Shown here in pieces: positions 1 to 51,878 of a DNA stretch of 51,878 bases. Below the pieces are notes generated by a model, which saw only the letters and a list, made by a program, of their open reading frames with translations, was not told where the DNA came from and ran no database searches. The stretch comes from an uncultured Erysipelotrichaceae bacterium. Its GTDB lineage: Bacteria; Bacillota_I; Bacilli_A; Erysipelotrichales; Erysipelotrichaceae. The position numbers were made by a program, and so were the translations under genes. The stretch is taken from the NCBI GenBank assembly GCA_945877405.1, contig CAMCSA010000013.1, forward strand, positions 1 to 51,878. Direction: 5' to 3'. Positions within the stretch are counted from its first letter, which is position 1, and every line of letters begins with the position of its first letter.

Positions 1-200
1 TCCTTTCATCTTTGGGGTTCTGTATGACTTATTACCCAAAAAATCCAAAATGATGCAAAATATGTCAGAAAGATTGAATGTTTTTACCATTATCAGATGA
101 CTGTACAGGATGTTGTACTTTTATGACGTGTTTTAAGGAGGCAGTTATGCAGATGTGAATTCTGATCATCCATGAAAAAAGTTAAAGGGATCCATAAGAA
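1..200. other. Left-edge intergenic DNA, no gene seen
   Basis: No convincing coding frame. A good Shine-Dalgarno (AAGGAGG near 138) precedes ATG-CAG-ATG-TGA, which encodes only three residues, so it is not a gene. A TTTGGG/ACCCAAA inverted match lies near the left edge but is too short to call an insertion-sequence end. Confidence 0.5.
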
Positions 201-227
201 AAGAGCATCATATCATGAGATGCTCTT
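201..227 (-). terminator. Intrinsic terminator of the NYN gene
   Basis: Read on the minus strand, a 9-bp stem AAGAGCATC/GATGCTCTT with a 9-nt loop is followed by TTTTCTT. It lies about 25 bp past the stop codon of the NYN gene. Confidence 0.75.
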
Positions 228-249
228 GGTGGATATATGGAAAATTCTG

Positions 250-870
250 CTAAATGAGTTTCTGATCTTTGAGATCATTGTAGATGAGACTTCCGGTTTC
301 CTTTTTCATCTCTTTCAATAACGCACGGTAAATCAGCTGCTTGGAATTCTTCTTTCCGTAGTTGCGTACAACCGTACTTGCTACCTTACCTGCAGTAACA
401 GAGTCATATTTCTGAGCAAAAACGGAAAGAATGCGGTTGTTGAGCTCTGTTTTTATGGATGCCTGTGTTTTCTGTGGGATTGTCACAATCACAGGTTCTT
501 CTTTCTTTTCCTTTGGTTTTCCGATATATGCCTGTATTGTAACATTGACATCTTCTTCTTTTCTGAATGTTTCGACAAGATTGCGGTAGCCTTTATCATT
601 GGAAATGATGTAATAATCCTTTGTGTTGCCATAACGGCAGATCAGATATCCGAGTTTTCCTGCAATATGCATGTCTACTTCCTGATTGCCGGAAGGAATA
701 TGGCGGACAAAGAGTTTTGCCTGCAGTCCATCCAGAAGATCCAAAGAGATCTTCGGACAGTGATCTGTATAAAAAGCATGGATTTCATCTTCCTGGCAAA
801 GGGACGAAAGATCAAGGAAATCCTGTGAATTGACATTTTCAAAATCGAGAAGATAGATTGCTGGAATCAT
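250..870 (-). CDS. NYN/PIN-like domain nuclease
   Basis: A 206-residue protein with a PIN/NYN fold in its first ~120 residues: LLDFENV at the N terminus (Asp9), EVDMHIAGKLG in the middle and IISNDKGYRN near residue 90 supply the acidic residues typical of this metal-dependent RNase family. The C-terminal ~90 residues are Lys-rich and may bind nucleic acid. The ATG at 870 has an AGGAG ribosome-binding site. The stop codon of the upstream NUDIX gene is 43 bp away on the same strand, so the two may be co-transcribed. NYN proteins act on RNA in toxin, tRNA-processing or defence roles; the substrate here is unknown. Confidence 0.75.
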   Translation of the reverse strand: MIPAIYLLDFENVNSQDFLDLSSLCQEDEIHAFYTDHCPKISLDLLDGLQAKLFVRHIPSGNQEVDMHIAGKLGYLICRYGNTKDYYIISNDKGYRNLVETFRKEEDVNVTIQAYIGKPKEKKEEPVIVTIPQKTQASIKTELNNRILSVFAQKYDSVTAGKVASTVVRNYGKKNSKQLIYRALLKEMKKETGSLIYNDLKDQKLI

Positions 871-913
871 AACTGTTATTCTCCTGTTTCGCCTGTAATC
901 ATAACATATGGTG

Positions 914-1390
914 TTATTTCAGAACAGGGACATAGTGATCCCCGACAAGAAAAAGCTCGGAATACTGTTGTGTGAATACCTTCAGCATATGATCCATATG
1001 CCAGATGCAAGGCTGTTGTAACAGAGTTTCCAAAGGTGTCCAGAATACTTCTCCTTCGTGTGATGCGTGCAATGTACCTGTAAATCTTTCTGCAACATAC
1101 AGGAAAACGATATATCTGTCGCCATCTTCTTCCATCCATTCCTTGATACCGACAAGCGTTGGATGCTCGATGGTCAGCCCGGTTTCTTCCCATACTTCAC
1201 GGATCACTGAATCCGTGATTGGCTCATGTGGTTCCACATGACCACCTGGAAATGTGATCCCGCTGGAATCATCATCCAGTCTTTTATTCTGTACCAGGAC
1301 GCTGGTACCATCTGTGATCATGCACATGTTTGTTAATGTAACCTGTTCTTTTCTGTTCATCATGATGCATGGTAAACTGATATCAGTCAT
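914..1390 (-). CDS. NUDIX hydrolase
   Basis: A 158-residue single-domain NUDIX protein. The box GGHVEPHE...REVWEETG matches Gx5Ex7REUxEExGU, the Mg-binding catalytic helix that hydrolyses nucleoside diphosphate-X compounds. The N-terminal stretch EQVTLTNMCMI is typical of the MutT/8-oxo-dGTP diphosphatase branch. The start is uncertain: the ATG at 1390 and two more at 1363 and 1360 all lack a good ribosome-binding site. It is divergent from the macrodomain gene with only 36 bp between starts, so the two share a control region. Because macrodomains bind ADP-ribose and many NUDIX enzymes cleave it, an ADP-ribose link is possible but is inference. Confidence 0.85.
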   Translation of the reverse strand: MTDISLPCIMMNRKEQVTLTNMCMITDGTSVLVQNKRLDDDSSGITFPGGHVEPHEPITDSVIREVWEETGLTIEHPTLVGIKEWMEEDGDRYIVFLYVAERFTGTLHASHEGEVFWTPLETLLQQPCIWHMDHMLKVFTQQYSELFLVGDHYVPVLK

Positions 1391-1426
1391 TATGCAAGAG
1401 TTTTGAATGCGAGGTGAAATACAGAT

Positions 1427-2413
1427 ATGCCTTTAAGAATCATCAGAAACGATATTACTCAGGTCAGAGCTGATGCCATTGTCAATACGGCTAATCCATA
1501 TCCCAGATATGCATCCGGTACAGATCGGGCGATTTATGAAGCCGCAGGAGCAAAGCAACTTCTTGCGCAAAGAGAAAAGATCGGCATCATTTCAAAAGGG
1601 GAAGTGGCAGTTACCGATGCCTTTGCCTTACCTGCCAGATTTATCATACATACCGTAGGTCCAAGCTGGGAAGGTGGTAAACATGGAGAATTTGATGTAC
1701 TCCGTGCCTGTTATGACAACACTCTTCAGAAAGCCTATGATCTTGGTTGTGAAAGTGTGGCTTTTCCATTAATTGCGACTGGTGTATATGGCTTTCCAAA
1801 GGATCAGGCACTTTCTATTGCGGTATCCTGCATCAGCTCTTTTCTGATGCGCCATGAGATGCTTGTTCTTCTGGTCGTATTTGATCAGAGTTCCTATCAG
1901 CTTTCATCCCGTTTCATGGATCAGGTACAGTCATTCATTGATGAGGCATATGTATCGTATAAAGCAATACGAGAATATCGAGAAGAGGGATATTTTCGTA
2001 ATGAAAGCGTTACTGCTCCAGTTGAATATACAACATCCTTTCAGGACGATATGTCTTTCTTTCATCCATCTGAAGATACGAAGTCATTTCAGGAAAAGAT
2101 GTTTGAGATCATGGATGAAAAGGGACTTGTCAGTACTGATGTATATAAAGCAGCTAATATTGATCGGAAGCTGTTCTCCAAGATCCAGTGCAATAAAGAT
2201 TATCACCCGAAGAAAAAGACAGCCATGGCGATATGCATTGCCTTGAAACTGGATCTGGAACAGGCGAAAGATCTTCTGGCAAGAGCTGACTGGGCATTTT
2301 CTCCAAACAGGAAAATGGATCTTGTGATCATCGCAGCAATCACACATCAGGAGTATGATATCAATGTAATTAATGAAGTTCTGTTTGCGATGAATCTGGA
2401 TCAGCTGGGATAA
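1427..2413 (+). CDS. Macrodomain protein with C-terminal helical domain
   Basis: A 328-residue protein. Residues ~1-170 form a macrodomain: an IIRNDITQVRADAIVNTAN start, a GV(A)VTDAF...IIHTVGP segment and the loop PLIATGVYGFP are the ADP-ribose-binding hallmarks. The C-terminal ~110 residues (SFQEKMFEIMDEKG...) look like a helical, HTH-like domain often found attached to Firmicute macrodomains: LVSTDVYKAANIDRKLFSKI reads as a recognition-helix pattern. It could remove or sense ADP-ribose or O-acetyl-ADP-ribose; the tail may allow DNA binding. A GAGGTGA ribosome-binding site lies just before ATG 1427. It is divergent from the NUDIX gene. Confidence 0.85.
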   Translation: MPLRIIRNDITQVRADAIVNTANPYPRYASGTDRAIYEAAGAKQLLAQREKIGIISKGEVAVTDAFALPARFIIHTVGPSWEGGKHGEFDVLRACYDNTLQKAYDLGCESVAFPLIATGVYGFPKDQALSIAVSCISSFLMRHEMLVLLVVFDQSSYQLSSRFMDQVQSFIDEAYVSYKAIREYREEGYFRNESVTAPVEYTTSFQDDMSFFHPSEDTKSFQEKMFEIMDEKGLVSTDVYKAANIDRKLFSKIQCNKDYHPKKKTAMAICIALKLDLEQAKDLLARADWAFSPNRKMDLVIIAAITHQEYDINVINEVLFAMNLDQLG

Positions 2414-2512
2414 GTATGCATGGTCTGATTTATCGATTTGATCTTGTCAGAAAGTAATTTTTCTCAATATTACACGTTTTGCACATGATTTTCGTAATTG
2501 TGTCTGATTCCA

Positions 2513-2542
2513 TGAAACAACTGCTGTGTAAAATGATATAAT
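2513..2542 (+). promoter_or_regulatory. Extended -10 promoter of the 2630 gene
   Basis: TGATATAAT (TG-n-TATAAT, -10 at 2537-2542), with a weak TGAAAC -35 18 bp upstream. It predicts a leader of about 80 nt before the GGAGG ribosome-binding site and ATG 2630. Confidence 0.45.
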
Positions 2543-2629
2543 TCTTTCAGCAGGAAAGTAAAGTATTTCAGTTTCATCGCCGGAAAACAACTGACTCCTC
2601 ACCTTGTTTACTGTATCATCGGAGGCTTT

Positions 2630-3265
2630 ATGAAAATCGTAGTACAAAGAGAGCTCATTCCATTCCGTGAATTATTGAAGGAATCCTATACAAAGGAGGT
2701 CTATGACCATGCAATGAGCCATGTTACACAGGGAAAGGAGCATTATTACAGTGATGCATTCCTTGCTCAGCGCCTGGTCAGCAGAACCGTACTTTGGAAT
2801 CTTCCACAGGAATCTGTGGAAGAAATGATCGAAGGATTCCAACGACTGGACAGGCAGTGTCCCTATGTGATTGATGCACAACTGGATCAGGACTGTTTCA
2901 TGGAATTCCGTGTCATCGGACAAAAGACCATTCCAGCCAACCGTTCTCTTCTTTTTTATAACAGACCACAGGAGAATGTTGTGATCTATCCGCAAGGCAG
3001 TTCCATCAGTCTGAACAGTACAGATCTGAATCGGGTCATATCTGTTGTGTTCAATGCTTTATGGCCATTAATTGATGAAGATCTTGTCAGTGAAGAATCG
3101 GTTGGGGCAGAGCTGATTTTACGATTCAATGGAATTGAAAAGACTCTGTATTCCTATGTGTCGACACATGTTGCATGCAGGCATGATCTTGCCAAGCAGT
3201 ATATCAATGGAATGAATATGATTGATAAGATCATTCAGAAATATCATGTTTCATTTGAAGGGTGA
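2630..3265 (+). CDS. Protein of unknown function, 211 aa
   Basis: I do not recognise this family. It is a soluble, mixed-charge protein with no signal peptide, membrane segment or cysteine cluster. GGAGG 5 bp upstream fixes ATG 2630. The composition and continuous frame look like a real gene. It lies on the same strand as the DUF2075 helicase, which begins ~145 bp downstream behind its own promoter, so the two may be linked in function but not strictly in one operon. Confidence 0.6.
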   Translation: MKIVVQRELIPFRELLKESYTKEVYDHAMSHVTQGKEHYYSDAFLAQRLVSRTVLWNLPQESVEEMIEGFQRLDRQCPYVIDAQLDQDCFMEFRVIGQKTIPANRSLLFYNRPQENVVIYPQGSSISLNSTDLNRVISVVFNALWPLIDEDLVSEESVGAELILRFNGIEKTLYSYVSTHVACRHDLAKQYINGMNMIDKIIQKYHVSFEG

Positions 3266-3324
3266 ATATCAGGGAGAAAACATGGATTCTTCCTTTTTCT
3301 TTGGGATTGTAAACAGATTCGTTT

Positions 3325-3354
3325 TTGAAGAAGTAGATTGGTCGATGGTATAAT
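3325..3354 (+). promoter_or_regulatory. Promoter of the DUF2075 nuclease-helicase
   Basis: TTGAAG (3325-3330), an 18-bp spacer, then TATAAT (3349-3354) preceded by TGG (extended -10). It gives a leader of ~50 nt before ATG 3412. Confidence 0.6.
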
Positions 3355-3411
3355 AGTGTATACATCAGCACAGGGATACCTGTGATCTCTTGAGTTATGG
3401 GGTGATTGATC

Positions 3412-5289
3412 ATGCTTGTGTACGAGGCAACGAAAAAGGATTTTCTGTACAGTGTGGAAAAGGATACCATTGCGGATGAGATTGAAGCCTGTATTGCGGA
3501 AAAAATGCACAGGCATACAGGAAAGAGTGAATTTGATTCCTGGCTGCATTCCATGGAATTCATGTATAAGGTGTTAACTGATCAAAAGATTCCGGAAGAT
3601 TGTGGTATTGCGATTGAATATAACATTCCTCAGACTTCCAAGCGTGTCGATTTCATGATTTCCGGCTATGATGAAAACCATCATCCGGGTATGGTTATTG
3701 TTGAGCTCAAGCAGTGGGAAAAGATGGATACCGTTGAACATACCGAATCCCTTGTGGAAACCTATACCGGTGGAGCAATGAGAAAGGTTGTACACCCATC
3801 CTATCAGGCATGGTCCTATTCTCAACTGATCCGTGACTATAATGCAGAAGTACAGGATGAAACCATTCATCTTGGACCATGCGCCTATCTGCACAACTAC
3901 ATCAGAAAAGACAGTGATCCTGTGGATGATCCACGATATGATCTGTATACATCGGAAGCCCCTGTCTTTACAAGAGGGCAGGTATTTGAACTGCGTGAAT
4001 TCATCCGTAAAACAGTCAGGCAGCCAGATTATGGAGAGGTGCTGTATCTGATTGATCATGGAGCAATCAGACCATCCCAATCATTGCAGAATGCCATTGC
4101 ATCCATGATTGCAGGAAATCAGGAGTTCATCATGATTGATGAACAGAGAGTCGTATTTGAGGAAGTGCGTAACATTGCATTACAATGTCAGAAAGATAGG
4201 AAGAAAAGAACTGTAATCTGTAAGGGTGGACCTGGAACTGGTAAGAGTGTCATTGCAATTCAGCTGTTATGTGAGCTGACGAAGTGTGATCAGTTCGTAC
4301 AGTATGTCAGTAAAAACGGTGCACCAAGAAAGGTGTATGCAGAAAAACTGAAAGGTACCGTAAAGAAAAGCGGTGTGGATAATATGTTTAAAGGATCCGG
4401 TTCCTATACGGAAACAGGAAACAATGTCATCCATACATTGCTTGTGGATGAAGCACATCGCCTCAATAAAAAATCAGGTATTTTCCATAATCTTGGGGAA
4501 AACCAGATCAAGGAAATCATACATTCTGCGATCTGCTCCGTTTTCTTTATTGATGAACACCAAAGAGTAACCATGGATGATATCGGCTCTGCAGAAGAAA
4601 TCAGAAAATGGGCGGAAGAGGAACATTCCGAAGTGACGGAAATGCATCTTGTATCTCAGTTTCGCTGTAATGGCTCAGATGGTTATCTTGCATGGGTAGA
4701 TGATGTACTGCAGATTGGGGATACGGCTAACTATGATATGGAAGGCATCGACTATGATGTGCGGGTTTGTGATACCCCACAACAGATGGAAGAGCTGATT
4801 CTGGAAAGAAACAGAATCAATAACAGATCCAGAATCATTGCCGGATATTGCTGGGAATGGCCTAAGAAAACAAGAAATGACAGCAATTACCACGATATTG
4901 TCATCGGTGATTATGGAATCAGCTGGAATCTGGATGGTGGGGAATCTTTTGCGATTGGTGAAAACTCTGTACATGAAGCTGGCTGTATTCATACAACGCA
5001 GGGTCTGGAATTTGATTATTGTGGTGTCATCATCGGGGATGATATGCGATATGAAAATGGTAAGGTCATCACTGACTTTACAAAAAGAGCTAAAACCGAT
5101 CAGTCCTTAAAGGGCATTGTATCTCTGTATAAAAAAGATCCACAACAGGCAATCAGAAGATCTGATGAAATCATACGCAATACATACAGAACACTTCTGA
5201 CAAGAGGCATGAAAGGCTGTTATATATACTGCACAGATGAAAAACTCAGAGAGTATCTGAAAAAAAGGATAGGAAGAAATGATGATTGA
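3412..5289 (+). CDS. PD-(D/E)XK-like nuclease fused to DUF2075 helicase
   Basis: A 625-residue protein. The N-terminal ~250 residues hold a candidate restriction-endonuclease-like core: Asp80 in RVDFMI, then Glu98-x-Lys100 in VIVELKQW. The C-terminal half is a DUF2075/Schlafen-like superfamily-1 helicase: Walker A GGPGTGKS at 272-279, DEAH at 346-349, a QFRCNG motif and a late TTQGLEFDYCGVIIG segment typical of UvrD-type motif V. I chose ATG 3412 over an upstream TTG (3406) because GGGGTGA sits 6 nt before it. Nuclease-helicase proteins of this kind are frequent in defence islands. The 3' end overlaps a small acidic ORF. Function inferred, partner unknown. Confidence 0.8.
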   Translation: MLVYEATKKDFLYSVEKDTIADEIEACIAEKMHRHTGKSEFDSWLHSMEFMYKVLTDQKIPEDCGIAIEYNIPQTSKRVDFMISGYDENHHPGMVIVELKQWEKMDTVEHTESLVETYTGGAMRKVVHPSYQAWSYSQLIRDYNAEVQDETIHLGPCAYLHNYIRKDSDPVDDPRYDLYTSEAPVFTRGQVFELREFIRKTVRQPDYGEVLYLIDHGAIRPSQSLQNAIASMIAGNQEFIMIDEQRVVFEEVRNIALQCQKDRKKRTVICKGGPGTGKSVIAIQLLCELTKCDQFVQYVSKNGAPRKVYAEKLKGTVKKSGVDNMFKGSGSYTETGNNVIHTLLVDEAHRLNKKSGIFHNLGENQIKEIIHSAICSVFFIDEHQRVTMDDIGSAEEIRKWAEEEHSEVTEMHLVSQFRCNGSDGYLAWVDDVLQIGDTANYDMEGIDYDVRVCDTPQQMEELILERNRINNRSRIIAGYCWEWPKKTRNDSNYHDIVIGDYGISWNLDGGESFAIGENSVHEAGCIHTTQGLEFDYCGVIIGDDMRYENGKVITDFTKRAKTDQSLKGIVSLYKKDPQQAIRRSDEIIRNTYRTLLTRGMKGCYIYCTDEKLREYLKKRIGRNDD

Positions 5290-5416
5290 TGAACTGATGA
5301 GAATCATGAATGAACTGGAAAGTGGTGCAGAACCGGATGATCCATACACAGACAGAAGCTCAGATGATGATTCTGATTTCTGGAGTGATGGGGATGGTGA
5401 TAGTGAGTGGGATTGA
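5282..5416 (+). CDS. Acidic microprotein overlapping the helicase gene
   Basis: A 44-residue ORF starting at ATG 5282, 8 bp inside the 3' end of the helicase gene, in another frame. AGGA about 8 nt upstream can act as ribosome-binding site, so translational coupling is likely. I count 17 Asp/Glu against 2 Arg; the C-terminal half is a run of Asp, Ser and Gly with two Trp. No homologue is recognised. Such acidic proteins can act as DNA mimics or as regulators of a neighbouring nuclease, but this is inference. It could instead be a chance ORF; the overlap, the RBS and the strong composition bias argue for a gene. Confidence 0.5.
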   Translation: MIDELMRIMNELESGAEPDDPYTDRSSDDDSDFWSDGDGDSEWD

Positions 5417-5468
5417 TCATCAGGCTTTCACTCCAGCACAATTTGATTTCTAGTTGCCGATGATTTGA

Positions 5469-5502
5469 AAACCAGATCCCAAAAAACATAGGGATCTGGT
5501 TT
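5469..5502. terminator. Bidirectional intrinsic terminator
   Basis: 12-bp perfect stem AAACCAGATCCC/GGGATCTGGTTT with a 10-nt A-rich loop, lying between the convergent microprotein and mutT genes. Confidence 0.8.
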
Positions 5503-5506
5503 ATTG

Positions 5507-5896
5507 TTACATGGTTTGTTTGATTGTTTCGACTAAGCCGCGATCTGCAGGTAACCAGTCAACATCGTATAGCTTCTCTTTGGTTAACCATCTGGAGTCT
5601 TCTGCTTCCAGTAAATTCAGATTACCTTCAATGATTTCACACCAGAAACAATCCATGGAAAGGTGAAAGTTAGGATAATCATATTCCACTGTTTCAATCA
5701 GATCATTTACCTGGATGACTGTATCCAGCTCTTCTTTGATTTCTCTGACTAATGCTTCCTGTGGTGTTTCGTGTGGCTCAATCTTGCCACCAGGGAATTC
5801 CCATCCGTCTTTGAATTCTCCATATCCTCTTTGTGTTGCGAAGATACGATCACCCTTACGGATGACTGCAGCTACAACTCTGATTGTTTTTGTCAT
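5507..5896 (-). CDS. mutT: MutT-type NUDIX (8-oxo-dGTP diphosphatase-like)
   Basis: A 129-residue MutT-like protein: VVAAVIRKGDRIFATQRGYGEFKDGWEFPGGKIEPHE at the N terminus, then a NUDIX box with REIKEEL. The last glycine of the canonical box is Asp, which is common in this (deoxy)nucleoside triphosphate pyrophosphohydrolase branch. It would remove oxidised nucleotides such as 8-oxo-dGTP. The start codon follows the stop of the PLD-helicase by 13 bp with an AGGAG ribosome-binding site inside the gap, so the two form an operon. The coupling suggests nucleotide sanitation or a helper role for the helicase. Confidence 0.85.
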   Translation of the reverse strand: MTKTIRVVAAVIRKGDRIFATQRGYGEFKDGWEFPGGKIEPHETPQEALVREIKEELDTVIQVNDLIETVEYDYPNFHLSMDCFWCEIIEGNLNLLEAEDSRWLTKEKLYDVDWLPADRGLVETIKQTM

Positions 5897-5909
5897 GTAT
5901 GTTTACTCC

Positions 5910-8834
5910 TTATTTTGTCGTGATATATTCGTACATATCATCTCTGACAGGTACATCCAGTTTCCACTCAATTTCTACAGCAGTGGCGCTTGTATTTGGC
6001 ATCGTGATGAGCTCAGTCTTTCCAGTAGCATGCATTTCTCCAAAGAAGTAAAACTCTTTGGAAATGTTATCATCTTTGTTTTTACGTACAAATAAATAAA
6101 CGGAGATGCCTTTCTGCTTAGCCTGCAGGAAATTCTGTACATCCATAGAATCTAATGATCTTCTGGATTTTGATATCGCAATCAGTCTGTCATTTTCAAG
6201 GAAGCGATCTTCATATTTGATCGTATCACTAATATCATCTGTCTTTTCGTAGTTGATAAAGACAGGGAATGTTTTTGTGGTGGCATCGTATTTGTAACCG
6301 CCAATATTCTGTGCAACTTCCTGCTTGTTCCAATTTAATAGTCTGCATACATCTTCATAGGTATATTTTCGATTGAGAACAAGATTTGTATTCTGATATG
6401 TATTCTTGTAGCGATGCTCATATCGTGATAAACCAAACTGAATTGTTTCAAAGATTGCTTTCTGGAAAGCTTTGTCATTCAGCATCTTCGCAAAGGATTG
6501 ACAGATCACGTAGTCATCGTTACATGGCTCTATAAAGATGCAATCCTTGAATGTGTTCTTTCCTGTTCCGCTTAAAAACTGGTTTGTTAATATTGCGATG
6601 AGATTGTTTTTGAGTAATTGTGATACATGCATTTCATTTTCTAATGCATGGAAAATACCATTTGTATCACTTGGATGTTCGAGCAGGTATTTTAGTATCC
6701 ATAACTCATGGATTCTTTTCCCATTTGCCAGTTTTTTGGATATAAACGTCAGTACCTGTTCCTGCTGTTGATCAAAGGTGGTTGTATATTCCTTTTCATA
6801 TTTGCTGAGGAATGTATGGTAACTGCCAAGGGAGTTGTTATCAAAGATACACAGAGGATCCAGTTCACCATATCGATCAAAATCAAGCAGGGTTGGGATT
6901 CGCCCAAGTCGATATTTGAGGTTTGTGTAATGCTTTCTGATATCCTGGATCGTATTCATCTTTGCATGATCAATTGCGGTAAAGATACGTTTACGACTCA
7001 CTTCATCAAAGTGAACTGTACTACTGCCTGGAATGCATCGTGTTCCTTCTAATACATAGTGGCGCAGATTGTCTTTGTTACAACTGGTATCTCCGGATAA
7101 AGCGATTGGAATCATGTAGTTGTTGGTGTAATTGCCAATAAAGTCCAGGACAACAACATATTCTTTGTTTTCAAATTTACGCAGGCCTCGTCCAAGCTGT
7201 TGTGTGAATACCACAGGTGATTGCGTAGGTCGTAATAGAATGATTTGATTCACTTCAGGTAAGTCTACGCCTTCATTAAAGATGTCGACTGTAAAAATAT
7301 AATCAAGTTGTTCTGTTTCTTCAGTTGTATCATCACAAAGACGAGTAATCATCTGTTCACGAACTGATTGAGAATCTGCACCTGTTAATACGGTTGTACG
7401 ATATTGGCGTTGATTAAACTTCTTGCTTAACTCATACGCTTCTTCTTTGCGACTGCAGAAAATCAAACCTTTGACGCGATTCCCACTATAACCATAGTAT
7501 TCTGCATTACAGATGATATGGTTAACACGATTATCAGAAACAAGTGTGTTGAAGCTTGTGAAATCATCCAGTTGTTGTCCATTAATTGTAATTTCAGATA
7601 TGCCATAGTAATGGAATGGGCATAATAAACCCTGTTCCAAAGCATCCTGCAAACGAACTTCGTAAGCAATGTTATGATCAAACATCGCATAGATGTCATA
7701 GCCTGTGATCGTATCTGGTGTGGCAGTCATTCCTAGTGCATAGGATGGTTGAAAATAATTCAGTATTCGCTGGTATGTTTCAGCACCGGCATGATGACAT
7801 TCATCAAAAACAATGACATCAAAATAAGCCGGATGAAACTGATTCAATACTTCTGGTTTGCTGATGGTTTGAACTGTTGCAAACAGATAATCAACATCAT
7901 ATTGTTTGCTTGTTCCACTCAATAAGCCAAATGATTTTGTATTACCAAATACTCTTTGATAGCTTTGAATGGATTGCTTCAGGATTTGTTCACGATGTCC
8001 TAAGAATAAGACATGCTTTGCCTGTAATTCTTTCATTGCAAAAGCAGACGCATACGTTTTACCTGTACCAGTTGCTGAGACGAGAAGGAAACGTTTTTTG
8101 CCCTGTTGAATCATTGTGGAGATGTTATTCACAAAAGCGACCTGCATCGGATTTGGACGTAATTTCAACTGTAATTGATCAATTTGGGCTTGATCTAAAG
8201 AGGTGTTGATCTGATGCTCGATGATCTGACGTTTTGTATAGAGATAACGATAGTTATCAATAAACTCACGATAGGTCTTTGTGTGTTCCGTATCATTCCA
8301 TAATGCATTGAAAGCCTGAATGATCTGGTGACTCATTTCTCCATGCTCGGTAGATATGAACTTTGTATTCCATTCGTGATTACAAGTCAAAGCTTGAGCA
8401 GTCATATTCGAGCTGCCAATGATCATATGATACTCACTGCCGTGTTGAAAAATATAACCTTTGGTATGGAAACCAACATTCGAATCTTCCGTGAGATACA
8501 TACGTACTTCGATGTTGTGTAAAGAATTCAGTTTGTCTAGGGCTTTTGGTTCACTGAATGATAAATAGTCTGTTGTAAGAACCTTACCTTTGATATTCCG
8601 CTTTTCCAGTTCCTTAAGTGTACCAAGAAGAGGAGCAATGCCGCTTTGTGTGATAAAAGCAACGCTAAAGCAAAAAGAATCACAAGTTCTTAGTTCATCC
8701 TCAATCGTTGATAATATTTTTCGATTTTCTTTTGGGTTATTGAACAGAAGAGAAGGTCGATAGTGAGGATTAGAAGAATGTGAGTCGTCTAAGATCGCAG
8801 TCCTGTAAGCTTCCAACAGTTCCAAGTTTTCCAT
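5910..8834 (-). CDS. PLD-like nuclease / SF2 helicase, DUF3427 type
   Basis: A 974-residue protein. Domains in order: phospholipase-D-like nuclease (~60-190; FHTKGYIF with H-x-K, then GSSNMT), SF2 helicase core (Walker A SATGTGKT near residue 255, DECHH near 345, GMTATP, then QQLGRGLRK), and a long C-terminal DUF3427-like region ending with a KSRRSLDSMD...FYFFGE segment. The family unwinds or restructures nucleic acids and is common in mobile and defence loci. The frame stays open to a TTG at 8894, but ATG 8834 (MENLELLEAYRTAIL) matches the usual N terminus. That ATG has no Shine-Dalgarno and lies exactly 6 nt after a TGC-TATAAT box, so the mRNA may be leaderless. Operon with mutT. Confidence 0.85.
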   Translation of the reverse strand: MENLELLEAYRTAILDDSHSSNPHYRPSLLFNNPKENRKILSTIEDELRTCDSFCFSVAFITQSGIAPLLGTLKELEKRNIKGKVLTTDYLSFSEPKALDKLNSLHNIEVRMYLTEDSNVGFHTKGYIFQHGSEYHMIIGSSNMTAQALTCNHEWNTKFISTEHGEMSHQIIQAFNALWNDTEHTKTYREFIDNYRYLYTKRQIIEHQINTSLDQAQIDQLQLKLRPNPMQVAFVNNISTMIQQGKKRFLLVSATGTGKTYASAFAMKELQAKHVLFLGHREQILKQSIQSYQRVFGNTKSFGLLSGTSKQYDVDYLFATVQTISKPEVLNQFHPAYFDVIVFDECHHAGAETYQRILNYFQPSYALGMTATPDTITGYDIYAMFDHNIAYEVRLQDALEQGLLCPFHYYGISEITINGQQLDDFTSFNTLVSDNRVNHIICNAEYYGYSGNRVKGLIFCSRKEEAYELSKKFNQRQYRTTVLTGADSQSVREQMITRLCDDTTEETEQLDYIFTVDIFNEGVDLPEVNQIILLRPTQSPVVFTQQLGRGLRKFENKEYVVVLDFIGNYTNNYMIPIALSGDTSCNKDNLRHYVLEGTRCIPGSSTVHFDEVSRKRIFTAIDHAKMNTIQDIRKHYTNLKYRLGRIPTLLDFDRYGELDPLCIFDNNSLGSYHTFLSKYEKEYTTTFDQQQEQVLTFISKKLANGKRIHELWILKYLLEHPSDTNGIFHALENEMHVSQLLKNNLIAILTNQFLSGTGKNTFKDCIFIEPCNDDYVICQSFAKMLNDKAFQKAIFETIQFGLSRYEHRYKNTYQNTNLVLNRKYTYEDVCRLLNWNKQEVAQNIGGYKYDATTKTFPVFINYEKTDDISDTIKYEDRFLENDRLIAISKSRRSLDSMDVQNFLQAKQKGISVYLFVRKNKDDNISKEFYFFGEMHATGKTELITMPNTSATAVEIEWKLDVPVRDDMYEYITTK

Positions 8835-8868
8835 AACCAGATTATAGCAGCTTTGAAAAATGGGTCCA
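8835..8868 (-). promoter_or_regulatory. Extended -10 promoter, leaderless start of PLD-helicase
   Basis: On the minus strand TGC-TATAAT (hexamer at 8846-8841) is followed by six bases (CTGGTT) and then the ATG. A TGGACC -35-like box lies 16 bp upstream. Transcription would begin at or next to the A of ATG. Confidence 0.55.
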
Positions 8869-8958
8869 GGAAAAAGTATGGTATGTAGAAACAATTACAA
8901 CATCAAATTCAGAAGATAAAAAAGTGTGACTGCAACCAACGTGCAGGCGTATGATGGA

Positions 8959-8988
8959 TTGTGTGATGAAATGATTGCACATTATAAT
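8959..8988 (+). promoter_or_regulatory. Promoter of the DUF4230-redoxin operon
   Basis: TTGTGT (8959-8964), 18-bp spacer, TATAAT (8983-8988). The start of DUF4230 is at 9015 after AGGGG. Confidence 0.6.
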
Positions 8989-9014
8989 AAGGTAAAGATA
9001 AAAAGGGGATACTT

Positions 9015-9635
9015 ATGAAACTGTTAACAACAAAAATCAAGATCATTATTGTAGTGATTGCTTCTGTACTGCTGATGGGTATTGGCGTGTATGCTGGTAT
9101 TCAGATTGATAAGAATACAAAGGATACACAACCTCAGGCAGTCGCATTGAGTTTCAAAGATATTGGTGAGCTGGCAACAATTTCTGCCTATATTACGGAA
9201 GTCAACGAAATCAATGATCCGAAGAAGTTTTTTGAGATTACGATTCCTTTTACAACAAGCAGACTGATTGTATCGGAAACCTATATCATCAAAGCAGGTT
9301 ATGATTTTGAAAAGATCATTCCTGAAATCAAAGAGCCAGGGGAAGATGGAACAGGTACAATTCAGATTGCTTTACCTGACCCGACAATCTTAAGCAATGA
9401 AGCAAGACCAGAAACAAGAAAGATCTGGCTGGAGAGTGAAAGCATCTTCAATAACATCCCGGAAGAAAAAAGGAACGAACTGGAGATACAGATGAAAAAT
9501 GATGCGGAAGAAACAGCCATTGGAAATGGATTATATGATGAGGCAAGAGAAAACGCTGAAAAAGTTCTGAAATCCTTTATTGATAACTTCGATGCATATG
9601 AAGGATATGATATCGTCTTTACAGATGCAAAATAA
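9015..9635 (+). CDS. DUF4230 membrane-anchored protein
   Basis: A 206-residue protein with a Lys-rich start and one N-terminal membrane helix (about residues 8-30), then an extracytoplasmic domain. The sequence SFKDIGELATISAYIT, an internal IKAGYDFEKI and a final A-x-G-L-Y-D-E-A-R-E-N-A-E-K-V helix are the DUF4230 pattern. The biochemical role is unknown. It is followed after 12 bp by a redoxin gene, with an AAGGAGA ribosome-binding site in the gap, so both are probably co-expressed at the cell surface/cytoplasm interface. Confidence 0.75.
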   Translation: MKLLTTKIKIIIVVIASVLLMGIGVYAGIQIDKNTKDTQPQAVALSFKDIGELATISAYITEVNEINDPKKFFEITIPFTTSRLIVSETYIIKAGYDFEKIIPEIKEPGEDGTGTIQIALPDPTILSNEARPETRKIWLESESIFNNIPEEKRNELEIQMKNDAEETAIGNGLYDEARENAEKVLKSFIDNFDAYEGYDIVFTDAK

Positions 9636-9647
9636 GGAGAGATGGAT

Positions 9648-10193
9648 ATGACAAGGCTGAATGTGGGAGATCTGTTTCCTGATTTTGAGGTAACAGAAGC
9701 ATGTACAGGAAGTACAACAGTAACAAAGATCATGGATGGCAGAAAGACGATGTTTGTCGTATTGCGTTATATCGGCTGTACGGTATGCAGATATGATGTA
9801 CACTGCCTGCAGGAAAGAATCAGTGAATTCAAGGAAAAAGGTGTGAATGTATGTGTTGTCATGCAGTCGGAAGCTTCCAATGTCAGAAAGGATCTGAATG
9901 ATGTGCCATTACCATTTGCTCTGATCTGTGATCCGGATCTGAATCTTTACAGAAGTCTGGATATCAATCCGGCGGAATCCATGGAAGCTCTTGTTGGTGG
10001 CGATCTTGCAAAGCTGCAGGCAAAGGGAGAAAAAGCAAAGGCATGTGGATACAGCCATGGCCTGTATGAAGGAAACGAACAGCAGTTGCCAGCCTTCTTC
10101 TTTGTGGATGCAGATCGTACAGTACTGAAGGCTCACTATGGTACAACGATCATGGATATGCCAACAGTGGACGAAATGATCAAAATGATCTGA
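9648..10193 (+). CDS. Redoxin (peroxiredoxin-like, AhpC/TSA)
   Basis: A 181-residue thioredoxin-fold protein. The active region reads RYIGCTVCRYDV: a CxxC pair in place of the single peroxidatic Cys context of classical AhpC. It is probably a thiol peroxidase or disulfide reductase in the cytosol, as no signal peptide is present. ATG 9648 is preferred to ATG 9642 because AAGGAGA ends only 1 nt before 9642 but 7 nt before 9648. Second gene of the DUF4230 operon. Confidence 0.75.
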   Translation: MTRLNVGDLFPDFEVTEACTGSTTVTKIMDGRKTMFVVLRYIGCTVCRYDVHCLQERISEFKEKGVNVCVVMQSEASNVRKDLNDVPLPFALICDPDLNLYRSLDINPAESMEALVGGDLAKLQAKGEKAKACGYSHGLYEGNEQQLPAFFFVDADRTVLKAHYGTTIMDMPTVDEMIKMI

Positions 10194-10217
10194 AGTTTAA
10201 ACTATCTGGCGATACTT

Positions 10218-10272
10218 ATGCGGTCATATGACCGCATTTCATATTGACTGGCAGCTTGAGCAATCATAAGAT
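10218..10272 (+). promoter_or_regulatory. Operator palindrome and promoter of the MqsR/antitoxin pair
   Basis: A perfect 20-bp palindrome, ATGCGGTCATATGACCGCAT (10218-10237), lies just upstream of TTGACT (10244-10249), 17 bp, TAAGAT (10267-10272). The toxin ATG is 20 bp further on. MqsA-type antitoxins repress their own operon by binding palindromes, so this is the natural operator. It could also act as a weak terminator for the redoxin gene. Confidence 0.65.
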
Positions 10273-10291
10273 CTGGTGGAAGGGAGATTTC

Positions 10292-10651
10292 ATGAACAGA
10301 GCAGCCGATCCATCCACCATTTCGTCATTTCTGAATCAGGCAAAGCATCTGATCTGCTGTGGCAGATACCGTTTTGTCAATCGTTCTAAAAATCTGCAGG
10401 CACTTTCTCAATATGGATTGACTGTTGCTGATGTGAAGGAAGAAATACAGAGTCTTGTCGCAGATGATTATTTTAAAGGTCCAAAGCATGATTTCGATCG
10501 GAACCAGAGTGGGGATATATGGGAATTCAAGAAGGATATTGACGGAAACCCGTTTTACATCAAAATAAAAATTCAGAATCTGAATGGTACTGATATACTC
10601 AAATGTCTGAGTTTTCATGGGGATGAATTTGATCTGAGGAGGAGCTTGTGA
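10292..10651 (+). CDS. mqsR: MqsR-family toxin
   Basis: A 119-residue MqsR-like mRNA interferase: KNLQALSQYGLTVADVKEEIQSL, then DYFKGPKHDFDRNQSGDIWEFKKDIDGNPFYIKIKI, the usual toxin core with the Trp-Glu/Phe and Tyr-Ile-Lys segments. In E. coli MqsR cleaves mRNA at GCU. The start is ATG 10292, 5 nt after AGGGAG; the longer open frame from 10244 has no ribosome-binding site. The stop codon abuts the antitoxin start, with GAGGAG ahead of it, so toxin precedes antitoxin as in mqsRA. Confidence 0.8.
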   Translation: MNRAADPSTISSFLNQAKHLICCGRYRFVNRSKNLQALSQYGLTVADVKEEIQSLVADDYFKGPKHDFDRNQSGDIWEFKKDIDGNPFYIKIKIQNLNGTDILKCLSFHGDEFDLRRSL

Positions 10652-11653
10652 ATGGAATACTGTGAAAGATGTGAAAAGGAAGTTGAAACAGATATCATCA
10701 GACGTAAGGAAACATATACTGTATGTGGTGAAGAAATAGAAGTGGATGCCCATGTCAAAGTATGCATGGAGTGCGGGGAAGAACTGTTTTCTGAACAGCT
10801 GGATGGGAATACACTGTTAAGTGCCTATCATGAATATCGCAGAAGGCACAGACTTCTGTTTCCACATGAAATCAGAAAAATCAGAGAGCAGTATGGATTA
10901 AGTCAGGAAAGCTTTGGAAAGCTTCTTAACTGGACGGATCGTACGATCCGTCGGTACGAAAACGGCTCTGTTCAGTCTGCTGCTCATAACAGTCTGCTGT
11001 GTTTTCTTGCTGATCCACAGAACATGAAACTCTATCTGAAAGAAAATGAGAACAGGTTAGATGGAAAACAGGTGGAACAGCTGATTCAGGTGATTGATGA
11101 CCTCGGGAAACCACAGGAAACAGATCTTGAAATGCAGTATATGGAGGCATGCTTTACATCGGTGCCATGTGAAGAAAACGGATATAAAGGTTTTGATTAT
11201 AAAAAACTGTGCGCAATGGTTCTCTATTTTGCAGACCAGGGTACAGCACTGCTGAAAACAAAACTGATGAAGCTTCTGCATTATGCAGATATGCTGTTTT
11301 TTAAAGAATATGGTGTCTCGATGTCGGGGCTGCGATATGTGCATTGTCCATATGGCCCTGTACCAGAACACTTTGATTTTCTGATCGGGAAACTGGAAAA
11401 AGACCACATTGCACATATTGAAGTAACATGTGTCGATCCGTATCAACTGCATCAGGTTGTTGCAGATCAGAAATCATGGAAAGAAGTACTCAGTAAAGAA
11501 GAGATTGCTGTATTGCAGCGTGTATATGACAGATTCCACCAGTTTGGATCTGCAGAGATTTCAGAATACTCGCATCAGGAAAAAGGATATATTTCTACAA
11601 CGCAGGGAGAAATAATCTCCTATGCATATGCCAAAGATATCAGTCTGAAGTAA
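10652..11653 (+). CDS. MqsA-like antitoxin fused to Panacea (SocA/DUF4065)
   Basis: A 333-residue protein with three parts. Residues 1-55 form an MqsA zinc-binding domain (CERC...CMEC). Residues ~65-115 form an XRE-type HTH (IRKIREQYGLSQESFGKLLNWTDRTIRRYE). Residues ~185-330 form a Panacea/SocA domain (TKLMKLLHYADMLFFKEYGVSMSGLRYVHCPYGPVPEHF). MqsA binds MqsR and the operator; Panacea domains neutralise many unrelated toxins. Here both modules occur in one antitoxin, about 2.5 times longer than classical MqsA. Immediately follows the toxin stop codon. Confidence 0.85.
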   Translation: MEYCERCEKEVETDIIRRKETYTVCGEEIEVDAHVKVCMECGEELFSEQLDGNTLLSAYHEYRRRHRLLFPHEIRKIREQYGLSQESFGKLLNWTDRTIRRYENGSVQSAAHNSLLCFLADPQNMKLYLKENENRLDGKQVEQLIQVIDDLGKPQETDLEMQYMEACFTSVPCEENGYKGFDYKKLCAMVLYFADQGTALLKTKLMKLLHYADMLFFKEYGVSMSGLRYVHCPYGPVPEHFDFLIGKLEKDHIAHIEVTCVDPYQLHQVVADQKSWKEVLSKEEIAVLQRVYDRFHQFGSAEISEYSHQEKGYISTTQGEIISYAYAKDISLK

Positions 11654-11679
11654 AAAGGAGATCGCAAAATCTCCTTTTT
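11652..11679. terminator. Bidirectional terminator after the toxin-antitoxin pair
   Basis: 11-bp stem AAAAAGGAGAT/ATCTCCTTTTT with a 6-nt loop; T-run on the plus strand, matching A-run gives a T-run on the minus strand. It separates the convergent antitoxin and exonuclease genes. Confidence 0.85.
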
Positions 11680-11680
11680 C

Positions 11681-12487
11681 TTATGGTTTACGATAATGGC
11701 TGTGCCTGACCTGACTTTCGATATAAGCGGAAACAGATCCGTGTTGGGCAATGACCAGCTCTCTCATATGTTCAAATGCCTGTGCTGTCATATGTGCATC
11801 TTCCACTGCACGATGGGCATTGGAATAATCCATGCCATAATATTCAGCCAGATCCTGGAGTCTGTGATGAGGCATGGATATCAGTTTCTGTGAAAGCAGA
11901 AGTGTATCGATAAAGTCATTGGTAAATGGCTTTTCCATGTATTTCATCACTGTATCATAGATGAAATTGATGTCAAAACTGACATTGTGTCCGACAATGA
12001 TGGAATCACCGATAAATTCAAGAAATTCAGGCAGTACATCCTTCATGAGTGGTGCTTCATTCAGCATCTCATCTGTGATACCTGTCAGTTCTGTGATAAA
12101 TGATGATACGTATCTTACCTGACAGTTACGGAAAGAAGGATAGTCAACATACTGCCCTGGACGCAGTTTCTTATTTGTGATATGAATGCCGCTTTTTTCA
12201 TATTCTTCAAAGTCTTTATAGATCGGTTCGATCTGATCCCATGTGTGATAGAACACTGTCCAGTTATCTGGCTTAACAAGGTGAGAAAACCGCTGTGTTT
12301 CCTTGTGGTTCACATAGCGGATTGCGCCAAGTTCAATAATGGAATCCACAGCTGGTGAAAGGCCTGTCGTTTCTGTGTCCACAACAACATATTCATCCGG
12401 GAAATCAATCAGTTTCTTTCCTTTGTGTCTTACTGTTCTTTCTGTACCTGTATTTCTCATGGAACAAGCATATCGGATTCTTTCCAT
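11681..12487 (-). CDS. DEDDh 3'-5' exonuclease (DnaQ/PolC epsilon-like)
   Basis: A 268-residue exonuclease of the DnaQ superfamily. VVVDTETTGL carries the first Asp and Glu, IIVGHNVSFDINF the second Asp, and HRAVEDAHMT the His and last Asp. There is a large insertion (~75 residues) between motif I and the LTGITDEML segment, an unusual feature for stand-alone DnaQ proteins. Stand-alone family members trim DNA or RNA 3' ends. No Shine-Dalgarno is visible at ATG 12487; a second ATG at 12460 lies 6 nt after a weak TATGCT box. Confidence 0.8.
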   Translation of the reverse strand: MERIRYACSMRNTGTERTVRHKGKKLIDFPDEYVVVDTETTGLSPAVDSIIELGAIRYVNHKETQRFSHLVKPDNWTVFYHTWDQIEPIYKDFEEYEKSGIHITNKKLRPGQYVDYPSFRNCQVRYVSSFITELTGITDEMLNEAPLMKDVLPEFLEFIGDSIIVGHNVSFDINFIYDTVMKYMEKPFTNDFIDTLLLSQKLISMPHHRLQDLAEYYGMDYSNAHRAVEDAHMTAQAFEHMRELVIAQHGSVSAYIESQVRHSHYRKP

Positions 12488-12607
12488 AAAGAAAAGTGAT
12501 TTTCAGATGAACTCTTCAAGAAGTACCGTAACACGGTAAAAATTCCCGTATCAGTTGATTTAAACATTTTATGGCGGGGAGTAATATTTGTATCAGGAAA
12601 AGAAAAG

Positions 12608-12937
12608 ATGGCAAACAGAAATATATTGGCAGAATATGATGCTGCTTATACAGGCAGACTGGTGAAAAGGATCAGAAAACATATGGATCTGACAGTGGAA
12701 CAGCTGGCTTTTATGGTAGGCTGCTCAAGAAACCATATGTATAGCATCGAAAGGGGTGCAGTAAAACCGTCTTTGGAAACGGTCATGAATCTGGCAAAGG
12801 CACTGGATATCAGCGTGGATGAGCTGCTATATCCGAATGCCGGAAACTTTGAAAGTCAGAAAATTTCTGATGGAGAACAGCTGAAGAAAAGGATTATGAT
12901 GGTATTGGATATGTACGATACCTCAGATCAGAAATAA
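12608..12937 (+). CDS. XRE-family HTH regulator
   Basis: A 109-residue protein with one Cro/C1-type HTH at about residues 15-70 (VKRIRKHMDLTVEQLAFMVGCSRNHMYSIERG...). The C-terminal ~35 residues are probably for dimerisation. AGGAAAAG precedes the ATG. Followed by a terminator, so it seems monocistronic. Targets are unknown; no paired toxin gene with good evidence is next to it, but the small basic ORF at 13042 is the only nearby candidate. Confidence 0.8.
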   Translation: MANRNILAEYDAAYTGRLVKRIRKHMDLTVEQLAFMVGCSRNHMYSIERGAVKPSLETVMNLAKALDISVDELLYPNAGNFESQKISDGEQLKKRIMMVLDMYDTSDQK

Positions 12938-12991
12938 CTGAATCAGGGAAAGGAATGCAGATGGACTCCCCGCTGTATCTGGAATCATGAT

Positions 12992-13022
12992 GGAAGCAAG
13001 GTATCATCCATGCTTCCTTTTA
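12992..13022 (+). terminator. Intrinsic terminator, GGAAGCA type
   Basis: GGAAGCA/TGCTTCC stem with 12-nt loop and T-rich tail. It resembles the hairpin at 13415, so the 13042 gene is bracketed by two near-identical hairpins. Confidence 0.65.
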
Positions 13023-13028
13023 TTGTGG

Positions 13029-13041
13029 TATCATAACGGAT
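13029..13041 (+). promoter_or_regulatory. Extended -10 box 7 nt before ATG 13042
   Basis: TGG-TATCAT (hexamer 13029-13034), then 7 nt and ATG. No ribosome-binding site is present, in line with a leaderless start. No good -35 is seen. Confidence 0.4.
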
Positions 13042-13323
13042 ATGAAAAAGAAGAAAACGCCGGAACAGAAAAGAGAGGCAAGGGAGACGAGAAAACTCAA
13101 AGCTCTGATCAAAGAGGCGAAAGAGGAATACTGGAATTTCGGTCTGGATGCTGAATATGATCTGGTTAATGATGATTGCCTTTCTCTGGATGAATATATC
13201 GTTATGAATGTGATGCTGCGGTATACAGGTGAATCACCTGAAGAAACTTACCGAAAGATCAGAAAGATCTGTCAGAGGTCTGAGAAGGAATACTGGAGAG
13301 TGCACAGACACCGATACAGATGA
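13042..13323 (+). CDS. Small charged protein of unknown function, 93 aa
   Basis: A 93-residue protein, very rich in Lys, Arg and Glu at both ends, with an acidic middle (DAEYDLVNDDCLSLDEYIVMNVMLRYTGESPEETYRKI). The N-terminal ~30 residues are likely a helix or coiled coil. No family recognised. It lacks a Shine-Dalgarno but has an extended -10 box 7 nt upstream. Terminator-like hairpins of the same sequence type flank it. Confidence 0.55.
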   Translation: MKKKKTPEQKREARETRKLKALIKEAKEEYWNFGLDAEYDLVNDDCLSLDEYIVMNVMLRYTGESPEETYRKIRKICQRSEKEYWRVHRHRYR

Positions 13324-13414
13324 GGCGCATGTAGAAAAGGTTGATCTGATAACAATCAACCAGTTCTGTTCCCTTGTGGAAAAAATGGAAATCGGTTTTG
13401 TAATACTTCAAAAA

Positions 13415-13442
13415 GGAAGCATGGATCATCATGCTTCCTTTT
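13415..13442. terminator. Terminator between 13042 gene and rpiR1
   Basis: 9-bp stem GGAAGCATG/CATGCTTCC with a 6-nt loop, followed by TTTT; on the minus strand also followed by TTTT. The stop codon of the RpiR gene (13429-13431) lies in its loop. Confidence 0.75.
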
Positions 13443-14190
13443 GATCGCTGTCAAGTCTGTTGATGATCATTTCTATTGCCATGAAGAATATGGCAGCATC
13501 GTCAATAATGGCATCCTTACACATGCGTGATACGCAAGGCAGTGTCAACGTTACATCGGCATATTTTCCATATGGTGTATCGTTTGTCATTGTGATCAGG
13601 ACTGTTTTGAACTTTCTGTTTTCCTGAAGCTCCTGCAAAGGAGCAAGAAACGTATTGCTGTAGAATCCGCCACTAATTGAAAAAATGACAAGTATGGAAC
13701 CTTCCTGAAAAAGACCAGGTGTTTCAGGAAGCGAGGTTGCATAGTCGATGCAGGATGAAGGGTGTTTATGGCGATTCAGTCTGAAAGTCAGCTGTTTGGC
13801 ACTGTAATGAGAATGCATGGAACCTGCAGTATATACCATAGTTGCCTGCCTTAAAAGGCTGATTGCTTTTTTGAATGAATCTGTATCATAAATCTCCTGC
13901 AGAGCGGTGATGGCTGTTGCGTAATAATCAAGAACAGTGCTGGAGTTTGGGGTTATGTGATCCAGCATTTCGTGATTGAATTCATTTTTGAATTCTGCAA
14001 AACCGGAGTAACCGATTTTCTGTGTCAGTCTGATTAAAGACGCACGTGAACAGTGGTTTAATGCGGCGATCTGATCGGCAGAGTTGTAACGGACAAGATC
14101 AATCGGGTTGTTCAGTATGTATTCTGCAAGTCTTTTTTCACTTTTTGTCAGTTCAGGTAATACCTGTGTGAGTTTTTCCAGTATTTTCAT
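13429..14190 (-). CDS. RpiR/MurR-family regulator 1
   Basis: A 253-residue regulator: N-terminal RpiR HTH (~1-75, with SADQIAALNHCSRASLIRLTQKIGYSGFAEFKNEF) and C-terminal SIS phosphosugar-binding domain (~100-250). The open frame extends to 14394 but those residues are hydrophobic noise; MKILEKLTQVLPELTKSEKRLAEYIL is the usual N terminus. ATG 14190 lies 6 nt after TGT-TATAAT and lacks a properly spaced Shine-Dalgarno, so it may be leaderless. Divergent from sulfatase 1; two TGTAC-N6-GTACA inverted repeats lie in the shared region. It probably represses the sulfatase 1/PTS operon in the absence of a phosphosugar. Confidence 0.85.
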   Translation of the reverse strand: MKILEKLTQVLPELTKSEKRLAEYILNNPIDLVRYNSADQIAALNHCSRASLIRLTQKIGYSGFAEFKNEFNHEMLDHITPNSSTVLDYYATAITALQEIYDTDSFKKAISLLRQATMVYTAGSMHSHYSAKQLTFRLNRHKHPSSCIDYATSLPETPGLFQEGSILVIFSISGGFYSNTFLAPLQELQENRKFKTVLITMTNDTPYGKYADVTLTLPCVSRMCKDAIIDDAAIFFMAIEMIINRLDSDQKEA

Positions 14191-14205
14191 GTCCTTATTA
14201 TAACA
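14191..14205 (-). promoter_or_regulatory. Extended -10, leaderless start of rpiR1
   Basis: On the minus strand TGT-TATAAT (hexamer 14202-14197), then AAGGAC, then ATG. The 6-nt gap puts the transcription start at the initiation codon. Confidence 0.5.
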
Positions 14206-14229
14206 GAAACATGAGGTGATTACCCAAAA

Positions 14230-14245
14230 TGTACATAAATGTACA
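14230..14245. promoter_or_regulatory. Operator 1: TGTAC-N6-GTACA
   Basis: A 16-bp inverted repeat with arms TGTAC/GTACA and spacer ATAAAT, near the -35 region of the rpiR1 promoter. Confidence 0.6.
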
Positions 14246-14296
14246 AATATATAAATGAACGCATAAGTACATATAATCAAAATAGAATAGTGAAAA

Positions 14297-14312
14297 TGTA
14301 CGATAAAGTACA
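14297..14312. promoter_or_regulatory. Operator 2: TGTAC-N6-GTACA
   Basis: Second copy, spacer GATAAA, 67 bp from the first and ending 8 bp before the sulfatase 1 -35 box. Likely RpiR1 sites. Confidence 0.6.
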
Positions 14313-14320
14313 ATAAAATA

Positions 14321-14349
14321 TTGCAAAGGCTTACAAAGCGTGATAGACT
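14321..14349 (+). promoter_or_regulatory. Sulfatase 1 promoter
   Basis: TTGCAA (14321-14326), 17-bp spacer, TAGACT (14344-14349). An AAGGAAAGAAGG stretch then precedes ATG 14381. Confidence 0.5.
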
Positions 14350-14380
14350 ACTGTTTGTAAAAGGAAAGAAGGTAAGAAAC

Positions 14381-15853
14381 ATGAAAGCAATCATGTTGAT
14401 GTATGATACTCTGACAAGAAATTACTTACCCAATTATGGATGCAATTTCTCGATAATGCCTAATTTTGAACGTTTAGGTACAAAATCTACGACATTTGAT
14501 GAGTTCTATGGAGGTAGTATGCCATGCATGCCAGCTAGAAGAGAGTTACATACAGGAAAGTACAATTTTCTGAATCGTGGATGGGGACCGCTGGAACCAT
14601 TTGATCAGTCAATGATTACAACACTCAAAAAACATGGTGTCTACACCCATCTGATTACAGACCACAGTCATTACTTTGAAGATGGAGGCTGCACATACCA
14701 TGGTCGGTACAATACATGGGAAGGATTCCGCGGGCAGGAAGGTGACAGATGGGTGCCACAGGGGGAAGCTGATCTGACCTTGAACACATGTCCTTTAAAT
14801 AAGAAAAATGAATCCTCACTTCAGCATTACGCAAACAGAACAAGGATACAGTTGGAAGAAGATATGCCAAGTGTAAAAACGGTAAATGCTGGAATTGATT
14901 TTATAGAGCATTACCATGATAAGGATAACTGGTTTGTACAGATTGAATGTTTTGATCCGCACGAGCCATTCCTTGTTCCAGACAGCTATCGAAAGCTGTA
15001 TGACTGTTGTGACAGTCATGATGCCTTCAACTTCCCGGCATACACATTTGTTGATGGAAAGTATTCTGATGAGCAGATATCAGACCTGAGAAAAGAATAT
15101 TGTGCGCTGCTTTCCATGTGTGATGCTCAGCTTGGAAAAGTACTGGATATTATGGATCGTTTTGATATGTGGAAGGATACAATGCTGATTGTCAATACAG
15201 ACCATGGATTCTTCCTTGGAGAAAAGGATTTTATCGGCAAGAATTTCCCTCCTATGTATGATGAAGTGATCCATACTCCATTCTTCATACATGATCCAAG
15301 ATGCAATTGTGATGGTCAAAGAAGAAAATCTGTATGCCAGACAGTCGATATAGCACCGACTCTGCTCTCCTGGTTTGGTATTAAACCATTTGAGAATATC
15401 GATGGAAGGGATCTGAAAGATGTTATTGAAACTGATTCAGTCATTCATGACACTATTCTGTTTGGAGTCCATGGTGGTCAGGTGAATATCTATGATGGCA
15501 GATACTGTTATATGAGAAGCTTTACAGATCCGTCATTACCAATCTATAACGAAACAATGATGCCGACAAATATGAGAGACTTCATTCCTACACAGGAGTT
15601 GGATAAAGCGCAACTGGTCAATGGTGGCAAGTATTCAGATCATCATATGGTTTTAAGGGTGCCATTACATCGGAATATATACAGTATGAAACAGTATGGA
15701 AATCTGCTGTTTGATAAACATATGGATCCGAATCAGGATCATCCACTCAAAGATGAAAAGATTGAGGCAATGATGATTGAAAAGTTGAAATGTGCTCTTG
15801 TGAAAACAGATGCACCTGAGTGGCAGATGGAAAGACTTGGTTTAAACAACTGA
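14381..15853 (+). CDS. Sulfatase 1 (Cys-type, cytosolic)
   Basis: A 490-residue S1-type sulfatase. The signature C-M-P-A-R in SMPCMPARRELHTG carries the cysteine that a maturase converts to formylglycine. TDHGFFLGEKDF supplies the C-terminal metal-binding Asp-His, and MLMYDTLTRNYLPNYG the N-terminal Asp. No signal peptide, so it acts in the cytosol, presumably on an imported sulfated sugar. It is followed by a PTS EIIC gene 27 bp away and, further on, by the sulfatase-maturing enzyme. ATG 14381 is preferred to an upstream open frame (14321) because of the purine-rich ribosome-binding site. Substrate unknown. Confidence 0.85.
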   Translation: MKAIMLMYDTLTRNYLPNYGCNFSIMPNFERLGTKSTTFDEFYGGSMPCMPARRELHTGKYNFLNRGWGPLEPFDQSMITTLKKHGVYTHLITDHSHYFEDGGCTYHGRYNTWEGFRGQEGDRWVPQGEADLTLNTCPLNKKNESSLQHYANRTRIQLEEDMPSVKTVNAGIDFIEHYHDKDNWFVQIECFDPHEPFLVPDSYRKLYDCCDSHDAFNFPAYTFVDGKYSDEQISDLRKEYCALLSMCDAQLGKVLDIMDRFDMWKDTMLIVNTDHGFFLGEKDFIGKNFPPMYDEVIHTPFFIHDPRCNCDGQRRKSVCQTVDIAPTLLSWFGIKPFENIDGRDLKDVIETDSVIHDTILFGVHGGQVNIYDGRYCYMRSFTDPSLPIYNETMMPTNMRDFIPTQELDKAQLVNGGKYSDHHMVLRVPLHRNIYSMKQYGNLLFDKHMDPNQDHPLKDEKIEAMMIEKLKCALVKTDAPEWQMERLGLNN

Positions 15854-15880
15854 CATATCAAATAAGGAGGAGTAAAAAGT

Positions 15881-17128
15881 ATGTCATTTCAAGACAAGCT
15901 GGTGAATGCAATCACCAGGTTTACAAACTTCAAGTTTGTAAAATGTATGCAACAGGGTATTGTCGGAGCAATGAATGCAACCATGATCGGTTCAATCTTC
16001 ATGCTTCTGATGATCCCGCCATTTCCTGCAGATTCTACTTTCGCTCTGGCAGTAGCCTGGAGAGAATTTGCAGCAGCAAATGCCGAATGGCTGAATCTGG
16101 GTTATCAGATTGGTCTGAACGCTGCTGGTTTCTATATTCTGATTGGTATGGTCAATGCCGTATGCAAAGAAGAGAAAGCCCCACTTGTAGATAATCTTGT
16201 CATTTCCATTATGGCATTTATCATTCTGCAGTGTGGATTCCTTGAGAACGGTGGTCTTGATATCGGATTCTGGGGGTCTAAAGGAATGATGGCCGCTCTT
16301 GTAATCGGTTATGTTGTTCCAGAATGCAATATCTGGCTGCAGACACACGGTATTCAGATTAAACTGCCTGATTCTGTTCCGCCATTTGTTGCTGAACCGA
16401 TTAAGGCGATTATCTCCGATATGATCGTTATGGCTGGTGTTGTGGCAATCAAACTGATCCTTGCACAGTTTGGCTTTACAGTAGGATCTTTCATTAATGG
16501 TATCTTTGCTCCATTATTCGCAGTATCAGACAGCTTTGTTGTTGTCATGCTGTACTGCATCCTTGTCAGAATTCTCTGGTTCTTCGGACTGCACGGAAAC
16601 AACATCGCTGGCTCTGTCGTCAATCCTATTCTGACAGCTAATCTTGTTGCTAATGCTGAAGCAATTGCAGCAGGACAGGACGCTCCGTACATTTTTACAT
16701 CCGCCTTCCAGAATTGGACAACAACAGGTATTCTTGCAATTGTTATTGCTACTATGATTTTCGGTAAATCAAAGCAGCTCAAGGCAATGTCGAAGATTTC
16801 ACTTGTACCAGCCCTATTCAATATTGGTGAACCAACAACATTCGGTCTTCCGCTTGTATTAAATTTTGATATCTTTGTACCATATCTGATTGTCTTCGCA
16901 CTTAATGGTGCATTCCCGTATTTCGCAATCAAAATGGGACTGATGAATACACCATATCTGTCACTGCCATTTACGATTCCGGCAATCATCAAGGTTGGAC
17001 TGATGTCCATGGATATCAGAGCAGTCGTGGTCTATCTTGCTATGATGGTTACCTGTATTTTTGTGATGGCTCCAGGTATCCGCAGATATGATAAGAAACT
17101 GCTGGAAGCTGAAGCATCAGAAGCATAA
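15881..17128 (+). CDS. PTS EIIC permease, lactose/cellobiose family
   Basis: A 415-residue membrane protein with about ten helices and the EIIC motif FNIGEPTTFGLPLVLN, an early FVKCMQQGIVGAMNATMIGSIFMLLM and the FFGLHGNNIAGSVVNP segment of the lactose/cellobiose/diacetylchitobiose family. It transports and helps phosphorylate a sugar. AAGGAGG precedes the ATG. No EIIB or EIIA domain is fused or adjacent, so it must borrow those from elsewhere (an EIIB is fused to the permease at 26987). Its position next to a cytosolic sulfatase suggests that the cargo is sulfated. Confidence 0.85.
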   Translation: MSFQDKLVNAITRFTNFKFVKCMQQGIVGAMNATMIGSIFMLLMIPPFPADSTFALAVAWREFAAANAEWLNLGYQIGLNAAGFYILIGMVNAVCKEEKAPLVDNLVISIMAFIILQCGFLENGGLDIGFWGSKGMMAALVIGYVVPECNIWLQTHGIQIKLPDSVPPFVAEPIKAIISDMIVMAGVVAIKLILAQFGFTVGSFINGIFAPLFAVSDSFVVVMLYCILVRILWFFGLHGNNIAGSVVNPILTANLVANAEAIAAGQDAPYIFTSAFQNWTTTGILAIVIATMIFGKSKQLKAMSKISLVPALFNIGEPTTFGLPLVLNFDIFVPYLIVFALNGAFPYFAIKMGLMNTPYLSLPFTIPAIIKVGLMSMDIRAVVVYLAMMVTCIFVMAPGIRRYDKKLLEAEASEA

Positions 17129-17150
17129 ATAAAACGGAAAGGAGGAAAAC

Positions 17151-17618
17151 ATGCTGTCCGCAATCATTGTTTGCCTGAAAGTACTGATTATCCTTTTGTA
17201 TGGATATGTGTTTTATACGCTCGTGCAGGCTAAGAAAGAAGATAGTACAATCCGTATCAGACTGGATCTTCTGTCTGATATTGAAGTTTGCTTTGTAGCT
17301 GGACTGTCATTGGTTTCCATCTTTTCGAAAATCAGTGATACGGCGCTTGTTTTTACAGCCTGTCTGTGCGGGCTTTCTGCAATCCTTGCCTTCTTCCAAT
17401 CCAGAAGGCTTATCCTTGCCGGGGAAGAAAAAGTATATCTGAGAAACAGAACATATGATCAGAAAAAAGTTCTTTCCATCAGACCGGAAAAACTTGTCTT
17501 TCTGAGAGTTAATATGAAAAACAGATCTGAAAATATCTATTTCCCTTTAACAGATCACAGTGCTTTGCAGAAAGTACAGAATCATATAAACACGAAAGGC
17601 AAAAAAAAGAGTCATTAA
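17151..17618 (+). CDS. Membrane protein of unknown function, 155 aa
   Basis: Three predicted membrane helices in the first ~85 residues (LSAIIVCLKVLIILLYGYVFYTLV; VCFVAGLSLVSIF; ALVFTACLCGLSAILAFF), then a basic cytosolic tail of ~65 residues. AAGGAGG just before the ATG and a 22-bp gap to the EIIC gene make it part of the sulfatase 1 operon. No family recognised. A partner role for the EIIC protein is possible but unproven. Confidence 0.65.
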   Translation: MLSAIIVCLKVLIILLYGYVFYTLVQAKKEDSTIRIRLDLLSDIEVCFVAGLSLVSIFSKISDTALVFTACLCGLSAILAFFQSRRLILAGEEKVYLRNRTYDQKKVLSIRPEKLVFLRVNMKNRSENIYFPLTDHSALQKVQNHINTKGKKKSH

Positions 17619-17626
17619 TCCCGTTT

Positions 17627-17682
17627 GGACATGTTACCTGACATGTCCTTTCGGCCGTTATTCATGCCCTCCTCCGCATGAA
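17627..17682 (+). terminator. Two hairpins ending the sulfatase 1 operon
   Basis: GGACATGT/ACATGTCC (17627-17648) followed by TTTCGG, then TTCATGC/GCATGAA (17661-17682). The first is the likely terminator. Confidence 0.6.
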
Positions 17683-17710
17683 TAGATTATTAGAGGCTTT
17701 TGTGTGGTAT

Positions 17711-17719
17711 TATTCAGTC
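17711..17719 (+). promoter_or_regulatory. Extended -10 of the sulfatase-maturase gene (approximate position)
   Basis: TGGTATTAT (TG-n-TATTAT) about 60 nt before ATG 17776; the ribosome-binding site is the GAGG in AAGAGGCGAG. No strong -35 is seen, so the position is approximate. Confidence 0.35.
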
Positions 17720-17775
17720 ACGATCTCCGTTGATCAGTACAGCTGTGCTGTAAAGGAAGGATATAAGAGGCGAGT

Positions 17776-18849
17776 ATGAAAAATCTGACATTATTGATTA
17801 AACCATCCAGCAGCAGATGTCAGCTGCGATGTAAATACTGCTTTTATATGGAAGAAAGCAGAAACAGAGAAACTGCAGACTATGGCTTCATGTCCATGGA
17901 TACTGCCACTAAGATGATCGAAAAGGCGGTTGCGTTCTGTGATGAGGATGGCGAGCTGACATTCATGTTTCAGGGTGGAGAACCGACCCTGATCGGTATT
18001 TCCTGGTATGAGGAATTCATTGCCTGTGTTGGAAAGATGAAGAAAGAAAAACAGACCATAACCTATGCCGTTCAGACAAATGGAATGCTTCTGGATGAGG
18101 CGTGGTTTTCATTATTGAAAAAATATGATTTTCTTGTTGGTCTTTCCATTGATGGCTTTCAGAGAAACCATGATTCAGCCAGACTTGATGCAGGCAATCA
18201 GAAAACATGGAATAAAGTCATCCATGCCTATCGCAAATGCATTCAGGAAGGTATCCGCGTCAATGTTCTGACAGTATTAACAGAAAAACTGGCAAAACAC
18301 CCGAAGGAATACTATGACTTTATTGTCAAAGAGGATATTGACTGGATTCAGCTGATTCCATGTCTGGATGAAGGTGCCAGAACGCCATATTCACTGATAC
18401 CAAAAAGCTACAGTTCGTTTTTTATTGCTTTGTTTGATCTTTGGTATGCAGAAATGAAAAAAGGAAGGCAGAGGTCGATCGGATTGTTTGATGATATCCT
18501 GAATATGCTGCAGGGATATGCCCCTGGGCAGTGTGGAAGACTAGGAAAGTGTTCCTGGCAGTATGTCATTGAAGCAGATGGTTCTGTATTCCCATGTGAT
18601 TTTTACTGTACAGATGAGTGGTTGCTTGGAAATATCGGGTGTGAATCCATGGAACAGTTAACAGACTGTCCAGTAAGAACTTCTTTTCTGAAAAGAGATG
18701 AGCAGGGAAAAAAGATCTGTGAGAAGTGCAGATATGAGAGTATCTGTGATGGTGGATGCATTCGGCAGAGAAACTGTTACCTTTCCGATAAGTATTGTGG
18801 GCATCAGAAGCTTTTATCACATATTGAATATTTAATGTATGGAAAATAA
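17776..18849 (+). CDS. Anaerobic sulfatase-maturing enzyme (radical SAM/SPASM)
   Basis: A 357-residue radical-SAM enzyme. SSRCQLRCKYCFY holds the CX3CX2C cluster-binding triad, FMFQGGEPTL the SAM-binding GGEP, and the C terminus the SPASM cysteines for two further Fe-S clusters (CGRLGKC, FPCDFYC, CEKCRYESICDGGC, YCGHQ). Length and order fit anSME, which oxidises the cysteine or serine of C/S-x-P/A-x-R to formylglycine without oxygen. It is the natural activator of sulfatases 1 and 2 in this window. Oxygen sensitivity supports an anaerobic host. Confidence 0.9.
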   Translation: MKNLTLLIKPSSSRCQLRCKYCFYMEESRNRETADYGFMSMDTATKMIEKAVAFCDEDGELTFMFQGGEPTLIGISWYEEFIACVGKMKKEKQTITYAVQTNGMLLDEAWFSLLKKYDFLVGLSIDGFQRNHDSARLDAGNQKTWNKVIHAYRKCIQEGIRVNVLTVLTEKLAKHPKEYYDFIVKEDIDWIQLIPCLDEGARTPYSLIPKSYSSFFIALFDLWYAEMKKGRQRSIGLFDDILNMLQGYAPGQCGRLGKCSWQYVIEADGSVFPCDFYCTDEWLLGNIGCESMEQLTDCPVRTSFLKRDEQGKKICEKCRYESICDGGCIRQRNCYLSDKYCGHQKLLSHIEYLMYGK

Positions 18850-18882
18850 TGTTTTGAAAGAACATGTATGCTATGCATTAAG

Positions 18883-18910
18883 AAAAGGATGTGCTGATGC
18901 CATCCTTTTT
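18883..18910. terminator. Bidirectional terminator
   Basis: AAAAGGATG/CATCCTTTT stem with 9-nt loop between convergent anSME and rpiR2 genes. Confidence 0.8.
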
Positions 18911-18934
18911 GTATATGGATTAAATGGTTACACT

Positions 18935-19732
18935 CTATTGTTCTGAAAGTCTGCTTCTTTCGCTGATTGCACTTAACAGAACCTCAATGAAAACAAAATA
19001 GATTGCCTGATCATCCAGAAAGGATCCACGACTGTCGCGGGAGATTCTTGGAAGTATTACGACTTCATCGCAAAGGTTTTTATACGGAAGGTTCTGGATC
19101 ATTGTGAATACTACAATATGGCAGCCGTTTTCAGCTAATGCGGCTGCTGCACTGTCGTAATGCATGTTATTTTTGGTTGTAAAGATGATGACCAGATCAT
19201 CACTTCCCAGATAATTGGCCATATCATTGAAGAGGTACAGATCATCAATTGCTTCTGCATCAAAACCGATCTTGTTCAACCGGAAGCGAAACTGACGGAC
19301 AGAATTGAATGTACGGTTGATTCCGAAAAGCTTGACTCTTTTACTGTGCAGAAATAAATCAGCAATCCGGTTGATTGTATCCATATCCGTATAATCAGCA
19401 ATGGCTTTCATATAGGATGCATAGATTTCTGTGATTGCATGCAGTGGAGTCGTTTTTTCACCGCTTTTTTCCGGATTGATGTCATGATCGGAATTATGAC
19501 TGAATACATATCTGGAAATATCATTCTTGAGTGCAGAAAACGCAGAATAACCGACTCTGTTGGCAAAGCGGCTCAGCGCTGCATCGGATACACCGATTAA
19601 AGATGCAAGGGATGCCATATTAAAGCGGATGACATCATTTGGTGCATCAAGGATATAATCTGCGATTTTCTGGTCTGTTTTTGTGAAATCGCTGCTGCAT
19701 GAACGTATAATTTCAAACGGGCTTTGGATCAT
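18935..19732 (-). CDS. RpiR/MurR-family regulator 2
   Basis: A 265-residue RpiR regulator: HTH at ~20-75 (FNMASLASLIGVSDAALSRFANRVGYSAFSALK) and SIS domain at ~115-255. Start at ATG 19732 (MIQSPFEIIRS), 5 nt after AGGAGTG; the longer open frame to 19867 is AT-rich promoter DNA. Divergent from sulfatase 2. A TTGAAATAATATTTT box on the sulfatase 2 promoter and a related inverted copy (19775-19794) are candidate binding sites. It is more similar in layout to RpiR3 than to RpiR1 (the FTKTDQKIADYIL start is shared). Confidence 0.85.
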   Translation of the reverse strand: MIQSPFEIIRSCSSDFTKTDQKIADYILDAPNDVIRFNMASLASLIGVSDAALSRFANRVGYSAFSALKNDISRYVFSHNSDHDINPEKSGEKTTPLHAITEIYASYMKAIADYTDMDTINRIADLFLHSKRVKLFGINRTFNSVRQFRFRLNKIGFDAEAIDDLYLFNDMANYLGSDDLVIIFTTKNNMHYDSAAAALAENGCHIVVFTMIQNLPYKNLCDEVVILPRISRDSRGSFLDDQAIYFVFIEVLLSAISERSRLSEQ

Positions 19733-19774
19733 ATGTACACTCCTTGTTTTCATTATATTCATTTCATGAAGAAT

Positions 19775-19831
19775 ATAAAATGATATTTTATTTCGATAAT
19801 ATATTGAAATAATATTTTGCATTGATATACT
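19775..19831. promoter_or_regulatory. Sulfatase 2 promoter with RpiR-type boxes
   Basis: TTGAAA (19804-19809), 16-bp spacer, TATACT (19826-19831). The -35 and spacer form TTGAAATAATATTTTG. A related copy in the opposite direction (TCGAAATAAAATATC, read from 19794 down) faces rpiR2, which suggests autoregulation. Confidence 0.6.
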
Positions 19832-19971
19832 GAGCATACAGACAACAGAAAAATGAAAGGGAATCAATGTATCAGAACTGATCCGGATACTTCAAATGGA
19901 TCACTTGACACAGATTTCCACAAGCAGAACTGTTGATCAGCATATATTAATGAAAATGAAGGGAGAAAACC

Positions 19972-21459
19972 ATGACAAAAAAACCAAATATTGTCTACTT
20001 TGTGGCAGATCAGATGCGCAGTGATACACTGCATCATCTTGGCTGTGAAGCATCCATCACACCAAATCTTGACAGGCTTACACAGGAGGGGGTTTCTTTT
20101 GAAAATGCCTATTGCCAGAATCCGGTCTGTGTCCCAAGCAGATGTTCCTTCATGACCGGTCTGTATTGCCATACAACCGGGCATCGTACCATTCATTACA
20201 TGCAGAATCCAGGGGAACCGAATTTCCTGCGTACAATGAAGAATGCAGGATATGAAGTGTGCTGGGTAGGAAGAAATGATCTGATTCCGGCAAATATCAC
20301 AAAGGAGGAGTTCTGTGACCATTACTTCTGTGGTACAGGCAAGGATCTTGTTTCAACACCATCTGCAAATCAGCCAAAACCACATCCGGATCACGATACA
20401 CCTTCCATTGGATGTCCACATACCGAACCTGGTTTTTATGCCCATTTCCGTGGAAAGATCACGGAAGAACAGGCACACCGCCCGGCATCTGACTGGAGAT
20501 GTGTTGAGGAAGCAATTGCCTATATCAACGAAAAAAGCAAGGAACCGGATCATAAGCCGTTCTTCCTGTACTGTACAATTTCCTATCCGCATCCTCCATA
20601 TGCATGTGAGGATCCATGGTTTTCTTCCATTGATCGTTCAAAGTGCGAACCAAGAAGACCAAGTGCACTTGATCTGGATAAGCCAAGCATGCTGAAGGCA
20701 ATCGCTCTGCGACAGAATCTGAAAGAATGGGGGGATGACAACTTCATTGAAATGAGAGCTGTGTATCTGGCAATGGTGTCCCGCTTTGATCATCAGTACG
20801 GCATGATTGAAAAGGCACTCAGAGATGGCGGTCTTTACGATGATACATCGATCTTTGTATTCTCTGACCATGGTGATTACACAGGTGATTATGATATTGC
20901 AGAAAAGGTGCAGAACTGCTTTGAAGACTGTATTGTCAATGTACCGCTGCTTGTCAAACCGGCAAAACAGTTTGATGTAAAACCTGGTATTTCCAAAGTG
21001 CTTTGCGAACTTGTGGATGTTACCGCTACTGTAGAAGAAATGACCGGTGTAACAACAGAATATGTCAACTTCGGTAAATCACTTATGCCATCTCTTGCGG
21101 GAGAAACAGTGCATAAAGATGCTGTATTTAGCGAAGGTGGACGTATTCATGGAGAATACTGGGCAATGGAAAGAGGGCATAATGAAGACTCGGAATACTG
21201 GCCACGTCTGAGTGCGCAGTGTTCAGAAGGCCCTGAACATACCAAAGCAGCGATGATTCGCATGGGAAATCTGAAATATGTCATGCGTCTGTATGAAAAA
21301 GATGAACTTTATGATCTTGAAAAAGATCCAAAGGAACTTGTCAACAGAATTGATGAAACCCAATACCAGGGTGATATTGCCAGAATGAGAAACCGTCTGC
21401 TTCAGTGGTATATGGAAACAGCTGACTGGGTGCCAAACAGAAAAGATCCACGATTCTGA
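19972..21459 (+). CDS. Sulfatase 2 (Cys-type, cytosolic)
   Basis: A 495-residue S1 sulfatase with an intact formylglycine motif: Cys53-Val-Pro-Ser-Arg57 in NPVCVPSRCSFMTG. The metal site is complete: VADQMRSDTL at the N terminus and FSDHGDYTGDY with Asp299-His300. No signal peptide, so cytosolic. GGGAGAAAACC precedes the ATG. It ends YMETADWVPNRKDPRF, a tail shared with the protein at 31919, so the two are paralogues. It has its own promoter and a terminator, and is divergent from RpiR2. Substrate probably a sulfated monosaccharide or disaccharide taken up by PTS; inference. Confidence 0.9.
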   Translation: MTKKPNIVYFVADQMRSDTLHHLGCEASITPNLDRLTQEGVSFENAYCQNPVCVPSRCSFMTGLYCHTTGHRTIHYMQNPGEPNFLRTMKNAGYEVCWVGRNDLIPANITKEEFCDHYFCGTGKDLVSTPSANQPKPHPDHDTPSIGCPHTEPGFYAHFRGKITEEQAHRPASDWRCVEEAIAYINEKSKEPDHKPFFLYCTISYPHPPYACEDPWFSSIDRSKCEPRRPSALDLDKPSMLKAIALRQNLKEWGDDNFIEMRAVYLAMVSRFDHQYGMIEKALRDGGLYDDTSIFVFSDHGDYTGDYDIAEKVQNCFEDCIVNVPLLVKPAKQFDVKPGISKVLCELVDVTATVEEMTGVTTEYVNFGKSLMPSLAGETVHKDAVFSEGGRIHGEYWAMERGHNEDSEYWPRLSAQCSEGPEHTKAAMIRMGNLKYVMRLYEKDELYDLEKDPKELVNRIDETQYQGDIARMRNRLLQWYMETADWVPNRKDPRF

Positions 21460-21480
21460 TATTGCTCATTATCTGCATCA

Positions 21481-21512
21481 GGTAGAAAGCTTACTTGTTT
21501 TCTGCCTTTTTT
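21481..21512 (+). terminator. Sulfatase 2 terminator
   Basis: GGTAGAAA/TTTCTGCC stem (one G-T pair) with a T6 tail. Confidence 0.75.
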
Positions 21513-21525
21513 CTGATGGAAAATG

Positions 21526-22398
21526 TCAAAGATGAACAGTCAGAAGACGGATCCACTCTGACAGTGCCTCCGTCATGATTTTCTGTCTATGTGTTACGAC
21601 GTAATAATGGCGGGTAAGGGATACATCCGCCAATGTGACAGGAATGACGTATCCCTGTTCAATGTCCTGTGTGCACATCTGATATGGAAGAACAGTAATC
21701 CCAAGACCTTCTCTGACAGCGTTGACGATGGCACGTGTACTTGTGGATTGCCATATCGTATCAACCTGTACACCATTCTCCCTGAAGATATGATCGGTGT
21801 ATTCGCGGACAGCACTGCCTTCATCACGTTTCAAAAACGGCAGCCCGTTCAGATCATGGATGCTTATGCTGTTTTTGTGTGCCAGTGGATGAGATGGTGG
21901 AACAAGAAGGACAAGCTCGTCTTTGCAGAATTCCATTGTCTGCAGATCAGGGAAGTGAAGGCTGTCCTCAATCAGAGCAACATCCAGTCTGTTGTCCATT
22001 AATGCCTGCTGGAGGTTGGCACCGTTATTGACGGTTACTTCAATTCGAATGTCCGGGTTTTCAGCATGAAAGGAGTGAATCGCGGAAGGTAGCAGAATAT
22101 TGGATATTGTTACAGTAGAACCGACACGAATGGTTTCCTGCTTCTGATGCATGGCCTGCTCCATTTCCTGATAGTCCATGATGATTCTTTCGGCATGTCG
22201 GTAAAGCTGATCGGCCTGAGGAGTAGGAATCAGGCGACGATGATAACGTTCGAAAAGAACCGTATTGAATTCTGTTTCCAGATCAAGGATGATGCGTGAC
22301 ACAGATGGTTGAGAACAGTAAAACTGACGTGCAGTTTCACTGATATTCCGCTTCTGATAAACACAGATGAAGACTTTCAGCGAATGAATTGTTGCCAT
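21526..22398 (-). CDS. LysR-family regulator
   Basis: A 290-residue LysR protein: HTH at ~1-60 (LKVFICVYQKRNISETARQFYCSQPSVSRIILDLE), then the periplasmic-binding-like effector domain from ~87. GGAGG before ATG 22398. It is divergent from the two chromate-transporter genes and likely controls them. AT-rich DNA (22400-22460) between the starts contains the expected binding region but no clear T-N11-A site stands out. Confidence 0.85.
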   Translation of the reverse strand: MATIHSLKVFICVYQKRNISETARQFYCSQPSVSRIILDLETEFNTVLFERYHRRLIPTPQADQLYRHAERIIMDYQEMEQAMHQKQETIRVGSTVTISNILLPSAIHSFHAENPDIRIEVTVNNGANLQQALMDNRLDVALIEDSLHFPDLQTMEFCKDELVLLVPPSHPLAHKNSISIHDLNGLPFLKRDEGSAVREYTDHIFRENGVQVDTIWQSTSTRAIVNAVREGLGITVLPYQMCTQDIEQGYVIPVTLADVSLTRHYYVVTHRQKIMTEALSEWIRLLTVHL

Positions 22399-22492
22399 AA
22401 AACCTCCATAATATATAAGTTATGAAAATATAATCTTAATAGCATTATCATTATATCATATGAACCATTATACTGTAGCCTGTGAGGTGAAT

Positions 22493-23056
22493 ATGAAAAG
22501 GAAAATATCGTATTTCAGACTGTTTCTGACAATGATGCAGATATCAGCATTCACGTTCGGCGGGGGATTTGTCATCATTGGAATGATGCAGAAAAAGTTC
22601 TGTGATGAATTGCATTGGGTAAAGGAAGATGAAGTGCTGGATATGACAGCCATTGCTCAATCGGCTCCTGGTGCTTTAGCTGTTAACAGTGCCATCATCT
22701 TCGGTTATCGCATGGGTGGAATAACAGGGGCACTTGTGTCCACATTGGCAGTGATCATTCCTCCGATTGTCATCATCTCTGTCGTATGTCAGATTTATGA
22801 TGTATTCAGTACAAACAGAATTGTACAGATTGCCTTACAGGTCATGCGTGCAGGTGTTGCAGCTGTCATTGTTGATGTTGTGATGGACCTGGCTGGAAAA
22901 GTCATTGAAACAAAGGATGCAATCAACATTGTACTGATGGTATTGGCATTTATCGCTTCATGGATCTGTGGAATCAGTTCAATTCAGATCATTCTGTTTT
23001 TCCTGATGTTAGGGATTGTGCGATATTTTCTTGAAAGAAAGAAGGTGGCACAATGA
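22493..23056 (+). CDS. Chromate transporter half 1 (CHR family)
   Basis: A 187-residue CHR-family membrane protein, the short (half-size) form, with FTFGGGFVIIGMM near the N terminus and the AQSAPGALAVNSA motif. ATG 22493 follows GAGGTGA by 3-4 nt; the open frame from 22460 lacks a ribosome-binding site. It overlaps the next gene by 4 bp (ATGA), so the two halves are translated together and probably form a heterodimer. Anion export (chromate, or perhaps sulfate-related) is the family role. Sitting between two sulfatase loci, sulfate export would be attractive but this is speculation. Confidence 0.85.
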   Translation: MKRKISYFRLFLTMMQISAFTFGGGFVIIGMMQKKFCDELHWVKEDEVLDMTAIAQSAPGALAVNSAIIFGYRMGGITGALVSTLAVIIPPIVIISVVCQIYDVFSTNRIVQIALQVMRAGVAAVIVDVVMDLAGKVIETKDAINIVLMVLAFIASWICGISSIQIILFFLMLGIVRYFLERKKVAQ

Positions 23057-23610
23057 TCTTTGTTGAACTGTTTCTTGTATATCTGCAGATCGGTGCATTC
23101 TCCTTTGGTGGAGGTTATGCCGCAATGCCACTGATTCAAAGCCTTTGTGTGGATGGGAAACACTGGCTTACAACAGGTGAATTTGCGGATCTGACAACAA
23201 TAGCTGAAATGACACCAGGTCCGATTGCAGTCAATTCTGCCACATTCATCGGTCAGAAGATGGCTGGATTACCTGGAGCCATTGTATGTACGATTGCATG
23301 TATTCTTCCATCTTTACTGATTGTATTACTTCTTGCATATCTGTATGGCAGGTTTTCTGAACTTGCTGTTGTAAAAAAAGTACTTGGACAGTTACGGCCG
23401 GCTGTTGTTGCGATGATTGCCTCAGCTGGTATGACGATTCTGATCCTGGCTCTGACACAAGGGTCCACAGGTTCATGGATTCCTGTGCATCCGGTAGAAC
23501 TGATTGTGTTTCTGTTATGTCTGTTTCTGTTGCGGAAAAAGAAATGTGGTCCGATACAGATCATATTCCTTTCTGCAGTTTTGGGAACGGCTGCTTATCT
23601 GTTGATCTGA
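23053..23610 (+). CDS. Chromate transporter half 2 (CHR family)
   Basis: A 185-residue partner of the previous gene, with FSFGGGYAAMPLI and the AEMTPGPIAVNSATF motif. Five to six helices expected. The 4-bp overlap with the upstream gene shows translational coupling. Ends in a strong terminator. Confidence 0.85.
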   Translation: MIFVELFLVYLQIGAFSFGGGYAAMPLIQSLCVDGKHWLTTGEFADLTTIAEMTPGPIAVNSATFIGQKMAGLPGAIVCTIACILPSLLIVLLLAYLYGRFSELAVVKKVLGQLRPAVVAMIASAGMTILILALTQGSTGSWIPVHPVELIVFLLCLFLLRKKKCGPIQIIFLSAVLGTAAYLLI

Positions 23611-23639
23611 AAAACGGAAGTCTGATGGCTTCCGTTTTT
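23611..23639. terminator. Terminator after the ChrA pair
   Basis: AAAACGGAAG/CTTCCGTTTT stem, 8-nt loop, T-run; also works towards rpiR3 on the other strand. Confidence 0.8.
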
Positions 23640-23698
23640 CTGGCAGAAATGTGTATTCTAAAGAAAACATACAAATACATATAATAAAGGCGGGGATA

Positions 23699-24466
23699 TT
23701 ATCTGAGTGTTGTAACAAGGATGTTCAGCAGCACTTCAATATAGACGTAGAAGATTGCCTGATTGTCCAGATAGTATTCACTTGTTTCCTTATCGATTCT
23801 TGGTAACAGTACGGTTTTTGTACATAAAGGGAGAAAGGAAAGGACACGAGACATGGTAATGCATATGACTGGTGTGCCTTTGAAATGCATTTCTCTGACT
23901 GCAGCATCATAGTTACCCTGCCCGGAGATAGAGAAGATGATGAAAAGATCCTTTTCACCACAGATACTGGAAGCATCTTCGATATCACTTGAATCAAACA
24001 GCGCCTGTGAATCAATGCCGAGTCTGGAAAGCCGGCGTTTGAGCTGGATTGCGGAATGATAGGAACGGTTATAACCGACGATCATGATGCGCTCTGCACG
24101 GATGATCATCTGTGCGATTTCCTGCGTTTCTTCCATGGAAATCATATTGGCAATTTCCTGGATATAACTGCTGTAGGCAGATGTGATTGCATGAATCGGA
24201 TCCATGTTTTCATTCTGTGATGTGGCATTGCGTGATACAAGGTACCTGGAAAGGTCAAACCGCAGTGCAGAATACCCTTCATATCCGATCTTTTTGGAAA
24301 AGCGGACAAAGGCAGAAGGAGAAAGTTCTGACATTCGGGCAAGTTCATACAGTGTGTTTGTAACAATTGCGTGTGGATTGGACAGAATGAAATCGGCAAT
24401 CTGCTGATCGGTTTTTGTATAGTCACTGCGGTAGCTTTCGATTTTTTCTAAAGGATTGATGGACAT
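23699..24466 (-). CDS. RpiR/MurR-family regulator 3
   Basis: A 255-residue RpiR regulator: HTH (LYELARMSELSPSAFVRFSKKIGYEGYSALRFDLSRYL) and SIS domain (IMIVGYNRSYHSAIQLKRRLSRLGID...). AGGAG precedes ATG 24466. Divergent from the PTS/PRD operon that begins at 24576. The TTGAAATAAAATTTT box in the shared region is its likely operator. It shares the N-terminal SDYTKTDQQIADFIL pattern with RpiR2. Confidence 0.85.
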   Translation of the reverse strand: MSINPLEKIESYRSDYTKTDQQIADFILSNPHAIVTNTLYELARMSELSPSAFVRFSKKIGYEGYSALRFDLSRYLVSRNATSQNENMDPIHAITSAYSSYIQEIANMISMEETQEIAQMIIRAERIMIVGYNRSYHSAIQLKRRLSRLGIDSQALFDSSDIEDASSICGEKDLFIIFSISGQGNYDAAVREMHFKGTPVICITMSRVLSFLPLCTKTVLLPRIDKETSEYYLDNQAIFYVYIEVLLNILVTTLR

Positions 24467-24513
24467 AAGAAACTCCTGTTCCTATTTTACTATAAAAAAT
24501 ATTTTACGCAGAA

Positions 24514-24542
24514 TTGAAATAAAATTTTAAAACAGATATGAT
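24514..24542 (+). promoter_or_regulatory. Promoter of the PTS/PRD operon with RpiR-type box
   Basis: TTGAAA (24514-24519), 17-bp spacer, TATGAT (24537-24542). The -35/spacer reads TTGAAATAAAATTTTAAAAC, nearly the same as at 31868. Confidence 0.65.
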
Positions 24543-24575
24543 TGATACAGAAAGCATTCAATTGGAGGTATTCAG

Positions 24576-25004
24576 ATGGAAAAGAAAAAAACGGGAAGTG
24601 AAGTTGTTCGAAAAGCTGAAGAATCAGGCTTTTCAATGACCTATCATCAGGTTCTGCTTGTTGTGGAACTGTTTCTTTGCATGCGTAATGTACTCAATCT
24701 GATTACCTCATTTATGAATCCGGCAGGTACAGATCGTACGGTGGATCAGATCTTTTATGTCATCATGCTGGTGGTTGCGCTGATTTCAGTGGTTTTCCAT
24801 GATCGTAAGGCAGGGGTCATATCCTTACATGTATTCATTATGCTTGAGCTTGCCTGGACATGCTTTATTTATATGGTTGCAGGGTACAGAGGACTTGCTG
24901 TGCCGGATCTGAATGAGAAAATGTTTTCCTGGACGCTTGGATCCTTAGCCTGGTTTGTGCCGACATTGCTGTATTACAGGAAGAGGTGGAGGTTTCTGAA
25001 ATGA
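24576..25004 (+). CDS. Membrane protein of unknown function, 142 aa
   Basis: About four membrane helices (HQVLLVVELFLCMRNVLNLITSF; FYVIMLVVALISVVF; AGVISLHVFIMLELAWTCFIYMVAG; WTLGSLAWFVPTLLYY) and a Lys-rich N terminus. TTGGAGG precedes the ATG. First gene of the PTS/PRD operon and overlapping the regulator gene by 4 bp, so its product is made together with it. No family recognised. In position it resembles the small membrane protein of the sulfatase 1 operon, though sequence similarity is not obvious. Confidence 0.65.
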   Translation: MEKKKTGSEVVRKAEESGFSMTYHQVLLVVELFLCMRNVLNLITSFMNPAGTDRTVDQIFYVIMLVVALISVVFHDRKAGVISLHVFIMLELAWTCFIYMVAGYRGLAVPDLNEKMFSWTLGSLAWFVPTLLYYRKRWRFLK

Positions 25005-26971
25005 TGGATGTCAGATCTTTTGATGTCATTGACAGCCTGCATCGTGAAAAGGGGTATCTGGATGGCGATGAGCTTGCATCCTCTTTGGATATTTCTACCC
25101 GTACACTGCGTGATATCATCAGGGATGTCAGGGAACATATTGAGCAGTATGGTGCAACCATCAGCTATAAGAACAATTTTGGTTACAGGCTGGAGGTTCA
25201 TCAGAAAACACTGTTTGAGTCCTTTCTGGCGCAGGAAAAGAAAAATATAGAGAACATGCGTTTTGATTATCCGATCACATCTGCTGAGCGGTGTGATTAT
25301 ATCATCCGCCGTTTTCTGCTTTCTTCCACTCCGGTTAAATCAGATGATCTTTGTGAAGAACTCGGTATTTCAAAAACAACATTTGCCCAGGATCTGCGAC
25401 AGGTAAAACAGACTCTTTACAGATATGAACTGCATGTAGAAGTACAGGCAAAAAAAGGGCTTGTTGTATGTGGTAGTGAAAAGAACATGCAGAGCTGCAT
25501 GGCAGATTTCGTCTTTTACAACGATTATGCTTCATCCACTTCATTTACAACCCATTCGATCGGGCAGTTCTGCAGACAGTATGAACAGAAGATCAGAACA
25601 TGTGTCAATCGTGTTCTTTCAGACAATGACTATCATATGACAGACCTTGGCATCAATAATCTTGTTGTGCATATTCTGATCACTTTGTATCGGGGACAGA
25701 TGGATCCATCAAAGCCGAATCTTTCTGATGTGAAAATCAATGAAGATCAATATCATCTGGAAATATCCATGGCACAGCAGATGGCAGATCTGGTGTGTGA
25801 GTATACCGGTATGTCATTGCTGGAAGAAGAGCTTGGATTCATCGCAGTGCATATCATCGGATCAAGGCTTTTTTCCAAAGAAGATGAAAACCTGATATCG
25901 ATGGAAACGCTGAATCTTGTTAGAGATCTGTTTGATGAAATCAGAAGGCATTACGGCATCAGTTTCTTTGATGATATGGAGCTGTTTACACTGATGTGCA
26001 TGCATATGGAACCGATGATTCAAAGGGTACGTAACGGGATTCCGATGCGTAATCCGCTGCTGGAAACAATCAAGACAGAAAACCCGAATGGATATGATCT
26101 TGCGGTATATGCATGCCGATGGCTGTCACAACGGCTTCATGCAACCATCGATGAAAATGAAATGGGGTATATGGCACTGCATTTTGGCATTGCTTTGGAA
26201 GGAAAGAAAAAAGCGGGCAGAAAAAGGATACTAGCGGTATGTGCGTCAGGAGTAGGTACATCACGTATGCTGAAATACAATCTTGAAAAACTGTTTGGTA
26301 ACAGTGTGGAAAGCATTACAACAGCCAGAATGAGTGAAGTGATACAGATGGATCTGTCTGTATATGATCTGATTGTGACAACCGTACCGTTTGATCACCC
26401 TGTTTCAACAAGGGTTATACAGGTTGGATGCTTTCTTTCGCAAAGTGATCAGGATGCTTTACGGAATGCGTTTGCCGCTTCTTATGACAATGTAGACGGT
26501 CTTATAAAGGCGTTTGATCCTGCGATGTATATCGAAAACGGAGATGTTGAAACATGGCAACAGGCAGTAGAGCAACTGTATGGAAGAATGGCATCCTGCA
26601 TTGCAATGCCGGATGATTTTCTGAAGCTGACAATGGATCGTGAGAAGCTTTCTTGCACATATATCGGGAACCGTTGTGCTGTACCACATCCGACAAGTGT
26701 TCTGCTGGAAGAAAACAGAATCGCTGTCATGCATCTGAAAAAACCTGTTGTCTGGAGCAATGGGAAAAGAGTGGAATGGGTGTTCCTGATCGGTATGAAG
26801 CGCTATGAGGATGCCGGATCGGATCAGCTGATTCATGCACTGTATGAGCTGATTGGAGATGGCAATGCATTGAGGCAGTTGAAGATGGATGCTTCCTATG
26901 ACCATTTTATTCGCATATTGCAGTCTGTTTTATCTGTCCCGTCTGAAACGGAGGATGATTTTTTCCATTAA
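25001..26971 (+). CDS. PRD-type transcriptional regulator with EIIB and EIIA (LicR/MtlR-like)
   Basis: A 656-residue regulator. In order: two HTH modules (~1-65 and ~95-150), PRD1 (~190-290), PRD2 (~300-405), EIIB-like domain with AVCASGVGTSRML (~410-500), EIIA of mannitol/fructose type with AVPHPTSVLL (~515-650). The PRD histidines (NLVVHIL, IAVHIIG, LMCMHME, MALHFG), the EIIB cysteine and the EIIA histidine are all present, so it can be phosphorylated by HPr and the PTS. It probably activates this operon in response to transport. GAGGTGGAGG lies 8 nt before ATG 25001. Confidence 0.9.
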   Translation: MMDVRSFDVIDSLHREKGYLDGDELASSLDISTRTLRDIIRDVREHIEQYGATISYKNNFGYRLEVHQKTLFESFLAQEKKNIENMRFDYPITSAERCDYIIRRFLLSSTPVKSDDLCEELGISKTTFAQDLRQVKQTLYRYELHVEVQAKKGLVVCGSEKNMQSCMADFVFYNDYASSTSFTTHSIGQFCRQYEQKIRTCVNRVLSDNDYHMTDLGINNLVVHILITLYRGQMDPSKPNLSDVKINEDQYHLEISMAQQMADLVCEYTGMSLLEEELGFIAVHIIGSRLFSKEDENLISMETLNLVRDLFDEIRRHYGISFFDDMELFTLMCMHMEPMIQRVRNGIPMRNPLLETIKTENPNGYDLAVYACRWLSQRLHATIDENEMGYMALHFGIALEGKKKAGRKRILAVCASGVGTSRMLKYNLEKLFGNSVESITTARMSEVIQMDLSVYDLIVTTVPFDHPVSTRVIQVGCFLSQSDQDALRNAFAASYDNVDGLIKAFDPAMYIENGDVETWQQAVEQLYGRMASCIAMPDDFLKLTMDREKLSCTYIGNRCAVPHPTSVLLEENRIAVMHLKKPVVWSNGKRVEWVFLIGMKRYEDAGSDQLIHALYELIGDGNALRQLKMDASYDHFIRILQSVLSVPSETEDDFFH

Positions 26972-26986
26972 TCACGGAGGTGCTGT

Positions 26987-28525
26987 ATGAATGTTCTGAT
27001 TGTCTGTGCAGCAGGAATGTCTTCCAGCGCTCTTGCGCAGAGGTTCAGAGAAAAAATCAGAAAAGAGGGTCTGAATATCAGAGTGGGGACATGTGGTGTT
27101 ACACAATACCGTCAGCACCTGGCACATGCAGATCTTGTTTTCATTGCACCTCAGATCAGCTGGTTACAGAAAGAGCTGAATGAAAAGAAGATCATGTGTC
27201 TTGTCATACCGGAAAAGGCATATGGCGAAATGAATGCTGATGTACTTATGGATATGGCACTTCATCCTGATGAATATATACCAAAGGAAATGAAGGAGCC
27301 ATGGTATAAAGGAATTGTTGTGGGGTTTGCCCAAAGACGAAGTGTGATTGCGATTACAGATGGTTTCAGTTCACTGATGCCGGTATCTCTTGTCGGTTCC
27401 ATTCTTTCTCTTTGTAATGCGCTTCCGATTCCTTATCTGAATACACTGATTTCTTCCGGAATCGTTGGAGAGTATCTTTCGATCGGTGTCAGTATGACAA
27501 TGGGAATGCTTTCTTTGTATCTCAGTATTTTTATTGCGATGTCCTATTCTGAGCAGACTGGAGTATCAAAGGAGGGACTTGTTCTTTCCTGCATGGTTGA
27601 TTTTATAGCGGTCAGCGGGATTTCTCCACTGGAAGCACTGCAGACAGGCTTTTTTGATGGGCGTGGCATGTTATGTGCCACTGCAATCACGCTTGTGACA
27701 TGTCATCTGTATGAAACAGTTGATCGACTGCTTGTAAAAAGAAAGAAAGGGTATATTGCCAGCAATATCATCGACTCCTTCTATTCACTGATTCCTGTCA
27801 GTATCTGCATGTTTCTGACGGTAACAGTTTCGACGGTATTCTATTCCTGTTTCCATGTGCAGATAGCACAGTATATCAACGATTCGATTGTGGATGCCAT
27901 CGGCAGGTTTGCCGGTAACAGTGCCTCCACATTGCTGGGATTGAAAGTCCTTGCCACATTGTTTTGGTTTGTCGGTATCCATGGAGGAAAGCTGACAGGA
28001 ACGGTATCCAATCCGATTTTTCAACCGCTTTCTGCGGCAGATGTCAGAGCATGGACAAAGGGAGAAACACTTCCGTATCTGATCAATTCTCAGACATCTA
28101 ACATGTTTACATTCGGCGGGATCGGATCCACACTGTCATTGACATTTCTGATGCTTGTGATGTCAAAAAGCAGGAAGATGAAACAGCTGGGAAAAATATC
28201 GTTTCCAATGGGGATCTTCTTTATCAATGAACCTCTGATTTTTGGACTTCCGTTTGTATTGAATCTGTATCTGCTGATTCCTTTTACCCTGATACCGTTG
28301 ATCAGTGGTGTCATGACAATCATCGCCACACGTGTCGGATTTCTTCCTGCCTGTATCGGATTTGAAATACCATGGACGACGCCACCGCTGATCTCCGGAC
28401 TGATTCAGGGAGGGTGGAAACTTGCACTGTGGCAGGCCTTCATGCTTGTTTTGCAGGCAGCCATGTGGTACCCCGTCTTTCACCATCTTGATCAGGAAGC
28501 ATTGAAAGAAGAAAAGAGTGCGTAA
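26987..28525 (+). CDS. PTS EIIBC permease, lactose/cellobiose family
   Basis: A 512-residue fusion: EIIB (1-100) with the phospho-cysteine in MNVLIVCAAGMSSS (Cys7), linked to EIIC (~105-510) with FFINEPLIFGLPFVLN. It imports and phosphorylates a sugar. It starts 15 bp after the regulator stop with ACGGAGG as ribosome-binding site. No lactose-type EIIA is in the window. Confidence 0.9.
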   Translation: MNVLIVCAAGMSSSALAQRFREKIRKEGLNIRVGTCGVTQYRQHLAHADLVFIAPQISWLQKELNEKKIMCLVIPEKAYGEMNADVLMDMALHPDEYIPKEMKEPWYKGIVVGFAQRRSVIAITDGFSSLMPVSLVGSILSLCNALPIPYLNTLISSGIVGEYLSIGVSMTMGMLSLYLSIFIAMSYSEQTGVSKEGLVLSCMVDFIAVSGISPLEALQTGFFDGRGMLCATAITLVTCHLYETVDRLLVKRKKGYIASNIIDSFYSLIPVSICMFLTVTVSTVFYSCFHVQIAQYINDSIVDAIGRFAGNSASTLLGLKVLATLFWFVGIHGGKLTGTVSNPIFQPLSAADVRAWTKGETLPYLINSQTSNMFTFGGIGSTLSLTFLMLVMSKSRKMKQLGKISFPMGIFFINEPLIFGLPFVLNLYLLIPFTLIPLISGVMTIIATRVGFLPACIGFEIPWTTPPLISGLIQGGWKLALWQAFMLVLQAAMWYPVFHHLDQEALKEEKSA

Positions 28526-28540
28526 AGTTTCTGTAAACCA

Positions 28541-28562
28541 TTCTGCCGGAATTCTGGCAGAA
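28541..28562 (+). other. Intercistronic hairpin between the two permease genes
   Basis: TTCTGCC/GGCAGAA stem with 8-nt loop and no T-run. It may pause or stabilise the mRNA. Confidence 0.4.
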
Positions 28563-28636
28563 AGATGTATTCCAAGAAGTGGTTGTGACTGATAAGATCA
28601 CATCATAAAAAGGGGAAAACCCAAAAGGAGAAAATC

Positions 28637-29932
28637 ATGCAGAAATTCATGAACTGGATGGAAGCACATGTCATGCCTCTTGCGGGAAAACTTGGAACAA
28701 ACCGTTATCTTAAGGCGATCAGTTCCGGTTTTATCGCCATCATGGCAGCAACAATCGTTGGTTCCATCTTCACACTCATCGGTAACCTGCCTTTTACAGG
28801 CTGGACCGCATGGCTGGCTTCAACAGGCCTCAATAAGATTCTGGCACTGCCAGGTCAGTGTACAACTGATCTGATTGCCGTTTATGCAGTATTCTTCATT
28901 GCATACAACCTGGCACAGACATTCGAAGTAGATGGTAAGGGTGCAGGTCTTGCTGCTCTGGTATCCTTCTTTGTTGTAACAGGCAGAGCGACATATTTTG
29001 CTGCAGCTGCGGAAGGTGCAGCAGCAGTCAGTGCACTTTCCACAGGATTCCTTGGCGCAAAGGGTCTGTTTACAGCCATGATCGTTGCATTGCTCGGCGC
29101 AAGAATCTATGTATTCATTGTCAAGAAGGGCTGGGTTATCAAGCTCCCGGATTCTGTACCACCAAATGTTGCAGGTTCCTTCAATGCTCTGATTCCATCT
29201 TTCTTTGTTGTCATTGTCTTCCTGCTTGTTGCGATGGGAATGAGCTTTACTTCCTATGGTGATCTGCACACAATGATCTTTACAGTCATTCAGTCTAACC
29301 TGATGAGATTCATGGGTGATAACATCTTCTCATGGCTGTTCTTCAACTTCATGACAAACATCCTGTGGTTCTTCGGTCTGCACGGTGGTAACATTGTCGG
29401 TTCCATTACAAACCCGGTATATACACCACTTGCTCTGGAAAACCTGGCAGCTTTTGAAGCAGGTGAAACAGTCATGCCTTATATCATCACAGGTTCTTTC
29501 GGAAAGACATTCACATTCGGTGGTGTCGGTTCCATGTTCGGCTTGGCAATTCTGATGACATTCTTTGCCAAGTCCAAACAGTATAAAATGCTTGGTAAGC
29601 TCTCACTTCCAACAACATTCTTCTTCATCAACGAACCTCTGCTGTTCGGTATTCCGGTTGTGTTGAATCCACTGTTCTTCCTGCCGCTGATGTTTACAAC
29701 ACCTCTGCTTGGTACACTGACATATTTCATGATGAAGATCGGTATCGTTCCGATTCCACATGGTATCCAGCTTCCTTGGACCATGCCACCGGTATTCAAC
29801 GGATTCCTGCAGGCAGGTATTGGTCTTGCAATATGGGAAGTACTGATGGTTATCGCATCCATGATCATCTATTATCCATTCTTCAGAATGGGCGATAAAC
29901 AGGCTCTTGCTGAAGAAAACGGCGAAGCATAA
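28637..29932 (+). CDS. PTS EIIC permease, cellobiose/diacetylchitobiose family
   Basis: A 431-residue permease with about ten helices, early YLKAISSGFIAIMAATIVGS, WFFGLHGGNIVGSITNP and FFINEPLLFGIPVVLNP. AAAAGGAG before the ATG. It lacks EIIB, which the preceding EIIBC protein could supply. Immediately followed by a ChbG-like deacetylase, a pairing known from diacetylchitobiose operons, so an N-acetylated sugar is likely the cargo. Confidence 0.9.
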   Translation: MQKFMNWMEAHVMPLAGKLGTNRYLKAISSGFIAIMAATIVGSIFTLIGNLPFTGWTAWLASTGLNKILALPGQCTTDLIAVYAVFFIAYNLAQTFEVDGKGAGLAALVSFFVVTGRATYFAAAAEGAAAVSALSTGFLGAKGLFTAMIVALLGARIYVFIVKKGWVIKLPDSVPPNVAGSFNALIPSFFVVIVFLLVAMGMSFTSYGDLHTMIFTVIQSNLMRFMGDNIFSWLFFNFMTNILWFFGLHGGNIVGSITNPVYTPLALENLAAFEAGETVMPYIITGSFGKTFTFGGVGSMFGLAILMTFFAKSKQYKMLGKLSLPTTFFFINEPLLFGIPVVLNPLFFLPLMFTTPLLGTLTYFMMKIGIVPIPHGIQLPWTMPPVFNGFLQAGIGLAIWEVLMVIASMIIYYPFFRMGDKQALAEENGEA

Positions 29933-29948
29933 AATAATACTGAAATAA

Positions 29949-29985
29949 GACAATGTCCTGACTGTTCTTAGATCAGGACATTGTC
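29949..29985 (+). other. Strong intercistronic hairpin between EIIC and chbG
   Basis: A perfect 13-bp stem GACAATGTCCTGA/TCAGGACATTGTC with an 11-nt loop, 18 nt before the chbG start. No T-run follows, so it is not a canonical terminator; it may stop 3'-5' decay of the permease mRNA. Confidence 0.6.
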
Positions 29986-30003
29986 ACATACAGGAGAGAG
30001 AAT

Positions 30004-30795
30004 ATGAAACTTTTAATTCAGTCCGATGACTACGGCATGACACCAGCCGTAGCTGATGGCATTATTTATGGAATTACACATGGTGTTGTACGTAATACAG
30101 GCATGTTTACAAACATGCCCTGGGCAAAGGAATGCGTAGAAAAGATCAGACCGTATCTGGGTCAGATCGCATTCGGTATTGACCTGAATGCTTCTACAGG
30201 ATGTTCTTTGCTTGGTTATGACAAAGTACCAAATCTCTGTCATCCGGATGGTTCCTTTCTGACATCAAAGGAAAACCGTGCTGCAGATGAAAGTGCACCG
30301 AACCATGATCATGTCGATCATGATCAGCTGTATGCAGAATTTGATGCACAGGTACAGAAGTTCATTGAACTTGTCGGCAAGGTTCCGGATTACATTCATG
30401 CCCATGCCTATGGCACTGCCACAACAGAAAGAGTCAGAAGGGAAATCGCTCAGAAATACGACCGTCCATATTCCAAGGCTACAGCAGATCTGCTGATCGG
30501 AGATTATGCAAGAATGGGATGGTATATCATGGGATCCCCAGAGGCACAGTTAAAGGAAGATCTGGAATCTTATATTGTTGAGAATAAGGCTGGCTTTGAC
30601 AAAGATGGCTATGGCTATCTGATCACACACTGCGGTTATGCAGATGCACGGCTGTTTGAACTGTCCAGCTTCAGTTTATGCAGAGTCAAGGATCTGGAAG
30701 CTCTGACATCCGAGCGTGTGAAAAACTGGATCGCATATAACAATGTTGAACTGATCACATTCAACGATCTGGATCGTGATCATTGGGCGAACTGA
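30004..30795 (+). CDS. ChbG/HpnK-family carbohydrate deacetylase
   Basis: A 263-residue YdjC-fold protein. QSDDYGMTPAVADGII carries the metal Asp pair; IHAHAYGT and ITHCGYADA carry later histidines. The usual GxHLN motif reads GIDLN: His replaced by Asp (FGIDLNAST). In ChbG that His is a metal ligand. So either an Asp takes over or the enzyme differs. Family role: removal of the acetyl group from an N-acetylglucosamine-6-phosphate-type disaccharide. CAGGAGAG before the ATG. Its place after PTS permeases agrees with processing of imported amino sugars. Confidence 0.8.
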   Translation: MKLLIQSDDYGMTPAVADGIIYGITHGVVRNTGMFTNMPWAKECVEKIRPYLGQIAFGIDLNASTGCSLLGYDKVPNLCHPDGSFLTSKENRAADESAPNHDHVDHDQLYAEFDAQVQKFIELVGKVPDYIHAHAYGTATTERVRREIAQKYDRPYSKATADLLIGDYARMGWYIMGSPEAQLKEDLESYIVENKAGFDKDGYGYLITHCGYADARLFELSSFSLCRVKDLEALTSERVKNWIAYNNVELITFNDLDRDHWAN

Positions 30796-30807
30796 AATAT
30801 AATATTG

Positions 30808-30846
30808 CACTGCTGTCAATGTTTCTGTATGATGGCAGTGTTTTTT
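30808..30846 (+). terminator. Terminator after chbG
   Basis: CACTGC/GCAGTG outer stem, partly paired inside, with T6. It lies 15 nt before the AEC start, so the carrier may be expressed by read-through. Confidence 0.6.
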
Positions 30847-30860
30847 GAAAGGGGATTAAT

Positions 30861-31775
30861 ATGGAAATACTGACAATACTGTTAAAGCAGATTGTTCTGA
30901 TGTTTGTTCTGATCATGATCGGTTATGTACTTTGCAGAAAAAAACTGATCACATTACAGGGCAGTGGAGAAATGGGGAAAATACTGTTGAATGTTGTCAT
31001 ACCATGTGTGATTATCAACAGTTTCTGGTGTGAAAGAACAGCAGAGAAAACAGCATCCCTGCTGCAGGGAAGCGTGATTGCTGCAGTTGTGATGGCAGTT
31101 GCGGTGATCATTTCCACACTTGTATATGGTTTAAGGGATGGCGTAGCGTGTTTTTCTTCCGCTTTTTCCAATGCCGGATTCATCGGTATCCCACTTGTAC
31201 AGGCGGTTCTGGGCAGTTCTGCCGTATTCTATCTTTCTCTGATGATTGTTCTTGTCAATTTTCTGCAGTGGACATATGGACTGTATGTGCTTACCGGGGA
31301 TAAGGGAAAGATGAAGCTGTCAGTTGTGGCAACCAATCCGGTTGTCATTTCTGTAGTGGCTGGAATCGTGATCTATTTCCTGAATCTGCCTCGGTTTGCC
31401 TTTACAGATACACTGATCTCCTCCATCACAGCAGTCAATACACCACTGGCAATGCTTGTGACCGGTGTCTATCTGGCGCAGTCGCCTTTATACGATATCA
31501 TCTCGGATCAGAATACATGGAAGGTATCCGTTCTGCGCTTATTGATCATACCTGTCGTATCGCTACTTGTGATAAAGCTGTTCCCGTTTGGTACACAGGA
31601 AATGAAAGTTGCGATCATGATTGCGGCTGCCTGTCCGGTTGGATCAAATGTATCCATCTTTGCGCAACAGGTTGGAGCATCCTTCAAGGATGCAACATGT
31701 CAGGTATGTCTTTCCACAATTCTGTGTCTTGCAACAATACCGCTGATGACACTTGTAACAACGATGATTTTATGA
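30861..31775 (+). CDS. AEC-family transporter
   Basis: A 304-residue auxin-efflux-carrier-type protein with about ten helices, starting LKQIVLMFVLIMIGYVLCRKKLI, containing SAFSNAGFIGIPLVQAVLG and ACPVGSNVSIFAQQVG. Family members move organic anions. It may export an acid or an end product of the sugar pathway. AAAGGGG before the ATG. Confidence 0.85.
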   Translation: MEILTILLKQIVLMFVLIMIGYVLCRKKLITLQGSGEMGKILLNVVIPCVIINSFWCERTAEKTASLLQGSVIAAVVMAVAVIISTLVYGLRDGVACFSSAFSNAGFIGIPLVQAVLGSSAVFYLSLMIVLVNFLQWTYGLYVLTGDKGKMKLSVVATNPVVISVVAGIVIYFLNLPRFAFTDTLISSITAVNTPLAMLVTGVYLAQSPLYDIISDQNTWKVSVLRLLIIPVVSLLVIKLFPFGTQEMKVAIMIAAACPVGSNVSIFAQQVGASFKDATCQVCLSTILCLATIPLMTLVTTMIL

Positions 31776-31779
31776 AAAT

Positions 31780-31810
31780 ATGCAGATGGGAATCTGCATG
31801 TTTTCATTTT
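31780..31810 (+). terminator. AEC transporter terminator
   Basis: Perfect 8-bp stem ATGCAGAT/ATCTGCAT with a GGGA loop, then GTTTTCATTTTT. Confidence 0.75.
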
Positions 31811-31867
31811 TGGGCAATGGGAAAAAATATCCTTCACCAACAGTTGAAAAAACTTTTTGGTGTGATA

Positions 31868-31896
31868 TTGAAATAAATTTTAAAACAATTAATATG
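31868..31896 (+). promoter_or_regulatory. Promoter of sulfatase-like gene 3 with RpiR-type box
   Basis: TTGAAATAAATTTTAAAACA (31868-31887) nearly repeats the box at 24514. TTGAAA serves as -35 and TAATAT (16-bp spacer) or TATGAT (19-bp) as -10. Confidence 0.55.
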
Positions 31897-31918
31897 ATGG
31901 TATAGGGAGGGGTTACAT

Positions 31919-33364
31919 ATGAAGAAGCCTGATATTGTACTGTTTACCGCAGATGGCATGCGCCTTGACAGTCTTGCTTGTATGGGGAATCGTGCAGCCT
32001 GGACACCGCATATGGATGCCCTGGTAAAGGAAGGAGTTGCCTTCCGCAATGCTTATTGCCAGAATCCTTCTGTTGTTGCAGGAAGGTGTTCTGTCATGAG
32101 TGGTCTGTATCCGCATACAACAGGACACAGATCGATGCATTATCTGTTAAGACCGGATGAACCGAACCTGTTGCGGATCATGAAGGATGCAGGGTATGAA
32201 GTCATCTGGGCAGGCAAGAATGATCTGATCCCGTCAGATGCGGATAAAAGTGAATACTGTGATGCGTGGTTTGATGGTGTGCATGATCAGGATGCAAGAA
32301 AGATATACTGTTACCTGAGTACTACCATGAAACGGATGAATGCCCGCATGTCCGAGCAGGATTATTCTTTTTTCAATGGAGTATCGACAGGGCAGGAAAA
32401 AACAGACGAGAAGTCTGTGGAAAGCATTCTGAAATACCTGGATGACAGAAAAGAAAGAAATGATGCAAAACCGGTGTTCATCTACTGCAATCTTTCATTT
32501 CCTCACGTTCCATATGGTGTCAGTCAGCCATGGTATTCTCTGATTGACCGCAATCAGCTGCAAGAAAGAAAGCCATGGTGCCCAGATAAGCCGGAAATGC
32601 TTGTATTGACGGCAGATCGTATGAATCTGCATGAGTGGACAACGGAAGATTGGAATGAATTAAGAGCTGTATATCTTGGTATGGTTGCCAAGTGGGACAG
32701 CCTGCTTGGAAAAGTGGTGCAGAAACTGAAGGAACATGGTTTCTATGACAATACATCCATCATTGCATGTTCCTATCATGGGGATTATACAGGGGACTAT
32801 GATATTGTGGAAACAGTGCAGAACTGTTTTGAAGATGTTCTGACCAATGTTCCTCTGATCATAAAACCTGCTGTACAGTTTTCTGTAAAACCACGTATCA
32901 CAGATGCACTTGTGGAGCTTGTGGATCTTTCTGCAACGATTCTGGAAATGAGTGATATACAGATAGATCATGTGCAGTATGGGGAATCTTTAATGCATGT
33001 TCTGGCTGGTGATGAAGTGCATAAGGATGCCGTATTCTGTGAAGGTGGCAGACCATATGGAGATATCTATGCAATGGAAAACGGACATGAAAATCCATCG
33101 GATCCATATTGGCCAAGAATGTCTGTACAGCAGATGGATGATGCACATGCAAGGGCTACGATGATCCGAATGGGAAACCTGAAATATACGATGCGGATGA
33201 GTGGGAAAGATGAACTGTATGATCTTAGCATTGATCCGGATGAAACAGTTAACCTCATCGATCAGCCATCCTATGAAGATGATGTGCTGAAAATGAAGCT
33301 ACGGATGCTGGAATGGTATCAGCAGACAGCAGACTGGATTCCATCACGTAAGGATATCCGATAA
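31919..33364 (+). CDS. Sulfatase-family protein lacking the catalytic cysteine (pseudosulfatase)
   Basis: A 481-residue intact paralogue of sulfatase 2. Aligned to its CQNPVCVPSRCSFMTG, this protein reads CQNPSVVAGRCSVMSG: the formylglycine Cys is Val52, and the Pro and Ser of the motif are Ala and Gly. The C-terminal metal motif SDHGDYTGDY is SYHGDYTGDY: the Asp ligand is Tyr286. So both the nucleophile and a metal ligand are lost, yet the frame is full length with a strong GGAGGGG ribosome-binding site and a regulated promoter. It may bind the substrate, regulate or act as a non-catalytic partner. The Ser51 next to Val52 is out of register. Cytosolic; no signal peptide. Confidence 0.85.
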   Translation: MKKPDIVLFTADGMRLDSLACMGNRAAWTPHMDALVKEGVAFRNAYCQNPSVVAGRCSVMSGLYPHTTGHRSMHYLLRPDEPNLLRIMKDAGYEVIWAGKNDLIPSDADKSEYCDAWFDGVHDQDARKIYCYLSTTMKRMNARMSEQDYSFFNGVSTGQEKTDEKSVESILKYLDDRKERNDAKPVFIYCNLSFPHVPYGVSQPWYSLIDRNQLQERKPWCPDKPEMLVLTADRMNLHEWTTEDWNELRAVYLGMVAKWDSLLGKVVQKLKEHGFYDNTSIIACSYHGDYTGDYDIVETVQNCFEDVLTNVPLIIKPAVQFSVKPRITDALVELVDLSATILEMSDIQIDHVQYGESLMHVLAGDEVHKDAVFCEGGRPYGDIYAMENGHENPSDPYWPRMSVQQMDDAHARATMIRMGNLKYTMRMSGKDELYDLSIDPDETVNLIDQPSYEDDVLKMKLRMLEWYQQTADWIPSRKDIR

Positions 33365-33369
33365 CAAGG

Positions 33370-33399
33370 CAGCTGGCATGATTGTGTGTCAGCTGTTTT
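33370..33399 (+). terminator. Terminator of the sulfatase-like gene
   Basis: CAGCTGGCA/TGTCAGCTG stem (one G-T pair) and T4. Confidence 0.75.
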
Positions 33400-33412
33400 C
33401 ATGAATCTGCAG

Positions 33413-33533
33413 GGTAAAGTGTAAAGCTGAACTTTACCATTGAATATTCGAAATGTGGAAAAGTTAAATAATATGCATGAATATGCGGAAATCATATTGT
33501 GGAAAACATGTTGAAAACAGATAGTTTTCCACA
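33413..33533. promoter_or_regulatory. Inverted repeat and three TTTTCCACA (DnaA-box-like) sites
   Basis: An 8-bp inverted repeat GGTAAAGT/ACTTTACC (33413-33438) precedes three exact TTTTCCACA nonamers: 33454-33462 and 33498-33506 on minus, 33525-33533 on plus. This fits the DnaA consensus TTWTNCACA. The last two are in inverted orientation 18 bp apart in AT-rich DNA. Function unproven. Confidence 0.4.
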
Positions 33534-33641
33534 GTGATTATCATCTTTTTTCATCTGGAACAGGTGATATTCTGCACATTTCCGGTGACGATTATTTCTG
33601 TGAAAAGAAGTATCGTGTAAAGGAAAGATGAGGAAAATAAG

Positions 33642-33866
33642 ATGGAAACAGAAATGGAAAAAGCATTGAATGAACTGATTGATCGTCTGGATGAAAAAGG
33701 ATTTTTTGAGAAGTACTGCAGGCTTGTATGTTCGGGTCATGAGGCAGGAATCTGTCATCAGTGTCATCTGACAAAAAAGCAGATCATGGAACTTTGGGCA
33801 CGTAATACGGATGTATTTGAATCGATTTCTCAACAGGTGTATGATTCTTCTAAAGAGGAACCATGA
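33642..33866 (+). CDS. Small protein of unknown function, 74 aa
   Basis: A 74-residue protein with a cysteine/histidine cluster in its middle (KYCRLVCSGHEAGICHQCHLTKKQI) that could bind a metal or cluster. AGGAAAATAAG before the ATG. It overlaps the HD-hydrolase gene by 4 bp (ATGA), so the two are translationally coupled. No family recognised. Confidence 0.6.
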   Translation: METEMEKALNELIDRLDEKGFFEKYCRLVCSGHEAGICHQCHLTKKQIMELWARNTDVFESISQQVYDSSKEEP

Positions 33867-34453
33867 CATTACAACAGCTGATCCAACTTCTGAAAACTTC
33901 AGATATATGGCAACAGATTGATGCACACCGGGATGAAATTGCCCAACTGATCCCGGAAGTATCGGTCATGTTTGATTATGATCAGAACAACCGTTATCAT
34001 CAGTATGACCTGTGGATACATACTCTGATGACAGTATGTGATCTGCCAGACAATCTTGATGATGCGGTATATCTGGCTGCACTTCTGCATGATATTGGAA
34101 AGGTGGAAAGCCGCTGTAAAGGGAAAAAAGCAGGGGATACACAAAGCCATTACTATGGTCATCCTGCAGTCAGTGTACGGATTGTACGACAGCAGATTAT
34201 TCCAGGGCTGATCCGGAACGGGGAAATCCTGGATGAGCAGATGGTGAATGATCTTTTGTGGCTTGTGGAACATCATGATGATACATTGACGAAACAAGAT
34301 ACGCAGATTCTGAAAATCCGTGAGCAGATCGGGGCTGAACTGTTTTATGAATGGATGGAACTTCAGAAAGCAGATGCAAAGGCACATGTCATTCTTCCTA
34401 AGGTGTTGTATCGGATTGTAACTTGTGAAAAATGGGTTGCATATCATGACTGA
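33863..34453 (+). CDS. HD-domain phosphohydrolase
   Basis: A 196-residue HD protein: His in LWIHTLMTV, then AALLHDIGK (HD pair), YYGHPAVSV and LVEHHDD, the ordered metal ligands of the family. It resembles the HD domain of tRNA nucleotidyltransferase-like proteins and acts on nucleotides or cyclic phosphates. Start ATG overlaps the stop of the small upstream gene; AAAGAGG lies ahead. Confidence 0.85.
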   Translation: MTLQQLIQLLKTSDIWQQIDAHRDEIAQLIPEVSVMFDYDQNNRYHQYDLWIHTLMTVCDLPDNLDDAVYLAALLHDIGKVESRCKGKKAGDTQSHYYGHPAVSVRIVRQQIIPGLIRNGEILDEQMVNDLLWLVEHHDDTLTKQDTQILKIREQIGAELFYEWMELQKADAKAHVILPKVLYRIVTCEKWVAYHD

Positions 34454-34478
34454 CAGATGGGTGAAACCATCTGTTTTT
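34453..34478 (+). terminator. Terminator after the HD gene
   Basis: Perfect 8-bp ACAGATGG/CCATCTGT stem with 6-nt loop and T run. Confidence 0.8.
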
Positions 34479-34511
34479 CGGTTATAATGGTTTGTGAAGT
34501 GAGGTGTTTTT

Positions 34512-35468
34512 ATGCATGGAATCATTGCGACGTGGCGTATGGCTCTTGAAGGGGTACAGAAGGCGGATGCCATGTTGAAAGAAGGAAATCAGGCAGCAGA
34601 TGCGATTGAAACAGCAATTCGGGAAGTAGAGGACTACCCTTATTATAAATCTGTGGGATATGGTGGTCTTCCGAATCAGGATGGTGTGCTGCAGATGGAT
34701 GCCGGTTATATGGATGGGGGGAGTCTTTCCATTGGGGCTGTATGTGCCATTGAAGATTTTGCCAATCCGGTATCAATTGCCCGTAAGCTCTCCAATGGGA
34801 CTGTCAATAATATTCTAGTGGCAGAAGGAGCCGCTGCATTTGGTAAAGAATATGGATTTGAGCAGAAGAAAATGCTGACGGATCGGGCAAAGCGCATTTA
34901 TGAAAAGAAAAAGGCGGAGCTGGCTGAAAATGATCAGCTAAGGCCATATGATGGTCATGATACAGTTGGAATGGTGTGTGTGGATGATCAAAGCCACGTC
35001 ATTGCGGCGACCAGTACATCCGGACTTTTCATGAAACGCAATGGCAGAATTGGAGATTCTCCATTTGTCGGCAGTGGTTTCTACGCTGATGAAGAAATTG
35101 GTGGAGCAACAGCGACAGGGCTTGGTGAAGATATCATGAAAGGCTGTATCAGCTATGAAATCGTACGAAGAATGGGGGAAGGCATGCCGGTACAGCAGGC
35201 GTGCGAAACCGCAGTGAACCAACTGGATAAAAAGCTGAAAAAAAGACGTGGGCAAGCAGGAGATATTTCGGTTGTGGCAATGGACAATAAAGGCAACTGG
35301 GGATGTGCGACAAACATCGATGGTTTCTCCTTTGTTGTCGCAACACAACAGAGTGCACCGGTTGTTTGGCTAGCTCACAGAACAGAAGATGGACATACCG
35401 TGTTTGAAAAGGCAGGCCAGCAGTGGCTGGATGAATATATGCACAATCACAGTGCAGCAGTGGAGTGA
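34512..35468 (+). CDS. Ntn-hydrolase, N4-(beta-N-acetylglucosaminyl)-asparaginase-like
   Basis: A 318-residue glycosylasparaginase/isoaspartyl-peptidase family protein. The autocatalytic cleavage site and nucleophile are in DGHDTVGMV (Thr151), and the substrate loop in GRIGDSPFVGSGFYA. It cleaves GlcNAc-Asn linkages in cytosol after release of N-glycans or works as an asparaginase. GAGGTG ribosome-binding site; TATAAT at 34483-34488. It is followed closely by cutC (8 bp after its stop). Confidence 0.85.
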   Translation: MHGIIATWRMALEGVQKADAMLKEGNQAADAIETAIREVEDYPYYKSVGYGGLPNQDGVLQMDAGYMDGGSLSIGAVCAIEDFANPVSIARKLSNGTVNNILVAEGAAAFGKEYGFEQKKMLTDRAKRIYEKKKAELAENDQLRPYDGHDTVGMVCVDDQSHVIAATSTSGLFMKRNGRIGDSPFVGSGFYADEEIGGATATGLGEDIMKGCISYEIVRRMGEGMPVQQACETAVNQLDKKLKKRRGQAGDISVVAMDNKGNWGCATNIDGFSFVVATQQSAPVVWLAHRTEDGHTVFEKAGQQWLDEYMHNHSAAVE

Positions 35469-35476
35469 AAAATAGT

Positions 35477-36223
35477 ATGGAAAGAATCATTGAAGTATGT
35501 TGTGGCGGATACTACGATGCTTTACAGGCATATAAAGGTGGCGCTAAAAGAATTGAGCTAAACAGTGCCCTTCATCTTGGTGGACTGACTCCGACGATCG
35601 GATCGCTGGTCCTGACAAAAAAGAACACGGACCTGAAAGTGATCTGTATGGATCGGCCAAGAAGTGCAGGGTTTCATTATGATGAGACTGATTTTGAAAC
35701 AATGAAGGCAGATGCACATGCTCTGATGCAGAATGGGGCTGATGGCATTGCATTTGGCTGCCTGGATGAAGATGGTAATATCGATGTGGAACAGACACGT
35801 CAGATGATTGAGATCATCCGTGCCTATCATGGAGAAGTCGTATTCCATCGTGCCTTTGACTGTGTGAAGGATCCATATGCATCCATTGAAACACTGATTG
35901 AACTTGGTGTGGATCGAATCCTGACAAGTGGCCTCAAAGCAAAAGCCATGCAGGGAAAAGAACTGATTAAGGATCTGCAGGCAAAGTATGGGGATCGGAT
36001 ACAGCTGCTTGCTGGAAGTGGAATGAATGCATCCAACGCAAAGGAAATGATGGATGATACAGGAATATCACAGGTGCATTCTTCCTGTAAAAGCTGGCTG
36101 AATGATCCGACAACCACAGGTAAGGAAGTCAGCTACAGCTTTGCATCATCACCTCATGAAAATGACTATGATGTCGTGGATGAAGCACTTGTCAGAGAGC
36201 TTGTGGCAAGCATTGCAGATTGA
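35477..36223 (+). CDS. cutC: CutC-family protein
   Basis: A 248-residue TIM-barrel protein: IIEVCCGGYYDALQAYKGGAKRIELNSALHLGGLTPT at the N terminus, then VICMDRPRSAGFHY, VVFHRAFDCVKD and LTSGLKAKA. CutC was named for copper homeostasis, though its chemistry is not settled. Start ATG 35477 has GGAGTG about 9 nt upstream; the earlier GTG (35465) overlaps the previous gene. Operon with the Ntn hydrolase. Confidence 0.9.
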   Translation: MERIIEVCCGGYYDALQAYKGGAKRIELNSALHLGGLTPTIGSLVLTKKNTDLKVICMDRPRSAGFHYDETDFETMKADAHALMQNGADGIAFGCLDEDGNIDVEQTRQMIEIIRAYHGEVVFHRAFDCVKDPYASIETLIELGVDRILTSGLKAKAMQGKELIKDLQAKYGDRIQLLAGSGMNASNAKEMMDDTGISQVHSSCKSWLNDPTTTGKEVSYSFASSPHENDYDVVDEALVRELVASIAD

Positions 36224-36231
36224 CTGAGAGT

Positions 36232-36261
36232 AAAAGGAAGAACGATGATGTTCTTCCTTTT
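36232..36261. terminator. Bidirectional terminator cutC/pfkB-like
   Basis: AAAAGGAAGAAC/GTTCTTCCTTTT, perfect 12-bp stem, 6-nt loop. Confidence 0.85.
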
Positions 36262-37189
36262 AAAAGTCTTCTTCTTTTGCAAAGGATGGCAGCAGTTTTT
36301 CGTACTGCTGTCTGGAAAGAACCGGTCCTTCCACCTGAACGATGGCTGCAGAAACTGCTGATGCAATGGAAAGGGCTCGTTTCAGAGAATACCCTTTATA
36401 CAGGCAGGAAAGAATGGTTCCGATGTGACCATCTCCTGCCCCTGTTCCATCGATTGCTCTGACAGGGAAGGATGGAATGGAAAGGATTTCGCCATCATTG
36501 CATGCAACGCATCCTCTGTCGCCATCAGTGATGACGACAAGATTTTCCGTATCTGCAGATAACATACGCGCATTTTTTGTGATATTGGATATCGGAAGCT
36601 GGATCCGCTTCAGAAGGATTTCAGCTTCTTTAGCATTACAGTGAATGATCGGGTGTAATGCCATGACTCTTTCCAGGCGGTCCTGCTGCAGGTGGGCGAT
36701 ACGTGGACCACAGGCAAAACAGATTGGCAGATGAGCCTGTTGCACCCAGTCAATCAGACAGTCATTGCATGGCTCTTCCAGATCAATGCCACAGATATAT
36801 ACCATCGAATAATCTTCCGGATGCAGGCTTTCCAGCCATTTTTTCTGATAGTGGTATTCACCGCCATGTACTGCAAGGAAGGTTCTGTTACCATCAGGTG
36901 TTACTAGGCATGTACAGCTTCCGTTTTCTTCTTCACTTTCTTTCCATATCGGAATGTTTCTTTCTTGAAGCTGTCTTGAGACAAAGTCACCATACAGGCC
37001 TTTCCCTACAGGCACTGCCAGAGTAAAAGGAACATCAGAAAGCTTCATCATCATTGCGACATTGCAGGCACAACCTCCCAACGTGATTTTCTGATGTGTC
37101 GGATTGAGATCTTCTTCTGAAGATGGAAGATGGTCAATCTGTAATGTGATATCTGCTGTTGCAGATCCGAATAACAGTATTTTTTTCAT
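36260..37189 (-). CDS. PfkB-family carbohydrate kinase
   Basis: A 309-residue ribokinase-fold sugar kinase: KITLGGCACNVAMMM (sugar-binding), VVITDGDRGC and the catalytic anion-hole motif DGTGAGDGHIG with the base Asp. Start at ATG 37189 (MKKILLFGSATADITLQIDHL); no Shine-Dalgarno. TACAAT lies exactly 6 nt before that ATG, so a leaderless transcript is possible. Substrate unknown. Confidence 0.85.
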   Translation of the reverse strand: MKKILLFGSATADITLQIDHLPSSEEDLNPTHQKITLGGCACNVAMMMKLSDVPFTLAVPVGKGLYGDFVSRQLQERNIPIWKESEEENGSCTCLVTPDGNRTFLAVHGGEYHYQKKWLESLHPEDYSMVYICGIDLEEPCNDCLIDWVQQAHLPICFACGPRIAHLQQDRLERVMALHPIIHCNAKEAEILLKRIQLPISNITKNARMLSADTENLVVITDGDRGCVACNDGEILSIPSFPVRAIDGTGAGDGHIGTILSCLYKGYSLKRALSIASAVSAAIVQVEGPVLSRQQYEKLLPSFAKEEDF

Positions 37190-37201
37190 GGTTCCATTGT
37201 A
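37190..37201 (-). promoter_or_regulatory. -10 box 6 nt before ATG of the pfkB-like gene
   Basis: On the minus strand TACAAT (37201-37196), then GGAACC, then ATG. No TG extension; -35 is only a T-run. Confidence 0.4.
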
Positions 37202-37252
37202 AATCAGCATGGATTTTTAAAAAAGAGTGTATTTATACAGTGGAGGTGGATT

Positions 37253-37552
37253 ATGAAACATACATCATGGCTGATTGCAGGCATCATCAGTCTGCTTCTT
37301 TCCTGTATGATGATTTGTGCTGTACCAGTTTGCAGTCTGCCCCAACTGAGACTGAAGTGTACACATGTGGAAATACAACAGGGAGAATACTTTGATGCCG
37401 GGGCATATATTGCGGTTTCACGCAGTGATACAGGAAGGCTGATTCTGCCTGATGTGGATACGTCGGTGATTGGCAAACAGGCAGTGATCTACAGGCTTGT
37501 GGAAAAGAGTTATGAAGTGGATCAGATTCTGATTGTGGATGTAAAAAAGTGA
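37253..37552 (+). CDS. Small exported protein with an Ig-like domain
   Basis: A 99-residue protein: N-terminal signal or anchor helix (WLIAGIISLLLSCMMICAVPVC), then a ~65-residue beta-sandwich-like part with QGEYFDAGAYIAV and VDTSVIGKQAVIYRLV...QILIVDV, the pattern of DUF5011-like bacterial Ig domains. GGAGGTG before the ATG. It could be a cell-surface adaptor. The Cys at the end of the signal may be lipidated, but no classical lipobox is seen. Confidence 0.65.
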   Translation: MKHTSWLIAGIISLLLSCMMICAVPVCSLPQLRLKCTHVEIQQGEYFDAGAYIAVSRSDTGRLILPDVDTSVIGKQAVIYRLVEKSYEVDQILIVDVKK

Positions 37553-37562
37553 TCACAATGGA

Positions 37563-38531
37563 TCACCTGGAAATGGAAGCTGCTGTAGCAAGGCCACGAT
37601 ATTCCTGTGCACTGTATGCGGCATTTCTGACAGCCTGGGCAAATGCTCTGGCGGCAAGAGTTCCAACAAGATTGAGATCGGCTTTTATATTACCGTTGGC
37701 TAAGGCATAGATGGAATCTCCATCATGCTGGGTATGGACAGGATTGATGCTGCGGGCCATGCCATCATGTGCCATGCCGGCAATCTTTGTCAGTTCTGTT
37801 TTGTTGAACTGCGCATTTGTCAGAATGGCACCGATTGTTGTGTTGGTGTGAAAAAGGCCAGGGGATGCCTGCAGAGCATACATCGTTTCCTCAGATGAAA
37901 TCAGCTGTCTTCTTTCATAATCATAACAGCCTGCGATCATTCTGCCTGTTTCATAGTCAAAGATGTCCCCAAAGCAGTTGACGACTGCGATGGCTCCTAC
38001 TTTCAGATCACCACATTGAAAAGCTGCTGAGCCGATACCTGATTTCATCATGTGATCTGTGCCACAGATCTTGCCACAGGTTGCACCAAGGCCAGCACCA
38101 TGGTTTCCGTCTTTGTAGTTATATGATTCACTGTTGATGCATGCCTGATAACCCAAAGCTGCATCCGGACGTTTTGTATTGTCCAAAACCAGATCATAGA
38201 TGCAGGATGTACAGACAATCGGTACGACTCCGGCATGGGTAGGAAATCCGATGTTTCTTTCTTCCAGATACTGCATGACTCCTGTTGCACTGTCAAGTCC
38301 AAAGGCACTGCCGCCGGATAGTACAACCGCATTGACACAATCATTTGCAGCAAGTGGGTTCAGTAATCCGCTTTCTCTTGAAGCTGGCCCACCACCACGG
38401 ATGTCAAGACCTGTAACAGCACCACCCTTTGGCAGGATGACTGTTACCCCTGTAGCATGCTCCTGGTATTCAGCATTGCCGATCTGATATCCTTCGATAT
38501 CCTGAATACGTATTGTCTTAAGTGCGTTCAT
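37563..38531 (-). CDS. P1-family peptidase (DmpA/S58-like)
   Basis: A 322-residue Ntn-like aminopeptidase family protein: GYQIGNAEYQEHATGVTVILPKGGAVTGLDIRGGGPASRE, GGSAFGLDSATGV and, in the second half, HTNTTIGAILTNA that holds the self-cleavage site and nucleophile. Start at ATG 38531 with AGGAG before it; the extension to 38660 is promoter DNA. Acts on small peptides or beta-amino amides. Confidence 0.85.
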   Translation of the reverse strand: MNALKTIRIQDIEGYQIGNAEYQEHATGVTVILPKGGAVTGLDIRGGGPASRESGLLNPLAANDCVNAVVLSGGSAFGLDSATGVMQYLEERNIGFPTHAGVVPIVCTSCIYDLVLDNTKRPDAALGYQACINSESYNYKDGNHGAGLGATCGKICGTDHMMKSGIGSAAFQCGDLKVGAIAVVNCFGDIFDYETGRMIAGCYDYERRQLISSEETMYALQASPGLFHTNTTIGAILTNAQFNKTELTKIAGMAHDGMARSINPVHTQHDGDSIYALANGNIKADLNLVGTLAARAFAQAVRNAAYSAQEYRGLATAASISR

Positions 38532-38675
38532 AAAAATCTCCTGAATAACAGATTCATTATAGTATCTTTGTGTGAAAAGTACATGCGACTTCATGTATAC
38601 CGTTATTTTATAGAATCTGTTCAAATCTGAAAAGGTGAGTATAATTGTCATCGGAAACAAAAAGGAGAAGGGAAA

Positions 38676-39446
38676 ATGATTCTGTTTGCGAGTGATTTTG
38701 ACAGTACATTACGTTTTGTGGATGAAAACCATAAAGGTTACTATAAGGAAGCTGATGTAAAAGCAATTGAACAGTTCCGCAAGGATGGTCACATCTTTGG
38801 TATCTGTACCGGCAGACCTTTACATGGGATGGATGAAGATCTCAAAGGGGCACCGGAAGTGGATTATGTCATTGCATCATCCGGTGGACTGATTACTTCC
38901 ATTGAAAATGGTGACTACCATATTCTTCACGAAAAGACAATTCCATTACAGAGTGTGATGGAAATCTATGAGAAAAGTGAAGCTTTGGGGTATCAGATCT
39001 ATGTACATGGTGATGGTTATGTCTACAGTGTGGATCACCGTCGTCCACATTATGAAAATCAGATTGTTCTGAAATCACTTGAGGAGCTGAATCATTCTCA
39101 TATTACAGGTATCTCCATCTGGACGATGGAAGATGATACAGCTGCAGCTTTCACAAAGCAGCTCAACAGCGAAATTGATGATATTTCTGCATATCAGAAT
39201 CGTAACTGGATGGATATTGTACCGGAAGGCGTATCCAAAGGAACAGGCGTAATCAAAGCAATGGAACTGTTCCATTGCGATCATACTGTATGTATTGGGG
39301 ATTCCTATAACGACATTCCAATGCTTGTGGATGGGGAAATGTCCTTTACATTCCACTCTTCTCCTGAAGAAGTCAAAGAAGCTGCTGACTTTGTGGTAGA
39401 TACTATTGCGGAAGCAATTGAAATTGCAATCGAGAAACTGAAATGA
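38676..39446 (+). CDS. Cof-type HAD phosphatase
   Basis: A 256-residue HAD hydrolase: nucleophile DFDST (Asp7, Asp9), GICTGRP (motif II), VSKGTGV (Lys, motif III) and IGDSYNDIPML (motif IV), with a type-IIB cap in the middle. It dephosphorylates sugar phosphates or cofactors. AAGGAGAAGGG before ATG. Confidence 0.9.
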   Translation: MILFASDFDSTLRFVDENHKGYYKEADVKAIEQFRKDGHIFGICTGRPLHGMDEDLKGAPEVDYVIASSGGLITSIENGDYHILHEKTIPLQSVMEIYEKSEALGYQIYVHGDGYVYSVDHRRPHYENQIVLKSLEELNHSHITGISIWTMEDDTAAAFTKQLNSEIDDISAYQNRNWMDIVPEGVSKGTGVIKAMELFHCDHTVCIGDSYNDIPMLVDGEMSFTFHSSPEEVKEAADFVVDTIAEAIEIAIEKLK

Positions 39447-39464
39447 CCTGTCCGGTCATTTTTT
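39442..39464. terminator. Bidirectional terminator after the HAD gene
   Basis: AATGACC/GGTCATT stem with 5-nt loop and T-run; it overlaps the HAD stop codon region. Confidence 0.75.
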
Positions 39465-39947
39465 CTTCTGCAGAAAAAGAATATAGAACAGAGCTGCATT
39501 GATCACAAAGTCATGTATGCGCAGATGATCAAACAGAATCATTGTGGAAAGAAAGGATACGATAATGATTCCGATGGAAATGATTTTTGAAAGAAGGATG
39601 TTATCCTTGCACATCCATACTGCATATGACAGGAATGGAGATACCAGAGCAAATACAGTCCAGCCGATGATAAACGGCCAGCTATAGATGCCATCGGTCA
39701 TAGCGGCTGTTACGTAATAGGTAACAAGCATGCCAAGACAGAACAGAAGAACATTGACCATGGCAGCTTTTCTGCTTTTACTGTAAAGTGTGATGCATGT
39801 GCCAAACAGAATCCAAATGCTCATCTGTGAAAAGATATCTCCAATATGCGGGGCACAGATGTCTGTCAGTCTTGCGATGGTACCGATCAGTAAGCCGGCG
39901 ATCGTCATTGTAAGTGGATTGATCCATGTTCTTCTGCTTTGTTTCAT
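39456..39947 (-). CDS. Membrane protein of unknown function, 163 aa
   Basis: About five membrane helices, basic N terminus (MKQSRRTW). ATG 39947 has GAGGAAAA ahead of it; the open frame to 39971 adds an unsupported start. No family recognised. Convergent with the HAD gene. Confidence 0.65.
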   Translation of the reverse strand: MKQSRRTWINPLTMTIAGLLIGTIARLTDICAPHIGDIFSQMSIWILFGTCITLYSKSRKAAMVNVLLFCLGMLVTYYVTAAMTDGIYSWPFIIGWTVFALVSPFLSYAVWMCKDNILLSKIISIGIIIVSFLSTMILFDHLRIHDFVINAALFYILFLQKKK

Positions 39948-40062
39948 ATGTATTTTCCTCAGGCAGATCATATCATGTGATCGTATATTCGCTGTTTAAG
40001 GAATTCTTATGATTGCACTTACAATATCTGATCCTGTAAGATACAGGAAAAGGAGTAGTGAA

Positions 40063-40614
40063 ATGAACAGAGTCAATTTTGGACCTCAGCCTTTTATCTA
40101 TCCGATGCCGGTATTGATTATCGCAACATATGATGAAAATGGTGTACCGGATGCGATGAATGCAGCCTGGGGTGGTATTACCGACAGCCATGAAATCACA
40201 ATCAGCCTTTCTCATCATAAAACAACCGAAAATATGATGAAAACAGGTGCCTTCACAGTCAGTTTTGCAACAGAAGATACAGTAACTGCATGCGATTATG
40301 TCGGCATTGAAAGTGCATTGCGTGTACCTGACAAGTTTGAAAGAGCTGGCTTTACAGCGGTTCGAGCAGAACATGTCAATGCGCCGCTGATCAAGGAACT
40401 GCCAATGGCACTTGAATGCAAAGTCAAAAAATATGAAGATGATATTCTGATTGGTGAAATCGTGAATGTATGTGCAGAAGAAAGCATTCTGCGTGATGGC
40501 AGGGTTGATCCGGAAAAACTGAAGCCTGTGGTTTTTGATCCGGTCAATCATACATACATCGGACTGGGAAAAACAGTTGGGAAAGCATTTTCTGATGGGA
40601 AGAAACTGAAATGA
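40063..40614 (+). CDS. Flavin reductase-like protein
   Basis: A 183-residue FMN-binding split-barrel protein: FGPQPFIYPMPVLIIATYDENGVPDAMNAAWGGI, then SHHKTTENMMKTGAFTVSF. Family members reduce flavins or bind FMN as electron carriers. AGGAGTAG before ATG 40063; the frame from 40009 has no ribosome-binding site. Followed by its own terminator. Confidence 0.85.
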   Translation: MNRVNFGPQPFIYPMPVLIIATYDENGVPDAMNAAWGGITDSHEITISLSHHKTTENMMKTGAFTVSFATEDTVTACDYVGIESALRVPDKFERAGFTAVRAEHVNAPLIKELPMALECKVKKYEDDILIGEIVNVCAEESILRDGRVDPEKLKPVVFDPVNHTYIGLGKTVGKAFSDGKKLK

Positions 40615-40635
40615 CGGAATGCCGTCATTTTTTTG
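40611..40635 (+). terminator. Terminator of the flavin reductase gene
   Basis: ATGACGG/CCGTCAT, 4-nt loop, T7. Confidence 0.85.
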
Positions 40636-40653
40636 ATCAGCTGTAAAACAGAA

Positions 40654-40679
40654 AAAAGGTGATCAATTGATCACCTTTT
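40654..40679 (-). terminator. tRNA operon terminator
   Basis: 12-bp stem AAAAGGTGATCA/TGATCACCTTTT with almost no loop (2 nt), T-run on the minus strand. It lies directly after tRNA-Ala. Confidence 0.8.
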
Positions 40680-40682
40680 GAG

Positions 40683-40755
40683 TGGAGCTAAGGAGGATCG
40701 AACTCCTGACCCCCTGCTTGCAAAGCAGGTGCTCTCCCAGCTGAGCTATAACCCC
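40683..40755 (-). tRNA. tRNA-Ala (anticodon TGC)
   Basis: 73 nt, GGGGTTATAGCTCAGCTGGG start, anticodon loop TTTGCAA in a CCTGC/GCAGG stem, T arm with GTTCGATCC, and the alanine identity pair G3-U70. The 3' CCA is not encoded. Downstream of tRNA-Ile, co-transcribed. Confidence 0.95.
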
Positions 40756-40799
40756 ATATATTACAATTCAATGAGAACAGTTCTCATAATAGAAATCAG

Positions 40800-40873
<74 letters not shown>

Positions 40874-40905
40874 ATAACTGACTGCATCTCATTGAATGCT
40901 CGTAT

Positions 40906-40934
40906 ATAATACCCCAGCAGTATTTCTCTGTCAA
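40906..40934 (-). promoter_or_regulatory. Strong promoter of the tRNA operon
   Basis: On the minus strand TTGACA (40934-40929), 17-bp spacer, TATTAT (40911-40906). It is the closest match to the consensus in the window. Confidence 0.85.
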
Positions 40935-41157
40935 CAAAAATGTTGAACTTTTTTTCGTGAAACCTGGATTTTGGCTTAAACACGCTAAAAATAATTATAA
41001 ACTTTTTGTGAGAATGTGATGTGAAGAATTGGTGTATATCAGTAATTCACATAAATATCACATGATATTCTTGATAGAATGTCCCATATTATGTGATTTC
41101 ATTGCATGCATACCATGAGTATGGTAGAGTACTTGTTGTTTTTGTGGAGGTAACCGT

Positions 41158-41649
41158 ATGGATGGTTTTGTTGCGTGGTGGGCAGCCAATGTTGCCTTGC
41201 CGAAAGAAATATCCGTATTTATTGTATCCATGATTCCTCTGATTGAGGAAAGAGGTGGACTGATTCTTGCCCGTATGCTGAATATGTCACTTGGAAGTGC
41301 CGTGTTCTGGTGTGTTATCGGTAATATTCTTCCGATTCCGTTTATTCTTTTTGGAATCAAGAAGTTGCTGCACTGGCTTTCCAGCCATCATATGTCAAAG
41401 CTTGCTGAAATGATTGAGCATAAGGCAGAAAAAAACAGACCGAAGATTGACCGTTACGGTTTCTTTGGGTTAATGCTGTTTGTCGGAATTCCATTACCTG
41501 GTACAGGTGCGTGGACCGGATCTCTTGTTGCATCTTTGTTTGATATGGATCTGAAAAAGGCTTCCGTATCCATTCTTCTTGGCATTGCTCTGGCAGCGGT
41601 GATCATGTCTTTGTTTTCCTATGGTCTGCTTGGATCACTGATCGGATAA
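41158..41649 (+). CDS. Small multidrug export-type membrane protein
   Basis: A 163-residue protein with four helices and the motif MIPLIEERGGLILAR, then GNILPIPF and GIPLPGTGAWTGSLVASL. It matches the Sm_multidrug_ex family, whose true substrate is unclear. GGAGG before the ATG. Confidence 0.8.
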   Translation: MDGFVAWWAANVALPKEISVFIVSMIPLIEERGGLILARMLNMSLGSAVFWCVIGNILPIPFILFGIKKLLHWLSSHHMSKLAEMIEHKAEKNRPKIDRYGFFGLMLFVGIPLPGTGAWTGSLVASLFDMDLKKASVSILLGIALAAVIMSLFSYGLLGSLIG

Positions 41650-41666
41650 ATTCGTTGTTCATAAGT

Positions 41667-41700
41667 CCCTGTTTTGTGGTTTAATATTCTACAAAACGGG
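41667..41700 (+). terminator. Hairpin before ispD
   Basis: CCC-T-GTTTTGT/ACAAAAC-GGG with a 13-nt loop. The GGGGG at its end is also the ribosome-binding site of ispD, so it could affect translation. Confidence 0.45.
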
Positions 41701-41710
41701 GGCTTTTGAT

Positions 41711-42352
41711 ATGAGATACAGTGCTTTGGTAGTGGCAGCAGGAAGTGGATCACGTATGAAACTTGGATACAATAAAGTATACATGCGTCTGAATGATGGG
41801 AAGTGTCTTCTGGAAAAGACATTATCCGTATTCATGGATGATCCGGACTGCAGCCAGATTGTAGTGGTAACCGATCCTGCCTTATTCCGTCAGCAGATTG
41901 GAGAAAAGACAGTTGGTAAGCTGGTTGTTGCAAGAGGTGGTGCTACGCGGCAGGAATCTGTTCATAATGGACTGATGGCAGTTCTGGAAAATACTGTTTT
42001 TGTACATGATGGGGCAAGGCCGTTTCTGAAAAAGGAAGTTCTTGATCGACTTAAGAAAGCAATGGAAACAGAAGATGCTGCTTTACTGATGGTGCCTTGC
42101 AAGGATACGATCAAGCGTGTCATAGATGGTTATGTGGAAGAAACCTATGATCGTTCTACACTGATGTGTGCTCAGACTCCACAGGCGTTCAGGACATCTG
42201 TGCTGATTTCATGCATGGATCGGGCAATTATGGATCGCTGGACTGGCACGGATGATGCTTCCCTTGTGGAAAAGTATGGCAATGTCAAAGTGGCAACAGT
42301 AGAAGGGGATTATGCCAACCTGAAGGTAACTACTCCAGAAGATATTCACTGA
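41711..42352 (+). CDS. ispD: 2-C-methyl-D-erythritol 4-phosphate cytidylyltransferase
   Basis: A 213-residue IspD: VVAAGSGSRMKLGYNKVYM (nucleotide-binding GxGxRM with Lys), ARGGATRQESVHNGL, FVHDGARPF and CAQTPQAFR with TDDASLVE. It makes CDP-ME in the non-mevalonate isoprenoid pathway. Typical length. Ribosome-binding site in the upstream hairpin. Confidence 0.92.
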   Translation: MRYSALVVAAGSGSRMKLGYNKVYMRLNDGKCLLEKTLSVFMDDPDCSQIVVVTDPALFRQQIGEKTVGKLVVARGGATRQESVHNGLMAVLENTVFVHDGARPFLKKEVLDRLKKAMETEDAALLMVPCKDTIKRVIDGYVEETYDRSTLMCAQTPQAFRTSVLISCMDRAIMDRWTGTDDASLVEKYGNVKVATVEGDYANLKVTTPEDIH

Positions 42353-42358
42353 TCGTAA

Positions 42359-42396
42359 AAACCGGATTGGGATAACCCAGTCCGTTTGTGTTTTTA
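42359..42396. terminator. Terminator ispD/phosphatase
   Basis: GGATTGGG/CCCAGTCC stem (one wobble) with ATAA loop; T-rich tail. Confidence 0.7.
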
Positions 42397-42930
42397 TTGG
42401 AAATCGTATCTGCGGATTTCGCAGTTGCCAATGCCGAAAGAAGAGAATTCCTCATTGCTCATGGAGTGGAAGTATGCTTCGATATGTCTTGCGATGCCAT
42501 TATGGGCAACAAGCAGTACTGTATGGTCAGCATCTTTTCTGATTTCATCCAGAAGAGAAAAAATTCTTGCGGCTACCTGCAGCATGGATTCACCTGTTTT
42601 AAAGCGATCGCAGAAGTTTTTCTTTGCTTCATGGAATTCGGCAGAGTCCCGTGGTGTGGATTCATAAACGCCGAAATTCTGTTCCATCAGTCTTGGCTCG
42701 ATCTGTAATGGAATGCCTGTGATTTCTGATATTGTAAGTGCTGTTTTGTATGCACGTGATAAAGGAGAAGTCAGAATCAGATCAATGTCCTTGTACTGCT
42801 GTCTGATTGTTTCACCAAGGGTCTTAGCCTGATTGTATCCTTGTTCGGTTAATCCGATATCTGTTGCGCCACAGATCTGATTGGAAACATTCCAGAAAGT
42901 CTGTCCATGTCGTGCAAAGTAAAAATGCAT
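42394..42930 (-). CDS. Histidine phosphatase (phosphoglycerate mutase-like)
   Basis: A 178-residue protein: FARHGQTFWN (catalytic RHG), TSPLSRAYKTA and VAHNGIARH (second His). It belongs to the branch that includes cobalamin and sugar phosphatases. AAGGAG before ATG 42930. Divergent from secA. Confidence 0.85.
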   Translation of the reverse strand: MHFYFARHGQTFWNVSNQICGATDIGLTEQGYNQAKTLGETIRQQYKDIDLILTSPLSRAYKTALTISEITGIPLQIEPRLMEQNFGVYESTPRDSAEFHEAKKNFCDRFKTGESMLQVAARIFSLLDEIRKDADHTVLLVAHNGIARHIEAYFHSMSNEEFSSFGIGNCEIRRYDFQ

Positions 42931-42945
42931 GAAAAGCTCCTTTCA

Positions 42946-42974
42946 TTGCCTTTTACAGGCGTTATCGCTATAAT
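42946..42974 (+). promoter_or_regulatory. secA promoter
   Basis: TTGCCT, 17-bp spacer, TATAAT (42969-42974), then AGGAGGTG and ATG 43009. Confidence 0.65.
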
Positions 42975-43008
42975 ATTATAGCTTATTTCTGTCAATCAGG
43001 AGGTGACT

Positions 43009-45372
43009 ATGGCAAATCTGATTTCACGTCTGTTTAACGAAGACGCCAGAAAAATAAAAAAACTTGAAAAAAAGATCCAGCCGATACTGGCACTGGAAGA
43101 AACATATAAGAACATGTCCGATGATGAGCTTCAGGCAATGACACCTAAGCTCAAGGAACGACTGGCAAATGGGGAGACACTGGATGATATCTATGTGGAA
43201 GCTTTTGCTACCGCAAGAGAAGCAGCACGCAGAGTCATCGGAGAATTTCCGTATCCATGCCAGCTGATGGGTGCCACTGTCATGCAGGGTGGTGATATTG
43301 CGGAAATGAAGACAGGTGAAGGTAAGACACTGACATCTGTCATGGCAGTTTACCTCAATGCATTATCCGGTAAAGGTGTGCATGTTGTTACGGTTAACGA
43401 ATACCTGTCTGAACGTGACTCGCAATGGATGGGTCAGATTTACCGCTGGCTTGGTCTTACGGTAGGTCTGAATCTGCGTCAGCTTTCCAAACCGCAGAAA
43501 CGTGCAGCCTATGCCTGTGATATTACATATACAACCAATTCTGAACTTGGTTTTGACTATCTGCGTGATAACATGGTCACCGATGTGAAAGACCGTGTAT
43601 TGCGAGGTCTCAATTTTGCCCTGGTCGATGAAGTTGACTCCATTCTGATTGATGAATCCCGTACGCCACTGATTATTTCCGGCGGTCAGAAACAGACAGC
43701 CAACATGTATCTGCAGGCAGACCGCTTTGTCAAAAGACTTAAGGCAGATGAGGATTATGAAATCGATGTGCGTGCAAAAACGGTTCAGCTGAGTGAATCC
43801 GGTGTAGCCAAGGCAGAACGCGTCTTCCGTATTGATAACCTGTATAACCTGGCTCATACACCGCTTCTGCATCATATCAATCAGGCATTGCGTGCCAACT
43901 ACATCATGGAAAAGGATGTTGACTATGTTGTGGATGAAAATGATGATGAAATCGTCATTGTCGATCCGAATACAGGTCGAATGATGAAGGGCAGACAGTG
44001 GTCTGATGGTCTTCATCAGGCAGTGGAAGCAAAGGAAGGCATTTCCATCAAGCAGGAAACAACAACCCTTGCGACAATCACATATCAGAATTTCTTCCGT
44101 CTGTTTAACCGACTTGCCGGTATGACTGGTACAGCAAAAACAGAAGAGGAAGAATTCCTTGAAATATACAACATGTATGTTGTGGAAATTCCGACAAACA
44201 GACCGGTAGCACGTATTGACTATCCGGATGCGGTATATGGTACGAAAAAGGCAAAGTATAAGGCACTTGTAGATGAGGTTGTAGAAAGACATGCAACAGG
44301 ACAGCCGATCCTTGTCGGTACCATTGCGGTTGAAACATCCGAACTGCTCAGCAAATATCTCAAGGAAAGAAAGATTCCACACAATGTGCTGAATGCAAAA
44401 AACAATGAACGTGAAGCGGAAATCATCGCAAGAGCCGGTCAGAAGGGTGCTGTTACCATCGCAACAAACATGGCAGGTCGTGGTACCGATATCAAGCTGG
44501 GTGAAGGTGTACGTGAACTGGGAGGTTTATGTGTTCTTGGCTCTGAACGTCATGAATCCAGACGTATTGATAACCAGTTGAGAGGTCGTTCCGGCCGTCA
44601 GGGTGACCCTGGCATGTCACGCTTCTATGTATCTGTAGAAGATGATCTGATGAAGCGTTTCGGATCAGAAAGAATGGAAGGTCTGTTTGCTTCACTGGGT
44701 GATACGGCTGTGGAATCCAAGACTGTCACCAAATCCATCTCCAGTGCGCAAAGAAGAGTGGAAGGTGTCAACTACGATGCCCGTAAACAGCTGCTCCAGT
44801 ATGATGATGTCATGCGTCAGCAAAGAGAAACGATGTATGAACAAAGAGACTTCATTCTGGAAAATGATGATGTTCATACAGTCATCAATGATATGTTCAG
44901 ACGTGTGATTTCCGATACGGTCAGTGCCTATGTGGATCATGAATCCCGTAATCAGGATGTGGATTGCCAAGGGCTGATCAAAGCACTCAATGAAATGGGC
45001 TTCAAGGAAATGGTCAAGGTTGAAGATGTACAGGGAAAAAATGCCGAAGCAATCATTTCCTATGTTCAGGATCTTGCATGGAATTACTATGAGAAGAAGG
45101 TTGAACCTGTACAGGATAAGATCAGAAAGATTGAAAAGGATGTTTCTCTTCAGCTGATTGACCGTGCATGGTCCAATCATATTGACACAATGGATAAGCT
45201 GAGAAACGGTATCGGTTTACGAGGCTATGCGTCCAAGAATCCTCTGGAAGCATATGTATCGGAAGGCTATCAGCTGTTCCAGGACATGATGTCCGTCATT
45301 TCACGTGACATCGTTTCCTTCTGCATGAATGTCAGAGTTGTGCCACAGTCACAGGCACCAAGGGAGGCTTAA
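43009..45372 (+). CDS. secA: Preprotein translocase ATPase SecA
   Basis: A 787-residue SecA: MKTGEGKTLTS (Walker A), VDEVDSILIDESRTPLIISG (Walker B), NMAGRGTDIKLG, GRSGRQGDPG. It drives post-translational protein export through SecYEG. The C-terminal zinc-binding tail (CxCxSGx8HC) is absent; the protein ends shortly after the helical scaffold (NVRVVPQSQAPREA). This tail is known to be optional. ATG 43009 lies 5 nt after AGGAGG. prfB follows 5 bp downstream. Confidence 0.95.
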   Translation: MANLISRLFNEDARKIKKLEKKIQPILALEETYKNMSDDELQAMTPKLKERLANGETLDDIYVEAFATAREAARRVIGEFPYPCQLMGATVMQGGDIAEMKTGEGKTLTSVMAVYLNALSGKGVHVVTVNEYLSERDSQWMGQIYRWLGLTVGLNLRQLSKPQKRAAYACDITYTTNSELGFDYLRDNMVTDVKDRVLRGLNFALVDEVDSILIDESRTPLIISGGQKQTANMYLQADRFVKRLKADEDYEIDVRAKTVQLSESGVAKAERVFRIDNLYNLAHTPLLHHINQALRANYIMEKDVDYVVDENDDEIVIVDPNTGRMMKGRQWSDGLHQAVEAKEGISIKQETTTLATITYQNFFRLFNRLAGMTGTAKTEEEEFLEIYNMYVVEIPTNRPVARIDYPDAVYGTKKAKYKALVDEVVERHATGQPILVGTIAVETSELLSKYLKERKIPHNVLNAKNNEREAEIIARAGQKGAVTIATNMAGRGTDIKLGEGVRELGGLCVLGSERHESRRIDNQLRGRSGRQGDPGMSRFYVSVEDDLMKRFGSERMEGLFASLGDTAVESKTVTKSISSAQRRVEGVNYDARKQLLQYDDVMRQQRETMYEQRDFILENDDVHTVINDMFRRVISDTVSAYVDHESRNQDVDCQGLIKALNEMGFKEMVKVEDVQGKNAEAIISYVQDLAWNYYEKKVEPVQDKIRKIEKDVSLQLIDRAWSNHIDTMDKLRNGIGLRGYASKNPLEAYVSEGYQLFQDMMSVISRDIVSFCMNVRVVPQSQAPREA

Positions 45373-45377
45373 ACCTG

Positions 45378-46502
45378 ATGGAACTTTATGAAATGAGAAC
45401 CGGTGCTGCCCGAACGAGTGAAAAGCTTGTATCCATGGGTAAGTCACTGAACCTGGATGAAAAAAGAAAGACACTGGAAGCAAACAATGCAAAGATGGCA
45501 GAAGCTGATTTCTGGAATGATCAGAAGGCAGCACAGAGACTGATCAAGCAGACAAACCAGATTAAGTCATTGGTGGAAAGCTATGATTCACTTTCTTCAG
45601 CACTTTCTGATCTTTCTGACAGCATTGCGGAACTGTCCGATACATTTGATGAAGACATGAATGAGCTTGTTCAGGAAGAATATGGCGAAACAATGAAGTC
45701 CTTTGAAGAATTTGAAATTCAGGTACTTCTGTCTGGCCCTTATGATAACCATAATGCGATTCTGGAAATCCATCCGGGAGCTGGTGGAACAGAAGCAATG
45801 GACTGGGCAGGCATGCTGTATCGTATGTATATGAGATACTGCGAAAGAAAGGGCTATAAGATCACACTTCTGGATTACCAGGATGGCGAAGAAGCAGGTA
45901 TCAAGTCCTGCTCTGTACAGATTGAAGGTCCGATGGCATATGGCTATCTGAAAGCGGAAAGCGGTATTCACCGTCTGGTCCGTATTTCTCCATTTGATTC
46001 CAATGCCCGCAGACATACGTCCTTTGCCTCGGTTGAAATCGTTCCGGAATTTGAAGATGATATGGAAATTGAAATCGACGACAAGGATCTGGAAGTCATT
46101 ACAATGAGAGCTTCCGGTGCCGGTGGTCAGCATATCAACAAGACAGACTCCGCTGTCCGTATGACACATAAGCCTACTGGTATTACCGTATTCTCCCAGA
46201 CACAGAGATCTCAGATTCAAAACAGAGAAAACTGCATGAATATGCTGAAGAGTAAACTGCTGCAGCTGAAGATCCGTGAACAGGAAGAAAGAATGCGTAA
46301 CATCAAAGGTGAAGTCAAGGCAAACGAATGGGGAAGCCAGATCCGTTCCTATGTCTTTGCACCATATACAATGGTCAAGGATTTAAGAACCGGACATGAA
46401 GTCGGTAATATCCAGTCTGTCATGGATGGTGACCTGGATGGCTTTATCGACAGTTATCTCAGAAGCCAGATTTCCGGTGATGACGATGCGGAAAACAATT
46501 GA
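45378..46502 (+). CDS. prfB: Peptide chain release factor 2
   Basis: A 374-residue RF2: GGQ in SGAGGQHINKTDSAVR, the UGA/UAA-recognising SPF in RISPFDSNAR. The whole protein is read in one frame from ATG 45378: there is no CTT-TGA-C programmed frameshift near codon 25, where the sequence is TCA-CTG-AAC-CTG. So the classical autoregulation is missing. In operon with secA, with GGGAGG as ribosome-binding site. Confidence 0.95.
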   Translation: MELYEMRTGAARTSEKLVSMGKSLNLDEKRKTLEANNAKMAEADFWNDQKAAQRLIKQTNQIKSLVESYDSLSSALSDLSDSIAELSDTFDEDMNELVQEEYGETMKSFEEFEIQVLLSGPYDNHNAILEIHPGAGGTEAMDWAGMLYRMYMRYCERKGYKITLLDYQDGEEAGIKSCSVQIEGPMAYGYLKAESGIHRLVRISPFDSNARRHTSFASVEIVPEFEDDMEIEIDDKDLEVITMRASGAGGQHINKTDSAVRMTHKPTGITVFSQTQRSQIQNRENCMNMLKSKLLQLKIREQEERMRNIKGEVKANEWGSQIRSYVFAPYTMVKDLRTGHEVGNIQSVMDGDLDGFIDSYLRSQISGDDDAENN

Positions 46503-47361
46503 GATTGAAATTGAATCCAAAGAAAACGGTCTTGCTTTAAAGACCGTTTTATCTAAGGAAGTCGGGTTATCACGTAGAGAGATTTCCAGACTGAAGTTTG
46601 CCCATGGCTTATTCATCAATAGTCTGGAAGCAAGAGTCACACAGCAGGTTCATACAGGGGACCTTGTGACATTGATTTTTCCAGAAAAGGATACACCACA
46701 TGCACTACGGTTGTTGCAGAAACCGGATATCCTGTATGAAGATGAGGATATTGTTATTGTCAATAAACCTGCAGGGATGGTATGCCATCCATCTCATGAG
46801 CACCTCGATGATGATATGGGTACACTGCTTCAGAACTATTATGGCGAAGGTTTTACGATCCGTGCAGTGGGAAGACTGGATAAAGATGTATCCGGAATCA
46901 TGGTCTATGCCAAAAATCAGCCGTGTGCCGCAAGACTTTCAAAGCAGAGAAGCCAGGAAGTACTGCATAAGGTGTACGATGCTGTGGCACAGGGAATCTT
47001 TGAAAACAGCAGTGGAACACTGCAGTATGGATTACGTAAGGTGGAAGGCAGAAAAGACAGAAAGATCAGTGCAGATGGACAGCAGTGTATTACAGATTAT
47101 ACCGTTGTTGGTACATGTCAAGGATGCTCGATTCTGAAGGTTTCCATCCGCACAGGCAGAACGCATCAGATCCGTGCCGGCATGGCAGCTGCATCTCATC
47201 CATTATGTGGTGACAGCCTGTATGGAGGCAGTACGGAAAGAATTGATCGACCTGCTCTGCATTGTGGCCATGTGGAACTGATCCAGCCTTTTACAAAAGA
47301 AAAGATCACAGTGGACTGTGATCTTCCGGATGATATGAAACGTTTACTGATGGAAGACTGA
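46486..47361 (+). CDS. RluD-like 23S rRNA pseudouridine synthase
   Basis: A 291-residue RluA/RluD-type enzyme: N-terminal S4 RNA-binding domain (LKTVLSKEVGLSRREISRLKFAHGLFINS), then the catalytic loop AVGRLDKDVSGIM with the nucleophile Asp, and RTGRTHQIRAGM. It isomerises uridine in rRNA or tRNA. The start at 46486 (or ATG 46480) lies inside the end of prfB (17-23 bp overlap), so it is translationally coupled. Length and motifs are normal. Confidence 0.88.
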   Translation: MRKTIEIEIESKENGLALKTVLSKEVGLSRREISRLKFAHGLFINSLEARVTQQVHTGDLVTLIFPEKDTPHALRLLQKPDILYEDEDIVIVNKPAGMVCHPSHEHLDDDMGTLLQNYYGEGFTIRAVGRLDKDVSGIMVYAKNQPCAARLSKQRSQEVLHKVYDAVAQGIFENSSGTLQYGLRKVEGRKDRKISADGQQCITDYTVVGTCQGCSILKVSIRTGRTHQIRAGMAAASHPLCGDSLYGGSTERIDRPALHCGHVELIQPFTKEKITVDCDLPDDMKRLLMED

Positions 47362-47380
47362 TGTCTTCTGTCTTTTATTT
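47353..47380. terminator. Terminator of the secA-prfB-rlu operon
   Basis: GAAGAC/GTCTTC stem with TGAT loop overlapping the stop codon, then TGTCTTTTATTTT. Confidence 0.6.
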
Positions 47381-49489
47381 TCTGTACAGAAACAGGATTT
47401 CTCCAGGTTCCAGTGGAATGCTTCCATTGATGTCCATTTCCTTGCCTGTCATAAGATCCTCAAAATGGCCGGATGGCATGTTGCCATAAACTGTGGCAGA
47501 TTGATTGCCGATATTGACTGCAAAGATCAGTGTTTCATTTCCAAGGTTACGGGAGAAGGCAAGATGTTCATTCATGGACTGAATCTGTCTGTAATCACCA
47601 TCGGTGAAAATCGGATGGGAAAGACGCATATGATTCAGGCGGCTGATATAATCGGACAGCTCATTTTCAACAGGCTTATCAAAGTATGGACGCAGATCAT
47701 CATCGCTGTGAGCACCCTTTCTTCCTTCTTCTCCCCACTCACTGCCATAATAGATGCATGGGATGCCTGGCATGGCAGTCAGAAGTGCATAGACAGCAGG
47801 AAGATGATTCTTTTCCTTCAGAATGCTGGCAATACGGTCAACATCATGGTTATCACAGAAGGAAAGCAGATGGCTTCCTCTGTACAATGTCCAGTTTTCA
47901 TTAGCGAACTGCCTGTTGAGTGAAAAGCCAATCTCACACAGGTTGTGGTCGTTGAAAGAGGAATAGATGCCTTTGCGGCATTCGTAATTGGTGACTGAAT
48001 CAAGCAGATGATCATTCATCAGTACATTGTAGTCACCACCAATCATTTCTCCGATAAACAGGAAATCCGGATGAGACGCACGGACATGATCACACAGCTC
48101 TCTCATGAATGTTCGGTTCAGCATGTAGGCAACATCCAGTCTCAGACCATCAATCCGATACTGTTCAATCCAGGAATCCACCGTGGAAAGAAGCCATGTT
48201 CTGACCTGTGGGTTATCCAGATTCAGTTTGACCAGTTCATGATGACCTTCCCAGCATTCATACCAGAAACCATCCGGACCGTTATGATCATGGAAGTTGA
48301 TGATAAACCAGTCTTTATATGCTGAGTTTTCTCTGTTATGGATGACATCCTGGAAATATGGGAAACCTCTGCCGACATGATTGAATACACCATCCAGGAT
48401 GACTTCCATATCGTGATCATGCAATGCTGCACAGACTTCAGCAAAGTCAGTATCTGTACCAAGACGGCAATCCAGCTTTGTCATATCCCTTGTATCATAG
48501 CCGTGTGCATCGCTTTCAAATAACGGATTGAAAAGTACAGTTGTCACACCAAGCTTTTCCATATGCGGAATCCATTCTGTGACATGCTGAATTCTGTTTA
48601 CCGTCACACCATCATTGATACGTGGTGCTCCACAAAAACCGATCGGATAGATCTGATAGATGATTCGATTGTAGTTCATTCTCTTTTTCCCTTCATACAG
48701 ATAGTGGCGGATCATTTCAGCAGTCAGGGCTGTTTCATCCTTCGGATCAATATAGACATCCTTTCTGGATACCCATTTAGCAGTCCGCAGTTCATGGCTG
48801 TCCATACATATTTCCTGTTTTCCATGTGCACGGGCAAAAAAACCGAACAGAATGGAAGAGGAATATGCCCATGGTTGGCATCCATAATATTCCATTTCAC
48901 TGATTTCAATTCCGGTTTCTTCTTTGACTTCCCGGATGCATGTTTCCTCGATGGATTCACCAACTTCATTAAATCCTGCAACAAGGGCATATTTCTGATA
49001 GCTGCCGTTGGCATATTGGGTCACAAGAAGCTGATCTTCATCGTTGATAACGCCGACGATGACAGCTGGGGAAATCACAGGATAGGCGATGTTGCCACAC
49101 TTCGGGCATCGCTGGGCACGTTCTTTGCGGTCATGAATAAAAGGGGATCCGCATTTGCCACAATACTGATGGTTGTTCAGCCATGTATAGATCTGCCATC
49201 CGGTGATACCGGCAAAAGACAAATATTTGGGCTGGTAGCCACGCATGGTATGCACACCTAAAGAGATATGTTCCATGCCGGAAAGATCAGCAAGATAGAA
49301 ATGCGTTGTATCAATTTCAAACAGATAGTAGAAATCAAGGGATGGATCAACTTCTTCATAATGGAAAAAGGTTCTGTCCTTTTTCATGATAATATTGTTT
49401 CCATCATAGGAAAAAACGATGTCACCTTTTACGGGTGGCACAGGACGATATTCATTATGATATACATGTGGTCTGATCTGCTGGTACAT
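47375..49489 (-). CDS. NudC-like NUDIX fused to GH13 alpha-amylase
   Basis: A 704-residue open frame. Residues 1-~265: NAD+ diphosphatase (NudC) with N-terminal domain, zinc ribbon CGKC...CPKCG, NUDIX box GFNEVGES...REVKEETG and the QPWAYSSS motif typical of NudC. Residues 271-704: GH13 with DGVFNHVGR, GLRLDVAY (nucleophile Asp), FIGEMIGG (acid/base Glu) and FCDNHDVDR. Met271 (48679) begins the amylase with an AAGGGAAAAAGAGA stretch ahead, so internal initiation may also give a free amylase. Start at ATG 49489 with GAGGC. Combines NAD+ or capped-RNA hydrolysis and maltodextrin cleavage; no known link. Confidence 0.85.
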   Translation of the reverse strand: MYQQIRPHVYHNEYRPVPPVKGDIVFSYDGNNIIMKKDRTFFHYEEVDPSLDFYYLFEIDTTHFYLADLSGMEHISLGVHTMRGYQPKYLSFAGITGWQIYTWLNNHQYCGKCGSPFIHDRKERAQRCPKCGNIAYPVISPAVIVGVINDEDQLLVTQYANGSYQKYALVAGFNEVGESIEETCIREVKEETGIEISEMEYYGCQPWAYSSSILFGFFARAHGKQEICMDSHELRTAKWVSRKDVYIDPKDETALTAEMIRHYLYEGKKRMNYNRIIYQIYPIGFCGAPRINDGVTVNRIQHVTEWIPHMEKLGVTTVLFNPLFESDAHGYDTRDMTKLDCRLGTDTDFAEVCAALHDHDMEVILDGVFNHVGRGFPYFQDVIHNRENSAYKDWFIINFHDHNGPDGFWYECWEGHHELVKLNLDNPQVRTWLLSTVDSWIEQYRIDGLRLDVAYMLNRTFMRELCDHVRASHPDFLFIGEMIGGDYNVLMNDHLLDSVTNYECRKGIYSSFNDHNLCEIGFSLNRQFANENWTLYRGSHLLSFCDNHDVDRIASILKEKNHLPAVYALLTAMPGIPCIYYGSEWGEEGRKGAHSDDDLRPYFDKPVENELSDYISRLNHMRLSHPIFTDGDYRQIQSMNEHLAFSRNLGNETLIFAVNIGNQSATVYGNMPSGHFEDLMTGKEMDINGSIPLEPGEILFLYRK

Positions 49490-49579
49490 AATGATTGCCT
49501 CAACAATATAATTATACGACAGAAAAAAATTGAAAAACAGACTGTATTTTATGCTTGTGCATTTGTATATTATAGGTGT

Positions 49580-49968
49580 CAAAAGAAAAGAGAACCTGAT
49601 CATAGAAAGAGAGGTACTCAAAATGAAAAAGGTGTTACTCGAATATTAAGCATGTTCTTATGAGCACATGCAGAAAATACTCATAAGAACAATCATCATG
49701 GAAGTCTTTGAAGGCATGAATCATACCTGAAAGAGTACAGATGAAGATGACAGAAGACAGAAGAGAATAAAGATCTGTACGCCCAGGCTTCAAAGCAGAA
49801 AAAAGAAAGTGACAAGTCTGCATGAGGACAGACCAATGGACAATTTCAATTAACAACTGAATCTGTTAATATCCAGAGAAATCTGGAAAATCGAGATCAA
49901 CAGAACCGATCGAGTTGACATGATAAAGACTCATAAGGAAGGTAACCTGAAATCAGGACCTTCCTTTT
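49580..49968 (+). ncRNA. Candidate structured RNA with mini-ORF and alternative hairpins
   Basis: 390 nt between an AT-rich -10 (TATATTATA, ~49566-49574) and a strong terminator (49935-49968). No coding frame of size. It holds an 8-codon ORF MKKVLLEY with AGAGAGG (49623-49649), competing hairpins GCATGT/ACATGC (49650-49671) and GTTCTTATGAG/CTCATAAGAAC (49654-49690), then GTACAGAT/ATCTGTAC, GTCTG/CAGAC, ATTAACA/TGTTAAT, CCAGA-GAAA-TCTGG. CTCATAAG recurs at 49930-49937, touching the terminator stem, so the 5' arm could pair there instead. It could be a new ncRNA or an attenuator. Confidence 0.5.
49935..49968 (+). terminator. Two-tier terminator of the candidate RNA
   Basis: AAGGAAGGT/ACCTTCCTT outer stem with a CCTGA-AA-TCAGG inner stem, T-run. 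It ends just before the MATE promoter. Confidence 0.85.
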
Positions 49969-49971
49969 ATA

Positions 49972-50000
49972 TTGACTTCAGAATGGTGAATCTGTATACT
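49972..50000 (+). promoter_or_regulatory. MATE gene promoter
   Basis: TTGACT (49972-49977), 17-bp spacer, TATACT (49995-50000). Transcription would start near 50007, at the first nucleotides of the riboswitch candidate. Confidence 0.8.
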
Positions 50001-50006
50001 CGTTAA

Positions 50007-50060
50007 CTGAAAACCACTGGGTGGTATGGATTTTTCCGGACGCAAGTCCCTTTTCGCCAT
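50007..50060 (+). promoter_or_regulatory. Candidate guanidine-IV (mepA-type) riboswitch
   Basis: Short leader: CCAC-TGG-GTGG hairpin (50014-50024), then TATGGATTTTT, then CCGGAC-GCAA-GTCC (hairpin 50038-50049) and CTTTT. It sits at the very start of the transcript of a MATE efflux gene. The mepA motif (guanidine-IV) is known upstream of MATE genes in Clostridia and its sequence as I remember it is similar. Match made from memory, not by a search. Confidence 0.5.
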
Positions 50061-50081
50061 AACAGAAAAGAGGTAGTAATC

Positions 50082-51413
50082 ATGTCACAGTCATTTATGA
50101 AGGAGAAACCTGTTCTCCCGCTTGTTTTATCCATGTCTTTACCAATGGTGTTTTCCATGCTTGTCAATGCGCTTTATAACATTGTCGACGGTTTTTATGT
50201 GGCAAAGATCAGTGAAGATGCACTGACTGCAGTGTCTTTGATCTTTCCATTGCAGAATCTTGTATCCGCACTGGCAATCGGATTTGGGATTGGTATCAAT
50301 GTTGTCATCTCCATTTCTCTTGGGGCAGGAAAGAAGGGAAAGGCTGATCAGGCACTGACAAAAGGAATTGTATTTTCTGCATTGCATGGGCTAATATGTA
50401 CGATACTGTGTCTGATATGTATGTCATGGTTTATTTCATGTTTTTCAAATGATTCTTTGATCCACGGGTATGCAATGGAATATGGGGCCGTTGTGTTTGC
50501 TTTTTCCGTTTTCTTTCATCTTGCGATGGCATATGAAAAGATTTTCCAGGCAATTGGCAGAATGAAGACTTCTATGATGGCATTACTTGCCGGATGTGTG
50601 TTCAATATCATTCTTGATCCGATTGCGATATTCGGGTTTGGACCGGTACCTTCCATGGGGATTGGTGGAGCTGCACTGGCAACAGGACTTGGGCAGACAT
50701 TGCAGCTGGTTGTATATGTTGCGGTGCTTGTAAAAAACAATATAGGGCTGAAGTTTTCTTTAAAGGAATGGAAAAGTGAATCCAGAAGCATTAGAGAAAT
50801 GTATGCCACAGGGATTCCGGCAACATTGAATCTTGCTTTGCCATCAGTGCTGATCACATGTCTGAACAGTATTCTTGCTTCGGTTTCATCTACGGGTGTT
50901 CTGGTTCTGGGAATCTATTATAAGCTGCAGACATTCCTGTACCTTACAACAAACGGATTTGTACAGGGAATGCGCCCGATCATCGGATATAACTATGGAG
51001 CTGGTGAAAAGGAAAGAGTACGATCGATCTTTATGACAGTACTTGGCTTGAGTGGAATTGTCATGGTAATCGGTACTGTCGTCTGCCAGTGTATTCCAGA
51101 AACACTGATGAGTTTGTATTCTTCCAACTATCTGACCATTCAGAATGGAAGCATAGCTTTGAAAATTATCAGTACAGGATTCATCATCTCAACACTTACC
51201 TGTACGGTCACCGGTGCACTGGAAGGATTGGGAAAAGGTATGCCTTCATTGCTGATTTCCTTTCTGCGTAATATCGGGGTTATGATTCCATGTGCGCTTG
51301 TTCTTTCTGGTCTGATCGGTGTCAGAGGTGTGTGGTTATCATTTCCTGTGACTGAGTGTTTCTGTGCAGTTGTATCTTTGATTTGTTATCGCACATTCAT
51401 TTCGCAGAAATGA
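50082..51413 (+). CDS. MATE-family efflux transporter (MepA-like)
   Basis: A 443-residue protein with 12 expected helices, beginning MSQSFMKEKPVLPLVLSMSLPMVFSMLVNALYNIVDGFYVAKI, a classic MATE start, and a mirror motif in the second half (ATGIPATLNLALPSVLITCLNSILA). It exports cations such as guanidinium derivatives or drugs using Na+ or H+. AAGAGG before ATG 50082. Under the riboswitch candidate. Confidence 0.9.
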   Translation: MSQSFMKEKPVLPLVLSMSLPMVFSMLVNALYNIVDGFYVAKISEDALTAVSLIFPLQNLVSALAIGFGIGINVVISISLGAGKKGKADQALTKGIVFSALHGLICTILCLICMSWFISCFSNDSLIHGYAMEYGAVVFAFSVFFHLAMAYEKIFQAIGRMKTSMMALLAGCVFNIILDPIAIFGFGPVPSMGIGGAALATGLGQTLQLVVYVAVLVKNNIGLKFSLKEWKSESRSIREMYATGIPATLNLALPSVLITCLNSILASVSSTGVLVLGIYYKLQTFLYLTTNGFVQGMRPIIGYNYGAGEKERVRSIFMTVLGLSGIVMVIGTVVCQCIPETLMSLYSSNYLTIQNGSIALKIISTGFIISTLTCTVTGALEGLGKGMPSLLISFLRNIGVMIPCALVLSGLIGVRGVWLSFPVTECFCAVVSLICYRTFISQK

Positions 51414-51489
51414 GATGGAAAAAGGATTTCTGCATTTTTGTAAAAACAGAACACAAAAAGAAACAAAATCTGAAAATGGATTACGATTG

Positions 51490-51787
51490 TTGAGAAATAT
51501 ACGTAAAATGTATGATAATAATGCTGTTTTAGTTCCAGGAAAACAGTTATGATTAAGTCGCACCAGAAGTGATCATAAGTGCTTTGAATCATATCGAGAG
51601 CATATATCTATTAATAACACGACAATGGGGCTGGTGCAAAGCCGGGAAACCGGCTACCCTGAAAAATGCAAACATACATATCTATTGTTCCAGATCAGTT
51701 TTCACCTTTCTGCTTAGTATATATGCATGTTTTTTTTATGGGATTATGGCAAGGATACAGGAATTTCGGAAGATGTTCCTTTTTTTT
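51490..51787 (+). promoter_or_regulatory. Long structured leader with terminator (riboswitch candidate)
   Basis: Promoter TTGAGA (51490-51495) and TATGATAAT (51511-51519). A leader of ~350 nt follows, with ACACGACAATGG (51617-51628), GCAAA and the GCCGG-GAAA-CCGGC hairpin (51641-51654) flanked by GGGG/CCC. An AGGAA/TTCCT terminator with T7 ends at 51787. A GGAGGT ribosome-binding site at 51869-51874 announces a gene beyond the window. CACGACAATGG and GCAAAGCC recall c-di-GMP-I riboswitches, but parts of the consensus are missing. Confidence 0.4.
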
Positions 51788-51878
51788 GGAATACAGCTCT
51801 TCGTATCAGTTTTTTCGTTTTTTGACCAGTTTTGTCTGATTTTGGAAAATAACGGTAATAACTAATATGGAGGTAATT
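51788..51878 (+). other. Leader end and ribosome-binding site of a gene past the window
   Basis: GGAGGT at 51869-51874 is positioned for a start codon at or after 51879. No other gene is seen in 51414-51878. Confidence 0.5.

Follow-up and report, generated by a model that had tools for sequence, protein, structure and literature searches.

A putative pseudosulfatase, probably maintained, in a sulfatase-PTS locus of an uncultured Erysipelotrichaceae bacterium

Gene content of the locus

The window, that is, the whole stretch of 51,878 nucleotides analyzed here, carries at 31919..33364 of the forward strand the gene of what appears to be a catalytically dead S1-type sulfatase (referred to below as the dead sulfatase). 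Among the genes upstream of it, also on the forward strand, are a probable anaerobic sulfatase maturase of the radical SAM/SPASM type (17776..18849), whose best NCBIfam match, TIGR03942 (E 1.7e-91), falls under the curated cut-off, and sulfatase 2 (19972..21459), in which alignment and motif reading indicate an intact active site (C53, D300, H301, and K313). On the reverse strand, an RpiR-like regulator (23699..24466) is divergent from the PTS operon; it was recognized by resemblance, by similarity to the RpiR-like genes of comparable loci, and by an operator-like site in the intergenic region that separates it from the operon.

The remaining forward-strand genes are a PRD-domain PTS regulator with EIIA (24986..26971) and a PTS EIIB-EIIC fusion (26987..28525), both found by profile search, a PTS EIIC of the lactose/cellobiose family (28637..29932; TIGR00410 above cut-off), a YdjC-like protein of the chitin-disaccharide deacetylase type (30004..30795; PF04794), and a membrane transporter (30861..31775) that, on a reading of its sequence, resembles auxin efflux carriers (AEC). 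Just upstream of the PRD regulator there is a short ORF (24565-24985), probably membrane bound, and ORFs of similar size (about 140 to 170 amino acids), matched by position, precede the PRD regulator in the PRD-EIIBC-EIIC-YdjC clusters of several relatives (L088:6099-6536, L091:9479-9925, L092:4148-4594, and L089:7283-7801). Three tandem YdjC-like genes lie beside the PTS EIIC in L086 and L091 (genomes G070 and G061), 58-61% and 27-29% identical to the window copy.

The frame of the dead sulfatase is intact, running for 481 codons (481 amino acids) from an ATG, and aligns end to end with sulfatase 2 at 50% identity, in agreement with the full-length frame described in the original prediction. 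As expected of an S1 sulfatase, the protein matches PF00884, with 116.6 bits against a cut-off of 25, and its AlphaFold2 model (pLDDT 90.1, pTM 0.92) has S1 sulfatases and phosphonate monoester hydrolases as top Foldseek matches (TM about 0.76). In fold and in PF00884, it is like the S1 sulfatases of the PMH/SpAS2/EfAS type (PDB 9KOQ, 4UPL, and 2VQR), whose D-Q-x-R metal strand, Asp-His pair, and Lys 13 residues after the metal Asp are found in its intact relatives. Unlike them, it has neither the formylglycine Cys nor the second metal Asp, the Lys, or the Gln.

Loss of the catalytic center

Sulfatase 2 and the dead sulfatase read NPVCVPSRCS and NPSVVAGRCS, respectively, at one catalytic motif, and SDHGDYTGDY and SYHGDYTGDY at the other. 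The replacement of the formylglycine Cys by Val52 and of a metal Asp by Tyr286, which had been predicted, is indeed present (GTT at 32072-32074 and TAT at 32774-32776). The catalytic loss was real and had been understated, since K299T, Q13G, P54A, and S55G are also changes of the catalytic center. Codon comparison and homolog columns place the change of the formylglycine motif, V-C-V-P-S to S-V-V-A-G with the nucleophile Cys52 turned into Val, at codons 51-55 (32069..32083, forward strand, as are the codons that follow), and the C, P, and S of this motif are present in all 49 homologs compared. The same 49 homologs invariably have D at position 286 (32774..32776; metal-ligand Asp to Tyr, GAT to TAT) and K at position 299 (32813..32815; sulfate-binding Lys to Thr), while at position 13 (31955..31957), which adjoins the metal ligand Asp12, they have Q (38) or E (11), and Gly is found only in the dead sulfatase. 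Of the four metal ligands, only Asp12 and His287 are left (C52 and D286 having become V and Y), the active-site Lys is missing, and V52-V-A-G-R56, where C-x-P-S-R has become V-x-A-G-R, does not match the maturation motif [CS]-x-[PA]-x-R.

Mutants of the Enterococcus arylsulfatase EfAS (PDB 9KOQ) bear on each of these positions. Its metal ligands are D20, C61, D311, and H312, whereas K324 forms a bond with Q21; activity is wholly lost in Q21A and Q21D, absent in C61A and D311N, and minimal in K324A (PMC12421950). By motif spacing (Asp and Gln adjacent; Cys, with Arg at +4; Asp-His, with Lys at +13 from the Asp), Q21, C61, D311, and K324 were mapped to positions 13, 52, 286, and 299. All four equivalents are lost in the dead sulfatase, which brings catalysis by the sulfatase mechanism close to being excluded, and, judging from these residues, we consider it nearly certain that its sulfatase activity is gone.

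The protein could still be an enzyme of the alkaline phosphatase superfamily with a changed chemistry, using another nucleophile or metal site, e.g., Ser51 or a His. Asp12, Arg56, His196, and His287 are retained, Lys100 is found where most homologs carry Arg, and several residues of the pocket are new (T10, G13, S51, G55, V197, C284, and Y286), all of which speaks for such a conversion. However, it is Val that sits at the superfamily nucleophile position, with Ser51 one residue off, and known members of the superfamily have Thr, Ser, or formylglycine there. Since the protein has lost its nucleophile together with a metal Asp, the Lys that binds sulfate, and the Gln paired with it, and since single changes of the metal Asp, Lys, or Gln in EfAS abolish or nearly abolish activity, a changed chemistry seems improbable.

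Around Cys52, the relative L004 reads CCT GTC TGT GTT and the dead sulfatase CCT TCT GTT GTT. The step from GTCTGT to TCTGTT amounts to rotating the DNA by one base, so that a deletion and an insertion lying a few bases apart may account for V-C becoming S-V more simply than five substitutions would, a reading that we made post hoc. The same rotation could also come from an assembly or sequencing artifact, given that the genome is a draft of 86 contigs and that the dead gene is represented by one sequence only. We give an artifact very little credence, because at least six separate codons of the catalytic center, spread across 860 bp, are altered, some of them at two or even all three positions, and the reading frame is intact; errors would not concentrate at catalytic residues.

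The 49 full-length homologs have 65 invariant columns, 57 of which are kept in the dead sulfatase and 8 changed (C52V, P54A, S55G, F59V, T72S, D286Y, K299T, and V474I). The changes affect 4 of the 8 catalytic invariant residues versus 4 of the 57 others (Fisher P 0.006). Among the family-invariant residues kept outside the catalytic center are H66, R71, Y199, D289, D293, E375-R378, and H410, a pattern that would fit a preserved sugar site.

Homologs and origin

Homologs were searched for in family, order, and phylum samples, in Coriobacteriaceae, and in plasmids, with a genome sample that covers about half of the known species at one genome per species; the dead gene itself comes from one genome, and two plasmid matches were left out of the motif reading. 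The Cys is kept in 76 of the 76 homologs with a readable motif (the 49 of the main alignment and 27 more), and Asp is found at position 286 in every homolog read there. There is therefore no pseudosulfatase clade in the sampled genomes. The family of dead enzymes envisaged in the original prediction did not appear, and even the syntenic ortholog of a genus-mate has both residues. Only this genome differs, an outcome that had been thought to tell against a real pseudosulfatase and that has to be read with a nearest homolog only 60% identical and with a single strain of this species in the sample. No second dead member was found among the family, order, phylum, Coriobacteriaceae, and plasmid loci read, all of which have the Cys. 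A genome scan returned two loci, a scan of viral contigs found nothing, and in the open papers searched we found no described pseudosulfatase.

Some of the loci deserve a separate comment. Two copies that seemed to be motif-less, L095 and L096, were discarded as such, being truncated by the contig or bearing a deletion and having Cys and Asp where these could be read. L096 (G016:C2, 5514-6831), from the same genus, has an internal deletion with the Cys and Asp motifs kept, i.e., ordinary sulfatase decay. In L128 and L131 (G093:C24 and G098:C26), the Gln of position 13 is replaced by His and the Lys of position 299 by Ile, with Cys and Asp intact, and judging from these residues they are a divergent subgroup of sulfatases in which the sulfate-binding pair is changed. 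Lastly, the related sulfatase L135 (G394:C1:426451-427908) contains six in-frame TGA codons in a genome of 0.9 Mb, which would be expected if TGA codes for Trp in that genome.

In the phylogenetic tree, the dead sulfatase is sister to L006 (support 95/92) within a clade of intact sulfatases, some of them from Coriobacteriaceae, and sulfatase 2 falls in another clade. L006 (G081:C1:3227-4699), from a genus-mate, is the nearest homolog (60% identity), but it has all the catalytic residues and a branch half as long. The genes beside it are an EIIC 74-75% identical to the EIIC at 28637 and a YdjC 74% identical to the YdjC at 30004. Since L006 lies between these matching genes, the dead gene is best seen as the ortholog of the active sulfatase of a PTS-YdjC operon, although the order is EIIC-sulfatase-YdjC in G081 and EIIC-YdjC-AEC-sulfatase in the window. 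Tree and synteny rule out that the dead gene is a duplicate of sulfatase 2, and the earlier view of the two as paralogs has to be abandoned as regards close paralogy, since the tree puts them in separate clades. Eight further genomes have PRD-EIIBC-EIIC-YdjC clusters; in some of them another sulfatase is present, and in others none is nearby.

Selection and decay

Between the dead sulfatase and L006, dN is 0.36 and dS about 1.3-2, which gives a dN/dS of about 0.2-0.3 (NG86 and LWL85; YN00 was saturated), an approximate value because dS is near saturation. A ratio near 1 against the nearest homolog, which had been proposed as evidence against maintenance, was thus not found. With L004 as outgroup, dN splits into about 0.23 on the branch of the dead sulfatase and 0.125 on the sister branch, and in the tree the branch of the dead sulfatase is twice as long as that of L006 (0.87 versus 0.43), so that constraint is partly relaxed. 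By these estimates, the dead sulfatase has evolved more quickly than its sister, yet far from neutrally.

These changes are concentrated at the active site. Of 11 residues chosen in advance from the EfAS paper, the dead sulfatase differs at six, compared to 41 of the 231 other columns in which eight sisters agree (P 0.008), and within two residues of the chosen sites change is enriched in the dead sulfatase (P 0.03) but not in the intact L006 (P 0.89).

The gene might nonetheless be a pseudogene in early decay, neutral after the loss of activity and not yet interrupted by a stop. The restriction of the dead state to one lineage, the doubled branch with its higher dN, the presence of a sulfatase 2 that could cover the function, and the decay that does occur in the family (the internal deletion of L096 in G016) all favor this explanation. 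However, the decaying L096 represents the opposite case, a broken gene with an intact motif, and the promoter and Shine-Dalgarno sequence of the dead sulfatase are retained. Several codons of its catalytic center are changed at two or even all three positions (Q13G, CAG to GGC; C52V; S55G), and therefore the loss was not a single recent hit. In simulations of neutral decay over eight durations, the joint outcome observed, a frame free of stops with four or more of the 8 catalytic residues hit but no more than four of the 57 other invariant ones, had a P of at most 0.0002 at each of them. Considering all this, we regard a decaying pseudogene as unlikely. The earlier claim of catalytic loss without decay is backed by the selection tests, by the simulations, and by a promoter site shared with other genes of the locus. 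The dead sulfatase has thus lost its catalytic residues and kept its frame and fold under purifying selection, as expected of a maintained pseudoenzyme, this being indirect evidence in which dS is near saturation and the nearest homolog is 60% identical; a dead state conserved across lineages, also expected of such proteins, was not seen in the sampled loci.

Expression signals

After the upstream gene, an inverted repeat followed by a T-rich tail (31772..31811; 16-nt arms, 94% complementary) is likely its terminator, although the terminator scan scored it only in the minus-strand reading. With this terminator-like repeat upstream, the dead sulfatase probably uses its own promoter, which we place, together with a putative RpiR-linked operator, at 31868..31895 of the forward strand (TTGAAATAAATTTTAAAACAATTAATAT). 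The sigma-70-like promoter at 31868-31895 matches the consensus no better than chance. It is followed by the Shine-Dalgarno sequence GGGAGGGG (31905..31912, forward strand), the ribosome-binding site that had been noticed before.

The operator-like site was recognized by the shared pattern TTGAAATAAN{0,3}TTTT, which occurs 6 times in the 2.1-Mb genome, compared to 0 for the reversed control, and which is represented in the dead-gene promoter by TTGAAATAAATTTT. Three sites are in the window (19804-19818, 24514-24528, and 31868-31881), which precede sulfatase 2, the PTS operon (transcribed divergently from the RpiR gene at 23699), and the dead gene, respectively, the one at 31868 being one base shorter than the ungapped form. 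Of the other three occurrences in the genome, two differ in their spacer and one falls within an ORF. The same site (TATTGAAATAAATTTTAAAA) is found in another genus, between an RpiR gene and an EIIC-sulfatase PTS operon (L059:8041). An operator-like site common to the promoters of sulfatase 2, the PTS genes, and the dead gene is what would be expected of an RpiR-regulated sulfatase/PTS regulon and gives substance to the RpiR-type promoter of the original prediction. We infer from this distribution that RpiR may bind the site. The upstream inverted repeat CACCAA...TTGGTG folds no better than shuffled sequences.

Possible role of the dead sulfatase

On balance, the evidence points with moderate confidence to a maintained, lineage-specific pseudosulfatase that would bind a sulfated sugar or partner sulfatase 2. 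A maintained non-enzymatic role or a changed chemistry had both been suggested; the former is the best reading, restricted to a single lineage, and the latter is unlikely. The S1-type fold would descend from the cytosolic sulfatase encoded in a PTS-YdjC operon, its catalytic chemistry having been lost in this lineage and the gene afterwards retained by selection. Coexpressed with the sulfated-sugar uptake system, the dead sulfatase would bind the sulfated sugar, which may be phosphorylated as well, and leave it uncut; alternatively, it would be the partner of the active sulfatase 2, serving as a subunit for binding, buffering, or regulation. More specifically, and only tentatively, we propose that the remodeled catalytic center of the operon's own sulfatase allows it to bind the sulfated PTS sugar in the cytosol or to dock to sulfatase 2, and that it serves the sulfated-glycan uptake regulon as sensor, buffer, or regulatory subunit.

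Pseudoenzymes are well described among kinases, proteases, and some glycosidases. Heparanase 2, the counterpart of heparanase 1 (PMC12406646), and pseudo-orthocaspases (PMC6426788) are reported to represent a comparable situation, with catalytic residues or activity lost, the fold kept, and an active counterpart known. However, these are families with several described members, whereas the dead sulfatase is a single lineage.

The Pfam sulfatase profile labels this gene a sulfatase, though to judge from its residues the product would be unable to work by the known mechanism, and counts of sulfatases in genomes made by profile alone can therefore mislead. If the gene is maintained, it would offer a clear example of catalysis lost in a single lineage. 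An active ortholog is in synteny in a genus-mate and an active paralog is in the same cluster, and with both at hand the gain of a noncatalytic role could then be tested by direct comparison.

Follow-up and report, generated by a model that had tools for sequence, protein, structure and literature searches.

What kind of object occupies positions 49580-49968 of the window (i.e., the whole analysed stretch of 51,878 nucleotides from an uncultured Erysipelotrichaceae bacterium), and which gene, if any, does it control? The initial annotation described a structured transcription unit with a leader-like mini-ORF and competing hairpins, called it an unknown RNA, and read it as a peptide-controlled attenuator or a new class of RNA. 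Our sequence evidence indicates that the element is a structured RNA gene of approximately 390 nt with two tiny ORFs (approximately 8 and 5 codons). The strand folds at -94.7 kcal/mol over 396 nt, compared to -70.8 +/- 5.4 kcal/mol for dinucleotide shuffles (z -4.41; 0 of 100 shuffles as low), which, together with the coding signature of its first ORF, supports the description as a structured unit with a leader-like mini-ORF. Searching the whole window with Rfam 15 at the gathering score returned two tRNAs only, none of 20 relative loci matched a family, and relaxing the scan to E <= 10 gave no credible match. These scans of the window and of 20 relative loci rule out membership of any listed RNA family, in agreement with the initial annotation. 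On comparative grounds, we hold the following anatomy with high confidence.

49511-49516, minus strand: -10 box (TATAAT) of a divergent promoter, recognized as a TATAAT-like box (5-6 of 6 bases) at a set distance from AGACT.
49539-49545, plus strand: AGACTGT box common to both divergent promoters.
49566-49571, plus strand: forward -10 box (TATATT), placed by sequence, its position kept in relatives.
49590-49619, plus strand: hairpin 0, a predicted fold around the Shine-Dalgarno (SD) site of ORF1 (AGAGG, 49610-49614).
49623-49649, plus strand: ORF1, MKKVLLEY and a stop, supported by counts of an SD and short ORF upstream of the core and by synonymous codon variation.
49654-49690, plus strand: hairpin A, with the loop word GCAGA within TGCAGA (49669-49674), supported by its register to codon 8 and by covariation.
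49816-49833, plus strand: core, comprising GUCUGC (partner of loop A, or of the local CAGAC at 49829-49833) and SD2 (GAGG, 49824-49827), supported by pairing counts.
49836-49853, plus strand: ORF2, MDNFN and a stop, supported by its 5-codon length and its SD2 spacing.
49856-49862, plus strand: conserved ACUGAAU after ORF2.
49872-49887, plus strand: hairpin B (UCCAGAGAAAUCUGGA), positioned by sequence, with similar hairpins there in relatives by eye.
49935-49968, plus strand: intrinsic terminator, a hairpin and T run.

The initial annotation contained neither ORF2 nor the element's best-conserved part, 49800-49867. By DNA search, 51 of 60 genus genomes hold matches, densest at the mini-ORF region and at the core near 49800-49900. 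A covariance model of the core (R1) matched 30 of 195 family genomes, and a broader core model (R2) matched 79 of 272 family genomes, representing 9 of 59 genera of Erysipelotrichaceae; within the genus, 57 of 70 members match R2 by our own count of the output. In a sample of the class, four of 296 genomes match, all four within the same family (Erysipelotrichaceae), and in a sample of the phylum eight of 392 match, seven in the family and one, weakly, elsewhere. Locus L145, from another family of the class, has a weak core match at 1400-1620 (E 0.005 in the 392-genome search) and carries a KVLL ORF (MTKVLLLMTRLRELKDLT and a stop), AAAGACCAATG and AAAACTGAAT, with no clear hairpin A; it is possibly a distant relative and possibly a chance match. 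Two further candidates from that same other family, L190 and L191 (E 0.07 and 0.10), were judged by eye to be chance. A pattern scan of named genomes gave 46 stretches, 40 of which are the element, in entries titled Solobacterium, Erysipelotrichaceae, Holdemania, Traorella or Anaerorhabdus, or given only as Firmicutes; the other six are chance occurrences, mostly within coding sequence, and were left out of the set. A phage-borne element was rejected, as IMG/VR held 0 exact pattern matches.

Several genomes hold more than one copy. The genome of the window contains a second element (G000:C30:20481-20839; loci L002 and L003) with the ORF MRKVLLEYR and a stop, the loop UCAGA and the core UCUGA. 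Extra copies in Holdemania (L087, L148, L149, L150) lie 3-4 kb from the main copy, and one of them consists of the core and ORF2 only, behind a 29-codon ORF. Tandem modules occur in L006, L009, L010, L012, L013 and L017, where upstream ORF1-like frames, often MK[KE]VLLNY, are each followed by a hairpin; in L017 the entire ORF1-core-ORF2 unit is repeated. Our main comparison set holds 85 elements. A set of 64 elements, also used below, comes from 67 regex rows after three were removed (L029 at 1825, L052 at 1436, and one for L050); the true element of L050 was not put back. A full-length MAFFT alignment misplaced hairpin A, and RNAalifold run on it recovered the loop-core pairs and little more.

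The 8-codon ORF with a ribosome-binding site reported in the initial annotation is in place, with AGAGG 8 nt upstream of MKKVLLEY. Because the regexes that picked the elements required an ORF1-like start, we quote ORF1 conservation from 87 distinct core hits, for which no such start was required, although the core model behind these hits was trained on elements picked with ORF1. An SD and short ORF, scored without amino-acid preference, lie upstream in 84 of the 87. By eye, two of the three remaining hits carry the same ORF at a longer SD spacing, and the third, an extra copy in Holdemania massiliensis (L087 at 7638), is without ORF1. The consensus is MK[KE][VI]LLE[YFI]: K or R stands at codon 2 in 84, V or I at codon 4 in 83, E at codon 7 in 74, and Y, F or I at codon 8 in 82. 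All 83 ORF1s that reach codon 5 encode Leu there, with six Leu codons in use, and the V/I-L-L run is conserved, though L6 is K in 6 of 83. Searching 40 genus genomes with a pattern of SD plus ORF1 turned up 35 sites in 33 of them and 0 with the reversed control, and these sites agree with the element positions where both are known. At the level of codons, these comparisons demonstrate coding selection on ORF1. In support of hairpin 0, the fold of the 55-nt leader beats those of its own shuffles in 74 of 85 elements.

The hairpins that the initial annotation placed directly after the mini-ORF (49654-49690) and at the terminator (49935-49968) are both present. The first of these, hairpin A, folds at -14.1 kcal/mol in the window. 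For ORF1s of 8, 9 and 10 codons among the 64 elements, codon 8 lies on average 6.8, 6.9 and 7.3 nt, respectively, from its stem (means that keep three folds that chose the wrong helix), while the ORF1 stop shifts from 3.8 nt ahead of the stem to 1.7 nt within it. Since the codon 8 distance is constant and the stop shifts, the stem is not placed by the stop codon, so its placement would follow the position of a ribosome near codon 8 or, equally, the start codon. The main helix contains five pairs that are always paired, and it carries 100 double-changed cells compared to 27 in shuffles (49 distinct composites), a difference favored by our selection of helices by folding and measured against shuffles that disregard the kinship of the elements. 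Covariation in hairpin A is strong.

The 5-nt loop word of hairpin A (GCAGA in the window) is complementary to UCUGC, which lies directly before SD2. When the N[CT]AG[AG] closest to the loop center is taken as the loop word, which leaves its first base free to vary, this pairing is exact in 60 of 64 elements, while the best of 10,000 permutations reached 45, and 17 of 17 non-majority loop-core types match. It is likewise exact in 77 of 83 elements of the larger set, from which L052 and L147 were dropped for this count. The natural loop:core pairs are GCAGA:UCUGC, GUAGA:UCUAC, ACAGA:UCUGU, CCAGA:UCUGG and UCAGA:UCUGA, the last being the pair in the second copy of the window's own genome, and the first loop-core base pair takes four interchanging types. 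On a composite alignment, 98.8% of 245 loop-core cells are paired, with 20 double changes compared to a mean of 2.7 in shuffles that again ignore kinship (0 of 500 as high). Slid controls drop to 22-47%, and the changes occur in different genera. This covariation is, among our comparative data, the strongest evidence in the case.

The core also has a local alternative, in which UCU(G/A) pairs with (C/U)AGA across SD2 and encloses SD2 in the loop. This local stem is less well supported: it is 92.9% paired, with 7 double changes, a number reached in 5 of 500 shuffles, and 94.8% paired on alignment A3; it is lost in L056, L153 and L154. The predicted median energies are -5.4 kcal/mol for the local stem and -9.1 kcal/mol for the loop-core duplex (without loop cost). 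Since these energies are of the same order, the model makes a switch between the local stem and the loop-core pairing plausible. A true two-state switch may not hold generally, since some elements lose the local stem, and the pairing of loop A with the core could simply be a fixed pseudoknot. Competing pairings were part of the initial annotation, and this idea survives in that UCUGC has rival partners in loop A and the local arm; the conserved alternatives involve SD2, not the terminator as had been proposed.

What follows SD2 is a very short frame. Of 85 ORF2s, 57 are exactly 5 codons long, compared to 5.4 on average and at most 11 in 200 shuffled runs; 80 of the 85 have 5-10 codons and 84 have 4-12. 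The end of SD2 lies 8 nt ahead of the ORF2 AUG in 83 of 85 elements, and the stop codons interchange (TAA 58, TGA 24, TAG 3). Residues vary after codon 2, and little of the peptide apart from its start and its length is conserved. The simplest reading of these patterns is that ORF2 is a mini-ORF kept short. A word matching ACUGAAU lies near the ORF2 stop in 67 of 85 elements.

We hypothesized that the element is a stand-alone translation-gated RNA switch in which ribosomes on ORF1 would control initiation at ORF2, a reading to which we give an even chance. A ribosome reaching or pausing near the end of ORF1 (approximately codon 8) would invade the base of hairpin A, and this would shift the balance of UCUGC between loop A and the local arm, whose pairing leaves SD2 inside a hairpin loop. 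The changed partner of UCUGC would then turn ORF2 initiation on or off, as in pseudoknot-coupled leader ORFs. Because the neighboring genes are not conserved, the effect would probably fall on the RNA itself, be it on its stability, its processing or some part that acts in trans, rather than on a single adjacent gene. The V/I-L-L run makes branched-chain amino acids or nascent-chain arrest candidate signals. Two further points count against the switch: a ribosome at codon 8 would cover just the base of hairpin A, and the fixed register to codon 8 is also a fixed register to the start codon.

A different reading takes the element to be a very small mRNA. Its octapeptide MK(E/K)VLLEY, perhaps along with the pentapeptide, would act in trans, while the pairings would only set the amount made. 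The amino acids of ORF1 are kept across nine genera with synonymous changes, and extra upstream ORF1 copies are found in L006, L009, L010, L012 and L013, both of which speak for this reading. We nevertheless consider this unlikely, given the poor conservation of the ORF2 peptide, a fixed register of hairpin A to codon 8 that would be needless for a mere product, and eight residues without a secretion or membrane feature.

The initial annotation instead favored control of termination. Its repeat was reported correctly: CTCATAAG at 49680 and 49930 and CTTATGAG at 49657 are exact, and they are the sole plus-strand copies in the window. The terminator region of the window folds at -17.3 kcal/mol and is followed by the tail TTTTATATT. 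A simple script detected a terminator of hairpin and T run in the tails of 47 of 85 elements; it overlooks terminators with long loops, the window's among them. As a cis attenuator, the element would let ORF1 translation control termination at 49935-49968 and read-through into the MATE gene (peptidase M24 in many relatives), which fits the terminator at the 3' end and the same-strand gene that comes next in the window and in many genus members. However, the proposed competition between CTCATAAG and the terminator, a pairing that exists in the window, is unconserved in relatives. The longest word common to the 3' arm of hairpin A and the tail averages 5.56 nt compared to 5.38 nt in shuffles (81 elements), and we rejected an antiterminator role for CTCATAAG. 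Compared with the features of a transcription attenuator, ORF1 would serve as the short leader ORF by its sequence, but the terminator is not among mutually exclusive structures, with the hairpin A arm word not repeated at the terminators of relatives, and there is no regulated same-strand operon downstream.

The neighboring genes bear on the same question. Among 72 loci, the gene after the element encodes a peptidase M24, a MatE transporter or an amidohydrolase, is some other unrelated gene, or runs convergently, and the upstream genes likewise differ between genera. The MatE gene of the window lies behind a promoter-like site of its own (49972-50000), which also counts against the attenuator, and its leader holds a small hairpin (50013-50025); the region 49972-50081 has no Rfam match. 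Because relatives have different downstream genes, often convergent ones, the peptide-controlled cis attenuator of the initial annotation is quite improbable for one neighbor, and control of the MATE gene or of any single neighbor was rejected on these non-conserved neighborhoods. Since its neighbors are not conserved, the element looks like an independent RNA gene. Nor does the element fit a riboswitch, as no conserved metabolic gene is under control and the neighbors differ between relatives. That a structured RNA acts through its conserved sequence (e.g., in trans or by binding a protein), with both mini-ORFs incidental, would suit the highly conserved core (GAAAGUGA...AGACCAAUGG) and the conserved ACUGAAU, but is very improbable given that ORF1 is conserved at the codon level and the ORF2 frame is kept with interchangeable stops.

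On the other side of the element, NUDIX (NADH pyrophosphatase type) and alpha-amylase domains share one 748-aa frame on the minus strand of the window (47375-49621); in relatives they form two adjacent frames. Promoter-like and terminator ends had been claimed for the element, and a plus-strand -10 box, TATATT, at 49566 and the terminator hairpin with its tail can be seen, but a simple consensus scan lists neither. The forward promoter has no standard -35, and transcription is expected, from sequence, to start near 49578. AGACT is present in 71 of 85 elements, and the minus-strand -10 lies exactly 22 bp from it in 67 of these 71, with a perfect TATAAT in 62. By script, the forward -10 lies at 21 bp from AGACT in 41 of 71, the rest being ambiguous between overlapping candidates. 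Within the region 49480-49571 and in relatives, the minus strand reads TATAAT-N6-TGTTGGG, often followed by an immediate hairpin and T run. The pattern CAAYA..WTTATA occurs in 58 of 81 elements with enough upstream sequence, and in 37 of these 58 a hairpin and T run stand on the minus strand directly behind the start region, suggesting that this strand may yield an ultra-short transcript (a few tens of nt) or an attenuator of the divergent gene. In the window, the minus-strand start region runs directly into the NUDIX gene. A promoter shared by a regulon was rejected, as the exact pattern occurs at the two own-genome copies only, and a loose pattern gave 20 matches compared to 81 for the backwards control.

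Taking the switch and the divergent promoter together, we tentatively propose an RNA-only translation sensor. This would be a free-standing gene with two mini-peptides as its whole coding output, in which ribosome traffic on the octapeptide ORF would be relayed through a loop-to-SD switch to the 5-codon ORF, and in which a rigidly spaced divergent promoter would often drive a terminated ultra-short transcript on the opposite strand. We consider this fuller picture possible, and more doubtful than the switch itself.

Two known systems resemble the proposed coupling. In repY-repZ of IncI-type plasmids (ColIb-P9), a leader ORF precedes a loop that pairs upstream of the SD of a second ORF, giving pseudoknot-coupled translation. 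The element shares the leader ORF, the loop pairing directly upstream of SD2 and, as proposed here, the coupling; it differs in that its second ORF has 5 codons and encodes no replication initiator protein, and in that it sits on genome contigs with its own terminator. In translational attenuators of the ermC type, a hairpin follows a short leader ORF directly, and a competing structure contains the SD of a second ORF. A competing pairing around SD2 is found here too, its local arm being weakly supported, but the second ORF, at the lengths given above, is no resistance or other protein gene. Because no protein gene is controlled, we do not file the element under repY-repZ or leader-ORF attenuators, as we understand these classes. 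In known cases, leader ORFs and loop-to-SD pseudoknots stand in front of protein genes.

A search of the literature, largely outside subscription journals, gave no description of such an RNA or of the ORF1 peptide, and no two-ORF, loop-to-SD architecture. The trp leader RNA and transcription attenuator rnTrpL/peTrpL of Sinorhizobium, as described in PMC7298713, contains a short ORF and acts in trans; it is similar to the element as a short leader ORF on a small RNA able to act off its own operon, and differs in being cut from the leader of the trp operon, while the element has no conserved downstream operon. Intergenic RNAs that carry conserved short ORFs emerge from genome-wide scans for non-coding RNAs (Stav et al. 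2019, PMC6429828), and the element suits that description; Holdemania and Solobacterium are not named in the main text of that report.

A conserved RNA gene with a regulated ORF of 5 codons would extend the leader-ORF idea to stand-alone RNAs that sense translation. To our knowledge, RNA regulation in gut commensals such as Holdemania has been little studied, and the element is a concrete, testable object in these organisms. If the RNA-only sensor is true, it would represent a new class of two-RNA regulatory module in Erysipelotrichaceae.
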